Positions 1 through 41,549 of a stretch of DNA of 41,549 nt are shown in pieces. The notes under the pieces were generated by a model that was given only the letters and a program-made list of their open reading frames with translations, was not told the DNA's origin and ran no database searches. Numbering within the stretch: the stretch's first letter is position 1; every line of letters begins with the position of its first letter. Origin of the DNA: a virus. The translations under genes were made by a program, and so were the position numbers. The stretch spans positions 24,116 to 65,664 of IMG/VR virus record IMGVR_UViG_3300014050_000025; one strand, 5' to 3'.

Positions 1-1232
1 TCGTCCACGCCGAAATCAATAAGCCACGGAAGGTCAGCGCGGAAGAAGTGCCCGCCAATACGCACGTGACGCTCCGGCGTGCTTTTCAGCAGCCTGATAA
101 GCTGGCGTCGCGCGGCATCGAGGTTGGGCAAAAAAGCTTCTGCACCGCCCTGATGCCGCAGCACAATCGTACGCGCCCACTTGTCTTTATTTGATATCTG
201 AACCGTCCGCAGATATGCGCCTTCTTCCGTTGGGTAATCGCCGTGCCACTCGCAGTCGACGGCGATGATATTGGCGTTCGGATCTGGGTCGGCGAGTATG
301 GCGTCGACAATCTCAGTCAGCGCAGCCTCTGTGTATACGTCGGCGTGGTCGACCGCTTCTTCGTCCAGAATCTCGTCGTGCAGCAACGCCTTGAACCGAC
401 GAATCTGCCCGACAAAATCTTCAGTAACTTCCGGCTTACGAGAAACAAATGACGGGTGCATCACCGCCATCGCTTTGATCGTTCGAGCGTTGCCGTCTGT
501 GTCGAAGGCTGGTATGTCGAGAATCCGCCCGGCGAGGCCGGTTACAGCGCTGCTGGTGCGCATAACGGCTTTTGTAGCCTCGTTGCCGAGGCACAAAATA
601 AAATCCGGCTGAACCACTCGAATTTCTTGTTCGAGAAGAATGGCGCAGTTTTTAATCCACGCCGACGGCACCGCTGTGATGTCTTCTGTCGGCGCCGCAA
701 ATTTACAAGCGAACGTCACATACCAGTCCGCGTATGTTTCGGGGTGAATACCGCACTCTTCTAACACTTCAGCAAGCAACGTCATGCCGGGCCCTGCCGT
801 GGCGTTCAGCCGCTCCATCTCGTAGCGCCCGGGAAGCTTGCCAACGACCATAACCTTGGCTTTGTGTCGCGGGCCGTAAGCGTCTACAGTGTCAAATTTT
901 TCGCCCCAACGGTGACCCGGCAAAAACTCAACCGAAACAGGCTCCTTTGACGACTTGTGAGAAATCGGCAAATGAAACGTCGAGTCGTACAGCGCCTTGC
1001 GGTACAAATTCGTCAGATGCGTGCCGACCGGTACCGTTTTCTTTTTCTTGGCAGTAGCTGCGTCAATCTCGTCGCCGAGGTTGATAGCGTGCGCGATAAA
1101 GTCAGGTCCGGCTGGCGGCATACCCGGCGCCGTCAAAGGAATTAAAGGGTATGCTGCGGCTGTGAACTCTTCTGTACCCGGGTTGTACAGCGTTTGCGTC
1201 AACCGATGCGTTAACGAAATACCCTGTGTCAT
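1..1232 (-). CDS. UDG-like domain fused to 3'-5' exonuclease of a family A DNA polymerase (N-terminal part, runs off window)
   Basis: The reading frame starts with ATG at 1232 and stays open for 410 residues to the window edge. Residues about 125-285 look like a family 4/5 uracil-DNA glycosylase: a GKLPG loop (usual GEAPG/GEGPG), a QPDFILCLGNEA strand and an MHPS motif near 258-261. Only one of the usual FeS cysteines is visible (near 176), so a 4Fe-4S cluster is unlikely. From about residue 329 a DnaQ/PolA-type exonuclease begins, with acidic pair D335/E337 (VDCEW) and a second motif GGHFFRADLPWL near 395. The polymerase domain itself would lie outside the window and is inferred from the family architecture. 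It is last in the minus-strand replication block, directly after primase. Whether the UDG-like domain is catalytic is uncertain because the water-activating acidic residue of the GEAPG loop is replaced. Confidence 0.82.
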   Translation of the reverse strand, partial: MTQGISLTHRLTQTLYNPGTEEFTAAAYPLIPLTAPGMPPAGPDFIAHAINLGDEIDAATAKKKKTVPVGTHLTNLYRKALYDSTFHLPISHKSSKEPVSVEFLPGHRWGEKFDTVDAYGPRHKAKVMVVGKLPGRYEMERLNATAGPGMTLLAEVLEECGIHPETYADWYVTFACKFAAPTEDITAVPSAWIKNCAILLEQEIRVVQPDFILCLGNEATKAVMRTSSAVTGLAGRILDIPAFDTDGNARTIKAMAVMHPSFVSRKPEVTEDFVGQIRRFKALLHDEILDEEAVDHADVYTEAALTEIVDAILADPDPNANIIAVDCEWHGDYPTEEGAYLRTVQISNKDKWARTIVLRHQGGAEAFLPNLDAARRQLIRLLKSTPERHVRIGGHFFRADLPWLIDFGVD

Positions 1233-1238
1233 AAAACC

Positions 1239-2312
1239 TCAAAGTAAAAACGATAGGTCTGCCGTCACACCGACTGCGTCAGCGGCGTCAGACAGCATTG
1301 AGAACAGTTCCGGGCGCGAATAGTCGGCCGGATCTCTGGCGTCCGGCAAAATTACCGGAACGACGTTTACATTGCGTGCGCACAGTTGCGTCACAACCTG
1401 CTCCAGTTCAGACTGCGCGTCGTGGTCAAGTACGACGAACACGGGTTTATTTGCCCATGTGGTAGCGATCGTGTTGCACTGCCATGCAGATAACGTCTTA
1501 CCAAATATGCAAACGCCTGCAACCCCGAGGCGCCAAACACTGGGGACACCCTCGACGACAACGACGGCCGGTTGGCGTGCAGCCACGTCGTAGTTGTAGA
1601 GCGCCTGACTCTTTCGCAGACCGTTGTAATATTTGGGTGCTGTCTTGCTTTCACCAACAATACGCCCCTGCCACCCGATTAGCTGCCCGTTGAAATAAAC
1701 AGGGATGTAGATACGTCCGTGCATAAGCCGGTACTTATCTAGGCGCGGATTGACGCACACACCAATGCGAAACGTCGTGGCCAGCTCGTGAACGTCTGAA
1801 AAACCGCGTGCGGCCAAATACTCCACGGCCGGGTGATAATCCGGCAACGAGTCGAGCGGAAGGATGTCGCCGGGCGGCTCAACTGTGACGTGTGAAACTT
1901 CAGCCGGAACGGCCCGAATTGGCGTGCGGAGCTGAAACCGCCGACCCGCGCCAAAGATCATGTCTTCCAGCTGCTCTAAACGCCCCGGCTTGTCGAGGCA
2001 GTTTTCGTTATAGCAAACCGCAAGGTGTGTAGACGTGCGTCGGCCGTTTCGTAGATCTGAGCCGTATTGATGGTTTACCCACAAGCGGTTGCGCTGATCG
2101 CGGCAGAACGGGCAGCACACGCAATAGTATTCTCCCCAGTTACTGCCGCGATACATTGACTTCCCGGGACGAAACGGGTCTTCAATCCGCTCGACCTGTG
2201 CCGGCACGCCCTCGTTAGCGATTTTGACTTCACCGAATTTGTGCGCCAGCAAACCATACAGTACGGGATTCAGGGGATTTGAACTTGGCGTTTTTTGTGC
2301 CGCCATTTTCAT
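1239..2312 (-). CDS. DnaG-type DNA primase (zinc-finger + Toprim)
   Basis: This would synthesise RNA primers for the replicative helicase/polymerase. The N-terminal third has a CHC2-like zinc ribbon: CVCCPFC near residues 64-70, then a second Cys pair in CYNENC near 98-103. The C-terminal half has a Toprim core: a VVVVEG strand supplying the catalytic Glu near residue 250 and a VLDHD motif near 290. At 357 residues it is shorter than bacterial DnaG and lacks an obvious C-terminal helicase-binding domain, as in many phage primases. I chose ATG 2312 because GAGAGGAG sits five bases upstream; an in-frame TTG at 2327 would overlap that ribosome-binding site. It begins just after the DnaB-like gene and ends 6 bases before the polymerase gene. 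Confidence 0.88.
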   Translation of the reverse strand: MKMAAQKTPSSNPLNPVLYGLLAHKFGEVKIANEGVPAQVERIEDPFRPGKSMYRGSNWGEYYCVCCPFCRDQRNRLWVNHQYGSDLRNGRRTSTHLAVCYNENCLDKPGRLEQLEDMIFGAGRRFQLRTPIRAVPAEVSHVTVEPPGDILPLDSLPDYHPAVEYLAARGFSDVHELATTFRIGVCVNPRLDKYRLMHGRIYIPVYFNGQLIGWQGRIVGESKTAPKYYNGLRKSQALYNYDVAARQPAVVVVEGVPSVWRLGVAGVCIFGKTLSAWQCNTIATTWANKPVFVVLDHDAQSELEQVVTQLCARNVNVVPVILPDARDPADYSRPELFSMLSDAADAVGVTADLSFLL

Positions 2313-2323
2313 ACTGACTCCTC

Positions 2324-3985
2324 TCAACTCATCATGTCTTCTGCGTAGTTGTCCACAGGAATAACACGTCGAACATTGGCTCGCGGCCGCTCCAGTGCGG
2401 CAGCTTGAGCCGGGTCAACCGGGCCGATGTCGCCACGCTGAATAATGCGCTTGGCGGCTTCGGACACGGTGTACTCGTCATTCACTAATTGAATTTCCGC
2501 GACCTTATCGTGGAACTTGATTAAACCCTTGAGATTATCCGGCCTGACGTATCGCGTCTTTGACCAATAAATCGTGGAGACACGGGTAACCTCGTCCTGC
2601 TTATTCACGCACAGACAACCGTGCAGATTCTCCGCAAACGACTTTGAACCAGCCGCGTCGGCGTGCGACACGTAACGATAGGTCGGGATGTGCTTAACGT
2701 CCCCGGTTGCTAGCTGATGCGCCAGCATGATGACACAGCCAGTCGGGACAGCAATCTTCGTACGCAACTGATCGACTGCGTTCTTGATTGGACGCGCAAT
2801 CTGATCCATGTACTGCCCACGTGTCGACATGCCCAGTTCGCGCTCAACCATGATGCCGCAGTAGTCGATGGCTACGAAGCCAATTTCCATGCCGCGCTCT
2901 TCGGCCAGCTGTTCGAGCGCGATCATAATTTCAGACACGCCGCCAGAGCCGCGATTGCCTGTCAGCGCATTCTGTGAAAAGTCGAGGTAATGAAAATTGC
3001 TATTCACCCAGCCACGGGAAGCGTCCCACCGCTCTCGCTCGCCGAACATGACTTCGCCGTTGCGGTTCTGCGGCAACTCACGGTCATAATCTTTGAGATT
3101 TGACGCTGTAGAAAGCTGATCCCAAAACTGCACTTCGCCACGGAACAACGAGCGGTCAATCTGCGCCGCGGCAGACCAGAACAGCGGATTCATCTTGTGC
3201 GCCGGATCTTCGTAGCCGACGAACACAGACAGCTTATTGGGATTTGTGACAGAATACTGATGCGCTAAGCGCACTGCAGTAACTGCCAGAATTGTCGTCT
3301 TACCGCCGCCGAACGGGCCTAAGACGCCATGAATGTCACCCGACCGAAAGCCGGTGATATAGTTATCAATAAACGGCAAGGTCGTCGGGACCGCGGGCGG
3401 TGGCAGCAGAATTTCCTGCCCGAATTCCGGCATCATGGCCGCGTGTTCAAACGAGCGGCCGATGTACTCAACGGACTGGGCCCGCTTCGTCCACTGCGCC
3501 AGCTGTGCTTCCAGATTGTCGGGCGCGCCGATGGACGTGTTCATCGCAGCCTGAACTTCGCCCTTGATCATGCGCTCGCGGATGAACCGCCGGGCGATGT
3601 CTTCGATGTACGCCTTTTCAGCGCGGCCGGGTTCAGTCTCTGCCGGCTGCGCGGCAAACGCGGCCTCAATAAACGCTGTCAGCTCGTTTACGCCGTCTTC
3701 GCCCAGCGCCATGGAATTGCTGTCACGCCACGCCAGCAGCCGGTTGATAACAATCGTCGCCGTTAGCGAGCCGTACTGCTTGTACAGATCCTGCATCGCC
3801 GCAAACAGATAGTAGTACGGCAACTCGTCGACGGATTGACCAAAGTGCTTATGGTCGAGGCCGACGCGCAGCGATTCACGCAAAAGACTGTTGTGCTGCA
3901 GCATGCCGGTCAGCATGGCCGAAATTTCGGACAGCGTGACTGCGTCCGGGGCTGCGGGTTTTTCGTCCGTGAAATTATTGCGCAT
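2324..3985 (-). CDS. DnaB-like replicative DNA helicase
   Basis: A 553-residue RecA-fold ATPase expected to unwind DNA at the fork. The N-terminal region (about 1-110) is helical and resembles a DnaB N-terminal domain, with the LRVGLDHKHF and YYYLF segments. The ATPase core shows Walker A GPFGGGKTT near residue 227 and a Walker B-like strand IGFVAIDYCG near 380, followed by a conserved helicase segment with VIMLAHQL near 440. It sits next to primase, as DnaB-class helicases commonly do. The start is ATG 3985, with GGAGAG upstream. It overlaps the preceding gene's end by 11 bases and ends next to the primase start, consistent with coupled translation. No separate loader is recognisable, though the unknown gene just upstream is a positional candidate. 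Confidence 0.87.
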   Translation of the reverse strand: MRNNFTDEKPAAPDAVTLSEISAMLTGMLQHNSLLRESLRVGLDHKHFGQSVDELPYYYLFAAMQDLYKQYGSLTATIVINRLLAWRDSNSMALGEDGVNELTAFIEAAFAAQPAETEPGRAEKAYIEDIARRFIRERMIKGEVQAAMNTSIGAPDNLEAQLAQWTKRAQSVEYIGRSFEHAAMMPEFGQEILLPPPAVPTTLPFIDNYITGFRSGDIHGVLGPFGGGKTTILAVTAVRLAHQYSVTNPNKLSVFVGYEDPAHKMNPLFWSAAAQIDRSLFRGEVQFWDQLSTASNLKDYDRELPQNRNGEVMFGERERWDASRGWVNSNFHYLDFSQNALTGNRGSGGVSEIMIALEQLAEERGMEIGFVAIDYCGIMVERELGMSTRGQYMDQIARPIKNAVDQLRTKIAVPTGCVIMLAHQLATGDVKHIPTYRYVSHADAAGSKSFAENLHGCLCVNKQDEVTRVSTIYWSKTRYVRPDNLKGLIKFHDKVAEIQLVNDEYTVSEAAKRIIQRGDIGPVDPAQAAALERPRANVRRVIPVDNYAEDMMS

Positions 3986-4745
3986 CGTTTTCTCTCCAAT
4001 GTTGCCTTATTGCAACGACAGCCGACCTAATCTCGTTCTCGACCCACCATTTGTATTTGGGATGTTTTTCCATCACAGCGTCGTACGAGCGTTGCTGCGC
4101 CTCGTATTCCAGCGCAGCAAACCACAAGTAACGCTCGACTGCTTTATCGCAGTTAATCTTTGCCGCCATGGCATGCCGAAAAAACGGACTAGCACTGACA
4201 TAGCCTTCGTCGCACAGGACATAAAATTCCTGTGTCGATTTTGACATCTTGTATACGGCCGTGGTGGCCAGCCGCAGATTCATCGTTTCCATAGCTACAT
4301 GAAAACGCTGCTCAATGAGCGTCGGCATCTTTTCCATGTACTCACGATAAATCTGCGGCGAGTTAGCCGCGTACAGCATCGACGGGCGCATTTCGGTCAC
4401 ACGCTGGTTGTTAGTTGCGATCTTTTCGGTGCCGACGGCCGAGAAGTGCGCGTACACCCAGCTCCCCAAATCGGCGCCGGCGCTTTCAGCCGCACGCACA
4501 ATTTTGCCCCAGATGGGTGTGTGCTTTACGCCAAAGTTATCTTTACCGCCGTCCCAGTTCAGTCGCCGCCGAACGTGTGCGTGGGCGTCCCAATCCGCTA
4601 CACGATCATTAAGATAGATATACTGGTATCGGGTGTACGCGATTTTTTGCGCCGGCGTAAGAAGTTGATACCAGTCTGCCGATAAGATCTCCGAATCATT
4701 CCCCGCTATCGGCCTCGCGGGATCGCCAAGAGCGCTGTGCGTCAT
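3975..4745 (-). CDS. Unknown 256-residue protein between two helicase genes
   Basis: I do not recognise the family. The protein is mixed helical with many aromatic residues (ADWYQLLTP, KYKWWVENEI) and basic patches, and has no Cys motif, Walker motif or membrane segment. ATG 4745 is preferred, with GGGAGC about ten bases upstream; longer in-frame extensions lie inside the upstream SF2 helicase gene. It overlaps that helicase's end by 50 bases and the DnaB-like start by 11, so it is almost certainly co-translated with both. The position between a UvsW-like helicase and the replicative helicase makes a loader or accessory replication factor possible, but that is inference from location only. 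Confidence 0.75.
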   Translation of the reverse strand: MTHSALGDPARPIAGNDSEILSADWYQLLTPAQKIAYTRYQYIYLNDRVADWDAHAHVRRRLNWDGGKDNFGVKHTPIWGKIVRAAESAGADLGSWVYAHFSAVGTEKIATNNQRVTEMRPSMLYAANSPQIYREYMEKMPTLIEQRFHVAMETMNLRLATTAVYKMSKSTQEFYVLCDEGYVSASPFFRHAMAAKINCDKAVERYLWFAALEYEAQQRSYDAVMEKHPKYKWWVENEIRSAVVAIRQHWRENDAQ

Positions 4746-6150
4746 GCCAATTCTGCTCCCATCCGAGGAGTTTATAGCTGTTACGCCGGCCCAGACTCTT
4801 CCGGTAGAAGGTCGGGTCGAACGTGTCCATGCAATCCAGTACTTCGCCAAACTCTTTTTTCGTGCCGTCGGGCGCCGTGTAGATACGACTTACACGACCC
4901 GGACCCTGCACATCGACAATATCACTATCCCTGTCGTCGGCGCGGACAAGAACATTTAACTGTTCAAAGTCCACGCCTGTCGCCCAGACGTCCGTAGCGA
5001 TTACGCGCTTGAGTTGGCCAGACTCGAAATTAGAACGCATGTCGTACTTTTGAAAGTCTGTGAGCGGTTTATAGTCGCTAGGCAGCAAGCCTTTGCGCTT
5101 ATAACCCGAACAGTCGTACGGCGACATGTTTCCATATACGAGGCTGAATTCCGGCAAATGCGCGCCGAGATGAACAGCGTGTTCAATCGTTTCGACGAGG
5201 ATCAAAATCTGATGCGATTCTGGATATCCCCGGACGGCTTCGGCGATGATACGGTTCCGCTCATGGTTTGTCCAGATCCCGTATCGCTTTCTCGCCACTC
5301 GGTTGCTGTAGCGCTCCGCAGGGTTCGAACGCAGCCGCATTGGCAGCCAGTTGACGCGCACCGGAACGACGAGCCCAAGATCCACGGCGTCTTGATACGT
5401 CAGCTCGAACACCATTGGACCGAACAGCGGCTCAAGTACAGCATGAGCGTTATCCATCCGCGCATATGGCGTCGCGCTGAGTCCGTAGTTTCGACTCGTG
5501 CGATATCGTGCGGCCAACGCCGTCGAAAAATTCAGCGTGGCAAGCTGGTGAACTTCGTCCGCAAAAAGAAAATCCGCGTCGCCGTCAGAGTGGGCGAGAC
5601 TGCCGGCGGTGATCACCGTCACGCGCTCCCACTGCTTCCAGCCGTCACCTACGCGACCGACCTTCGGCAATAGGCGCTTCAAACTGCGCACAATTCGCTC
5701 TGCGACGTCTACCGACTTTGTGACCACGTGAATTTTGGCGTCTGGAAACAAGAGCGCCACGGCGCCGATTAGCGTCGTTTTGCCGAACCCCGTCACAGCC
5801 TTGATGATGCCACACGGCGCCCGCGCAATCGTCCGCAGGCACTCTTCCTGTCGAGCGCGGAACGTAATCCGACCCTCCAGATTCTCCCAGCGCGGCGTAT
5901 AGCAGTCGGGCCGCTTTCTTTGACCAGATCTGTCAAGGAGCGTCGTTTGGCAGCCGAGCTTTTTCAGCCGGTTAAACATGCGGGCTAAATAGCCGCTTAA
6001 AACAATTACATGCCCATTTTCCACGCGAAACAGCTTGTACTCTTTCGTCTGGAAAAACATTCGCTGTCCGGTAATCGGGTCGCGACGGGCTTGGCCGTGC
6101 ACCTGCTCTACGTGAGAGTAGCGCAGATCGTGCGTGAGCCGTTTGATCAA
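4696..6150 (-). CDS. SF2 DEAD/DEAH-type helicase, UvsW/RecG-like (body frame)
   Basis: Two RecA-like helicase domains are visible. Motif I is AVTGFGKTT near residue 118, motif II is the DEVH box in FADEVHQL near 177, motif III is LSATPY near 204, and a C-terminal domain carries IATDVWATGVDFEQL and the motif VI-like QGPGRVSR near 436. This is the DExH architecture of T4 UvsW and phage repair helicases that remodel forks and D-loops. The open frame begins only at a TTG (6150), with no Shine-Dalgarno. The expected N-terminal residues are found in another frame that starts at ATG 6235 (see next entry), so the intact protein is probably about 28 residues longer. It overlaps the following gene by 50 bases. 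Confidence 0.85.
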   Translation of the reverse strand: MIKRLTHDLRYSHVEQVHGQARRDPITGQRMFFQTKEYKLFRVENGHVIVLSGYLARMFNRLKKLGCQTTLLDRSGQRKRPDCYTPRWENLEGRITFRARQEECLRTIARAPCGIIKAVTGFGKTTLIGAVALLFPDAKIHVVTKSVDVAERIVRSLKRLLPKVGRVGDGWKQWERVTVITAGSLAHSDGDADFLFADEVHQLATLNFSTALAARYRTSRNYGLSATPYARMDNAHAVLEPLFGPMVFELTYQDAVDLGLVVPVRVNWLPMRLRSNPAERYSNRVARKRYGIWTNHERNRIIAEAVRGYPESHQILILVETIEHAVHLGAHLPEFSLVYGNMSPYDCSGYKRKGLLPSDYKPLTDFQKYDMRSNFESGQLKRVIATDVWATGVDFEQLNVLVRADDRDSDIVDVQGPGRVSRIYTAPDGTKKEFGEVLDCMDTFDPTFYRKSLGRRNSYKLLGWEQNWHDAQRSWRSREADSGE

Positions 6151-6164
6151 TTCTTCGCCGAGCG

Positions 6165-6235
6165 GGTGCGTTGTCAGGCCCGGTGAGCGTTAACATGTTG
6201 CCAACGCGCGTAATCGTTACGGGTTGTGCAAGCAT
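6165..6235 (-). other. Displaced N-terminal segment of the SF2 helicase (apparent +1 frameshift)
   Basis: ATG 6235 follows the upstream gene's TAG by one base, the normal place for a coupled start here. Its frame encodes MLAQPVTITRVGNMLTLTGP, which has the look of the beta-strand N-terminus of this helicase class. The frame then loses helicase character around 6165-6180, exactly where the frame offset by one base begins to read THPLGEELIKRLTHDLRY and continues into the helicase. The two halves join naturally with one base skipped. No convincing stop-based programmed site is visible. An indel in the genome, a sequencing/assembly error or recoding could all explain it. Confidence 0.6.
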
Positions 6236-6236
6236 G

Positions 6237-6734
6237 CTAGTCGTCGCTTCCGGGTCCTGAGACTGGCTCGACGGATATGACTTCAAATGTCCCATACTTT
6301 TCCTGCGCGTTATTAAACGGAGAAAACCCCCGATACTTTCCTACAAGTGTGAGCAAGTGCACAAAATCTCCCAGCGGAATTTCATCGGGTAACACAGCCG
6401 ACAGCTCCACCACGTCGCCCGGGCGAAAAGCCTCGTGCAAAGCGTAGTGGCTGCGCGTCTGACTGTTCGCCTGCTGCGTAATGATTGTGCGCCGCCAATC
6501 GTTGCGCGGCTCACCAATCACAATCGGACACCAGTCGATCTTTTTGACTTCTGCGTGATGCCTGTTGGCAATCTTGGCGGCGTATCGCATGCACGACAAC
6601 CACGATGACGGCAAAAACATCACACGCTGGCTTGGGTCACGATCAAAGCAAAATATGATCTGCCCGTGCCGGCGTTTTTTCGCGGCGCCGAGACACACGC
6701 GGTTGAACCGGATTTTGATAGTTATTTCTTGCAT
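6237..6734 (-). CDS. Conserved-looking phage protein of unknown function
   Basis: A 165-residue soluble protein. The C-terminal third carries a GKYRGFSPFNN...YGTFEV pattern. I recall similar 'G.SP....YG.F.V' endings in phage and plasmid proteins with no assigned function. The N-terminal part alternates strands with basic residues (KIRFNRV, AKKRRHGQIIF), which could favour nucleic-acid binding. The ATG follows the upstream gene's stop by four bases and lacks a strong ribosome-binding site, so it probably depends on coupling. It lies between the helicase and the gp46/47-like genes, which suggests a recombination or repair role, by position only. Confidence 0.72.
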   Translation of the reverse strand: MQEITIKIRFNRVCLGAAKKRRHGQIIFCFDRDPSQRVMFLPSSWLSCMRYAAKIANRHHAEVKKIDWCPIVIGEPRNDWRRTIITQQANSQTRSHYALHEAFRPGDVVELSAVLPDEIPLGDFVHLLTLVGKYRGFSPFNNAQEKYGTFEVISVEPVSGPGSDD

Positions 6735-6738
6735 GTCG

Positions 6739-7680
6739 TCACGGCTGCGCTTTCTTGCTCATGTGCTCAGCGTAGGCCGCTCGTTCTGCCGGCGTTTTGA
6801 AGAACAGGTTCGGGGCAAAAAGACCGTCTTTGGTGCCCTTCCTACTTTCTAGTCCGGCGAGCCAGTTATAGCGCAAGTAACGCACAAACGCCTGTGACGC
6901 CCGCAGGTCGCCTTTTGCATCGCCGCCCGCTGCTTTGTGGATGCGGTACAAGAAATTTGCCGGAAGCGTCAGATCGACAGCTTCTGGCGGCACTGTTTTC
7001 CACGCACGCAGTACCGTCGCGCACCGCAGCTCTCGGCCACGTGTAAGCAGCTTGGGCGACGATACACGCGCCTGCACCTGCGGCGTCAGCCCCAAATACA
7101 GCTCCAACTTTGCGGCGCGATCAGGGGCCCTGCGGTCTACATACCATCGCGGGTCAACTATTGTGGTCAGCAACTGCGCGGCCACCTCGTCAGACAGCGT
7201 CGGTATAAATAACAAAGCCTTGTAGGCCGGGTGCATTTTGAGATACGCCTGCGCCGCGTCGTCAAAGACAAAATTAGTGCGCAGCATTCGCGCCAGCATG
7301 GCGTAGGTCGGATAGTCGTGAACAGACACGGCATGCCAACCGCCGGCTGCCGACGCTATATCTACACTCCGCATCCGCCGTAACACGATCTGCGGATCGT
7401 TAATGTCGTCAGGCGTGTGCAATACGTTTGGCCCGGCGACCTCAACCACGCGGATCTCGTTCTTATAGCGCCGCAGATACATCGCCGAAATCAATTCGGC
7501 GTTTTGCGGCAACCCCAGAATGCGCACCTGCACGCCCAACCCGTTCAGTACAGGCGACAGCAAAAACGAATCTAACAGCTGCTCAGAATTCGTAGCCGGG
7601 CCGAGCCCGGACGAATACCAAATACGCCCGTCCGAGTGCGTATGCAGTTTGATTACGTTTTCATCCAGCACGCTGTACAT
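6739..7680 (-). CDS. Unknown 313-residue protein in the recombination block
   Basis: I do not recognise the family. The sequence is soluble and mixed alpha/beta, with an Arg/Lys-rich C-terminal third (RYLRYNWLAGLESRKG, AEHMSKKAQP). There is no Walker, metal-binding or membrane signature. ATG 7680 has GGAGTTACGAC upstream and lies inside the 3' end of the SbcC-like gene (20-base overlap). Its place directly downstream of the SbcC/SbcD pair and upstream of the helicase suggests a partner in recombination-dependent replication, but nothing in the sequence shows a mechanism. Confidence 0.75.
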   Translation of the reverse strand: MYSVLDENVIKLHTHSDGRIWYSSGLGPATNSEQLLDSFLLSPVLNGLGVQVRILGLPQNAELISAMYLRRYKNEIRVVEVAGPNVLHTPDDINDPQIVLRRMRSVDIASAAGGWHAVSVHDYPTYAMLARMLRTNFVFDDAAQAYLKMHPAYKALLFIPTLSDEVAAQLLTTIVDPRWYVDRRAPDRAAKLELYLGLTPQVQARVSSPKLLTRGRELRCATVLRAWKTVPPEAVDLTLPANFLYRIHKAAGGDAKGDLRASQAFVRYLRYNWLAGLESRKGTKDGLFAPNLFFKTPAERAAYAEHMSKKAQP

Positions 7681-9817
7681 GTCGTAACTCCGGGGCCTCT
7701 AATTCAATTGCCGATTCAAACAGGTGCGAGAGGTTTGTGGCGTGAGTTACCAACAAACACTGAAGACCTTTCGCCGTCGACAGTTCGCGAAGCTTTTCTA
7801 GCACAGGGGCCAGCGCTTGAATACGCGGCTGATCCAATGACGCAGTCGGCTCGTCCAGCGCGAGCAGGCCGATCTCTTCGGCAAACATCGCGTTGACGGC
7901 GACTCGAAACGCAAGAGCCAAGACGGTCTTTTGTCCGACAGACAATCGTTGTGCGACTTGTCGTCGTCCGTCGAAAAACTCGGCGATGAATGTCGGCGTT
8001 CCATCCGTGGCCACCTTTACTACAAAGTTCACACGAAACACCTGCAAAAGCTCGTTAATCGCCGATTCGAGGCGCTGCAGATTTCGCTGCGCTACGAGCC
8101 GCGGCGCATTCTTGAGTGCGTCTCGCGCCGTCTCGGCCACCGCCGCCCAGCCGCGCAGTTTGATTGCGTCCTGCTCCTGCTTGTGAACCTGCTGATACTG
8201 GTCGTCGAGCCGCCGAGCCTCGCTAAGGAGCTGCGCGCGCTTTTCAGCCAATTCGGTTGAGGTTTTGATCTGCTCCTGCATTTTATTCAAACGCACCTGC
8301 GACAGATGAGCATCGGCCTGCGTTACGACAATTTCGCTGATCTCTTCTTCCAGCTGCTTTTTACGTTCTTTGAGCGTTGTCAACGTGCCGGCAATTTTCG
8401 CCTTGTCTTCGCGGGCCTTCTGCGCCAATGGTTCGATCTCTTTCTTGACGCGTAAAAACTCCTCGTAATCGACTACGGCTTGCTTTAGCTCGTCTTCGCT
8501 TGTCGCCGGCGGAGCCACGGCAAGAATGTCGCGCTCTGACACGTTTAGCTGCTGCTCTTGTGCGTTCAGTTCTTTTTCACGCACCTGCCACTGCTGCCAC
8601 GCCCGTTCAACCCCAGCTTGTTTGACCTGCGCCGCCGAAATTTCTTCTAAGTCCTCACGCATTTTTGCTAACGCCGTGCGCTGCTTTTCTACGCTGTCTG
8701 CCAGCTTTTCAGATGGCGTGTGACAGGTCGGGCATTCGGCCACGCCGCTGTCTGAAAACATCTGAATAAACTTCTCAGCTTCTTTGATCGCCTTGCGCCG
8801 ACCCTCTTCGTCACGGCGCAGCTCCTCGGCGCTTAGCGGGCCGGGTTCTTGCGGTTTGGCGTTCTTGGCCCGCAATTCTGCCAGCTGGGTACGGGACGCC
8901 TGCAACTGTTCTTTTGCCTTGGCAATGCTCTTGTAGCTTTCCCAGTGCCCCAACGCGACACGAGCGGCGGCGTGAGCGGCTTCCTGCCCGTTTGCGGCGT
9001 TTGTCAGCGCGGTCAGGTCGTCTTCGTACTGCTTACCGTCAGCCGTCAGGGTTTCAAGCTGCTGCTGCTGTCGAACAAGCTGTTCTTCGATTTTGGATAG
9101 CTCGTTGGCGACGCGTTCGCGCGTCTCCCACTGCTTGATCACTGCCTGCTCTGTTTGGATATTCGCCACAATGTTTTCGGGTTGCGGCAGTTTTGATATC
9201 TGGTCACGCAGGTCCTCGGCGGCCCGTAATTGCTCGTCGCGATCAGACGCAAGCTCGCTCGACGTGCGGACGATCTCTGGAATAGTAATTTTCGCCACGC
9301 CCTTGCCGATAACGTCCTGACATTTGTCGGCTTTTGCCGTGTTAAACAGCCGTTGGAAAAACTTATCAGTGTCAGTCTGGTTGTCGTCAATAAACGAGAA
9401 GATCTCAGTTTGCGCGACGATAATAAACCGACTGATAAATTTCGCGTCGACGCCCAGCAGTTTCTCGATACCAGCGGTGACGTTCTTGTCCCCGCGGCCG
9501 ATCTCTTTGCCGTCCACCAGCAGCGTGGACTGCTCTTTCTCCGGCAACAGATGCCGTGTGACAACGGCAATATGTCCGTTGTGCTCGAACTCCAGCGTGG
9601 CGTACGCCGGTTCGCCGTCTTTTGCGTACTGCGAAATGTTGTCCGCTTTTACGCCAAAGTTCGGATTCTCACCTGTCAGCAGCCAGCGAATCGCGCCAAA
9701 CAAGCTACTCTTTCCTGAGCCGTTTTCGCCCAGAATGGCCACCAGCCCGCGAGTAAATTCACATACTCGATAGCGATGGTGCACCCAGTTCTTCACTTCC
9801 AGTCTCAAGAGCTGCAT
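7661..9817 (-). CDS. SbcC/Rad50-like ATPase (T4 gp46-like)
   Basis: A 718-residue SMC-type ATPase that with its partner nuclease processes double-strand ends. Walker A is ILGENGSGKSS near residue 33. A long coiled coil fills about 170-580, rich in Glu/Gln/Lys heptads, and is interrupted near 360 by a zinc-hook CPTC motif for dimerisation. The C-terminal half-site has the ABC signature LSVGQK and Walker B LLALDEPTASLD, followed by a VTHA H-loop. The order of SbcD-like then SbcC-like in transcription is typical of phage gp47/gp46 pairs. It overlaps the nuclease gene by 59 bases, implying stoichiometric co-translation. Confidence 0.93.
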   Translation of the reverse strand: MQLLRLEVKNWVHHRYRVCEFTRGLVAILGENGSGKSSLFGAIRWLLTGENPNFGVKADNISQYAKDGEPAYATLEFEHNGHIAVVTRHLLPEKEQSTLLVDGKEIGRGDKNVTAGIEKLLGVDAKFISRFIIVAQTEIFSFIDDNQTDTDKFFQRLFNTAKADKCQDVIGKGVAKITIPEIVRTSSELASDRDEQLRAAEDLRDQISKLPQPENIVANIQTEQAVIKQWETRERVANELSKIEEQLVRQQQQLETLTADGKQYEDDLTALTNAANGQEAAHAAARVALGHWESYKSIAKAKEQLQASRTQLAELRAKNAKPQEPGPLSAEELRRDEEGRRKAIKEAEKFIQMFSDSGVAECPTCHTPSEKLADSVEKQRTALAKMREDLEEISAAQVKQAGVERAWQQWQVREKELNAQEQQLNVSERDILAVAPPATSEDELKQAVVDYEEFLRVKKEIEPLAQKAREDKAKIAGTLTTLKERKKQLEEEISEIVVTQADAHLSQVRLNKMQEQIKTSTELAEKRAQLLSEARRLDDQYQQVHKQEQDAIKLRGWAAVAETARDALKNAPRLVAQRNLQRLESAINELLQVFRVNFVVKVATDGTPTFIAEFFDGRRQVAQRLSVGQKTVLALAFRVAVNAMFAEEIGLLALDEPTASLDQPRIQALAPVLEKLRELSTAKGLQCLLVTHATNLSHLFESAIELEAPELRHVQRAG

Positions 9818-10931
9818 CGTTAGGTTCTCCGTTCATGTACTTAGAAAACTGTACATCAAGCTCTTTTCCGGGGTCTTCAGCTGTGATCAGTGCCGCGGCC
9901 AATTTGTAAGCCTCGGTGCCGTCGCCCAGTAAATCAGCCAGTGCCGTAAGCAAATCGTTCTTTGCGCCATCACGTGTGGCGGTGCGCTTCTCTGTGTCGT
10001 ATTTATTTGTCAACGCCTCGCAGAACACGTGCGCCGACTCCCCTATCGCCGTAACAAGCCGAATGTACGCGTCGGGCAGTTGCTTGTTGAACTTGATGCG
10101 CACAATAGGTTTGGCGATCTCATCGGGTAATCCGGCGAACTCGCACATATCCTTGATATCGCGCGCCAGCTGGCCGGCGCACAGACTATCTAACAGCTCC
10201 TGCTCACGCACGGTGTAGCTTACAAACCGTCGCGTCTTGAGCGGTACCGGCAAGAACTCAATTACGCCGTCGTGGGTGTCGTTGATCACGAAGAAAAACT
10301 TCGACGGATCTTCGCCGCAGTCCTGCATACAGATCGAACCGGGCGACAACATCCGAATGGGCTTGCCTTGTGCATTTGCGCTTTCTACCGTTTTGGTGAC
10401 GTGGAAATCGCCGGCCAGCACTGTCTGGACGTGATGCACATCAGTCAGCTCGCATTCTGTGCGGCCGACCTCGCCCATGAAATCTTTCCACACCTGATGC
10501 GTGATTAAGATATCTGTGTCGACAGGCACAGCTTGAAATGCCGCCTGAATCTCGCCGCGGGGAAGCCAGTCCAAACCATAGACGCGGATACCGTTGATTA
10601 CCTGCGCCACAGTATGAATATGAATCGGCCACGGGTGCACGCTCAGCCACGGCGCGTTGCGGTCATACTCGTGATTGCCCTGAATGTAGTACACCTGTAG
10701 CTGCGCCGCCTGCATGCGCGACAGGCCCTCGCACAGCTTGGCGATCGGACGCGCTGAGTTGTTCTTCTTTTCCAGCACGTCGCCGCCCAGAATCAGCGGA
10801 AGCCTGTGCTCGATGCAGTAGTCGATGATCTGATTAAAACTGTAGTACGCGTCGCCATAAATGCTGGGACGCGTAGACCACGCACCGTCCTCCAGATGAA
10901 GGTCGGCGGTGAATACAAAAAGCGGCCTCAC
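9759..10931 (-). CDS. SbcD/Mre11-like metallophosphoesterase nuclease (T4 gp47-like)
   Basis: A calcineurin-like phosphoesterase with the motif series of Mre11/SbcD: ADLHLE near residue 9, LGGDVLE near 48, GNHEYDR near 84, ILITHQVW near 146 and AGDFHVTK near 173. These coordinate two metal ions for exonuclease/endonuclease activity on DNA ends. At 390 residues it matches the usual family length. The start is GTG 10931, with AGGAG six bases upstream. The last 59 bases overlap the SbcC-like ATPase gene. The C-terminal tail is acidic and probably contacts the ATPase, as the family's capping region does. Confidence 0.92.
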   Translation of the reverse strand: MRPLFVFTADLHLEDGAWSTRPSIYGDAYYSFNQIIDYCIEHRLPLILGGDVLEKKNNSARPIAKLCEGLSRMQAAQLQVYYIQGNHEYDRNAPWLSVHPWPIHIHTVAQVINGIRVYGLDWLPRGEIQAAFQAVPVDTDILITHQVWKDFMGEVGRTECELTDVHHVQTVLAGDFHVTKTVESANAQGKPIRMLSPGSICMQDCGEDPSKFFFVINDTHDGVIEFLPVPLKTRRFVSYTVREQELLDSLCAGQLARDIKDMCEFAGLPDEIAKPIVRIKFNKQLPDAYIRLVTAIGESAHVFCEALTNKYDTEKRTATRDGAKNDLLTALADLLGDGTEAYKLAAALITAEDPGKELDVQFSKYMNGEPNDAALETGSEELGAPSLSSM

Positions 10932-10940
10932 GCGATACTC

Positions 10941-11567
10941 CTAGTCTTCGTCGTCAAGTAGGTTTTCGTCGTCTTCGTCGTCAAAGTATTCGTCCTCGTC
11001 GTACTCGGGGATGTTGTTTTGATAGTTGAACGAGCCGCCGGGCAAATTCCATTTGTAATTCACCGGCGTGTCTTCGAGCGGGAAAAATCCCGAGCCGAAA
11101 GGTTTAAATAGCTTTATCAGCGTCGCAATATACGAGCTGAGCATCTGCGGTAATTTGTTTACGTCGATGGTTTGCATCGACTGCATCATGTCTTTCCACG
11201 AGTCAGGCTCGCCGCTAAACCAGCCGTCGTCTTTTTTCTTGCCCTTGGGCGTTGTCGTAACGACTTTGAAAAACGAAAGCGTAAACAGCTCCGCCAGCTG
11301 CGCGGTTGACGGCGCCGGTAGGCTGAGCGCCTTTGGCGGTAGACGATGTTTTTTCTGCAGGGCTAAAAGCTCTGTATCAAAGTCTGCCTGCATTTCCTGC
11401 AGGGCTTGCGCCGTTCGCGCAGCGGCAACAATCTCTTTGATGCCGAGATTGTCTGGATTCATCAGCTCCAGAACGGACCAGAGCAGGTGGTAGTCGCGTT
11501 TCATCGCGGCTACGTACGTCCGAATAAACTGCAACTCAGTTTTAGTTACGTTATTCGGATCGAACAT
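10941..11567 (-). CDS. Unknown 208-residue protein with acidic tail
   Basis: No family recognised. The N-terminal 120 residues are predicted helical (TELQFIRTYVAAMKRDYHLL). A central Lys-rich stretch (PKGKKKDDG) follows, and the last 25 residues are almost entirely Asp/Glu/Tyr (a DEDEYFDDEDDE run). Such tails are common in phage ssDNA-binding or DNA-mimic proteins, so an SSB-interacting or SSB-like role is possible, but no OB-fold pattern is clear. It is the gene immediately upstream (in transcription) of the SbcD-like nuclease, with a TAG stop. Confidence 0.75.
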   Translation of the reverse strand: MFDPNNVTKTELQFIRTYVAAMKRDYHLLWSVLELMNPDNLGIKEIVAAARTAQALQEMQADFDTELLALQKKHRLPPKALSLPAPSTAQLAELFTLSFFKVVTTTPKGKKKDDGWFSGEPDSWKDMMQSMQTIDVNKLPQMLSSYIATLIKLFKPFGSGFFPLEDTPVNYKWNLPGGSFNYQNNIPEYDEDEYFDDEDDENLLDDED

Positions 11568-11570
11568 GCG

Positions 11571-11783
11571 CTAGCTTTCGTTACTCGCCAGCCCCAAGAA
11601 CGACGTCTCGGGGATAGCCACGTCATTTAAAAGCTTGTTAAAACCGTGCTCCGACCAATCTATTGTGTAGTGTGGTTTTTTTCTGTCAACACTACGCAAT
11701 ACGGTAACCGACATTTCTGGCCGGTTACCTATTTTTAACAACAGCCGATCACCCGGTTTATACTTCGCTGCTTGTTGTGTCAT
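11571..11783 (-). CDS. Small unknown protein, beta-rich
   Basis: About 70 residues. YKPGDRLLLKIGNRPEMSVTV resembles a small SH3/KOW-like barrel: a turn (PGD), basic strand, then charged strands. ATG 11783 is chosen over an in-frame TTG at 11843 that would lie deep inside the upstream gene. It still overlaps the upstream gene's end by 26 bases and stops four bases before the next gene. The function is unknown; a role binding nucleic acid or ribosome is only a fold-based guess. Confidence 0.6.
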   Translation of the reverse strand: MTQQAAKYKPGDRLLLKIGNRPEMSVTVLRSVDRKKPHYTIDWSEHGFNKLLNDVAIPETSFLGLASNES

Positions 11784-12021
11784 CAGCAGCCGTGTCCATG
11801 CCAGCCGGCGCTGGTCCGCGAGCAAGGATGCCGTCGCGCTCAAGGTCGCGCAACAGCGGATCTAAATACCGCAGATGCTGGCATAACATGATCATCCAGT
11901 TAACTAGTTCCTCGGGCGAGCGCTGCAGGAACTTCTCCTTGATCTCTTCGTCCGTTAAATGCTCGACTTCGATATTTTCAAACTTGTCGCCGCGCTTTGC
12001 GCGCAAATATGCTCCAGTCAT
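11758..12021 (-). CDS. Small acidic helical protein, unknown
   Basis: An 87-residue protein with amphipathic helices (LTDEEIKEKFLQRSPEELV, then MIMLCQHLRYLDPLLRDLE) and a disordered Ala/Pro/Asp C-terminus. ATG 12021 has AAAGGAC at good spacing. No family is recognised. Confidence 0.65.
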   Translation of the reverse strand: MTGAYLRAKRGDKFENIEVEHLTDEEIKEKFLQRSPEELVNWMIMLCQHLRYLDPLLRDLERDGILARGPAPAGMDTAADDTTSSEV

Positions 12022-12033
12022 TGCAGTCCTTTG

Positions 12034-12249
12034 TCAGTTGTCGCGCCGAATAAACCATAGACCAAAAACGTAGATCGCGGTCAATGCCGTCACGCCCCAA
12101 ACGGGGTTTCCGGCAAACCACGCAGACAGGGGTATTCCCCAGCCCAAACTCGCCCAGCCGCGCCACATGCCGTTCCAGAAACCGACCCAAAACGGACGCC
12201 ACGGCGCGCCATCAAACGGCGACCAATCGATGAGTGTGGCTAGCTTCAT
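12034..12249 (-). CDS. Small membrane protein
   Basis: 71 residues, very Trp-rich (ten Trp). One clear hydrophobic segment lies near the C-terminus (VTALTAIYVFGLWFI) ahead of a basic RRDN tail, and there is a weaker one around residues 25-50. The start codon overlaps the upstream stop (ATGA). It could be a holin-like or inner-membrane accessory protein; the topology alone cannot decide. Confidence 0.65.
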   Translation of the reverse strand: MKLATLIDWSPFDGAPWRPFWVGFWNGMWRGWASLGWGIPLSAWFAGNPVWGVTALTAIYVFGLWFIRRDN

Positions 12250-12485
12250 GCTTCATCCGCTGCGCTGGTTGCAGCGTAATTGTCTAGTTTAAATGCCGCC
12301 TTGAACGATTCGAACGCTTTGTCTACGCGTAAGCGAGTCATGACAGCAATCCCGATCAACGCGTTCGAAATGGTGTCTGTATCCATGTCGTCAGCTTCTA
12401 AAATCCGCTCAACTAGCAAATCAATGTCGTCAGCTGTGTTGTGCAGATTTACGATGTCCGTCTCTAATTGAAATCTATCAGCCAT
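12246..12485 (-). CDS. Small unknown protein
   Basis: 79 residues, acidic and helical (ADDIDLLVERILEADDMDTD). GAGG precedes ATG 12485 at normal spacing, and its stop overlaps the next start. It is the first gene after the tRNA-Met. No family is recognised. Confidence 0.65.
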   Translation of the reverse strand: MADRFQLETDIVNLHNTADDIDLLVERILEADDMDTDTISNALIGIAVMTRLRVDKAFESFKAAFKLDNYAATSAADEA

Positions 12486-12527
12486 GATTTACCTCAAAAT
12501 AACGTAGCTCGACCGTCAGCCTCCGAT

Positions 12528-12603
12528 TAGCCGGGGTGAGATTCGAACTCACGATCTCTAGCTTATGAGGCTAGCGAGGACGACCAAACTCCTCTACCCG
12601 GCG
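12528..12603 (-). tRNA. tRNA-Met (anticodon CAU)
   Basis: A complete cloverleaf. The acceptor CGCCGGG pairs with CCCGGC(T), leaving a C1-U72 mismatch at the end. The D-arm is GAGG/CCTC with an 11-base loop containing GG. The anticodon stem CTAGC/GCTAG carries loop CTCATAA. The T-arm is GTGAG-TTCGAAT-CTCAC. The discriminator is A73 and no CCA is encoded. The unpaired 1-72 position and an A11-U24 pair are initiator-tRNA features, but the three G-C pairs of the initiator anticodon stem are absent. A lysidine-type Ile2 tRNA also reads as CAU and cannot be excluded. Confidence 0.9.
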
Positions 12604-12614
12604 CTAAATGCGCT

Positions 12615-14189
12615 TTAAGCAGCGCCTGCTACGACGCCACCAAATTGCGTAATGATAGCGTGAGCATCTTCAACAGAAATAGCAAAAAACTCGTTGTCTT
12701 GCCGTTTATCAGCATACTCCCTGTGTAAACGCGTTTCGAGCGCTACACAGTCACCCGTAACAATATACCCCACAAGTCTTAAACCGCCCGGCACAAACGT
12801 CTGACTTTCACGCTGTCGTTCCTCCACAGTTCGGCGCGTGCGTCCAATTTTAATGTAGCCGCAAGTTGGCTCCTGCAAAAAGTAAACATGCTCGTTCGTT
12901 TTTAGTGGCGCTGGTTCGTTTGGCGCCTCTTCACCTAAGAAACCGGTCGGCACGCGAGACAAGTGTTTCGGCACAATAACGGCGCCGGCCCGCAGAATAA
13001 GCTTGGGCTCTTTTCTGCCGACACCGGTCCAGTACAGCGCCATGTGCGAATTTCTCACGTGCGGAGAAATCAAACTCTGTTCATTTAACTTCTTACCAAT
13101 CGAAAACCCGCGACCTTGAATGTTCGCGGCTTTATCCTCCAGCCACTTCTTTGCCGCCGCGTCCGTTTCCTGATCATATCGCTCCTGATGCTTCGCCAGC
13201 ACAATCGGCGTGATCAGGTCGCTGCCGCGGTGCAACATCGAGGCGAACGACGCGAGCTTGAAAACAAACTGATTGACCTCTAACGATTGGTATCCCATGT
13301 ACAGCGGCAGCCGCTGCCCGCGGCAATCGTCTGATGCGTGCTGGTGTTTAATCGTATCTTCAATCGTTTTCAACCGGACGACCGAATTCTGCGACACGGG
13401 GAACATGTTTGGCCCGCGTGTAAACTGATACGAGTCGCCCACAGCAAGCTGCAAATCATCGGGCGCCTGCATCGCCTGATATTTACTGGCTTCCAGCTGA
13501 AACGCCACGATGCTTTCGTGATCGTTGCCGGCAGCAAAACTCGGTTCGTATGGGCGGTCGTTTGGTTCAGGAATGTCTTCGTACACACCGCCGAGCAAAT
13601 AAACCTCGTGGTGATGATGCTCGCCCGGAAGCGGCTTGGTGTACTCGACAAGCGCGCTGCCAATTACGCCAGCAAAAACGTCGACGTTTTTGTTAGTAAA
13701 ATATCGCGTGTTCTCCGGCACAACGTGCGGCTGCCCCACCGTAATCAGAACAGATTTGATTCCGTATGGTTCGTGCCCCTCGGCAAATCGGAACAGCATT
13801 GTGCGCTGCGGGAAGTTCAAAAACGCCGCAGACACGTCGAGCTTCGTATTACGAATCAGCTGCTCGACAATCGGGTAAACGTTATAGAACGGACGCTCCG
13901 TGTTGTACCACTCGTACTCGGATAGCACGCTGATGTGCGTCCGAACAATATCGCCAACAACTTTGTCTGCCCACTCGCCGGGAACAACGTTGCGGTCAAA
14001 AGGTTGCGTCGCCATCTGCTGTAAAAATTCTACATTCGACTGCTTCTTCAGCGCCTGCAGCGCGCGGTCAACCGCGTTTAAATAAGCGTCACGCGATAAG
14101 CCGATTATTTCAGACTCGCCAGCTGCTAGTTGATGTTCAAAGTCAGTTATTGATCGTTGTTTTGCATTTACAAAATCGTGAAAACGCAT
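12615..14189 (-). CDS. Large protein with C-terminal T5orf172/Mug113 (GIY-YIG superfamily) domain
   Basis: 524 residues. The last ~95 residues form a T5orf172/Mug113-like domain: HVYFLQE strand, YIKIGRTRRTVEERQRES (the GIY-YIG-like core with its Arg), LVGYIVTGD, an ETRLHREY helix and NEFFAI. Domains of this group are found in phage and MobE-type nucleases and at C-termini of DNA-binding proteins. The N-terminal ~400 residues are unassigned. They contain SPHVRNSHMALYWTG..RK, which recalls an unnamed 'HWR..HW..YW.G.gR' pattern I remember from phage and plasmid proteins. A separate HHHH run sits near residue 193. It is flanked by the two tRNA genes. Confidence 0.75.
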   Translation of the reverse strand: MRFHDFVNAKQRSITDFEHQLAAGESEIIGLSRDAYLNAVDRALQALKKQSNVEFLQQMATQPFDRNVVPGEWADKVVGDIVRTHISVLSEYEWYNTERPFYNVYPIVEQLIRNTKLDVSAAFLNFPQRTMLFRFAEGHEPYGIKSVLITVGQPHVVPENTRYFTNKNVDVFAGVIGSALVEYTKPLPGEHHHHEVYLLGGVYEDIPEPNDRPYEPSFAAGNDHESIVAFQLEASKYQAMQAPDDLQLAVGDSYQFTRGPNMFPVSQNSVVRLKTIEDTIKHQHASDDCRGQRLPLYMGYQSLEVNQFVFKLASFASMLHRGSDLITPIVLAKHQERYDQETDAAAKKWLEDKAANIQGRGFSIGKKLNEQSLISPHVRNSHMALYWTGVGRKEPKLILRAGAVIVPKHLSRVPTGFLGEEAPNEPAPLKTNEHVYFLQEPTCGYIKIGRTRRTVEERQRESQTFVPGGLRLVGYIVTGDCVALETRLHREYADKRQDNEFFAISVEDAHAIITQFGGVVAGAA

Positions 14190-14225
14190 ACGTGCGTCCT
14201 TTGTGTTTGACTTACCAAACTACAG

Positions 14226-14296
14226 ATGCCCGACTAGGATTCGAACCTAGACAAAGGGAACCAAAATCCCTTGTGCTACCGTTACACCATCGGGCA
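14226..14296 (-). tRNA. tRNA-Gln (anticodon UUG)
   Basis: Acceptor TGCCCGA pairs perfectly with TCGGGCA, including the U1-A72 pair typical of bacterial tRNA-Gln. The anticodon stem AGGGA/TCCCT closes loop TTTTGGT, giving UUG. The T-arm is CTAGG-TTCGAAT-CCTAG. The variable loop is short and no CCA is encoded. It is transcribed with the flanking genes on the minus strand. Confidence 0.92.
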
Positions 14297-14461
14297 ACCG
14301 CGCATTGAATCCCTTCATTTACGTATCTTCTGGCGCACACCAATTAAGGAGTTACCGTCTTGCTAGCGCCGCCAGCGCGTGGTTATGACCCACTCACGGT
14401 TTGGGTGTCGGACCGCTCAACATGCGTCGCGGCTTTAGGTCGCCGACGCGCCCTTTAGCTA
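14297..14461 (-). other. Non-coding gap with several potential stem-loops
   Basis: No gene is seen. Read on the minus strand it holds a GCGTCG...CGACGC stem at its upstream end, an ACCCA...TGGGT stem in the middle and a TGGCG...CGCCA pairing towards the tRNA-Gln. It could be an RNA-processing leader for the tRNA or a small RNA. There is no uridine run marking a terminator. Confidence 0.35.
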
Positions 14462-14737
14462 CTACCCATTTTCGGCGACGGAGTCAGTAAAGCTGACAAA
14501 CTCGCCGCCTTCGTCGTTGAAGAGTAATCCGGGTTCGCCGCCGTCCAGCTCTTGCGCGGCTCGCGTCGCGTACTTCTTGAGCACGCGATAAATCTTCGCG
14601 CCACGCTGGTCACCAAATTTGACGCACAGCAGCGCCTCCACCGTCAAATACTCTTCGTAGCCCTCTTCAGCGTTTTCGTCTTCGTACGGATTTTCGTCGT
14701 CGATAAACCCGCCGAAGTCCATATTATTGTTGTACAT
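14462..14737 (-). CDS. Small acidic unknown protein
   Basis: 91 residues. The N-terminal third is strongly acidic (IDDENPYEDENAEEGYEEY) and is followed by a helical core with VKFGDQRGAKIYRVLKKY. AGGTG precedes ATG 14737. It lies between the 388-residue unknown gene and the structured gap before tRNA-Gln. The charge pattern would suit a DNA-mimic or regulatory protein, but no family is recognised. Confidence 0.65.
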   Translation of the reverse strand: MYNNNMDFGGFIDDENPYEDENAEEGYEEYLTVEALLCVKFGDQRGAKIYRVLKKYATRAAQELDGGEPGLLFNDEGGEFVSFTDSVAENG

Positions 14738-14747
14738 ATTTCACCTA

Positions 14748-15914
14748 TTAGGAAATTACAGTCAATGAAACAGCGCAATCAGTAAGCGGAAACAAATACA
14801 CACCATGCGCAGAATACTGTCGCGGTCGTTCAAGCCGCATGATTACCTTTTCGTCGTACAGCAGTTTTGCGACGATATACGGCCCCGCCATGCTTGATGC
14901 CGCGTCCAACACAATAACGTACTTTGTGTCTGGCACTGGAAAACGCAGCGTCGCGCCTGATGGCCCAGTGGCGCCTGTTGTAATGCCCATACTAACCGCT
15001 TCCTTGGCGGCGTCAATCACTTGCTCCAGTGACATTACCATACCGCGCGTGGCTACAACTGCGTGATGCGGTTGCTTAAATGTGCCGAGCGCCGACTGCT
15101 GCGTAATGTAGTCGCGTTGTTCGTCGTTCAGCACGCCGGTAGCCCATAACGCCTGTACGCCGATCGTTGCGTACGCCAACAACGCGGGGCACACCTTGGC
15201 GTAATCTTCAGCCGTGTTCGTGCCGACAAAATCTTCTGCCGCCGGACGAACCAGCTCGCCGGTTTCCAATAGCGTCGTCGGAATGCCGGTCGACCCCTCG
15301 AACGAGATTCCGCGAATAGCGGGGCCGCGCTCTCCGTTGGCGAAACGACCACGAAACGTCACAAGTCCCGCGCCGAGCTTTGACGTCACCGCTTCGGTAA
15401 ACGGCGCTTTTTCGAACACGCGGCCGATCATGCGCTCGTTGTAAATCTCAGGAGAACCCGGGTTCACAACCTGAGTATTTTTGTAAGACTCGGCGACCTC
15501 CGCGATCACGGCGTCAAAGATATCTTGCGCCGGAACCTCGGGATCTGCGAGGCCGTTTTCCACCAGATCGGCAAACAATGTCAGCGCCGCGATAATTACG
15601 CCGTCGACGTCTTTTGCCTCGGCGCCGTACTGCTGCGCAATTGCCCGGGCCCGTTTATCGGCGTCGCGGCTAATCGTGGCCTGTGTAAACGAAAACGGCA
15701 CGGCGCCCCAGTTGATGTTGCCAGCGGATTGCGCCAGCTGTCCAAGCGCTTTGAAGAACGCCGGATTTTTCGCCGGTGTCTGTGCTTGGCGAAAAAGCTC
15801 AAGCGTACAGGCCAGCAGTTTTAGCACGCTGTTGTTATCAGCGGCCGTAAATTTACCCAGAAACTCCCGAATAAGAATCGACGGTTTTTGTGATTTGTCC
15901 ACTGAAAACTCCAT
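14748..15914 (-). CDS. Unknown 388-residue protein overlapping the HTH-DHS gene
   Basis: No family recognised. It is a soluble alpha/beta protein with a helical first half (NNSVLKLLACTLELFRQ, IIAALTLFADLVENG) and a Gly-rich strand-forming second half (FRGRFANGERGPAIRGISFE). It has no catalytic signature I can name. ATG 15914 is preferred, with an alternative GTG one codon earlier (15917). No good Shine-Dalgarno is present, so translation probably relies on the 62-base overlap with the HTH-DHS gene upstream. That coupling suggests the two products work together. Confidence 0.72.
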   Translation of the reverse strand: MEFSVDKSQKPSILIREFLGKFTAADNNSVLKLLACTLELFRQAQTPAKNPAFFKALGQLAQSAGNINWGAVPFSFTQATISRDADKRARAIAQQYGAEAKDVDGVIIAALTLFADLVENGLADPEVPAQDIFDAVIAEVAESYKNTQVVNPGSPEIYNERMIGRVFEKAPFTEAVTSKLGAGLVTFRGRFANGERGPAIRGISFEGSTGIPTTLLETGELVRPAAEDFVGTNTAEDYAKVCPALLAYATIGVQALWATGVLNDEQRDYITQQSALGTFKQPHHAVVATRGMVMSLEQVIDAAKEAVSMGITTGATGPSGATLRFPVPDTKYVIVLDAASSMAGPYIVAKLLYDEKVIMRLERPRQYSAHGVYLFPLTDCAVSLTVIS

Positions 15915-17067
15915 CACATACGTTTAAAAGCGTGCTCACGTTCGATCGATAGGTGCCTACAAGTTTGTGCTGTATGCCGTTGTGGCTGGTCACATAGGTC
16001 GCAAAATCTGGTTGAACGTGATTGTCAATAAGAACAGCATGAAAAGCGGGCAGCTCCGTTTCGCACGGTATGGCTGCCCGGGTCTGAAGAAACAAATGCA
16101 AGCCGCGCATAGCGTCGCCTATAAGCAACACTACGCCGTTTTGTGTTGCGCATAGCTGACGTACCTGCTCCGCAAACAGCAACAAGTCTACGTACGTCGC
16201 GGCGCCAACGGCTGCGCCGATCTCAGCGCCACGCGGCGACGGGCAGCAGTGTCCAGCCATCTCGCCAATCTCGACGTGCACGCTGGCGGGGACGCCGAGC
16301 GTGTAGGCCGCGTGGAGCAGGCTACGGGTTTTGTTATCTTGCGGTGCGAACGCCCAGCGCCCGACAGCTTCCGCGTACCCGAACCCCTGACTGGCTGCCA
16401 TGCGTGCCACGTAGTTCAGGTCGCAGCGCGCTGCCGGCTCAGACACTCTGATATCCGCCAATAGCCCCGCGCCAGTAGTGGCGACAGCCGTCACGTACTT
16501 TTTGCGCAACAGCTCAATGGCGACAATGCCGGCGCCGGCATTCAGCGCCGTAGCACCAATGAACAGCAAAACCGGCTGGTCGGCGCTGCGTGCCGTGTGA
16601 ATTACCTGCGCAACGTCTAAGTGCGCGTCTGTAGCATGACAAGAAATTTCGGCGGCGTATGGCGGCATGGCGTCTCGCGGCGGCAGCGATGCGTGTAGCG
16701 GATCAAACAACGGAAACGAACTGTGAAGCTGCGCGGGCAGTGTTAACACGCCGGGAGCATCGGCGGTCGCGTCGAACATGGGGCCGCTGCCCCACAGCAG
16801 CCAATCCGCGCGAATATTCGTGTGACTAAGGATCTGCGCCAGCAGTTGAACCGAGACAGAGTACTGCCGTTTAAATATCTTGCCTAGATGCGTCGAGTCC
16901 AGCTCGATAGCCCGGGCGAACGCCGGCACGCTGCTGGCGAAAAGCTGGTCGCAGATGTACTCGATTCTCTGCAACCACGGCTGGTCGGCGTGCAGTATTT
17001 TGCGGCGCCTGATTTCATGTGCCTGCTGCTGCCGCGCGCTTTGCAGCGACTTTTTGGGCCTTGGCAT
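15853..17067 (-). CDS. XRE-like HTH fused to deoxyhypusine-synthase-like NAD-fold domain
   Basis: 404 residues. Residues ~34-97 look like an XRE/Cro-type helix-turn-helix followed by the ADWLLWGSGPMF tail typical of phage repressors. From ~150 onward the protein follows the deoxyhypusine synthase-like family: LLFIGATALNAGAGIVAIELL, TTGAGLLADI, SVHVEIG with a downstream GAEIGAA..YVDLLLFAEQV and VVLLIGDA. I recall this bacterial DHS-like family, common in Planctomycetes, with 'vHv.IG.Di.H.hp..dGa..G.asy.DF.iFa' in this region. Here the segment reads EIGEMAGHCCPSPRGAEIG, retaining the His but differing around it. ATG 17067 has AAAGGACG upstream; an earlier in-frame extension lies inside the next gene. 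It overlaps both neighbours. A ligand-sensing regulator is plausible but inferred. Confidence 0.7.
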   Translation of the reverse strand: MPRPKKSLQSARQQQAHEIRRRKILHADQPWLQRIEYICDQLFASSVPAFARAIELDSTHLGKIFKRQYSVSVQLLAQILSHTNIRADWLLWGSGPMFDATADAPGVLTLPAQLHSSFPLFDPLHASLPPRDAMPPYAAEISCHATDAHLDVAQVIHTARSADQPVLLFIGATALNAGAGIVAIELLRKKYVTAVATTGAGLLADIRVSEPAARCDLNYVARMAASQGFGYAEAVGRWAFAPQDNKTRSLLHAAYTLGVPASVHVEIGEMAGHCCPSPRGAEIGAAVGAATYVDLLLFAEQVRQLCATQNGVVLLIGDAMRGLHLFLQTRAAIPCETELPAFHAVLIDNHVQPDFATYVTSHNGIQHKLVGTYRSNVSTLLNVCDGVFSGQITKTVDSYSGVSG

Positions 17068-18061
17068 GGGCGTCCTTTTGCTTGAAGTGCCGCACCAATG
17101 AACGGCCGGCACGTTTGAATATGCCTGTACTTGCAACCAACCTGATGTCGTACACGGCGCGCAAGTAGGCAGCCACCAGCTCGTCGTATCCGCTAAGCCA
17201 TTCTTGAGGATAGCGATTGAATTCGCCAAGCACATAGAAAAAGTCTGTCTGCGCCTGATCGAAACAATCAACAACCTTGATCGATTTCATGTAAGTCACC
17301 CGACTTCCGCGCACTCGGACGACCGGTAGTTTTGTCTTTGGCGCGTGCACGAGCAACTGTCGCGCTTCAATCATCCAGCCGTTGTCCTGCGGCACAATGC
17401 ACAGCCGCCACATCGAGGCTTCCGTTTTGCGACACAGCTCGCGGCGACACTTGGCGTACGCCTGTTTCTCGCGCTGCAATTCGCCCCACAGCAGCCGCTC
17501 GTACTGAGCAACTGTTGCGTTGTCGCAGCCGACGTTTGGGTCCCAGCCCGGCGCCGGTACAAACCGCGCGGCGATACGACACGTGACGATAAGCTTTGTA
17601 TCGCTCGCCTGACGGCCGATCTTGCGGATCTTGTTCTTTACGTAGCGATACTGCGCCGACGAAACACGAGCAAAACAGAACGGGCAGAAATGCGCGCGGT
17701 TGCACGGCCGAAACACCGGCTCTTTCTTCCACTTGAAATACAGAAACGACGGCCGGCAAAACAGACAGCGCTGGAACGACAGCCGAAAGCGCTTGATATC
17801 AAAATCTTCCGAGTGCGGATTCAGCTCGCGCCCGTTCGGAAACCAAAGCGCACGTGTCGCCAGCTCTTTCAGTTTGACCGACCACCGCTTGCGCATTGTT
17901 TTCGTGCGGCTAATAACGGCCGCGTTTGTTTTTGGTCCGTCAAGTCCCAGCACAAAGTGCTGAGCGAACGTGTGAGACATGCGCCGACCGACTCGGGCTA
18001 CACGCCAGCGATGCAGCCGATACCGGCGCACAATCGAGACAAAGTAGTCGAACAATATCAC
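17015..18061 (-). CDS. Basic protein with Cys-rich zinc-binding segment (possible Rep-like)
   Basis: 348 residues, strongly basic. Cysteines C99, C102, C120, C126 and C129 (CLFC ... CNRAHFCPFCF) form a likely zinc-binding site, followed by an Arg/Lys-rich helix. A C..CP.C finger near the N-terminus recalls plasmid rolling-circle Rep proteins, but no HUH motif or catalytic Tyr context is evident (only LLVHAP). A Rep relationship is therefore only suggestive. The tail is Ala/Lys-rich (AKAQKVAAKRAAAAG). GTG 18061 with GAGG upstream is chosen; ATG 17980 is an alternative start. Its 3' end overlaps the HTH-DHS gene by 53 bases. Confidence 0.6.
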   Translation of the reverse strand: MILFDYFVSIVRRYRLHRWRVARVGRRMSHTFAQHFVLGLDGPKTNAAVISRTKTMRKRWSVKLKELATRALWFPNGRELNPHSEDFDIKRFRLSFQRCLFCRPSFLYFKWKKEPVFRPCNRAHFCPFCFARVSSAQYRYVKNKIRKIGRQASDTKLIVTCRIAARFVPAPGWDPNVGCDNATVAQYERLLWGELQREKQAYAKCRRELCRKTEASMWRLCIVPQDNGWMIEARQLLVHAPKTKLPVVRVRGSRVTYMKSIKVVDCFDQAQTDFFYVLGEFNRYPQEWLSGYDELVAAYLRAVYDIRLVASTGIFKRAGRSLVRHFKQKDAHAKAQKVAAKRAAAAGT

Positions 18062-18125
18062 GTGGCGCCTCGCGCTCGTCGTGCGCTATGTGCGCCAGCC
18101 TTGCGATCCCGCCTGCTGATCATTG

Positions 18126-18317
18126 TTAAAATCCCTTATTTCTAGTGGTGGTTGCGGCGGGCGGTCCCAGTCCAGCAGCATGTTTCGTTCTTCTCGAATC
18201 GGCGTTTTTGAGCGGCGAGATTGTTGACGGGGGGAGGCAACCGAGGACCGCAATAAACACAATCCAAGAAACAGGTAGCGTAAACAAAATCAAATTTGCT
18301 TTTGTATCACGTGTCAT
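18126..18317 (-). CDS. Small membrane protein
   Basis: 63 residues with one N-terminal transmembrane helix (LILFTLPVSWIVFIAVLG) preceded by a basic MTRDTK start, and a polar, Pro/Arg-rich tail. The ATG overlaps the upstream gene's TGA in an ATGA, the strongest evidence that it is translated. The function is unknown. A 64-base stretch follows before the next gene. Confidence 0.65.
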   Translation of the reverse strand: MTRDTKANLILFTLPVSWIVFIAVLGCLPPSTISPLKNADSRRTKHAAGLGPPAATTTRNKGF

Positions 18318-18676
18318 TTGTGTTTTGCCAATAAGTCGCGCAACGTAATTGCGTGTGTGTACAGTTCACGCCGTTCTCCGCCCAGATCGCCTTTGCGAGC
18401 AAGAGCATAAAGTTCACGTTCTAAATGCACCGCGCCAGCAAGAATTGCTTCACGCTGATCGTCATTAAGCCGCAACTGCTTGCAGTGCTCCACCAGCTCG
18501 TCTTGCATAAGCTTTCCAGTTGGATCACCAACAGCGGCGCGAATATCTGCAATCAAACCAAGAAGACGCGCATTTGACTCCCGCAGGTCATAAACTTCTT
18601 GCGGTGTCCAATCAGCATCACAACCGCACTCGCTTTCGTCGTAAGCCGCGCATTTGCATCCTTTGCCGTCAGCCAC
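18314..18676 (-). CDS. Small protein with Cys-rich N-terminus and LTDEER-type C-terminal module
   Basis: 120 residues from GTG 18676, which has AGAGG at seven bases; longer in-frame reading would run through the zinc-ribbon gene. The N-terminus holds a Cys cluster (GCKCAAYDESECGCD). The middle is coiled-coil-like (EVYDLRESNARLLGLIADI). The C-terminus reads LRLNDDQREAI ... AITLRDLLAKHK, a member of the repeated module shared with four neighbouring genes. The start overlaps the zinc-ribbon stop by eight bases. Confidence 0.7.
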   Translation of the reverse strand: MADGKGCKCAAYDESECGCDADWTPQEVYDLRESNARLLGLIADIRAAVGDPTGKLMQDELVEHCKQLRLNDDQREAILAGAVHLERELYALARKGDLGGERRELYTHAITLRDLLAKHK

Positions 18677-18833
18677 CTTTACACCTCTTTTTCTTTGGAC
18701 ATTCCTTGTAGCCGCATACAGCGCATTTGCCCCACTGCCCGACACGGTTTTGATCGCAGCCGCTGCACCAAAACGTGCCGCGCTTAAGTCGCTGCGCTTT
18801 TTGCCGGTTGTTCAAGTTCTTGTCGTTTCGCAT
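18669..18833 (-). CDS. 54-residue zinc-ribbon microprotein
   Basis: This short frame reads MRNDKNLNNRQKAQRLKRG, then FWCSGCD, then CAVCGYKEC and a PKKKRCKGG end. Two CxxC knuckles spaced 18 residues apart are a standard treble-clef or zinc-ribbon spacing. The basic flanks suggest RNA/DNA or ribosome contact. The start overlaps the upstream gene's stop by 22 bases and its own stop overlaps the next start, so it fits the operon exactly. The function is unknown. Confidence 0.72.
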   Translation of the reverse strand: MRNDKNLNNRQKAQRLKRGTFWCSGCDQNRVGQWGKCAVCGYKECPKKKRCKGG

Positions 18834-19108
18834 GTCGTTGGCGTTTGTCGGTTTAAAAGCCGCTCAAAAAATTGCCGCAAAATTTGCGCATTATCTGTGC
18901 TGGTAACTACGCCTAACTCGGCGTCGTCGATTGCGCAACACAGCGCGGCAAGTTCGGCGTTTTTGGGCGTCAGCCGATTAATTTCCCCTGCAGCATCACG
19001 CAAGACCGCAACAAGTTCATTCCAGCGATTTGCGTCGCCCGTCGTCGGATACGCGGCTTGCTGCACAAGCCGAGTCATAATTCTATTTGTGTTAGTCAAA
19101 AGACTCAT
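18812..19108 (-). CDS. Small protein with LTDEER-type module (divergent)
   Basis: 98 residues. The N-terminal half is helical and unassigned (NRWNELVAVLRDAAGEI). The C-terminal half, RLTPKNAELAALCCAIDDAE ... ILRQFFERL, is a divergent copy of the module found in neighbouring genes. ATG 19108 immediately follows the upstream stop and has GGAGATG at eight bases. Confidence 0.68.
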   Translation of the reverse strand: MSLLTNTNRIMTRLVQQAAYPTTGDANRWNELVAVLRDAAGEINRLTPKNAELAALCCAIDDAELGVVTSTDNAQILRQFFERLLNRQTPTTCETTRT

Positions 19109-19411
19109 TCACGCATCTCCTACAATTTCTACAGACACTTGCTTGCTTCTTGTTTCCCGCTCTAACCACGCGCGTTCTTTCTCAAGATGACGCTTGGCCG
19201 CGTCAAGAGAATCAAATGTTATAGGGCTGCCATGAACTGCTCCGCTATCGTATTCGCGCAAACGCTGCAGGTAATACGTCCACCAGCCCCAGCGATACGC
19301 AATTTTCCACCACTCTTCGCCATTACCGTCAGTGAACTTGACGAAAAAGTATTTACGCGTGAGACAGTAGTCTGTCCACAAATAAGACTTTTCACCGGTT
19401 ACGACGTACAC
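19109..19411 (-). CDS. Small aromatic-rich protein, unknown
   Basis: 100 residues, rich in Trp/Tyr (EEWWKIAYRWGWWTYYLQRL), with a helical basic second half (AAKRHLEKERAWLERETR). GTG 19411 has GGAGG at six bases, an excellent site, and overlaps the upstream stop by 13 bases. No family is recognised. It lacks the repeated module present on either side. Confidence 0.7.
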   Translation of the reverse strand: MYVVTGEKSYLWTDYCLTRKYFFVKFTDGNGEEWWKIAYRWGWWTYYLQRLREYDSGAVHGSPITFDSLDAAKRHLEKERAWLERETRSKQVSVEIVGDA

Positions 19412-19659
19412 TGCGCGCCTCCAAGTCTTTTCAACAGACCGCGAAGCGTAGCAGCGTGTTTGTCGGCGGCTTCGATCGTCGCCTTGTCATTTGCAAGCCC
19501 GGCAGTTGCAACACAGTCGTCTATCGACCACGCAATTGCCTCCCGTTCTTCGTCGGTAAGACGAAAGCGGGCTAAGTCGGTTCGCAATTTTTCAACTTCC
19601 TGCAATGCCGCACCAAACTCACCGCATGGATCGCCGTTGTAATCGTAGTTTCTTGACAT
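19399..19659 (-). CDS. Small protein with LTDEER-type module
   Basis: 86 residues. A short coiled-coil lead (ALQEVEKLRTDLARF) is followed by the clearest module copy: RLTDEEREAIAWSIDDC ... AATLRGLLKRLGG. I recall this C-terminal pattern as widespread in small planctomycete and planctomycete-phage proteins, without a known function. The predicted helix-turn-helix-like packing could mediate protein-protein contacts. Confidence 0.7.
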   Translation of the reverse strand: MSRNYDYNGDPCGEFGAALQEVEKLRTDLARFRLTDEEREAIAWSIDDCVATAGLANDKATIEAADKHAATLRGLLKRLGGAQCTS

Positions 19660-19684
19660 AAGACGCTTCTATTTCTGTGTCTAC

Positions 19685-19924
19685 CTACTGTGTTCGACGC
19701 CGCGGATCGCTGGCGTTCTTGCTTGTCATATCTGCCGCGCCCAGCAACCACGCCGCAGCATCTTCGCTGAAGTCTTGGATTTGGAACCCGCCGTGACCGT
19801 CTTCGTGCGAAATTGACATTCCGCGTTTGCGGCACACTTCGATCACTTCTGCCAAGAAAGCATCTACGGCAGCGTTCTCCGCCTCTCCGACGTACTTGTG
19901 TCCCTTGTATTTGCTCCTTAACAT
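19685..19924 (-). CDS. Small unknown protein
   Basis: 79 residues, with VDAFLAEVIEVCRKRGMSIS and GGFQIQDFSEDAAAWLLGA suggesting an alpha/beta mini-fold seen in many small phage proteins. GAGG precedes ATG 19924. The attC-like hairpin lies immediately upstream of it in transcription. Confidence 0.65.
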   Translation of the reverse strand: MLRSKYKGHKYVGEAENAAVDAFLAEVIEVCRKRGMSISHEDGHGGFQIQDFSEDAAAWLLGAADMTSKNASDPRRRTQ

Positions 19925-19945
19925 ATCGCCCTCACTTTTTGTACG

Positions 19946-19994
19946 GCCTAACCACGCGATGCAGCGGACGAACCGCTGATTGCGAGAGTTCTCA
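19946..19994 (+). repeat. attC-like imperfect inverted repeat
   Basis: On the + strand GCCTAAC (fits the integron consensus RYYYAAC) is followed by CGCGATGCAGCGG. After an ACGAA loop, CCGCTGATTGCG pairs back, leaving one extra unpaired base in the left arm, as attC sites do. The matching right core should read GTTRRRY but is GTTCTCA, so the site is degenerate or coincidental. The inner stem CAGCGG/CCGCTG (19962-19967/19973-19978) is perfect. It occupies almost the whole gap between two small genes. Confidence 0.4.
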
Positions 19995-20315
19995 ACCTAG
20001 TCGCTCCAGCAGGCCGCGAAACACAATCGCAGCGTGCTCTGCGTCTTCCAGACCTACTCTGTCGTATGCGTCGGCTTCCGAAATGCCGTACTCCAGCGCC
20101 TTACGCTCTTCGTCGGTGAGCCGCATTACGTCTCGTTGCCGCGCCACAGTCACCAGCTGCTGTTCCAACTTGTCGCCAGCCGCCAGCAACGCAGTTTCCC
20201 GCTCTCGCAGCCGTTTAACCTCGTTTTCGAGTTGCGCAATCTTAATCTTGTCGTCAACAATCGCGTGGCGAAGCCAGTCTGCGTCATCGACAGAATCGCG
20301 GTTGTTTTCGCTCAT
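19992..20315 (-). CDS. Coiled-coil protein with LTDEER-type module
   Basis: 107 residues from ATG 20315, whose ATGA overlaps the upstream stop. Residues ~25-65 form a charged coiled coil (KIAQLENEVKRLRERETALL). The end is the repeated module RLTDEERKALEYGISEAD ... AAIVFRGLLERLG, terminating directly at the stop codon. The gene's stop sits at the edge of the attC-like hairpin, as a cassette gene would. Confidence 0.72.
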   Translation of the reverse strand: MSENNRDSVDDADWLRHAIVDDKIKIAQLENEVKRLRERETALLAAGDKLEQQLVTVARQRDVMRLTDEERKALEYGISEADAYDRVGLEDAEHAAIVFRGLLERLG

Positions 20316-20566
20316 TTTGTCACCAGCGCGCCGCCAGAGTAGTCGCCGCCGGTTGTTACAGTTTTTGTGGTTAACACCTGCACCTTCGGCTTTGGCGGAA
20401 TACGACCGAACCAAATGCCGCAGCCAAACAGACAAAGCCGCATCGCCGGCGCAGACGACACGCCAATGTGCAGTACATAACCCAGACCCATCCATTCAAA
20501 TCGCGCACCCCAGCGGCGCGTCGTATCAAAATGCGTTGTTGTAACAGTCCACGCAGTCGCAGTCAT
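20312..20566 (-). CDS. Small unknown protein, hydrophobic centre
   Basis: 84 residues, with a moderately hydrophobic Cys-containing centre (APAMRLCLFGCGIWFG) flanked by polar strands and a Thr/Gly-rich tail. Start and stop both overlap neighbours (ATGA junctions). Possibly membrane-associated; no family is recognised. Confidence 0.62.
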   Translation of the reverse strand: MTATAWTVTTTHFDTTRRWGARFEWMGLGYVLHIGVSSAPAMRLCLFGCGIWFGRIPPKPKVQVLTTKTVTTGGDYSGGALVTK

Positions 20567-20739
20567 TGCTTAACCTTTTTTCGTTTTCGTGATGGTTTGA
20601 CGGCCGCGTACATCTGGTCGATCAGGTCGTGCACTATCGGATCGCAGTCGACATATCGATACGGCACGCAGCGCGTTTCTTTTAAGAACTTGCGCACGAG
20701 CGCTTTCAAGTGACGCAACTCTTCTTTTGCTGTGATCAT
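20563..20739 (-). CDS. 58-residue basic microprotein
   Basis: The frame reads MITAKEELRHLKALVRKFL, then CVPYRYVDCDPIVHDLIDQM and ends in KPSRKRKKVKQ. It is helical and very basic at the end, consistent with nucleic-acid contact. ATG 20739 overlaps the upstream gene's TGA and its own TGA overlaps the next ATG. Without it the tight operon would have an unexplained gap. Confidence 0.7.
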   Translation of the reverse strand: MITAKEELRHLKALVRKFLKETRCVPYRYVDCDPIVHDLIDQMYAAVKPSRKRKKVKQ

Positions 20740-21011
20740 TCGTGCTTTTCTAACCTGTTAGCTGCTTCTTGCATCACGCATCTAAATTTTGCGGGCATTA
20801 AATCAAAACGGTAATCAGTCGCTAAATCTCGTAGCGTACCGATTAATTCTGGCGTCGTTTTACGGGCAAGTAACTCTCGCACAGCTGTCAGCGTGAGTCC
20901 ATCGTTGTGTTCTAATTCAATTCGCCGCAACCGTTCAATCTCGGCGCGCTGATCTTGAATAATCTGATCAGCTTGCTCCCAAGACATAATCACAGCATTT
21001 GGATCAAGCAT
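20736..21011 (-). CDS. Small helical protein, weakly module-like
   Basis: 91 residues from ATG 21011, eight bases inside the upstream stop. Helical throughout (WEQADQIIQDQRAEIERLRRIE). The second half (LTLTAVRELL ... LIGTLRDLATDYR) loosely echoes the LTDEER/LRGLL module but lacks its acidic core. The function is unknown. Confidence 0.68.
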   Translation of the reverse strand: MLDPNAVIMSWEQADQIIQDQRAEIERLRRIELEHNDGLTLTAVRELLARKTTPELIGTLRDLATDYRFDLMPAKFRCVMQEAANRLEKHE

Positions 21012-21567
21012 CGGCGCCTCCCAGTCTTTCGCGTAATCCAAGGAGCACAGCGGCGTTTTTAAGGTGCATGTCTTTTTCGGCATCAGAGATATCGCCCTCT
21101 ACGGCAAGAACCCTATTCATTACACCAGCGTGCCGCAAAGCTTCGCTCTCGTCGGCTGTCAGAACGGGTGGTCCCGGCATAAGTACCGGCGGCAACGCTG
21201 ACTTTAAAGTTTCCAGCAACTTTTCACGTTGTTCCGGCGTAAAAGCCTTGTCTTCGGGCGTGCCGGTGTTCCAAGTAATCGTCGGCATACTGGGCATCAC
21301 CGCCGGGTCGATGAGCACGCGGTTCTTTTCGCCGCCCTCTCGATGATGCACACCAAGAACGACAGCTTCTGGGCAAAATTCTTTGACCAGCGCAATAGCC
21401 CGTTCCGCCGTCGGGGCTACACACTTAGCGCTGGCGTTGCGGTAGTACGTGACGGTGTTCTTATCGGTCCCGTCTTCGTTCTTATATGTGTAGTCGTACG
21501 GATATTTGTATCGCAGATCCCACATCTGCGCGCCGTCTACTGCTGTAATTAAACTGCCGGTATTCAT
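21004..21567 (-). CDS. 187-residue protein ending in the LTDEER-type module
   Basis: The N-terminal ~110 residues form an unassigned alpha/beta domain (ERAIALVKEFCPEAVVLGVHH). A linker with FTPEQREKLLETLKSALPP follows, then the module VLTADESEALRHAGV ... AAVLLGLRERLGGADA. It is the longest carrier of the module, which suggests the module is a mobile interaction domain. AAGGAGACGAC precedes ATG 21567. Its start overlaps the upstream MazG-like gene's neighbouring stop. Confidence 0.72.
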   Translation of the reverse strand: MNTGSLITAVDGAQMWDLRYKYPYDYTYKNEDGTDKNTVTYYRNASAKCVAPTAERAIALVKEFCPEAVVLGVHHREGGEKNRVLIDPAVMPSMPTITWNTGTPEDKAFTPEQREKLLETLKSALPPVLMPGPPVLTADESEALRHAGVMNRVLAVEGDISDAEKDMHLKNAAVLLGLRERLGGADA

Positions 21568-21878
21568 GTCGTCTCCTTCACAAAAACACCCTCCGGCGTC
21601 AGCCAGCCCTTGCGGTCTTTGATGGTGTTGTACGCGGCCTCAAGGCACAGTCGCATGCTCAGCCCCGGGTCATACAGCTGCGCGTAAAGAATCAACGTCA
21701 CCAGCACGTCGCCGATTCCATCTACGACACCTTCGCCGTCATCTTTCAGTGTTGCGTCAGCCAGCTCTCCCAGCTCCGACATCGTCTTCATCAGCTGCGA
21801 GGTTGGGTTGCTGTTGGGGATGATCTGTCGGTCGCGTCCCCACTGAATCACCTTCTCTTCCAGTTCCTGAAACGTCAT
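21564..21878 (-). CDS. MazG-like nucleotide pyrophosphohydrolase
   Basis: 104 residues. The all-helical MazG pattern is visible: a metal-binding SELGELADA helix followed by VDGIGDVLVTLILYAQL, matching the ExxE/ExxD arrangement of phage MazG enzymes that hydrolyse dNTPs/NTPs to monophosphates. ATG 21878 gives the normal family N-terminus (MTFQELEEKVIQWGRDR); the frame open further upstream lacks family character. It overlaps the previous gene by about 120 bases. A likely role is control of nucleotide pools during infection. Confidence 0.82.
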   Translation of the reverse strand: MTFQELEEKVIQWGRDRQIIPNSNPTSQLMKTMSELGELADATLKDDGEGVVDGIGDVLVTLILYAQLYDPGLSMRLCLEAAYNTIKDRKGWLTPEGVFVKETT

Positions 21879-22140
21879 TACAGCGTCCTTGTTGTTTGAG
21901 ATAATCCATCTGCGATAACAATATCTGATCGTGCAACGAGAGTAGTTCAAGCGAATACTCTCGCAGTTTATGCTTCAGCCGTTCGTACTCGGGCCGAAGA
22001 AGATTAAGCAGGGCAAGGATATTCCGCATTTCTTGCGGAGTCAGCTCGCCCATCGCCAGCCGAATGGCCTGCTTGTCGCCGGCCCAGATCTGGTCAAGGT
22101 TCACTGCCGATAGATCCCCAAGAGGAACCGCGTGCACCAT
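21757..22140 (-). CDS. Helical unknown protein with long overlap into mazG-like gene
   Basis: About 127 residues. The convincing part is VNLDQIWAGDKQAIRL, LTPQEMRNILALLNLLRPEY and a helix ending near LKQQGRCND. The last ~38 residues are low-complexity (Gly/Gln/Asp) and are read from DNA that also encodes the MazG-like start, so the natural C-terminus may be non-functional read-on. The start is uncertain (ATG 22140 or a later GTG). No strong ribosome-binding site is visible. Confidence 0.55.
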   Translation of the reverse strand: MVHAVPLGDLSAVNLDQIWAGDKQAIRLAMGELTPQEMRNILALLNLLRPEYERLKHKLREYSLELLSLHDQILLSQMDYLKQQGRCNDVSGTGREGDSVGTRPTDHPQQQPNLAADEDDVGAGRAG

Positions 22141-22438
22141 ACACAGGTTTTTCGGCGGCGTCGCAGGTGGCTGTGTTTGGTGCCCACGTCGGCTGCGTTG
22201 GTTGAGGCCACGGCGGCGGAGGCCATTGCGGCGAGGGCGCCGGCGACCACGGCGACGTGACCGTTTTACTGAGTCGCGTTTCAATACTGTTGAGCCGCGA
22301 CTGCAGCGTCTCTAGTGCAGACCGAATAATCTGCAGCTCAGCCCGAATGTGGGCGATATCAAGCGCCAGATCCGCTTTCTTGACCTTCGGCAGCTGGGCT
22401 TTCTTGCTGCGCTGTTTCTTCTGTGCCTTCTTGGCCAT
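22094..22438 (-). CDS. Basic coiled-coil protein with Pro/Trp-rich tail
   Basis: 114 residues. A Lys/Arg/Gln-rich N-terminus (MAKKAQKKQRSKKAQ) leads into a clear coiled coil (IAHIRAELQIIRSALETLQSRL). Then comes a Pro/Trp-rich segment (SPWSPAPSPQWPPPPWPQP), likely disordered. This resembles small structural or adaptor phage proteins; no family is recognised. AAGGAA lies upstream of ATG 22438. It overlaps the SEC-C gene by 80 bases and the next gene by 47. Confidence 0.65.
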   Translation of the reverse strand: MAKKAQKKQRSKKAQLPKVKKADLALDIAHIRAELQIIRSALETLQSRLNSIETRLSKTVTSPWSPAPSPQWPPPPWPQPTQPTWAPNTATCDAAEKPVYGARGSSWGSIGSEP

Positions 22439-22874
22439 CAGTTAATTCCTTCATTTTGGCAATACGCGCACGAACTAGCTCTATGCCGTGCTCCACACTT
22501 GTCACTTCTACGTACGGCAATTTGGCCTGCAGGTGCTCCCACTTGGTCGGCCCGACGCCGGCGACGTTGATCTCGCCCGGCGCCTGTTCAGCAAAGTCTT
22601 CCAGCGTTGCAATCGTGCCGGCTTCGTCACGAGACGAGAACACGAGGATTTTGTTATCAACGTCGGAAAAGAATTTCACCCCGGTGTTGTCGCAGATCAC
22701 GTACTTGACAGGAGATTCGCCCGTGTCGATGTAGTTCATCGCTTGAGCCTGCTGCGCGTATCCGCTCCGCATTGCCGGGGAGTCCGGGCTGTGGCACACC
22801 TTGAACTTCTTGCCGCTGCCGCATGGGCATTTGTCATTGCGCCGGATCAGGCTCTGGTTGCGAATCGTGCTCAC
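22359..22874 (-). CDS. SEC-C motif protein
   Basis: 171 residues. Residues ~12-28 contain a SEC-C zinc motif (NDKCPCGSGKKFKVCH), the C-x-C-x8-C-H knuckle of SecA tails and of many translation- or protein-quality-linked proteins. The remaining ~120 residues are an unassigned alpha/beta domain (VKYVICDNTGVKFF, VAGVGPTKWEHLQ) with an acidic tail. GTG 22874 has GGAGG at seven bases. The motif probably binds zinc; the target of the protein is unknown. Confidence 0.8.
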   Translation of the reverse strand: MSTIRNQSLIRRNDKCPCGSGKKFKVCHSPDSPAMRSGYAQQAQAMNYIDTGESPVKYVICDNTGVKFFSDVDNKILVFSSRDEAGTIATLEDFAEQAPGEINVAGVGPTKWEHLQAKLPYVEVTSVEHGIELVRARIAKMKELTDGQEGTEETAQQESPAAEGQESGSGA

Positions 22875-23154
22875 TGGGAACCTCCATGTCGATGTCCGGG
22901 TGCAGCTGCATGATGCGGCGGCCGGTTGGGGGTATTGTCATCTTTTCTGGCTGTCCTGCAAGACTAGCCCGCGTGCTTTCAAAACTTTCTGCGCTGACCG
23001 ACCGCGGGTCTCGAATGCGCAGCTGCAGCGTTAAATACATACACGGATCGTGGTTTTCCATTCGTGCGTCGAGCCCAATCAGATCTGCCTGAAAAAGCTC
23101 TTGGCAGGCGTCTGCAATCTGTTTAAACGTGTTGTCGTAGCCGTAGCATGTCAT
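22834..23154 (-). CDS. Small unknown protein
   Basis: 106 residues. An N-terminal alpha/beta part (DNTFKQIADACQELF, CMYLTLQLRIRDPRSV) is followed by a polar C-terminus. The ATG overlaps the upstream stop in ATGA, and the end overlaps the SEC-C gene by 41 bases. No family is recognised. Confidence 0.65.
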   Translation of the reverse strand: MTCYGYDNTFKQIADACQELFQADLIGLDARMENHDPCMYLTLQLRIRDPRSVSAESFESTRASLAGQPEKMTIPPTGRRIMQLHPDIDMEVPSEHDSQPEPDPAQ

Positions 23155-23387
23155 GGGTGAATCGTCACCTGTCCGGTCGTCATGACGCCGTCGACAGCCG
23201 TCATAATCGTTACACCGTCAATCGTGACCCTGCGACCCGTGGCAACACCGTTTTGATGCACGACCACCAGTTCGCCGCCGACCGTGTGCGGGCCAACGCT
23301 TTTAGGCGGCCCCGCGGCAATTACCATCGGCGGATTTTCCGGCGGCGCTGTCTTCTGCGGAATCGTGATCACACCGGGCGCTGTCAT
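23151..23387 (-). CDS. Small beta-rich Gly/Val/Thr protein
   Basis: 78 residues from ATG 23387 with AAAGGAG at seven bases. The sequence is almost all strand-formers and turns (GGELVVVHQNGVATGRRV, TIDGVTIMTAVDGVMTTGQV), suggesting a small beta-sandwich or a PAAR/spike-like fold, though no PAAR metal ligands are evident. The stop overlaps the next start. Confidence 0.68.
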   Translation of the reverse strand: MTAPGVITIPQKTAPPENPPMVIAAGPPKSVGPHTVGGELVVVHQNGVATGRRVTIDGVTIMTAVDGVMTTGQVTIHP

Positions 23388-23502
23388 GCTGAACTCCTTT
23401 GTTGTGGAAAACCAAGTAGCAGACTTTACCGACCGCGCTACGAACCAGCTCATTGTCCGCGATCAGATTTTCAGGGTTCTTCGTGTTGTTCGAGGGTTTC
23501 AT
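23302..23502 (-). CDS. Possible small gene at the head of the cluster (weak)
   Basis: A 66-residue frame starting MKPSNNTKNPENLIADNELV at ATG 23502. The first 40 residues look protein-like; the remainder (after GVQHDSARC) is low-complexity and overlaps the next gene by 86 bases. AGGATC sits only three to four bases upstream, which is poor spacing. It may encode a short leader or be non-coding. Confidence 0.35.
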   Translation of the reverse strand: MKPSNNTKNPENLIADNELVRSAVGKVCYLVFHNKGVQHDSARCDHDSAEDSAAGKSADGNCRGAA

Positions 23503-23525
23503 GATCCTGTCTCGTGTGCCGCCGC

Positions 23526-23541
23526 GTTTTGATATCAAAAC
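23526..23541. promoter_or_regulatory. Perfect 16-bp palindrome (operator candidate)
   Basis: GTTTTGATATCAAAAC is perfectly self-complementary and lies about 25 bases upstream of the first start codon of the small-gene cluster. The size and AT-rich centre suit a dimeric repressor site. No matching second copy with the full 16 bases was noticed in the window. Confidence 0.4.
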
Positions 23542-23659
23542 ACATGCGAGCAAAAATGTTGGGGGGTAAATTGACCTCAAAATTGAATGCAAATAGCTGC
23601 CAGCAAAGCAGTTACGACGCGCGTATTTTGCAAATTTTGTCCGGGTTGTGCGGACCTAG

Positions 23660-23680
23660 TGTAGGTACTTCGTACCTACA
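23660..23680. repeat. 9-bp perfect hairpin with 3-base loop
   Basis: TGTAGGTAC and GTACCTACA pair exactly around TTC. It has no T-run on either side, so it is not a simple terminator. It is one of several perfect inverted repeats in this gap. Confidence 0.6.
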
Positions 23681-23688
23681 AGGATGCA

Positions 23689-23731
23689 GACATCTTTTGA
23701 GTCTGCAAAGACTCAAAAAGTATTGGATGTC
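23689..23731. repeat. Nested hairpin with alternative pairing
   Basis: The inner stem TTTTGAGTCT/AGACTCAAAA (23695-23704/23709-23718) closes a GCAA loop on the + strand and TTGC on the minus strand. An outer GACATC/GATGTC pair (23689-23694/23726-23731) surrounds it. GCAGAC at 23686-23691 can instead pair with GTCTGC at 23701-23706, which would break both, a switch-like arrangement. Confidence 0.5.
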
Positions 23732-23811
23732 TAGCGCATGATCGGGGGGTTGTTCAATTTGTGTAGGATTGATTTTGCCGGCAATAACTGTAGTTTTCAC
23801 TAATCACCCGA

Positions 23812-23829
23812 ATTTTACTACGTAGTGAA
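23812..23829. repeat. Palindrome centred on ACTACGTAGT
   Basis: A perfect 10-bp palindrome (23817-23826) is extended on both sides by TTT/AAA after one mismatch. It could be an operator half-site pair or a small hairpin upstream of the cluster. Confidence 0.4.
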
Positions 23830-23883
23830 ACTAGCGTTTTTGGTAGTTTGAGCAGACTAGAGAAGCGCCAACTCTTGGATATC

Positions 23884-23928
23884 AAAAAAAGAGATGGCGT
23901 AGGGGCGGGTGTTTGCCCGCCCCTACGC
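23884..23928 (-). terminator. Rho-independent terminator
   Basis: A perfect 13-bp stem, GCGTAGGGGCGGG/CCCGCCCCTACGC (23897-23909/23916-23928), has a six-base loop. On the minus strand it is followed after six bases by a run of seven T. It lies 16 bases beyond the ParB-like gene's stop and isolates that transcript from the hairpin region. Confidence 0.92.
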
Positions 23929-23944
23929 GTATCTCAACTAGGTG

Positions 23945-24985
23945 CTACCTAGTGAACTTCTTTGCCTGTCCGGGTCGCTGCGTTTTCTTGACCAGCAGCG
24001 CATGCTCGTCAAGCAGGTAGTTTTCCATGTCTACCTTGGCAGCGTTGGTCCAGCTGCCGGTACGGCCGCCGGGACTGATAAACCGCTCTACACAGCCAAG
24101 GATCTTGGCCAGTCGTTCGTAGCGCTGGTTTGCACCGCCGCCACCCTTCTTAGCCATGATCTTGGTGACCTCGTAGACCGCGTCGTGGGTCTTGCCGTTC
24201 TTGACGCCTTCATCGTGCTGGTGTCGGCGGAAGAACTCGACAACATCGTCGACGTTCTTGCCCAGCTCCGTGTACTTGAAGTGCGCCAACAGGAACGCCG
24301 CAGTCGGCGGCCCAGAGAACCGCGCCTTTGTTGGCATAATGCTATCAAGAGCGCGCAACTGCTCCTGAAAGTATTCAACGCAGGTCGCCACAGAAACATG
24401 CTGAATGTTTGGCGGGGCGTTCGGGATCTCGTACAGGCGGTGAATTTCTCGCAGCGCTTCCTTCATCGCCGCCACAATGCCCTTGCAGCCAGCAAAGAAA
24501 GACGACTCGTACGAGATGTTAAACTGCTTGAACGCGCTGTACAGTTGGTCCGCGGCATCCTTGGTCTGGCCGCCGCTGTCGTACGTGTAGTACTCCTCAA
24601 TGACCTCCTGCTCGTCCTTGACGTAGGTGATCTTCACGGTCACGTAGTCAGGCACGGCGTCCGTCAGGCCGTTCATCCAGCCGTAGGTGCGCGTGTGCGC
24701 ATCAAGCTTGAACTCCTTTCCGTCTTCCGTCACGGCCATGTGGACCGTGCGGTGCGCTTCACGCAGCTTGGACAAGTACTTCTTTGCCTTGTTCCAGTGC
24801 TTGGCTGTGTCGCGCTGCACCGGCGCGTCCGGTACATCCGCCCACTGCTTCAGCGTCATAGTCCGCGTCTCGGGACGACCAAGCCGGCGAGCTGCGCTGC
24901 TCTTCTTTTGCGGCGTAATAGTCGACACCTTGTTGGCTGACCGCGACGCCATGCCTCTGCTCTGCGGGTGCTCCTTGCGAGCCAT
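23945..24985 (-). CDS. ParB/sulfiredoxin-fold candidate, DNA-binding
   Basis: 346 residues with a basic N-terminal tail (PQKKSSAARRLGRPETR). Residues ~45-130 read VPDAPVQRDTAKHW ... EFKLDAHTRTYGWMNG ... VTVKITYVKDEQEVIEEYYTYD. I recall this as a phage/plasmid family with a ParB-like layout (a QRD motif, a KLDGHTR motif and a 'v.vy.v' strand). The C-terminal half is helical (VDDVVEFFRRHQHDEG) with a basic end (VKKTQRPGQAKKFTR). AAGGATAA precedes ATG 24985. A strong terminator follows it. It may act in genome partitioning, transcription or as a nuclease; the sequence does not decide. Confidence 0.6.
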   Translation of the reverse strand: MARKEHPQSRGMASRSANKVSTITPQKKSSAARRLGRPETRTMTLKQWADVPDAPVQRDTAKHWNKAKKYLSKLREAHRTVHMAVTEDGKEFKLDAHTRTYGWMNGLTDAVPDYVTVKITYVKDEQEVIEEYYTYDSGGQTKDAADQLYSAFKQFNISYESSFFAGCKGIVAAMKEALREIHRLYEIPNAPPNIQHVSVATCVEYFQEQLRALDSIMPTKARFSGPPTAAFLLAHFKYTELGKNVDDVVEFFRRHQHDEGVKNGKTHDAVYEVTKIMAKKGGGGANQRYERLAKILGCVERFISPGGRTGSWTNAAKVDMENYLLDEHALLVKKTQRPGQAKKFTR

Positions 24986-25005
24986 AAATTATCCTTCTGT
25001 TAAAA

Positions 25006-25341
25006 CTAGGCAACTACTTCCGGTTCGTTGCTGGGTTCGGGTTCTGCCGGCACTTCCGCTTCCGGCAGCATTTCGTACAAGCCCATTTCCATGTCGAGAA
25101 TCATGGGGTTGGGAACATCCGGGCCGCCATAGATCAGGCAGCGGACGTGCGGCTCCGCTGGTTTGCCGGCGATGTGCTCATGCAGCATCGAGAACGTAAT
25201 GATATAAAAACGTTCTTCGGGCAAGCGGTCGATCAGGTCCTGCGGCAGCGAGCGATTGTATTTCATCACGTCGCGCGACAGGTAGTTGATGCGGTCCAAG
25301 TACTCTTTGTTCAGGTACTTGTACTTTTTGGTTTCAGCCAT
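25006..25341 (-). CDS. Small unknown protein with acidic tail
   Basis: 111 residues: a Tyr-rich helical start (KKYKYLNKEYLDRINYLSR), a strand region (FYIITFSMLHEH, HVRCLIYGGPDV) and an acidic Pro/Glu tail (PEAEVPAEPEPSNEPE). GAGGAGCC precedes ATG 25341. No family is recognised. Confidence 0.68.
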   Translation of the reverse strand: MAETKKYKYLNKEYLDRINYLSRDVMKYNRSLPQDLIDRLPEERFYIITFSMLHEHIAGKPAEPHVRCLIYGGPDVPNPMILDMEMGLYEMLPEAEVPAEPEPSNEPEVVA

Positions 25342-25350
25342 GCAGGCTCC

Positions 25351-25602
25351 TCAGCGCTGACGCGCTTGTTGTGCGTTGTGGAATTTGATGATGGCGTCCG
25401 CGGCTTGCTTGGATTCCGCGTCGCTATAGCCTTCGAGCTTGAAGCGCTCTTTGACGTATCGGTGCTCGACCGATGAGCTGTCGGGCTCGAACGATGCGCG
25501 CTGCGGGCTGACGTTATTAGCCGTCACCATTGAGATCAGCGTGCCGATAACCAGTAGCACGATAAACACGGGCCACATACTTTGCTGCTCGTTCTTGTTC
25601 AT
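25351..25602 (-). CDS. Small membrane-anchored protein
   Basis: 83 residues: a short polar start, one transmembrane helix (MWPVFIVLLVIGTLISMV) and a charged soluble tail. GGAAAAC precedes ATG 25602, and the start overlaps the upstream stop. A membrane-tethered accessory protein; a spanin or holin role is not supported by anything visible. Confidence 0.68.
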   Translation of the reverse strand: MNKNEQQSMWPVFIVLLVIGTLISMVTANNVSPQRASFEPDSSSVEHRYVKERFKLEGYSDAESKQAADAIIKFHNAQQARQR

Positions 25603-25901
25603 TCTTGTTTTCCTTTCCGGTGAATAGCGTCCAGTGCTGCGACGGCCTTGGTCAGTTCGGGCATGCGCTCGTCATCGTCAAACAGCCCGTCGCCTTTGGT
25701 GTTTGACGTGTAGACGGTTTCGCCGCCGCAGTCTGGGTAGTCTGCCCGAAAGTATCCGTGGCGCAGACGCAAATAACCGGCCATTTCTCCGTGCGCATCA
25801 AACACGTCGTACTGCTCCGGGCACGCGCGGCTTGTCATTTGCAGCGTGTAGCCGTTGATGCAAAGATCCGGTTCGTCAAAGTTTGGGTCGCGTGTTTTCA
25901 T
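25599..25901 (-). CDS. Conserved small phage/bacterial protein, function unknown
   Basis: 100 residues. The string PEQYDVFDAHGEMAGYLRLR, then FRADYPDCGGE, then GDGLFDDDER is a pattern I recall from many short phage and bacterial proteins. It suggests a small beta-sheet that reports or binds something unknown. It is joined by four-base overlaps to both neighbours. Confidence 0.72.
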   Translation of the reverse strand: MKTRDPNFDEPDLCINGYTLQMTSRACPEQYDVFDAHGEMAGYLRLRHGYFRADYPDCGGETVYTSNTKGDGLFDDDERMPELTKAVAALDAIHRKGKQE

Positions 25902-26140
25902 GACGGTGGATTAGTGATGTTGGGAAAATGTTCGCGGAACTGCGCCTGCGTCCAAAAGACATCGTCGTGTCCTTCAGCCGCCCGTGTCATGTCGTACTCC
26001 ATGGGATAATGCCGCAGCACGGCACGGGCGCGGTCACGAATTTCTCTGGGAACCTTTGGCGTTTTCTTGGGGTCCAGCAGGTCGTACAGAAAATCGCGCG
26101 CATACCGTACGGCGCGAAAGCGTTCATCTGGCATTGTCAT
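25898..26140 (-). CDS. BPSL0761-like small protein
   Basis: 80 residues. MTMPDERFRAVRYARDFLYD ... VPREIRDRARAVLRHYP matches the pattern of the BPSL0761 family (MTxPxERxRAV...FL...VPxxxRxxAxxLLRHYP), found in bacteria and phages without known function. AAAGGATAACCC precedes ATG 26140. Confidence 0.7.
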   Translation of the reverse strand: MTMPDERFRAVRYARDFLYDLLDPKKTPKVPREIRDRARAVLRHYPMEYDMTRAAEGHDDVFWTQAQFREHFPNITNPPS

Positions 26141-26151
26141 GGGTTATCCTT

Positions 26152-26484
26152 TCAGTCATAAAACTGATCAAGGCGGGCGTCATAATGTATCGTTGGAATT
26201 TCCCACCGCTGATGCTTGCGCCCGCAGTACTTTGCTTCAGCCTCGCTTGCCGACCAGCCGCTGCGAATCTCTTGCATACGCTGTTCTAGTTCTTCCGGGC
26301 TTGGATCAGTGAGGCGGCTGGCACTTGTGTCTGCACGACTTCGTTTTGGCAGGTGATGTGTTTTGACGAGCCGGCGCAGGTATGCCTCGCTGATTCCCAG
26401 TTGCTCACAAATTGCTTTGCTGCCTACGTTTGTGTGCCAGAGTTTAAATAGCTCTGGAATCGAGACTTTCTGTTTCGGGGCCAT
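26152..26484 (-). CDS. Helix-turn-helix DNA-binding protein
   Basis: 110 residues from ATG 26484 (GAGGAAA upstream). The N-terminal 45 residues contain an HTH: IPELFKLWHTNVGSKAICEQ then LGISEAYLRRLVKTHHLPKR. A second conserved part follows (SPEELEQRMQEIRSGWSASE with CGRKHQRWEIPTI), a layout I remember from small phage/plasmid HTH proteins. Likely a transcription regulator; its targets are unknown. Overlaps the upstream gene by 41 bases. Confidence 0.75.
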   Translation of the reverse strand: MAPKQKVSIPELFKLWHTNVGSKAICEQLGISEAYLRRLVKTHHLPKRSRADTSASRLTDPSPEELEQRMQEIRSGWSASEAEAKYCGRKHQRWEIPTIHYDARLDQFYD

Positions 26485-26641
26485 CCGTGGTTTCCTCGTC
26501 GTCCGGTTTTCCGCCCACTTCGATATACGCGTCCAGATTCTGCGTATTACAAGCAAGCGATAGCCCGTCGTCGTCGATGTAAACGTCAGCGTTTTCGGGC
26601 AGCGCGTTGAGCCAGCTTTTAAGTTCTGCGCGCGATATCAT
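26444..26641 (-). CDS. Small acidic protein, unknown
   Basis: 65 residues: ELKSWLNALPENADVYIDDD with GLSLACNTQNLDAYIEVGG, then an acidic tail. It looks like a mini alpha/beta domain. The ATG overlaps the upstream stop (ATGA) and the tail overlaps the HTH gene. Confidence 0.65.
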   Translation of the reverse strand: MISRAELKSWLNALPENADVYIDDDGLSLACNTQNLDAYIEVGGKPDDEETTDGPETESLDSRAI

Positions 26642-27087
26642 TTGTCGGTCTCCGGTTCGTTTTCCAGCTCGTCGCCCTTGCGATTTTTCACGGGAGTGTA
26701 GCCGTTCTTCTCAGCCTGTTCTGGTGACAGCGTGCGCAGCCAAAAACCTGTAGAGCACAGCTGCCCGCGTTCGCCGGTGACCTCGCAAATCCTGTACGAC
26801 ATCGCTTCGGCCATGTTGCACACGCCATGTGTGAATTCGTCGCCGCCGTAGCTGTACAGCCGCAGCCCACCAAACTTTTCTTTGATCTGACTGAAGCGAA
26901 ACGGCGGACATTCGGGGCGGTATTTGATGTGATTCTGAATCACGCTGCAGGCGGTGTAAATAAGATCAAACCAGCCGTCGCTACATTCGCACCCAAAGCA
27001 AATCAGGGTTTCTGTCGGTGGCTTGTCGTGGTCCTGAAACAGCTCAGGAAACTCTTTGACAAGTTTATTTTCCAGTTCGTCTTTCAT
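26638..27087 (-). CDS. Conserved phage protein with 'KEKFGGLRxY' motif
   Basis: 149 residues. The features CSDGWFDLIYTAC, FSQIKEKFGGLRLYSYG and YRICEVTGERGQLCS, with four to six Cys, match a widespread phage/bacterial family of unknown function that I remember by 'dGW..Li...QiKEKFG.LRfY...iCe.CG.pG'. A metal site is possible, although here the second Cys of the CG pair is replaced (EVTGERG). It overlaps the upstream gene by 23 bases. Confidence 0.75.
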   Translation of the reverse strand: MKDELENKLVKEFPELFQDHDKPPTETLICFGCECSDGWFDLIYTACSVIQNHIKYRPECPPFRFSQIKEKFGGLRLYSYGGDEFTHGVCNMAEAMSYRICEVTGERGQLCSTGFWLRTLSPEQAEKNGYTPVKNRKGDELENEPETDK

Positions 27088-27355
27088 TTTTTCCGTCCTT
27101 GGGTGTGCGCTTCTTTGCCGGTTTTTCTACCGTTCGTTCAAACTTTCGCAGCAGGTCGGTTATGGCGTCCTGCACGTCAAACGCTTTGCCTAGCTCATCA
27201 AATGCGGCTGGTTCTGGGAGATATGGATCTTCTTTGCAGTCTTTAAGCGTAGCGTTGTATTCCCGGATCAGCTCAACTTTACGTGCGCCAAGCGCGGCAT
27301 TTACAACACGCAGGGCCTCGTATACCAACTGCGCTTCTTGCGCTGTGAGTTTCAT
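27065..27355 (-). CDS. Small helical protein with basic tail
   Basis: 96 residues from ATG 27355, which overlaps the end of the upstream gene. Helical (TAQEAQLVYEALRVVNAALG, AITDLLRKFERTV) with a strongly basic C-terminus (KPAKKRTPKDGKNERRTGK). No family is recognised. Confidence 0.68.
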   Translation of the reverse strand: MKLTAQEAQLVYEALRVVNAALGARKVELIREYNATLKDCKEDPYLPEPAAFDELGKAFDVQDAITDLLRKFERTVEKPAKKRTPKDGKNERRTGK

Positions 27356-27356
27356 A

Positions 27357-27881
27357 TCATTCAGCCATCGCAACGACTCTCCGTTTGGTTTTTCTGGCGG
27401 CTAATGCAACCGGTTCAATGTGCTTCAGCTGCGATCCCGGAATCAGAGCAGCCATGTGCCGCAGGAACGTCTGCTCAAACTCAGTCTTGGTTAGATCTGA
27501 GTAGGTGCCCATACTTCCTCTGTGATACACCATCTCGCCTCGGTAAAGCAGCTTGCCCTCTTTGGTCATACGGCAGCGCCACGAGCATAAACACCCGGAA
27601 CGTCGGTTCCAGACTTCAAGGCCCACGATTACGTCTTCTTTGCGGACATATTTGCCGCACTTGCCGACGGGAATTTCCAGCTCTTCCAAATCCTGATCGT
27701 AGTGCGGAACGATGATATCTTTGGCGCTTTCCCACACACCGGGAATGCACGTGTCCATAAAGGCGGCGTGTTGTTGTGCAATGTGCGCTTCTTTTTTCTT
27801 TTCCTTGGCCAGCAGCTCGTCACATATAGCGCGCTGGCTGGCTACGATTAATCCCAGCAGTTCATGATTTTGTTGCTCCAT
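27357..27881 (-). CDS. Unknown 174-residue protein
   Basis: The ATG at 27881 has GAGG six bases upstream and overlaps the previous gene's end; ATG 27899 and TTG 27908 are possible longer starts. The first part is helical, with KKKEAHIAQQHAAF. A central RRSGCLCSWRCRMTKEGKLL holds three Cys. The end is basic (ARKTKRRVVAM). No family is recognised. Confidence 0.68.
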   Translation of the reverse strand: MEQQNHELLGLIVASQRAICDELLAKEKKKEAHIAQQHAAFMDTCIPGVWESAKDIIVPHYDQDLEELEIPVGKCGKYVRKEDVIVGLEVWNRRSGCLCSWRCRMTKEGKLLYRGEMVYHRGSMGTYSDLTKTEFEQTFLRHMAALIPGSQLKHIEPVALAARKTKRRVVAMAE

Positions 27882-28131
27882 GATCGTCCTCAGTGACATC
27901 CCATCCAATGTGTTTGAATACCCGCTTTGTGGCCTCGAAATCTGCGCCGTCGTCGTTTCCGGGCGCTAGCAGCACGAGTCGTTTATTTTTGTGATCGACG
28001 CGAAATATGGTGTGTGACCGCGGAATACCCCACACACCGCCGTCCGCGATAACACGCACGATATTGCGGCACCACTCCAGTACGTTTTCCGACGGATGGT
28101 CCAGTTCAAACTCGTTGTTCAGGCTAACCAT
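27862..28131 (-). CDS. Small unknown protein
   Basis: 89 residues in a compact alpha/beta pattern: VLEWCRNIVRVIADGGVWGI, then HTIFRVDHKNKRLVLLAPG, then FEATKRVFKHIGWDVTEDD. It recalls small phage 'VIA DGGvW.iP..G..f..' proteins of unknown role. GGAG precedes ATG 28131. Confidence 0.7.
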   Translation of the reverse strand: MVSLNNEFELDHPSENVLEWCRNIVRVIADGGVWGIPRSHTIFRVDHKNKRLVLLAPGNDDGADFEATKRVFKHIGWDVTEDDHGATKS

Positions 28132-28133
28132 AG

Positions 28134-28613
28134 TTAGCTCCTGCGGGTTTGATTTGCGCCGTAGCGCGCGCGCAGATAATCACCGACAAGTAGATCATGT
28201 CCAACTTCTATCTTGGCGAACTGCCGTAGCGTGCCTTCCATGTACTCGGCGTCCATCACAAGGACGTCAGGCCATGTGGCGGCCTCTTCAGCGTAAAGCT
28301 GGTCTGCGCCGTTGGCCTTGTAGAGCCTGATTACTTCGTTGCAGTAAAACTGCTCTGCAGCAGGGCCACGCAGGATCTTGGCCTCAACCGCGGCCTCTTT
28401 CACGTCGTCGTCTTCGTCATGCGCCGCGGCAAGCCTGAGTGAACACAGGCAGCCCGACAGCTGTGCGATCGTGGTCGACGCCATAGCTTCTTCTTGTTCG
28501 CCACAGAAGCTGCTCGCAAATGCGCGCAGCAGCAGCTCTTCAATCATGTCAGCGGTTACGGGTTCTTTGTTCGCGATCAGGTATTGCAACCGCAGGTCTT
28601 CTTTGGCGGGCAT
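28134..28613 (-). CDS. Unknown 159-residue helical protein
   Basis: Helical, acidic in the middle (AAHDEDDDVKEAAVEAK), with repeated Ala/Glu/Leu blocks and three Cys without a recognisable spacing. ATG 28613 has GGAGG upstream and overlaps the upstream stop as TAATG. Confidence 0.68.
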   Translation of the reverse strand: MPAKEDLRLQYLIANKEPVTADMIEELLLRAFASSFCGEQEEAMASTTIAQLSGCLCSLRLAAAHDEDDDVKEAAVEAKILRGPAAEQFYCNEVIRLYKANGADQLYAEEAATWPDVLVMDAEYMEGTLRQFAKIEVGHDLLVGDYLRARYGANQTRRS

Positions 28614-28984
28614 TATGCCTCCGCAGGTACAGGGCCGTCAAAATGAGCAAAAATCGCCTTCTTCCACACCTCTGCCTGAAACCCGCGACCAAATTTGGGT
28701 TCGGCGTGGATCTGCAAGTCGCGAATCATTCCAGACAGCACGTTGTAGCCGTAGACGCCGCGCATCTGGTTCACCGGCAGGCCGGTTTTGTTATCAAAGA
28801 TTGTCGACTTTGGGCTGCTGAAGTCGCTTTCAAATGTCTCGGTGAATCGGTCAACCAGCGGCTGCGGAACGCCAACCTCGGTGAGCGCAGCCGGATCAAA
28901 TATCCCGTGGCCGTCGCAACGTTCGGCTGCAGCTTTGACCACACTTGCTGGCACGTCTGTCCAGCGCATTTCAGTCGTCGCCAT
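28613..28984 (-). CDS. Unknown 123-residue protein
   Basis: ATG 28984 has GAGGAGGAG at eight bases and overlaps the zinc-ribbon gene. Mixed alpha/beta, with FDPAALTEVGVPQPLVDRFT and a Gly/Arg turn (EPKFGRGFQAEVWKKAIF). No family is recognised. Confidence 0.68.
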   Translation of the reverse strand: MATTEMRWTDVPASVVKAAAERCDGHGIFDPAALTEVGVPQPLVDRFTETFESDFSSPKSTIFDNKTGLPVNQMRGVYGYNVLSGMIRDLQIHAEPKFGRGFQAEVWKKAIFAHFDGPVPAEA

Positions 28985-29231
28985 CGGTAGGCTCCTCCTC
29001 GTAGATGTCGTCGTAATTGGCTTCGTCAGCCGCGTCAAGCCCCTCGTATTCTGCAATGCACTCCGCACACACGAGGCGATTGATCCAGCGGTGACTATCG
29101 TCGACTTCGATCTGGGCGCCGCAGCCGGCGCACGGAATCATCGTGTCGTTGAGATATTCAAGCAGTTGTTCTTCGTCGTGCAGCGTCATGGGCAGCACGG
29201 CTTCGATGTTTGTGTCTTCGGCGATGCTCAT
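28971..29231 (-). CDS. Small acidic zinc-ribbon protein
   Basis: 86 residues from ATG 29231. Two knuckles, IPCAGCG and LVCAECI, are spaced 20 residues apart, a standard zinc ribbon. The flanks are very acidic (NYDDIYEEEPTDGDD), unlike the basic ribbon at 18.7 kb. A 13-bp hairpin lies just upstream. Confidence 0.72.
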   Translation of the reverse strand: MSIAEDTNIEAVLPMTLHDEEQLLEYLNDTMIPCAGCGAQIEVDDSHRWINRLVCAECIAEYEGLDAADEANYDDIYEEEPTDGDD

Positions 29232-29250
29232 GGTTTTTGGTTTAAATGAA

Positions 29251-29284
29251 GCCCGGGCGGTAGTTGTTTTGCTACCGCCCGGGC
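29251..29284 (-). terminator. Hairpin terminator-like element
   Basis: A perfect 13-bp stem, GCCCGGGCGGTAG/CTACCGCCCGGGC, has an eight-base loop. On the minus strand it is followed by TTCATTTAAACC, a weak T-rich tail. It lies 18 bases past the upstream gene's stop and probably ends or attenuates that transcript. Confidence 0.65.
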
Positions 29285-29301
29285 AGGGGTTCATTTAGAT
29301 A

Positions 29302-29925
29302 TCAGTCCCAGACGCGGATGACGGTGTTGTCTTTTGCCACCGTGCGCTGGTAGGTGATCCGATACGTACCCGGCGGCAGCAACCAGTCGCCGTGCTCCGG
29401 GTGTGCAATTACGTTTGGCTCGGCCAGCCGGAGAATCGGGCCGGCGAACGCCAACATCGCAGTGGCGTCCTGCGCCGTCAACAGGGTTGTCGACGAGCCC
29501 GGGTTAGCTCGCCGCTCTTCCCACTCGGCGTCGCGCAGTGTCTGGCGCCAGTTTGGCTCGGCCGTCGAAACGCCGCGCATCTCCGCCAGCTGCGAGAACA
29601 TCTCGCGCGAGTTGGGCTCAATCGGATTGTAGACCGTCACGCCGTTGCCGTGTGACAGGCAGTGCCGGCTGCCCTTGGTGTTGCCCTCGGCCAGCTGCAG
29701 CGGGAATACCGGCTGCAGCACGCGGGTGTAGAGCAGCGGCGTAGCCGAAACGTCGTCGATCTTCTGAATGTAAATGTCGCCCTGCCGGACGGCGTCGCCA
29801 ACGCTGGCAGCTTCAGGAAACTGCTGCGGGGCGTCGTTCTTGATCTGTTCAATCGCTTGGGCGGCGGCGCGAAGGCGCGCAACCGTGGCATGTGACGCGG
29901 GAGCGTCGATAACTGCGGTACTCAT
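29302..29925 (-). CDS. Accessory protein paired with the DUF6745-like gene
   Basis: 207 residues. The central and C-terminal parts contain RQGDIYIQKID, LQLAEGNTKGSRHCLSH, AHPEHGDWLLPPGTYRITYQ and a final VIRVWD. I remember this arrangement ('QGD ... QLA.GnT.GSRH ... HPEHGd..LP.GtY.v.yQR ... VRRv.D') as a family often encoded beside DUF6745 genes in bacteria and phages, with no known function. AAAGGAG precedes ATG 29925. A hairpin terminator follows it. Confidence 0.75.
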   Translation of the reverse strand: MSTAVIDAPASHATVARLRAAAQAIEQIKNDAPQQFPEAASVGDAVRQGDIYIQKIDDVSATPLLYTRVLQPVFPLQLAEGNTKGSRHCLSHGNGVTVYNPIEPNSREMFSQLAEMRGVSTAEPNWRQTLRDAEWEERRANPGSSTTLLTAQDATAMLAFAGPILRLAEPNVIAHPEHGDWLLPPGTYRITYQRTVAKDNTVIRVWD

Positions 29926-29945
29926 GAAAAACTCCTTTGTTTGAT

Positions 29946-31376
29946 TTACGATGCCCCAATCACCCGAACTGGATTAGCCGCGTACGGAACACGCGCTGTG
30001 GTGCCCGCATCTGCCATCCAACTCTGCGCTTCGGCGCAGGTGCTAATATCGCGCGGCACGCTGATGAAATACCGACGCCCCGTAGAGCGGCAGAACAACA
30101 CCATCCGGTTTTGACCGGTTCTGTTTTCTTGGCCGCGCGGCGGACCTACCAGCATCTCGGTTGTGTTATCAATATCGTTAACACGACTGTCGAGAACCGG
30201 GCAGTCTGCCTCAGCAATAAAGCGATCCCAGCCGAAACGCTCGATGGCCAGTCGGCGCGTCTCTTCGTTACGAATGCGCATGATGTGCGCGGTCGTCAAT
30301 TGTTCCGGCCGTTCGACAATTTTGCGGCCGCCTTCGTTCATAAAATGGCCGTCGTTAAACCACAGCTTGACGCCGTCTGCCCACTGTACCGCCGGTCCGG
30401 TTGTGCTATGCAGATTGCCCGACTCGTTGAGCCCGATCTGCGGCCGGTCAGCCAGTACGACACACGACGATTGAAACGCCGCGAACGCTGTGCAGTGATG
30501 AAACACTTCGTGCTCCCACGTGACCGTGGGGTCGTCGATCTTCAGCAGCTTGCACAGGATCTCGGCGTCAATGGCCTGCGGCACGCTGCCCAGCCATACA
30601 CCGTCGTCTGCAATCGATTCGCTGGTGTTGTTTAGTTCCGTAATAGACACTACACGGTTCAGCTCACCGATAGCCCCGGCAGTTGAGCTGCTGTCAAAAA
30701 TGATTTTGTTCGCAATCTCAGATATTTTCTTTTCTGTTCGCAGTACTTCATTGTTCCGCATCGACCCGTCCCAGCTGCGAAAACTTTCTGTGACGGATTC
30801 GAGTCCAATCGTATCGTTGAGCATGGAACGGAAAAGATTAACCGTGATGGCCAGATTATTCGTCTTGTGCAGCACGACGTCTTCTGAACTCTGCCCGCGA
30901 TTACGCCACCACCGCCGAGACAGGCCAAACGAGTTTGCAACAAGCTTTTCGTTTGACATGTACTCTTCGCGGATAGCGCGCAGCCACGTGCGAGTGAACT
31001 CGTTGTTCTGCATGTTGCTCCACCAGCGCCGCCGGTCGCTGTTCCATCCTAGCAGCGAATCTTTGCGCAGCGGGATCAGAAACGCGCTATCAATTTCGAG
31101 CTGCTTGCACAGCTCACGCGCATAGGTCTTTGTCATCCGCCCGCGCACCACAGCCATCGAGATCATGAACGTGACGGGCGATTTGGCTACGTAAAACGTT
31201 ACCGGGCTTTTCTTGTAGCGGTCACGCCGAAACGAGCCTAAACCGCTTTCGTAGGCAGCGCGAAGTATGTCCGACGCTTTTGTCACATTTGGCCGGCCTT
31301 CGTTAATTGTCTCAAGCCATCGGGCTACGGTGTTTTCAACAATGGTTCGCGTTGCCTTGGAAATCTTTGACCTCAT
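29946..31376 (-). CDS. DUF6745-like protein
   Basis: 476 residues. The C-terminal 270 residues match the DUF6745 pattern as I recall it: a 'D.p..i..de.grlH...GPA..w.DG..lW..hG' core (here ADRPQIGLNESGNLHSTTGP and WADGVKLWFNDGHFMNE), the ER.GWDRF segment (IERFGWDRFIAEADCPVLDS) and a RRYFISVPRDISTCAEAQSW end. The N-terminal ~180 residues are basic and Arg/Trp-rich and differ from typical members. The role is unknown. The gene ends 20 bases before its usual partner and overlaps the DUF6915-like gene upstream by four bases. Confidence 0.72.
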   Translation of the reverse strand: MRSKISKATRTIVENTVARWLETINEGRPNVTKASDILRAAYESGLGSFRRDRYKKSPVTFYVAKSPVTFMISMAVVRGRMTKTYARELCKQLEIDSAFLIPLRKDSLLGWNSDRRRWWSNMQNNEFTRTWLRAIREEYMSNEKLVANSFGLSRRWWRNRGQSSEDVVLHKTNNLAITVNLFRSMLNDTIGLESVTESFRSWDGSMRNNEVLRTEKKISEIANKIIFDSSSTAGAIGELNRVVSITELNNTSESIADDGVWLGSVPQAIDAEILCKLLKIDDPTVTWEHEVFHHCTAFAAFQSSCVVLADRPQIGLNESGNLHSTTGPAVQWADGVKLWFNDGHFMNEGGRKIVERPEQLTTAHIMRIRNEETRRLAIERFGWDRFIAEADCPVLDSRVNDIDNTTEMLVGPPRGQENRTGQNRMVLFCRSTGRRYFISVPRDISTCAEAQSWMADAGTTARVPYAANPVRVIGAS

Positions 31377-31732
31377 GCAAGTAGCTCCTTCTCTAGGTTT
31401 TTACCGCGCCCAAACATCCACGCGTCATCGTCGCTGGGCTTGATACAACGCAGCCAGTCGGTGACGCTTGGAATACGCCCTAAATCTTCGTTGACGTGCT
31501 GCTCGCCGATATACCGTACCGGAACGACACGCCCGTCAGCGTTGGTGATTATTTTTCCGAAGAGTCTTTCTGCCATGAAGATCCCTTCGGAGTGGTGCCG
31601 CAGTGCACGGTGACGAAAGTCAGCCATGTGCGCCTTGGACCCATCAAACCATTCGTGGATGGCGAGATAGTCGTCTACCTCGCCGCCCCACTTGCGCACT
31701 GACGAGAGTGCGTGGTGATACGGATGTGCCAT
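31373..31732 (-). CDS. DUF6915-like protein
   Basis: 119 residues. MAHPYHHALSSVRKWGG, YLAIHEWFDGSKAHMADFRH, RALRHHSEGIFMAE and VRYIGEQHVNEDLGRIPSVT match, almost word for word, a family I recall as DUF6915 in phages and bacteria. The dense His content (six in the first 60 residues) suggests metal binding. TAATG overlap with the upstream gene and GGGAGA upstream support the start. Confidence 0.82.
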   Translation of the reverse strand: MAHPYHHALSSVRKWGGEVDDYLAIHEWFDGSKAHMADFRHRALRHHSEGIFMAERLFGKIITNADGRVVPVRYIGEQHVNEDLGRIPSVTDWLRCIKPSDDDAWMFGRGKNLEKELLA

Positions 31733-31941
31733 TAGTCTCCCGCATACAAATCCAGCACAGACGCAAGATCGCTGTGCGTTGTGGACCAGTCCATTTTGTC
31801 TTCGGCTATCTCAGCAGAACGTTCCCAGTCGCTGTCGTCGGATCTGCCAAACATGTCAGCGCTCCACCAAGCCAGAATGACGCTTTTGACGCCTTTTTTC
31901 TTTGCTCGTTTTAGGTTGTCAATAGCTTCGTCAATTGTCAT
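31732..31941 (-). CDS. Small conserved phage protein, unknown
   Basis: 69 residues: MTIDEAIDNLKRAKKKGVKS, then VILAWWSADMFG and KMDWSTTHSDLA. I recall short phage proteins with this 'iDeAi..L..Ak..G.k.vi.A.w.a..F' pattern beside DUF6915-type genes. Direct TGATATG junction with the gene upstream. Confidence 0.7.
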   Translation of the reverse strand: MTIDEAIDNLKRAKKKGVKSVILAWWSADMFGRSDDSDWERSAEIAEDKMDWSTTHSDLASVLDLYAGD

Positions 31942-31942
31942 A

Positions 31943-32395
31943 TCACCACTCGGTGTTGGTGGTAGCTACTTCGACGATACGTTCGTTGTGCTCCATGCGC
32001 ACTTTGCGCCGTCTGACGTCAACTACAATGGTGCCGAAGCTACCTTCGTTTATTTCCCAGCCGCCCGGCAGTAAATCAAAGCACGCGTCCCGCAGCGCGG
32101 CTAACTGCGCGTCTGTCATGATGGGCGGTTTCGTTGCGTCTGCGCTTGTGCAGTGCGTTCGCCGAAACTGATCAAGGTACATGTGCGTGTTTCGGTTGCT
32201 TTGCATGTTGTTAAGCACCGACACGTCGTTCTGCACAGTCGGATCGTCAAACACGAACGTAAAACTATTAAAATCGCCGGAGTCGCCGCTGCCGTCGTAC
32301 TCCGCTTCGATGCGCGTTACGCCGATTGCTTCAAGCAGCGGGCACAGGTCTTTGATCGGGCTTGCAGGGGTTGTTGCGGTTTTTGCTTTGGCCAT
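31943..32395 (-). CDS. DUF6878-like protein
   Basis: 150 residues from ATG 32395, one base after the upstream stop. The IGVTRIEAEYDGSGDSGDFN segment and the end GGWEINEGSFGTIVVDVRRR plus MEHNER match a family I recall as DUF6878 (DGSGDSG ... GW..n.GSfGe...D...r.v.l.HNeR). Acidic and Gly residues of the DGSGDSG loop could bind metal. The function is unknown. Confidence 0.75.
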   Translation of the reverse strand: MAKAKTATTPASPIKDLCPLLEAIGVTRIEAEYDGSGDSGDFNSFTFVFDDPTVQNDVSVLNNMQSNRNTHMYLDQFRRTHCTSADATKPPIMTDAQLAALRDACFDLLPGGWEINEGSFGTIVVDVRRRKVRMEHNERIVEVATTNTEW

Positions 32396-32396
32396 G

Positions 32397-32903
32397 TCAG
32401 TATGAGGCGTAAATGGTGCAGGGTTTTCCGCGCTGGCGTTCTTTTTCTTCTGCCAGCGCAACAAAGTCTCTAAATGACTTGGTGACTTTTTTTGTCATTT
32501 CTGCCGAGTCGTCCGGGTAAAGCCGGCGCTGTCGTTCGGCGATTGCTTCTTCCACGGTCATGGGTCGCGTCGTGTCGCTTTGCACTGTTTGTCCGCCGAC
32601 ATCTTTACCCTGCGACACGAACATGTTGACGAGTTGTTCTGCCAACGCGTGGCCTTGTCCGCTGCCGTAGCTGGGCTCTGTGACGCGCGTCAGTCGTTCA
32701 CGAAGCACGGCTGCCGGGATCTCTGCGCGACAGTCCTCGGCGTCGAACGCTTCTCGAACCAGAATGCGCGTAGCGTACGGGCCGCCATGATAGGCTTCCC
32801 GCAGATATCCAACGTTGCCGGACGTGACGGAGAAGCCAGTGGCTTGCGCCTGTTTTTCTTCTTCTTCCATCCCGTCCCATTCCAGATAGATATCAATACC
32901 CAT
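32397..32903 (-). CDS. 'MGIDIY' family protein, unknown
   Basis: 168 residues. MGIDIYLEWDGM and GNVGYLREAYHGGPYATRIL followed by an acidic AEIPAAVLRERL segment are hallmarks of a conserved phage/bacterial family known to me only by sequence. The C-terminal half adds a helical extension (MTVEEAIAERQRRLYP, FRDFVALAEEKERQ). TAATG overlap with the gene upstream. Confidence 0.75.
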   Translation of the reverse strand: MGIDIYLEWDGMEEEEKQAQATGFSVTSGNVGYLREAYHGGPYATRILVREAFDAEDCRAEIPAAVLRERLTRVTEPSYGSGQGHALAEQLVNMFVSQGKDVGGQTVQSDTTRPMTVEEAIAERQRRLYPDDSAEMTKKVTKSFRDFVALAEEKERQRGKPCTIYASY

Positions 32904-33124
32904 TACTTGACTCGCTTTTTCTTGAGCGCCGCGGCTATGTCAGATTTTGTGGCGTCGCTTATGTCGATCGAGCAGCCGGCGTCTTTATGCACAAGTACCA
33001 CTTTCTTATCCAACTTTTTGATATCAGCTAGCACAGCGGCGGTTTCCGCAGCGCCCTCGTCTACCGCCTCGATTACGTACGTTTCCGCATGAGTCCGTGA
33101 AACACGAACGTGAAAATAGGGCAT
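32903..33124 (-). CDS. Small basic protein, unknown
   Basis: 73 residues: beta start (YFHVRVSRTHAETYVIEAVD), helix, strand (KKVVLVHKDAG) and a basic KKKRVK end. GGAGACTCAC precedes the ATG. It is the first gene after a strong terminator. Confidence 0.68.
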   Translation of the reverse strand: MPYFHVRVSRTHAETYVIEAVDEGAAETAAVLADIKKLDKKVVLVHKDAGCSIDISDATKSDIAAALKKKRVK

Positions 33125-33137
33125 GTGAGTCTCCGGG

Positions 33138-33180
33138 TAAAAAGAGAGGGCGCCGGGAGAACAAGCCCCCGGCGCCCTCT
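33138..33180 (-). terminator. Rho-independent terminator of the secreted-protein gene
   Basis: A 13-bp stem, AGAGGGCGCCGGG/CCCGGCGCCCTCT (33145-33157/33168-33180), is followed on the minus strand by CTTTTT. It lies 24 bases past the upstream gene's stop, so that gene is transcribed as its own unit. Confidence 0.9.
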
Positions 33181-33204
33181 GTGAGAACTTACGCTACTGC
33201 GTGA

Positions 33205-33621
33205 TCAGCGGCAGTTGCACGAGCCGCTGCAACGAGCACGACGCACGGCGCGAGCCGGAAGCGTCACGACGTTGTACGCCACAGCGCCCGCGTTCTGCAC
33301 CGCCGCAGTGCCGCCGCGGACAACGCCGCGAGTCACGGCGCGAACAGACTGGCCGGTGCACGCATCGCACCCTTCGGTGACGGTGCGGAATCGCTGGCGG
33401 CCAAGCCGGGCAACGGAACAGCTGCCGTTGCTGCAGGCGCAGTCGTTGGTAGCCACTGCCGCCGGGGCAACAGCAGGCGCCGCCGACTCGATAGCCGGCG
33501 CTACAGCCACTTCCGGTGTGGCGAGCGTCGGCTGCTGCAGCACGCTCTGAGGAGCAGCGTCACCCGCGAAGGCAAGGGTCGAAACGAAAGAAAGAACAAC
33601 AACTGCAAAACAAGACTTCAT
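33205..33621 (-). CDS. Secreted Cys-rich protein
   Basis: 138 residues with a classical Sec signal peptide (MKSCFAVVVLSFVSTLAFA, cleavage before GD). An Ala/Pro/Val-rich linker follows, then a Cys-rich C-terminal domain with CACSNGSC, EGCDACTG and CSGSCNCR. There are nine Cys in the mature part, and the domain is Arg-rich around RLGRQRFRTVTEG and LPARAVRRAR. Small exported proteins with 'GSCSV.R...' tracts are typical, to my memory, of planctomycete genomes. GAGG precedes the ATG. It has its own terminator and a 150-base upstream region with hairpins, unlike its operon-packed neighbours. Confidence 0.82.
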   Translation of the reverse strand: MKSCFAVVVLSFVSTLAFAGDAAPQSVLQQPTLATPEVAVAPAIESAAPAVAPAAVATNDCACSNGSCSVARLGRQRFRTVTEGCDACTGQSVRAVTRGVVRGGTAAVQNAGAVAYNVVTLPARAVRRARCSGSCNCR

Positions 33622-33772
33622 TTTGAAGTACCTCTAAGCTACCAAACGGGTGAGGTCACACGCGTGACCCCAACCTGTTCGGCCATACGTGTGTGTACAG
33701 CCAAACAGGATTTTATTGCAACCCCAATTTCAACCGTGAAGATGGGGTGTTTTGTGTGTTTGCGCAATGCGT
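33622..33772. promoter_or_regulatory. Structured intergenic region upstream of the secreted-protein gene
   Basis: Three inverted repeats are visible: GGTCAC/GTGACC (33655-33668), CCTGTTCGGC paired with GCCAAACAGG around 33674-33709, and ACCCCA...TGGGGT with an inner TTCA/TGAA (33721-33748). The last could end the upstream transcript on the minus strand, though no long T-run follows. A promoter for the secreted protein should lie here; no convincing -35/-10 pair was found. Confidence 0.45.
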
Positions 33773-34129
33773 TTAAAACGCGTCTGCGGTCAATTCAAAC
33801 GCAAGGCGTTGTAGTGCGCGATTTTCGGACGGGCGACGAGCGAGCCACAAGAAGAACCAGTCATTAAATGCGAGGCGTTCTTCTTTGGTTGGTTTACGTT
33901 TATCTTCGTCGTCAAACCAAAGGCTTGTGCAGTTTGCCGCAACAACATCAGCCGACGCCGGCGAACCGGGCGAGCCTTCCATGTTGCGGTCATACATGAC
34001 TGCAGACGTCTCGGGCGTTATTTCAATCGTTACGTCAAACTCCATGACGCCGGGTTTTCCGCTCGGGTTGTCCCCGTTTTCGTCATCTACTCCCCAGCGG
34101 ACTACCGGAGTTGTTACTGTACGACGCAT
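33773..34129 (-). CDS. Unknown 118-residue protein
   Basis: Starts at ATG 34129, inside the previous gene. A beta-rich first half with VMEFDVTIEITPETSAVM is followed by FDDEDKRKPTKEERLAFNDW and a basic helical end. No family is recognised. Confidence 0.62.
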   Translation of the reverse strand: MRRTVTTPVVRWGVDDENGDNPSGKPGVMEFDVTIEITPETSAVMYDRNMEGSPGSPASADVVAANCTSLWFDDEDKRKPTKEERLAFNDWFFLWLARRPSENRALQRLAFELTADAF

Positions 34130-34377
34130 ACGTTGTAGTACCACATTTTGTCGTTTAACCACTTGGCTTCTGCCACAAGGGCGTCAGCTCGCGATTTAAA
34201 GCCTTTGAACAGCGGACCACCAACCGGCGCCATATCGGCTAACCATTCGCCGGGCGTGTCTGGGTCTGGCTCGACATGGCTGGCCCTTTTGATATCCAGC
34301 TGCCCGAGTTCACCCAGCGGAATCTTTTCATCGTACAGGCACTGCGCTGTGCCATTTGGTCGAACGTAAAGATTCAT
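34114..34377 (-). CDS. Small conserved protein ('RASHVEPD' family)
   Basis: 87 residues: MNLYVRPNGTAQCLYDEKI, LGELGQLDIKRASHVEPD, then WLADMAPVGGPLFKGFKSRA. I recall this as a common short protein in phages and bacteria ('iRRASHVEPD..G.W.AD..P..G..LGPF..RseAL'). The role is unknown. Four-base overlap with the beta-helix gene upstream. Confidence 0.75.
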   Translation of the reverse strand: MNLYVRPNGTAQCLYDEKIPLGELGQLDIKRASHVEPDPDTPGEWLADMAPVGGPLFKGFKSRADALVAEAKWLNDKMWYYNVCVVQ

Positions 34378-35381
34378 TTGCGGTCTCCCGACATGGTCAT
34401 CAGGCGCCGGGTCGGAATCAGTTCGTCCATGTTAACAGGTCGCACAGTCGGCACGACGTGATTGAGCGCTCGACCACGCTGACTGGCTGGCACGTTGTAC
34501 GCCATGAACTGATCAATCCGACTGATCGTGACACCCGGAAACAACGCGTCCGTTTCCGTCTCCAATCGTTCGTATTGTCCGTTCGCGTGGTTGGGGCGAA
34601 AGCTGATGCTTCCGCCCGCAATTACGGTGCGGCCTTTGATCGTCAATAAACCGCTCAGCATTTCGACGCCGGAAACAACGGCAAAGTCCAGCACTTTTAA
34701 TTTGTTGTGCCCGAACATCGTTGCTTCTTCTGACGAGAAATACATCGACTGTTGCGCCAGCTTGCTGGAGATGACATTGGCCCGGCCGCCGATCGTCACG
34801 AAACCGTGCATGGTCGAGCAGGCGACTTTTGCGTCGCCGGTGATGGTTACAGCGCCCTCCAGCGACGACATAAACACCATAGCGTATCCGCTGACGTGCG
34901 CTTGGCTGCGCAGCGTGCAATTGTGCACGTGCGCCTCCTGCCGAATGTGGCTAGTCTCGTACATAGTCGTCGAGCCGCTGACCCTACCGCCATACACGCG
35001 CGACTCATGCAGGATGCGGCAGTCGTCAAATATCGCCGCTTTTCCGGCAACCAGCGCGTCATCGCCTACGATAACGCGGTCACGGATGTATGCGTTGCCG
35101 CAAACTTGCGCTCGCCTATTGAGCGCGACTTTTCCCTCGATTACAGCGTTGTGGTACACCTGCGCCATTTTGTTTACAAACACAGTGTCCGCCACTTTGG
35201 CCGTATCTGCTACCCAGCCGTTACCGTTGACGTGCCGATGAGCAAATACACGGCCGCGGCCGTCTTTGAAATCATGCTTTGATGCCCGCTTCCTCCGAAC
35301 CGCTTTGACGGGCAAGTCGGCGGCCGGCGCGTCCAAAACGCCAGCCGCCGTGGCTTCTACTAACGTTGCGTTCAACGTCAT
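34374..35381 (-). CDS. Left-handed beta-helix (hexapeptide-repeat) protein
   Basis: 335 residues. From ~55 to ~250 runs a series of degenerate hexapeptide-type rungs: GWVADTAKVADTVFV, AQVYHNAVIEGKVAL, AQVCGNAYIRDRVIVGDDAL, SRVYGGRVSGSTTM, AHVHNCTLRSQAHVSGYAMV, VTITGDAKVACSTM. This gives a left-handed beta-helix or bactofilin-like fold seen in acyltransferases and YdcK-like proteins. No acyltransferase catalytic His in the usual context is clear. The N-terminal Arg/Lys segment (VKAVRRKRASKHDFKDGRG) is disordered-looking. GGAGTAAGC precedes ATG 35381. Confidence 0.75.
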   Translation of the reverse strand: MTLNATLVEATAAGVLDAPAADLPVKAVRRKRASKHDFKDGRGRVFAHRHVNGNGWVADTAKVADTVFVNKMAQVYHNAVIEGKVALNRRAQVCGNAYIRDRVIVGDDALVAGKAAIFDDCRILHESRVYGGRVSGSTTMYETSHIRQEAHVHNCTLRSQAHVSGYAMVFMSSLEGAVTITGDAKVACSTMHGFVTIGGRANVISSKLAQQSMYFSSEEATMFGHNKLKVLDFAVVSGVEMLSGLLTIKGRTVIAGGSISFRPNHANGQYERLETETDALFPGVTISRIDQFMAYNVPASQRGRALNHVVPTVRPVNMDELIPTRRLMTMSGDRK

Positions 35382-35383
35382 GC

Positions 35384-36328
35384 TTACTCCATTCGCAGTA
35401 CGCGTCGGCGCGGTGCGTTTGTGATCATGCTGTCAAGCGCGGTCTTGACCTCAACCATCTGCTGGCTGAGCGTCTGCCGCAGTTCATTGCTTTTGCGCAA
35501 CTCACCAACGTCTACGCCGGACACCAGATTGTTTGCCTGTCGGATCAAGCCTTCCAGCTCCGCATTCGAGCGGACGTTCATGTGCTGGAAGCTCTCGTAA
35601 AATTCCTTGAAGTTTTCGATCGCCGAAGCGCGAAAACTCTTCTTTGTGCCGTCGGGCTCGTCAGTCAGCCGCTCGACCAGATGCGCGATCAACTCTTGCA
35701 GCCGCTCGGCGAACGCTTCTTCCGCCATGACTACTGCCGCTTCAAAACGGCTCTGGACGCGGCGCTGTTCCTGCGCGTACAGGTTTGGATCGAACGTCAT
35801 CAGATAGTTTGGCGGCTCGACCGACGGGTACTCCCATTTGATATCAAAAACGCCTTCCAGCGTTTCGGGATAGTCGGTTGGGTTGTACAGATCTCCAAGC
35901 TTTTCTCGGGCGGCGCTTTTGAGCGTTTCGTATTCCAGCTGCAGGACAGCGGCCGCAGCAGCCAGCTGCTCCTTGTATTCACGCATCCGGTCCTCAAACG
36001 CGCCGACGTCTGACTGACGAATCAGCCGGACACCCTCCTGCGGATACGGCAGCGTCATCGAGCGCCAGTAACTGGCCGCCTGACTCTTGAGTGTGGTCAG
36101 CGTGCGGTACGTGGCGTTCTTGGTGTCGATCAGCCGCTTTGACGCTGTGACCAGATCCGTTGCCGCGTGGAACGTATCAGCGGCCTGCTTTGTCTGGGCG
36201 TCGGACAGCTTGCGCTGCGTGCCTAACCACGAGAACGAGAGCTTGACCGCGCCCATCGTCTGGCGCAGGTCGCTAGCTGCTTGCTGGACCGTTCCTGTTT
36301 CTGTTGTTGTTGTTTCTGCTGTAGACAT
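35384..36328 (-). CDS. DUF3150-like helical protein
   Basis: 314 residues, mostly long amphipathic helices. QRKLSDAQTKQAADTFHAA, SKRLIDTKNATYRTLTTLKS, YWRSMTLPYPQEGVRLIRQ and a NPTDYPETLEGVFDIKWEY segment resemble the DUF3150 layout I remember (a long helix pair, then 'w...TlPw...G.RLl', then dYP..). This family sits near AAA+/MoxR-type ATPases in phages and plasmids, and here it lies next to the AAA+ gene cluster. Role unknown. GAGGAGGAC precedes ATG 36328. Confidence 0.6.
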   Translation of the reverse strand: MSTAETTTTETGTVQQAASDLRQTMGAVKLSFSWLGTQRKLSDAQTKQAADTFHAATDLVTASKRLIDTKNATYRTLTTLKSQAASYWRSMTLPYPQEGVRLIRQSDVGAFEDRMREYKEQLAAAAAVLQLEYETLKSAAREKLGDLYNPTDYPETLEGVFDIKWEYPSVEPPNYLMTFDPNLYAQEQRRVQSRFEAAVVMAEEAFAERLQELIAHLVERLTDEPDGTKKSFRASAIENFKEFYESFQHMNVRSNAELEGLIRQANNLVSGVDVGELRKSNELRQTLSQQMVEVKTALDSMITNAPRRRVLRME

Positions 36329-36925
36329 TCAGTCCTCCTCTTGTTCGTCGTCATCTTCCGTGTCGTCTTCGTTGCGCAGGCATTCCTGCAAATTAAATTC
36401 TTCGACAAGTGTCGCGGGCAGGACGTCTAGCTCTTGCTGTGTCGTTGGTAACTCCCAGCTCAGTTCAAGCCCGCGGTCGTATACGCCGCAAAAGCCAACA
36501 CCCGGTTCGTAAAACAAGGCGTCCACAAGAAACCCGCATTTAAACCGCAGGTGGTCGTAGAACGCGATTGGCGGGGCCCACGCGGTTTCAAACCGCAATG
36601 TGACGCTGGTGGCGTTTGCCGGCAAGTTGATGCGCGGGCTGTCTTTGTCGCGACCAATGTCCCATTTTGTGCCCCAATGCTGCACTTGCCAGTCGTACCA
36701 GTTCTTGGAACCAAATCGTTCCAAGTTTTGCTGTTCTTGGATTTCCAGCGCGGCTTGTTCTGGCGTACCTCGACCAAGGCTACCGGCTACTGTTTCTTTT
36801 AATTCAATCGGGCACGGCAAGAATGCGCTCATCAGTTTGCCGCTATTCCACGCACGCACAAGCTTATGCAAATCTTTTGGTAGCGTGTGCGTAAACGTTG
36901 CTTTGTTCATACACCAGTTCGGCAT
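36329..36925 (-). CDS. YubB/Api92-like ferredoxin-fold protein
   Basis: 198 residues from ATG 36925 (GGGAGACG upstream). The start MPNWCMNKATFTHT, the FLPCPIELK strand, the WYDWQVQHWGTKWD box and FETAWAPPIAFYDHL match the YubB/DUF1281/Api92 family of plasmid and phage proteins with a ferredoxin-like fold and unknown function. The last 25 residues are very acidic (NEDDTEDDDEQEED). Confidence 0.82.
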   Translation of the reverse strand: MPNWCMNKATFTHTLPKDLHKLVRAWNSGKLMSAFLPCPIELKETVAGSLGRGTPEQAALEIQEQQNLERFGSKNWYDWQVQHWGTKWDIGRDKDSPRINLPANATSVTLRFETAWAPPIAFYDHLRFKCGFLVDALFYEPGVGFCGVYDRGLELSWELPTTQQELDVLPATLVEEFNLQECLRNEDDTEDDDEQEED

Positions 36926-36949
36926 AGCGTCTCCCGCCGACAACCCGCA

Positions 36950-36975
36950 GCTGCGGGGCTGTTACGCCCCGCAGC
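36950..36975. terminator. GC-rich hairpin between genes
   Basis: GCTGCGGGGC and GCCCCGCAGC pair perfectly around a six-base loop. It lies 19 bases past the AAA+ gene's stop and before the YubB-like start. No T-run follows on the minus strand, so it is more likely an attenuator or an RNA stabiliser than a full terminator. Confidence 0.5.
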
Positions 36976-36994
36976 CGCAGTGTTGCCAACAAAC

Positions 36995-38479
36995 TTAGTT
37001 CTTTGCGGGAGCCGCCACGCGGCGGCGACCGGTCGGCTGCACAGCCGGCTTACCAACACGGGTATAAATACCGCGCGTGTCCGCCGACAGGCACCGGCCT
37101 TCGGCCCACTGACGCAGACGCTCGATCTGCTCCGCCGACGTCACCGAAATCGGTACAACGTTCTGCGCAGCGTCTACGAGCGGGATATCCAGCAACGCCG
37201 CCAGACGGCAGCAGCTCTTGATCTCGGCGCCGGTCCAGTTGGTGTCGTCCGGCTTTTCCTGCCGCTCATCCAACCCGAACTGCTTGAGATAGATATCCCA
37301 GATCGCGGCGCGCTGTTCAGCGGCCGGCAGATCCACGAAGAAAATACCGTCGAAGCGCTCGGCGCGAGCAAACGGTGCGGGCAGCTGGCTCGCGTCGTTG
37401 CAGGTGCCGATGAAGAACACGTCCGACGTGTGATCGTTCAACCAAGTAAGAAGCGTGCCGAACAGTCGCGCCGAGACACCGGAGTCGGTCTGGCCGGAGC
37501 TTCCAACGCCGGCAAGGCCCTTCTCGATCTCGTCGACAAACAGCACGCAGGGCGCCATGGCATCAACCTGCTTGAGGGCCCGCCGCATGTTCCCTTCGGA
37601 CTCACCGACGAACTTGCCCATGAGCGAACCAAAATCAAGCATCACGGTCGGACGGCCGACCTCGTTGCCAAGCGCTTTGGCAAACTGCGACTTGCCGCAG
37701 CCCGGAGGCGACAGCAGAAGTACACCTTTGGGGCGCCGGTCGACGTTTGTCTCGCCCTGACGACGCATGGCGCGCAGGCAGAAAGACTTCAGGTTTTCCA
37801 GACCGCCAAGGTTTTCAAAGTTCGCGTCGCCACGATACAGCGTCATCGTGCCGCTCTTTTCGAGCGTCTGGGCCTTGATGCCCCAGATCGTATCCGGCGA
37901 CAGCTTGTTGTTACGCACCAGTGACAGCGCGTAAGCGTTCTCGGCCTCCTGCCGGGTCAGACCGCGCGAAGCGTCGACCACGGCGGCAACCTCCTGCTCC
38001 GTCGGCTTCGCAAACGCGCAGCCCTCGGGAAACAGGTCGTTGCAGACGACCTTCAGCTGCTCGATATCCGGCAGCTCGTGATGCACCACGGTGAACAGCT
38101 TTTCAACCTCGGGCTGAAGCTGAAGCACTGGCGCCACGATAATGATATGTTTACCCTCGCCCTTGCCCTGCACGACGCGGTTGGCAAGAGCCTGCAGCAC
38201 CTCCGGGTTCCCAAGGAACCGGTGGAAGTTCTTCAGCACCATCAGCATTGGCTGCTTGGGCTGCGGCTGGTCGAGGAAGCGCAGAGCCTGCATCGGGCCG
38301 GGAGCGGGCGCAACACCCGAATACAGCTGGCGGTCGATGTCCCACACATCAAAACCCCATTCCTTTTCCTCGGTTACGCGGCGAATCGACGCAATCGCGT
38401 CGTCGCACTCCTGCGATTCAATCCAGATGCCGGAGAAGCCGGCGCACACTAGCTCCTTGATCTCTTTTTCGAGGGACAT
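36995..38479 (-). CDS. Ycf46-like AAA+ ATPase
   Basis: 494 residues. The AAA+ core shows Walker A LLSPPGCGKS near residue 255, Walker B CVLFVDEIEKG near 311, sensor 1 IGTCND near 358 and the arginine-finger context APFARAERFD near 371. The N-terminal ~220 residues form the typical Ycf46 extension (GFSGIWIESQECDDAIASIR, a PMLMVLKNFHRFL strand and HIIIVAPVLQLQPEVEKL). Ycf46 proteins are FtsH/CDC48-like ATPases first noted in chloroplasts and cyanobacteria. Here the gene is followed upstream by DUF2997 and DUF1257, its known companions. It probably remodels a protein target. AAAGGAAAAGC precedes ATG 38479. Confidence 0.88.
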   Translation of the reverse strand: MSLEKEIKELVCAGFSGIWIESQECDDAIASIRRVTEEKEWGFDVWDIDRQLYSGVAPAPGPMQALRFLDQPQPKQPMLMVLKNFHRFLGNPEVLQALANRVVQGKGEGKHIIIVAPVLQLQPEVEKLFTVVHHELPDIEQLKVVCNDLFPEGCAFAKPTEQEVAAVVDASRGLTRQEAENAYALSLVRNNKLSPDTIWGIKAQTLEKSGTMTLYRGDANFENLGGLENLKSFCLRAMRRQGETNVDRRPKGVLLLSPPGCGKSQFAKALGNEVGRPTVMLDFGSLMGKFVGESEGNMRRALKQVDAMAPCVLFVDEIEKGLAGVGSSGQTDSGVSARLFGTLLTWLNDHTSDVFFIGTCNDASQLPAPFARAERFDGIFFVDLPAAEQRAAIWDIYLKQFGLDERQEKPDDTNWTGAEIKSCCRLAALLDIPLVDAAQNVVPISVTSAEQIERLRQWAEGRCLSADTRGIYTRVGKPAVQPTGRRRVAAPAKN

Positions 38480-38496
38480 GCTTTTCCTTTGGTTGG

Positions 38497-38688
38497 TTAG
38501 TTGCTTTCCGCAATCTGCTCGTCGTTGCTGGCGGTGTAGTATTCGCCAGTCAGTTGCTCGTCAACCTTGGCGCCCAGCGCCTGCTCCAGTGCTCGGGTCG
38601 CGTCCTGACACGAGCTGCCGCTAAAGCCGCTGGTCTCGATCTTCGTGCCGCCTTTCGGGTCAACAACAATGTGGATCGTCTTTGACAT
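38497..38688 (-). CDS. DUF2997-like small protein
   Basis: 63 residues: MSKTIHIVVDPKGGTKIETS, GFSGSSCQDATRALEQALG, then EQLTGEYY. This matches DUF2997 (M..i.v.i.p.G....v.Gf.G..C...t..lE..LG). The family is usually found between DUF1257 and a Ycf46-type ATPase, as here. GGAGG precedes ATG 38688. Possibly a small partner or tag-like substrate of the ATPase, which is inference. Confidence 0.82.
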   Translation of the reverse strand: MSKTIHIVVDPKGGTKIETSGFSGSSCQDATRALEQALGAKVDEQLTGEYYTASNDEQIAESN

Positions 38689-38690
38689 GT

Positions 38691-39056
38691 TTAGAATCCT
38701 CCCGTCAGGCTGAGTTTGATGGAACCGTCCGGCAGCATTTCCTCGAACACCGAGTAGCCGCCCTTCTGAGCTTCGTAGATCGCCTTTTCAACCGTGTACG
38801 CCTGCAGGAACTTGTCCAGCTCTTCCTGCTTGCCCCACGCGCCGTTGTAGTTGTCGTACGCCGCCGCGCCGGTCTCCGTGTTGAAGACGGCCGGATACTG
38901 CCAGCCCGGGAGATTCACCGCAAGACCGTCGGCGCTCTGGCCGGCGAACAGCACGTGGTGGCCCGACTTCGGGGCCTCAAGCCCCAGTCGGCGGCACGCC
39001 GCCTCGACAGCGGCCGCATCTTTCACTTCCGTCTTGATCTGAACGATGTGAGACAT
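38691..39056 (-). CDS. DUF1257 (Ycf35-like) protein
   Basis: 121 residues: MSHIVQIKTEVKDAAAVEAA, CRRLGLEAPKSG, NLPGWQYPAVFNTETGAAAYDN and LQAYTVEKAIYEAQKGGYSV are DUF1257/Ycf35 hallmarks (MSH...ikt...D...L..Al..Lg ... GWkYP.V.d...G...yDN..g.WG). The family is known from chloroplast genomes, cyanobacteria, planctomycetes and some phages. First gene of the trio. GAGGCTAACA precedes ATG 39056. Confidence 0.87.
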   Translation of the reverse strand: MSHIVQIKTEVKDAAAVEAACRRLGLEAPKSGHHVLFAGQSADGLAVNLPGWQYPAVFNTETGAAAYDNYNGAWGKQEELDKFLQAYTVEKAIYEAQKGGYSVFEEMLPDGSIKLSLTGGF

Positions 39057-39058
39057 TG

Positions 39059-39385
39059 TTAGCCTCGTTTGCCCTTTCGTTTTGTGTAGTTACCTATTGC
39101 GCACACAATTGTGCTTTCAAATATTTCGGGCGTGATGTAATCGGTGCCCGCAAAGTGCTCAAGTACTGCAACCGCTGTTTTGCGGTCATAAAAGTATTTA
39201 AACTGCTGCGGCCCGCGCGGCGTATCTAGGTGATACTCCGTGACGTCGTGCAACGTAACGACTTCAGGAATAGCAATAACGTCGCTGTATTTTGTTCGCA
39301 GCGCGTTTAGCTCATCGAGCGCGGACAGAATTTTTTCGCGATCGGCAGCAAGCTGCCCTGTCTGGTCGTCAGCGTACGGCGTCAT
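39059..39385 (-). CDS. Unknown 108-residue protein
   Basis: ATG 39385 overlaps the upstream stop. A helix (REKILSALDELNALRTKYSD) is followed by strands including VTEYHLDTPRGPQQFKYFYD and a basic end (GNYTKRKGKRG). No family is recognised. Stops three bases before the DUF1257 start. Confidence 0.65.
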   Translation of the reverse strand: MTPYADDQTGQLAADREKILSALDELNALRTKYSDVIAIPEVVTLHDVTEYHLDTPRGPQQFKYFYDRKTAVAVLEHFAGTDYITPEIFESTIVCAIGNYTKRKGKRG

Positions 39386-39690
39386 CGATACGCTACAACC
39401 TCGGCGCGTGTCTCTACCCAAACATGCGCTCCGCAAGCGAGCGGCGCGTCAGGCGAGTAGACAACTCGCGACTCGCCGCGGACGTCTACGTCTTTTGCGG
39501 CATACGTTTTATTGCGCCACTTGATCGTCAGCGGCGGAACGCGCACGTTTTGCGCTTTGTTACTACGAATGATGTGCTGGTTTACGTGGATACGTTTAAT
39601 TGTGCCAGCAGGCATTGTCATTTCATCAGCGTCTCCCGGGAAACGAAGCGGGATACGCGGTTCAAGCAGACAGACCTCGTCCGTCGCCAT
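39382..39690 (-). CDS. Conserved small protein ('IHVNQHIIRSN' family)
   Basis: 102 residues, beta-rich: GTIKRIHVNQHIIRSNK, VPPLTIKWRNKTYAAKDVDV, then VVYSPDAPLACGAHVWVETR. I recall this pattern in short phage and bacterial proteins ('iHvNqH.ir.N ... vYsPd.PL.CGAhvWveT'), without function. AAAGGATCACCC precedes ATG 39690. Confidence 0.75.
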   Translation of the reverse strand: MATDEVCLLEPRIPLRFPGDADEMTMPAGTIKRIHVNQHIIRSNKAQNVRVPPLTIKWRNKTYAAKDVDVRGESRVVYSPDAPLACGAHVWVETRAEVVAYR

Positions 39691-39735
39691 TGGGTGATCC
39701 TTTCGCTGCGAGCGCAGCTGTCCGTAAAGATATCC

Positions 39736-39780
39736 ACCCGCGTTGGCACTAGCCGTCCGTGACTAGTGCCAGCAGCGGGT
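39736..39780 (-). terminator. Strong interrupted hairpin, probable terminator
   Basis: ACCCGC/GCGGGT flanks TGGCACTAG/CTAGTGCCA with small bulges, giving a 15-bp stem. On the minus strand it is followed by GGATATCTTTACGG, a weak T-tail. It lies 11 bases past the acidic-basic protein's stop and separates it from the following operon. Confidence 0.7.
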
Positions 39781-39791
39781 AGAACCGGGGC

Positions 39792-40661
39792 TCAGCGGCC
39801 CATCATGGCGCCGAGCTGCTTGTGCGCCGCAAGAATCTCGCCGGCCGTCTCGTAGCTGTCGCCACAAGCAGCGAGGAAATCAGACGCGGCCTTAAGCTGC
39901 GCCATCGGCAACGTACCCGAACCGGTCGGGCCGGCTGCCGGCCGCTTGGCCGTCGAGCGCGGCGGTTCAACCGGCTTCTTCTTTCCCATCGCAGCCACAC
40001 GGCTGCGCTCTTCGCCAGCCGGCGCGCCGCGCTTACCCGGCGCCGCGCCAGCCTTTTTCAACAGCTGGCTGACCTGCGCCGGGCTCACCGTCACACGCTT
40101 CTTGGCGAGCGCTGCCACGATGTCAACACCGCGCAGCGAGTCGCCAGACTCTTGCCGACGCGCGATCTCATCACGGATGTGATCGGCGCCGCTCTTCTTC
40201 TCGGCCATATCCTTCACCTTCCTTTTTGTGGTCTTCGTCGCGTTTGGCGACTCGACCGGGTCGTCTTCGTCGGCCTCCGCCGTGGAGTCGACATCTTCGG
40301 CAGAAACCTCGTCGCCTTCTTCTGGCTCGTACTCGGTTTCGTCTTCATCGTCGTCGGGTTCTTCGTCCGCTAGCGTTGCCGCTGTTTCGCGGATATCCTC
40401 ATCGCTCTCGTCGTCATACTCAGCCGCCGCTTCAGCGTAGGCTTCTGAGTCGTCTTCGATTTCGTTGATATCGGCGCCTGCCGCATCCGCTTCAAGTTCT
40501 GCGTCAACGTCATCGTCATCGTCGTATTCGTCGGTCCGCATCCGTGTGGCCCCTTTTTCTTTTTTGTCGTCCTTTTTTTCTTTTCCTGCCGTGCTGCTCG
40601 CGCCGGGCAATGGGCGGCCCCAAAGATTTGCCGGGCTCACGAAATTTTCAGCCTTGGCCAT
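39792..40661 (-). CDS. Acidic-basic two-part protein with HTH-like C-terminal domain
   Basis: 289 residues. Residues ~40-140 are nearly all Asp/Glu/Ala/Ser (for example YDDDDDVDAELEADAAGADI). The C-terminal half is basic and contains DHIRDEIARRQESGDS, then VDIVAALAKKRVTVSPAQVS and QLLKKAGAAPGKR, which looks like a winged-helix or HTH module with an 'aQVS..L' helix. The end is helical (LKAASDFLAACGDSYETAGE). An acidic arm that shields or competes for a DNA-binding domain is plausible. AAGGAGACGG precedes ATG 40661. Its transcript has its own hairpins on both sides. Confidence 0.68.
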   Translation of the reverse strand: MAKAENFVSPANLWGRPLPGASSTAGKEKKDDKKEKGATRMRTDEYDDDDDVDAELEADAAGADINEIEDDSEAYAEAAAEYDDESDEDIRETAATLADEEPDDDEDETEYEPEEGDEVSAEDVDSTAEADEDDPVESPNATKTTKRKVKDMAEKKSGADHIRDEIARRQESGDSLRGVDIVAALAKKRVTVSPAQVSQLLKKAGAAPGKRGAPAGEERSRVAAMGKKKPVEPPRSTAKRPAAGPTGSGTLPMAQLKAASDFLAACGDSYETAGEILAAHKQLGAMMGR

Positions 40662-40678
40662 AAACCGTCTCCTTAAGC

Positions 40679-40713
40679 AGCCGCCGCCGAAACACTCGGC
40701 GCAATTGGCGGCT
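40679..40713. promoter_or_regulatory. Hairpin in the leader of the acidic-basic gene
   Basis: AGCCGCC/GGCGGCT surrounds GCCGA/TCGGC with a small asymmetric bulge. It sits between the previous gene's stop and the ribosome-binding site. A weak promoter-like TTGCTT/TATTTT pair with 16-base spacing lies just upstream on the minus strand. Regulatory role uncertain. Confidence 0.4.
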
Positions 40714-40766
40714 AAATGAAAAATACACCCGCAAAAACAAAAAGCAACTACACGACAAAAAAGCCG

Positions 40767-41129
40767 TTATTTGCTTATTTTGTATTTAGGCGGCACGTTT
40801 CCGGCGCTGTCTCTCAACAGCCCGTCGTTCAGCTCTGGCCACTTCTCGTGGGAGTGGATTGCGCCAAGAATATTCCAAGCCGCGTGGCCGAGATGGTCTT
40901 CCGAGCGATCGCCGTTTAGGAAGTTGTAGATGTGCGCGATCGCATGATTCAGCAGATCCGACACGGGCATGCCGTTCTCCCAGTTGTACGGGCCGAACTT
41001 TTTGGCGCCCTCGTCGTACGTTCGAGCCAACGCGCGCAATCCAATCGGAGAGATCAGATCGTAGCGTACCGCGTTGCAATCCGCGCTGCGAACAGCGCCG
41101 GTGTCGTATTCATGTCTCTCCTCGCCCAT
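40767..41129 (-). CDS. DUF5664-type dATP/dGTP diphosphohydrolase domain protein
   Basis: 120 residues from ATG 41129 (AAAGGGC upstream). The string VRYDLISPIGLRALARTYDE, GAKKFGPYNWENGMPVSDLL, NHAIAHIYNFLNGDRSEDHL and GHAAWNILGAIHSHEKWPEL matches the MazG-like dATP/dGTP diphosphohydrolase N-terminal family. The acidic His/Glu/Asp helix pairs of that family are all present. It probably adjusts dNTP pools during phage replication. Found in many phages, including some with modified or base-substituted DNA, but no PurZ or other modification gene is visible here. Confidence 0.85.
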   Translation of the reverse strand: MGEERHEYDTGAVRSADCNAVRYDLISPIGLRALARTYDEGAKKFGPYNWENGMPVSDLLNHAIAHIYNFLNGDRSEDHLGHAAWNILGAIHSHEKWPELNDGLLRDSAGNVPPKYKISK

Positions 41130-41430
41130 GATTGCCCTTTGTGGGTTTGAACGCAAAATAAAATCGCGGGTCGTCATTGAACACCACGGTACCGGCGACG
41201 GCGTCCGCTTTTCGAATCACATGCACGTATGGCGGGTCGAAGTGCGAGACTTCAAACTCGTCCATCAGTTGCTCGCTGTTCCAGACACGTTCGCCGGATT
41301 GGTTCTCAATCGCGGCGCGCACGTCGTCGAGACCCCGTACAGCAATCTGATCTTGGACCACACGCATAAGCGTTTGCCGAGTGCTATCAAGCTCAAAATT
41401 TGCCGCGAGTCGTTCAACCTTGTTGGTCAT
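41110..41430 (-). CDS. Unknown 106-residue protein
   Basis: ATG 41430 (MTNKVERLAANFELDSTRQT) lies 17 bases inside the end of the upstream partial gene. Alpha/beta layout: LMRVVQDQIAVRGLDDVRAA, then EFEVSHFDPPYVHVIRKADA and FYFAFKPTKGNH. I recall related short phage proteins with 'DPPY..V.r..DG..G.l.F...PRfYf.f'. Function unknown. Its stop overlaps the DUF5664 start by 20 bases. Confidence 0.65.
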   Translation of the reverse strand: MTNKVERLAANFELDSTRQTLMRVVQDQIAVRGLDDVRAAIENQSGERVWNSEQLMDEFEVSHFDPPYVHVIRKADAVAGTVVFNDDPRFYFAFKPTKGNHGRGET

Positions 41431-41549
41431 TGTCTGTTTCGTTTGTTGCAATATTAGCCAGTTTTTCTTGATGTTGTCGCACTTGTTCTGCCACATGCGC
41501 AGCATACTGGTCAAGCAAACGAATTTGTCCAACGAGATCTTTGTGCACG
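41414..41549 (-). CDS. C-terminal end of a helical protein (runs off window)
   Basis: The open frame covers the last 44 codons (HKDLVGQIRLLDQYAAHVAE, then QVRQHQEKLANIATN and NETDNDQQG). A GTG at 41548 could be a start, but the frame is open to the window edge, so it is treated as partial. The visible part is an amphipathic helix with a polar tail. Confidence 0.6.
   Translation of the reverse strand, partial: VHKDLVGQIRLLDQYAAHVAEQVRQHQEKLANIATNETDNDQQG

Follow-up and report, generated by a model that had tools for sequence, protein, structure and literature searches.

The deoxyhypusine synthase (DHS) superfamily is known for its enzymes in eukaryotes, archaea and bacteria; DHS and AgrE use NAD, and the ligand sites of DHS lie between subunits. 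Regulators that join a helix-turn-helix (HTH) to an enzyme-derived sensing domain are known as ROK repressors and as NadR, in which an XRE HTH is combined with an NMN adenylyltransferase/kinase. With regard to viruses, a 2023 BLASTP survey of polyamine enzymes across the virosphere detected no viral homologue of the DHS-like SpeY (PMC9992855). Here we describe a phage protein in which an HTH of the repressor type is followed by a domain with a predicted DHS fold.

The fusion gene and its two phages

The window, i.e. the whole stretch of 41,549 nucleotides analysed here, comes from a virus record of 65.7 kb (IMGVR_UViG_3300014050_000025). The fusion ORF runs from an ATG at 17067 to a stop ending at 15853, exactly as the first-pass annotation had placed it, and lies in the middle of a long block of early/replication genes on the minus strand (Table 1). 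The upstream ORF matched no Pfam family, the downstream ORF neither a Pfam nor a PHROG family; the upstream protein carries CxxC-type cysteine clusters (CLFC, CPFC). The window also encodes, at 12615-14189, a protein of 524 aa that ends in a T5orf172/MUG113 GIY-YIG-like nuclease domain and whose N-terminal part of ~430 aa is unmatched. Further downstream of the fusion gene, homologues of SbcC, SbcD, DnaB and primase are encoded on the same strand, a neighbourhood that would suit a DNA-binding protein for maintenance or replication, acting with these SbcCD-, primase- and helicase-like genes and not as a transcription factor. We consider this very unlikely, as the HTH is closest to those of repressors and no replication-protein domain was found in the fusion protein.

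Table 1. Features of the fusion gene, its neighbours and the upstream intergenic region (window coordinates)
Feature	Position	Strand	Basis or remark
Fusion gene P0001	15853..17067	-	404 aa; translation; 68% identical full-length relative; dN/dS about 0.18
Shine-Dalgarno-like AAGGA	17073..17077	-	5 nt before ATG; read from sequence
XRE/CI-type helix-turn-helix, residues ~30-98	16774..16980	-	profile, BLASTP, low-confidence AF2 helices
Linker, residues ~99-144	16636..16773	-	lowest conservation between the two phages: 51% identity over 100-144
Predicted DHS-fold domain, GSU2086-related, residues ~145-390	15898..16635	-	profiles, hhalign, AF2, Foldseek
GHCCPSPRG, residues 272-280	16228..16254	-	bacterial relatives: HEHPNxDG at the same place
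Upstream ORF, 348 aa	17015..18061	-	3' end overlaps fusion gene start; relative: 66% identical, also overlapping
Downstream ORF, 389 aa	14748..15917	-	5' end overlaps fusion gene end; 59% identical in relative
Candidate operator or RNA hairpin TGTAGGTACTTCGTACCTACA	23660..23680	.	conserved at syntenic place in relative; one copy per record
Candidate operator GTTTTGATATCAAAAC, perfect 16-bp palindrome	23526..23541	.	window only; not conserved at aligned place in relative

A full-length relative of the protein, 68% identical, is encoded in a second record of 205 kb (L001), where both neighbour genes stand in the same order with the same overlaps. This second record belongs to a genuine tailed phage with baseplate-wedge and tail-fibre proteins, a DNA polymerase and a terminase large subunit, which rules out, for the relative, that a bacterial contig was taken for a virus. 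A chance ORF or a fusion artefact is also ruled out, because the fusion and the overlapping gene order recur in the second phage and dN/dS is low, at about 0.18 over the whole fusion gene of the two phages, with the HTH and DHS parts similarly constrained. Residues 211-335, the central part of the DHS-fold domain, are the best conserved between the phages (75% identity; dN 0.17 versus a near-saturated dS of 1.5), which argues that this domain is not decaying and has been put to another use.

No tyrosine integrase was found in either record, both of which may be fragments; on this ground the protein is unlikely to be a classical lysogeny repressor. The carrier is probably a large, non-lysogenic phage. 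In the 65.7-kb record (G000) the DNA polymerase ORF (22233-24098; L130 2233-4098) has 621 aa versus 1054 aa in the relative and adjoins a 460-aa unassigned ORF; the polymerase is perhaps split or interrupted.

The N-terminal helix-turn-helix

Library searches with the single protein matched the HTH weakly (phrog_9710, 2e-4; transcriptional-repressor PHROGs, 0.05-0.09), and the N-terminus of the relative matched HTH and repressor PHROGs as well as Pfam Phage_CI_repr (0.088). A profile made from the two phage proteins matches over residues 47-98 a 248-aa ORF of a bacterial genome (E=3e-5), in which Pfam finds HTH_3 (2e-8) and Peptidase_S24, i.e. a CI-type repressor. In BLASTP each phage protein is 33-40% identical to this S24 repressor (E=4e-8), none of 500 shuffles reached the real score, and the phage tail ADWLLWGSGPMF corresponds to ANWLLTGNGPRY in the repressor. 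By these sequence comparisons, residues ~30-98 are homologous to the HTH of CI/S24-type repressors, and the earlier proposal of an XRE-type, phage-repressor-like HTH at the N-terminus is borne out by profile, BLASTP and shuffles alike. An AF2 model of the HTH alone from two sequences, of a quality too poor to use, places helices (30-44, 48-55, 61-66, 73-81 and 87-91) in the XRE order and with the expected spacing, but at low confidence (pLDDT 33-50). The fusion protein would bind DNA via this HTH.

The C-terminal DHS-fold domain

The NCBIfam model NF052581 (GSU2086_dom) matches the window protein with E=6e-26 (91.6 bits) and the relative with E=1.5e-28 (100.2 bits), both below its curated cut-off of 250 bits; on these scores both phage proteins are distant relatives of the GSU2086 family and not members. 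A profile built from 80 bacterial members finds the phage protein with E=7e-25 at Z=1e5, hhalign aligns residues 145-383 to the family (prob 99.7, E 7.5e-27) and reaches E 3.5e-6 against DHS, and the real protein scores 90 bits against the family model, whereas none of 500 shuffles of its C-terminal part exceeded 4 bits. In addition, the AF2 model of the domain has a pLDDT mostly of 80-97, and its best Foldseek match in the PDB is the DHS of P. horikoshii (E=8.2e-7, prob 1.00, TM 0.40-0.53), followed by ArgZ, trypanosome DHS, AgrE (NAD-binding according to the PDB title 6lrg) and an archaeal LOR/SDH protein. A DHS fold is predicted with confidence for residues ~145-390, and profile, domain model and Foldseek together support the DHS/SIR2-type fold proposed in the first-pass annotation.

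The assignment to a DHS-like family held for the fold; the nearest family is GSU2086 and not the polyamine-transferring DHS. DHS sequence models are weak on the fusion protein (0.04-0.17), and the cut-offs of the DHS families are missed (PF01916, 12.1 bits versus 27; TIGR00321, 11.2 versus 304). The DHS motifs SWGK, with the catalytic lysine, and LGGGxxKHH are absent from the 404-aa sequence, in which the C-terminal position-by-position alignment is uncertain; SWGK is present in a bacterial DHS (L119) and in PDB 7cmc. Family scores and missing motifs rule out a true DHS or polyamine enzyme.

The bacterial GSU2086 family and what the phage domain has lost

The 80 bacterial members (L008-L087) come from Chloroflexota, Planctomycetota, Armatimonadota, Latescibacterota, Acidobacteriota and other groups, and are mostly ~320 aa long without an HTH. 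PF21570 was matched in all 32 of 32 family members, and a PDB search with the family profile hits the C-terminal domains of ArgZ/AgrE (E 4e-5). Within the fetched flanks, same-strand neighbours include a PfkB/HldE-type kinase at no fewer than 56 of the 80 loci, a HAD phosphatase at at least 38 and a SIS isomerase at at least 28, and in Geobacter sulfurreducens GSU2086 itself sits between hldE and gmhA (PMC5585712). GSU2086 is a widespread DHS/ArgZ-related family embedded in sugar clusters of kinases, phosphatases and isomerases, and these neighbours suggest that its natural substrate most likely belongs to sugar-phosphate metabolism. In one relative (L103, 535-2289) a HAD phosphatase is naturally fused to a GSU2086 domain, which points to a shared pathway step. 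Neither phage record contains a PfkB kinase, so that the GSU2086-type sugar gene context is absent from them, or a NAPRTase-type salvage gene.

Of 81 columns that are kept in ≥95% of the bacterial members, 29 are retained in the window protein and 31 in the relative, most of them glycines or residues of the core. The near-invariant residues H67, H98, D186, HEHPN, MARN and RP.K (L008 numbering) are missing, and a stretch of ~19 aa with the conserved GQFGLWxETG is deleted. The replacement of the usual H.HP..DG by GHCCPSPRG, first noticed from the sequence alone, is real: where the bacterial relatives read HEHPNxDG, the phage relative has EHAYPSGIG. The best reading of these alignments is that the phage domain is no longer a standard enzyme and is derived from, or close to, the GSU2086 family.

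An active enzyme or modifier of altered chemistry, which the HTH would recruit to DNA or a partner and which might be concerned with NAD, host sugar metabolism or counter-defence, would accord with the strong purifying selection, with the use of NAD by DHS and AgrE, and with the bacterial relatives, which are presumably enzymes because of their location in sugar kinase/phosphatase/isomerase clusters. However, with the near-invariant residues gone, no SWGK-type catalytic lysine motif and neither a salvage gene nor a PfkB kinase in either record, we regard such an activity as quite unlikely. The loss of most pocket and family-invariant residues, together with the ~19-aa stretch, could also mean that the protein binds DNA and that its DHS-fold domain is no more than a ligand-free scaffold for oligomerisation, the fold being known to form dimers and tetramers, as in human DHS (PMC7226451). 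This too we think unlikely, since the identity of the central part between the phages includes non-structural residues such as KKYVTAVATTG and IGDAMRGLHLFLQTRAA, which is more than a scaffold needs.

Occurrence of the fusion

DHS-like matches to the two-phage profile were found in 143 of 343 genomes of one bacterial phylum and 40 of 338 of another; no fusion was found among these 681 sampled genomes, where, among the matches listed, none spans the HTH and the one HTH-only match is the S24 repressor described above. The BFVD predicted viral structures gave no DHS-like fold match at E<=0.001, and viral scans, including those with four more queries, returned only the L001 relative and no third member, although such scans, which depend on short stretches of exact peptide identity, overlook distant relatives. 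The fusion of an HTH with a DHS-fold domain is known from two members only, the window phage and its relative. In the full-text literature, 'deoxyhypusine synthase' and 'helix-turn-helix' occurred together only in one unrelated metagenome paper, and a literature search on nickel-pincer ornithine cyclodeaminase found nothing. The XRE-type HTH with an enzyme-derived sensor is a known design, as in NadR, and for its DHS-fold version no described counterpart turned up in literature, BFVD structures and sampled genomes, in agreement with the initial claim of a two-domain architecture not known from any described regulator.

Candidate sites upstream of the gene block

The gene block is preceded by an intergenic region of 1 kb, which contains both GTTTTGATATCAAAAC and a pair of tandem hairpins, TGTAGGT-ACCTACA and GTCCG-N7-CGGAC (window 23639-23680, minus strand; L001 4905-4975). 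The two phages have these hairpins at corresponding positions, with the stems kept and the loops altered, and TGTAGGT-ACCTACA occurs once in each record. As the hairpins fold well as RNA (z-scores -3.9 and -3.0), an RNA role is as possible as an operator role. Candidate sites to which the fusion protein may bind are TGTAGGTAC-N3-GTACCTACA or GTTTTGATATCAAAAC. As a genome-wide operator TTTTGATATCAAAA is unsupported, since the majority of its other copies are intragenic, where the string can arise from FDIK-type codons, and its excess over simple shuffles ignores codon use. In the same region, a near-identical intrinsic terminator, GCGTAGGGGCGGGC..CCCGCCCCTACGC (window 23897-23928; L001 ~4750-4783), is followed by a shared TTTTTTGATATCCAA.

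Proposed role and comparison with known systems

The reading that we prefer, and to which we give about an even chance, is that of a phage DNA-binding regulator in which the degenerate DHS-fold domain mediates oligomerisation and is probably the sensor of a small metabolite. It draws on the match of the HTH to an S24 repressor and the DHS fold obtained by profile, AF2 and Foldseek, on the recurrence of the architecture in a genuine tailed phage under similar constraint on both parts, on the mostly structural glycines among the 29 retained family columns, on the lack of an integrase in either record and on the conserved palindromic elements upstream of the gene block. Against it we count the low-confidence HTH model, the possible RNA nature of the hairpins, the small number of two members and the gene overlaps, as a gene that overlaps both neighbours may not regulate from its own promoter.

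In such a regulator, the N-terminal XRE/CI-type HTH would recognize a palindromic site, the DHS-fold domain would form a dimer or tetramer and probably bind a small metabolite, and the metabolite would alter DNA binding. Made from the middle of the early/replication block, the protein would most likely tune phage transcription during infection and would not be a lysogeny repressor. DNA binding, oligomer state, ligand, target sites and regulatory role are all features that we infer. Given the kinship with GSU2086 and the loss of the DHS Lys/His motifs and family invariants, the sensing of NAD or a polyamine, as first suggested, is a guess; a sugar phosphate or an NAD-type ligand may be at least as likely as a polyamine. 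As to NAD binding, the comparison of motifs with the bacterial family and with DHS gives an ambiguous picture. It is possible, at somewhat less than an even chance, that the protein represents a new class of ligand-responsive factor of large phages, with a DHS-fold sensor for a host sugar-phosphate or nicotinamide ligand, and the first member of the DHS superfamily to be reported from a phage. If so, a DHS-fold sensor would be a new type in the short list of enzyme-derived transcription regulators, and the phage protein would give a handle on what the uncharacterised GSU2086 family binds.

With CI/S24-type XRE repressors the fusion shares the HTH and the WLLxGxGP tail, but it has a DHS-fold domain in place of their C-terminal peptidase/dimerisation domain, and its gene is neither accompanied by an integrase nor beside a divergent promoter pair. 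The GSU2086 family shares the fold and aligns over residues 145-383, whereas none of its 80 bacterial loci has an HTH and the phage domain has lost HEHPNxDG, GQFGLWxETG and MARN. The fold is also common to DHS and the homospermidine synthase SpeY (PF01916, TIGR00321), with which the first two strand-loop motifs match weakly and in register, but the phage domain lacks the SWGK lysine and LGGGxxKHH and its single-sequence score is at noise level. The ArgZ/AgrE C-terminal domain (PF21570) and the archaeal LOR/SDH protein (3c2q) have the same fold, although the PF21570 match is marginal (0.065, in the relative) and the phage protein has no hydrolase domain. A DHS-family protein as regulator is represented by the trypanosome DHS regulatory subunit (a PDB 6dft chain, so described), which presumably regulates the DHS enzyme instead of being the enzyme and, unlike the phage fusion, has no DNA-binding domain. 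The NadR and ROK repressors, although bacterial and with a sensor fold unrelated to DHS, offer the parallel in way of working, an HTH joined to an enzyme-derived sensing domain.
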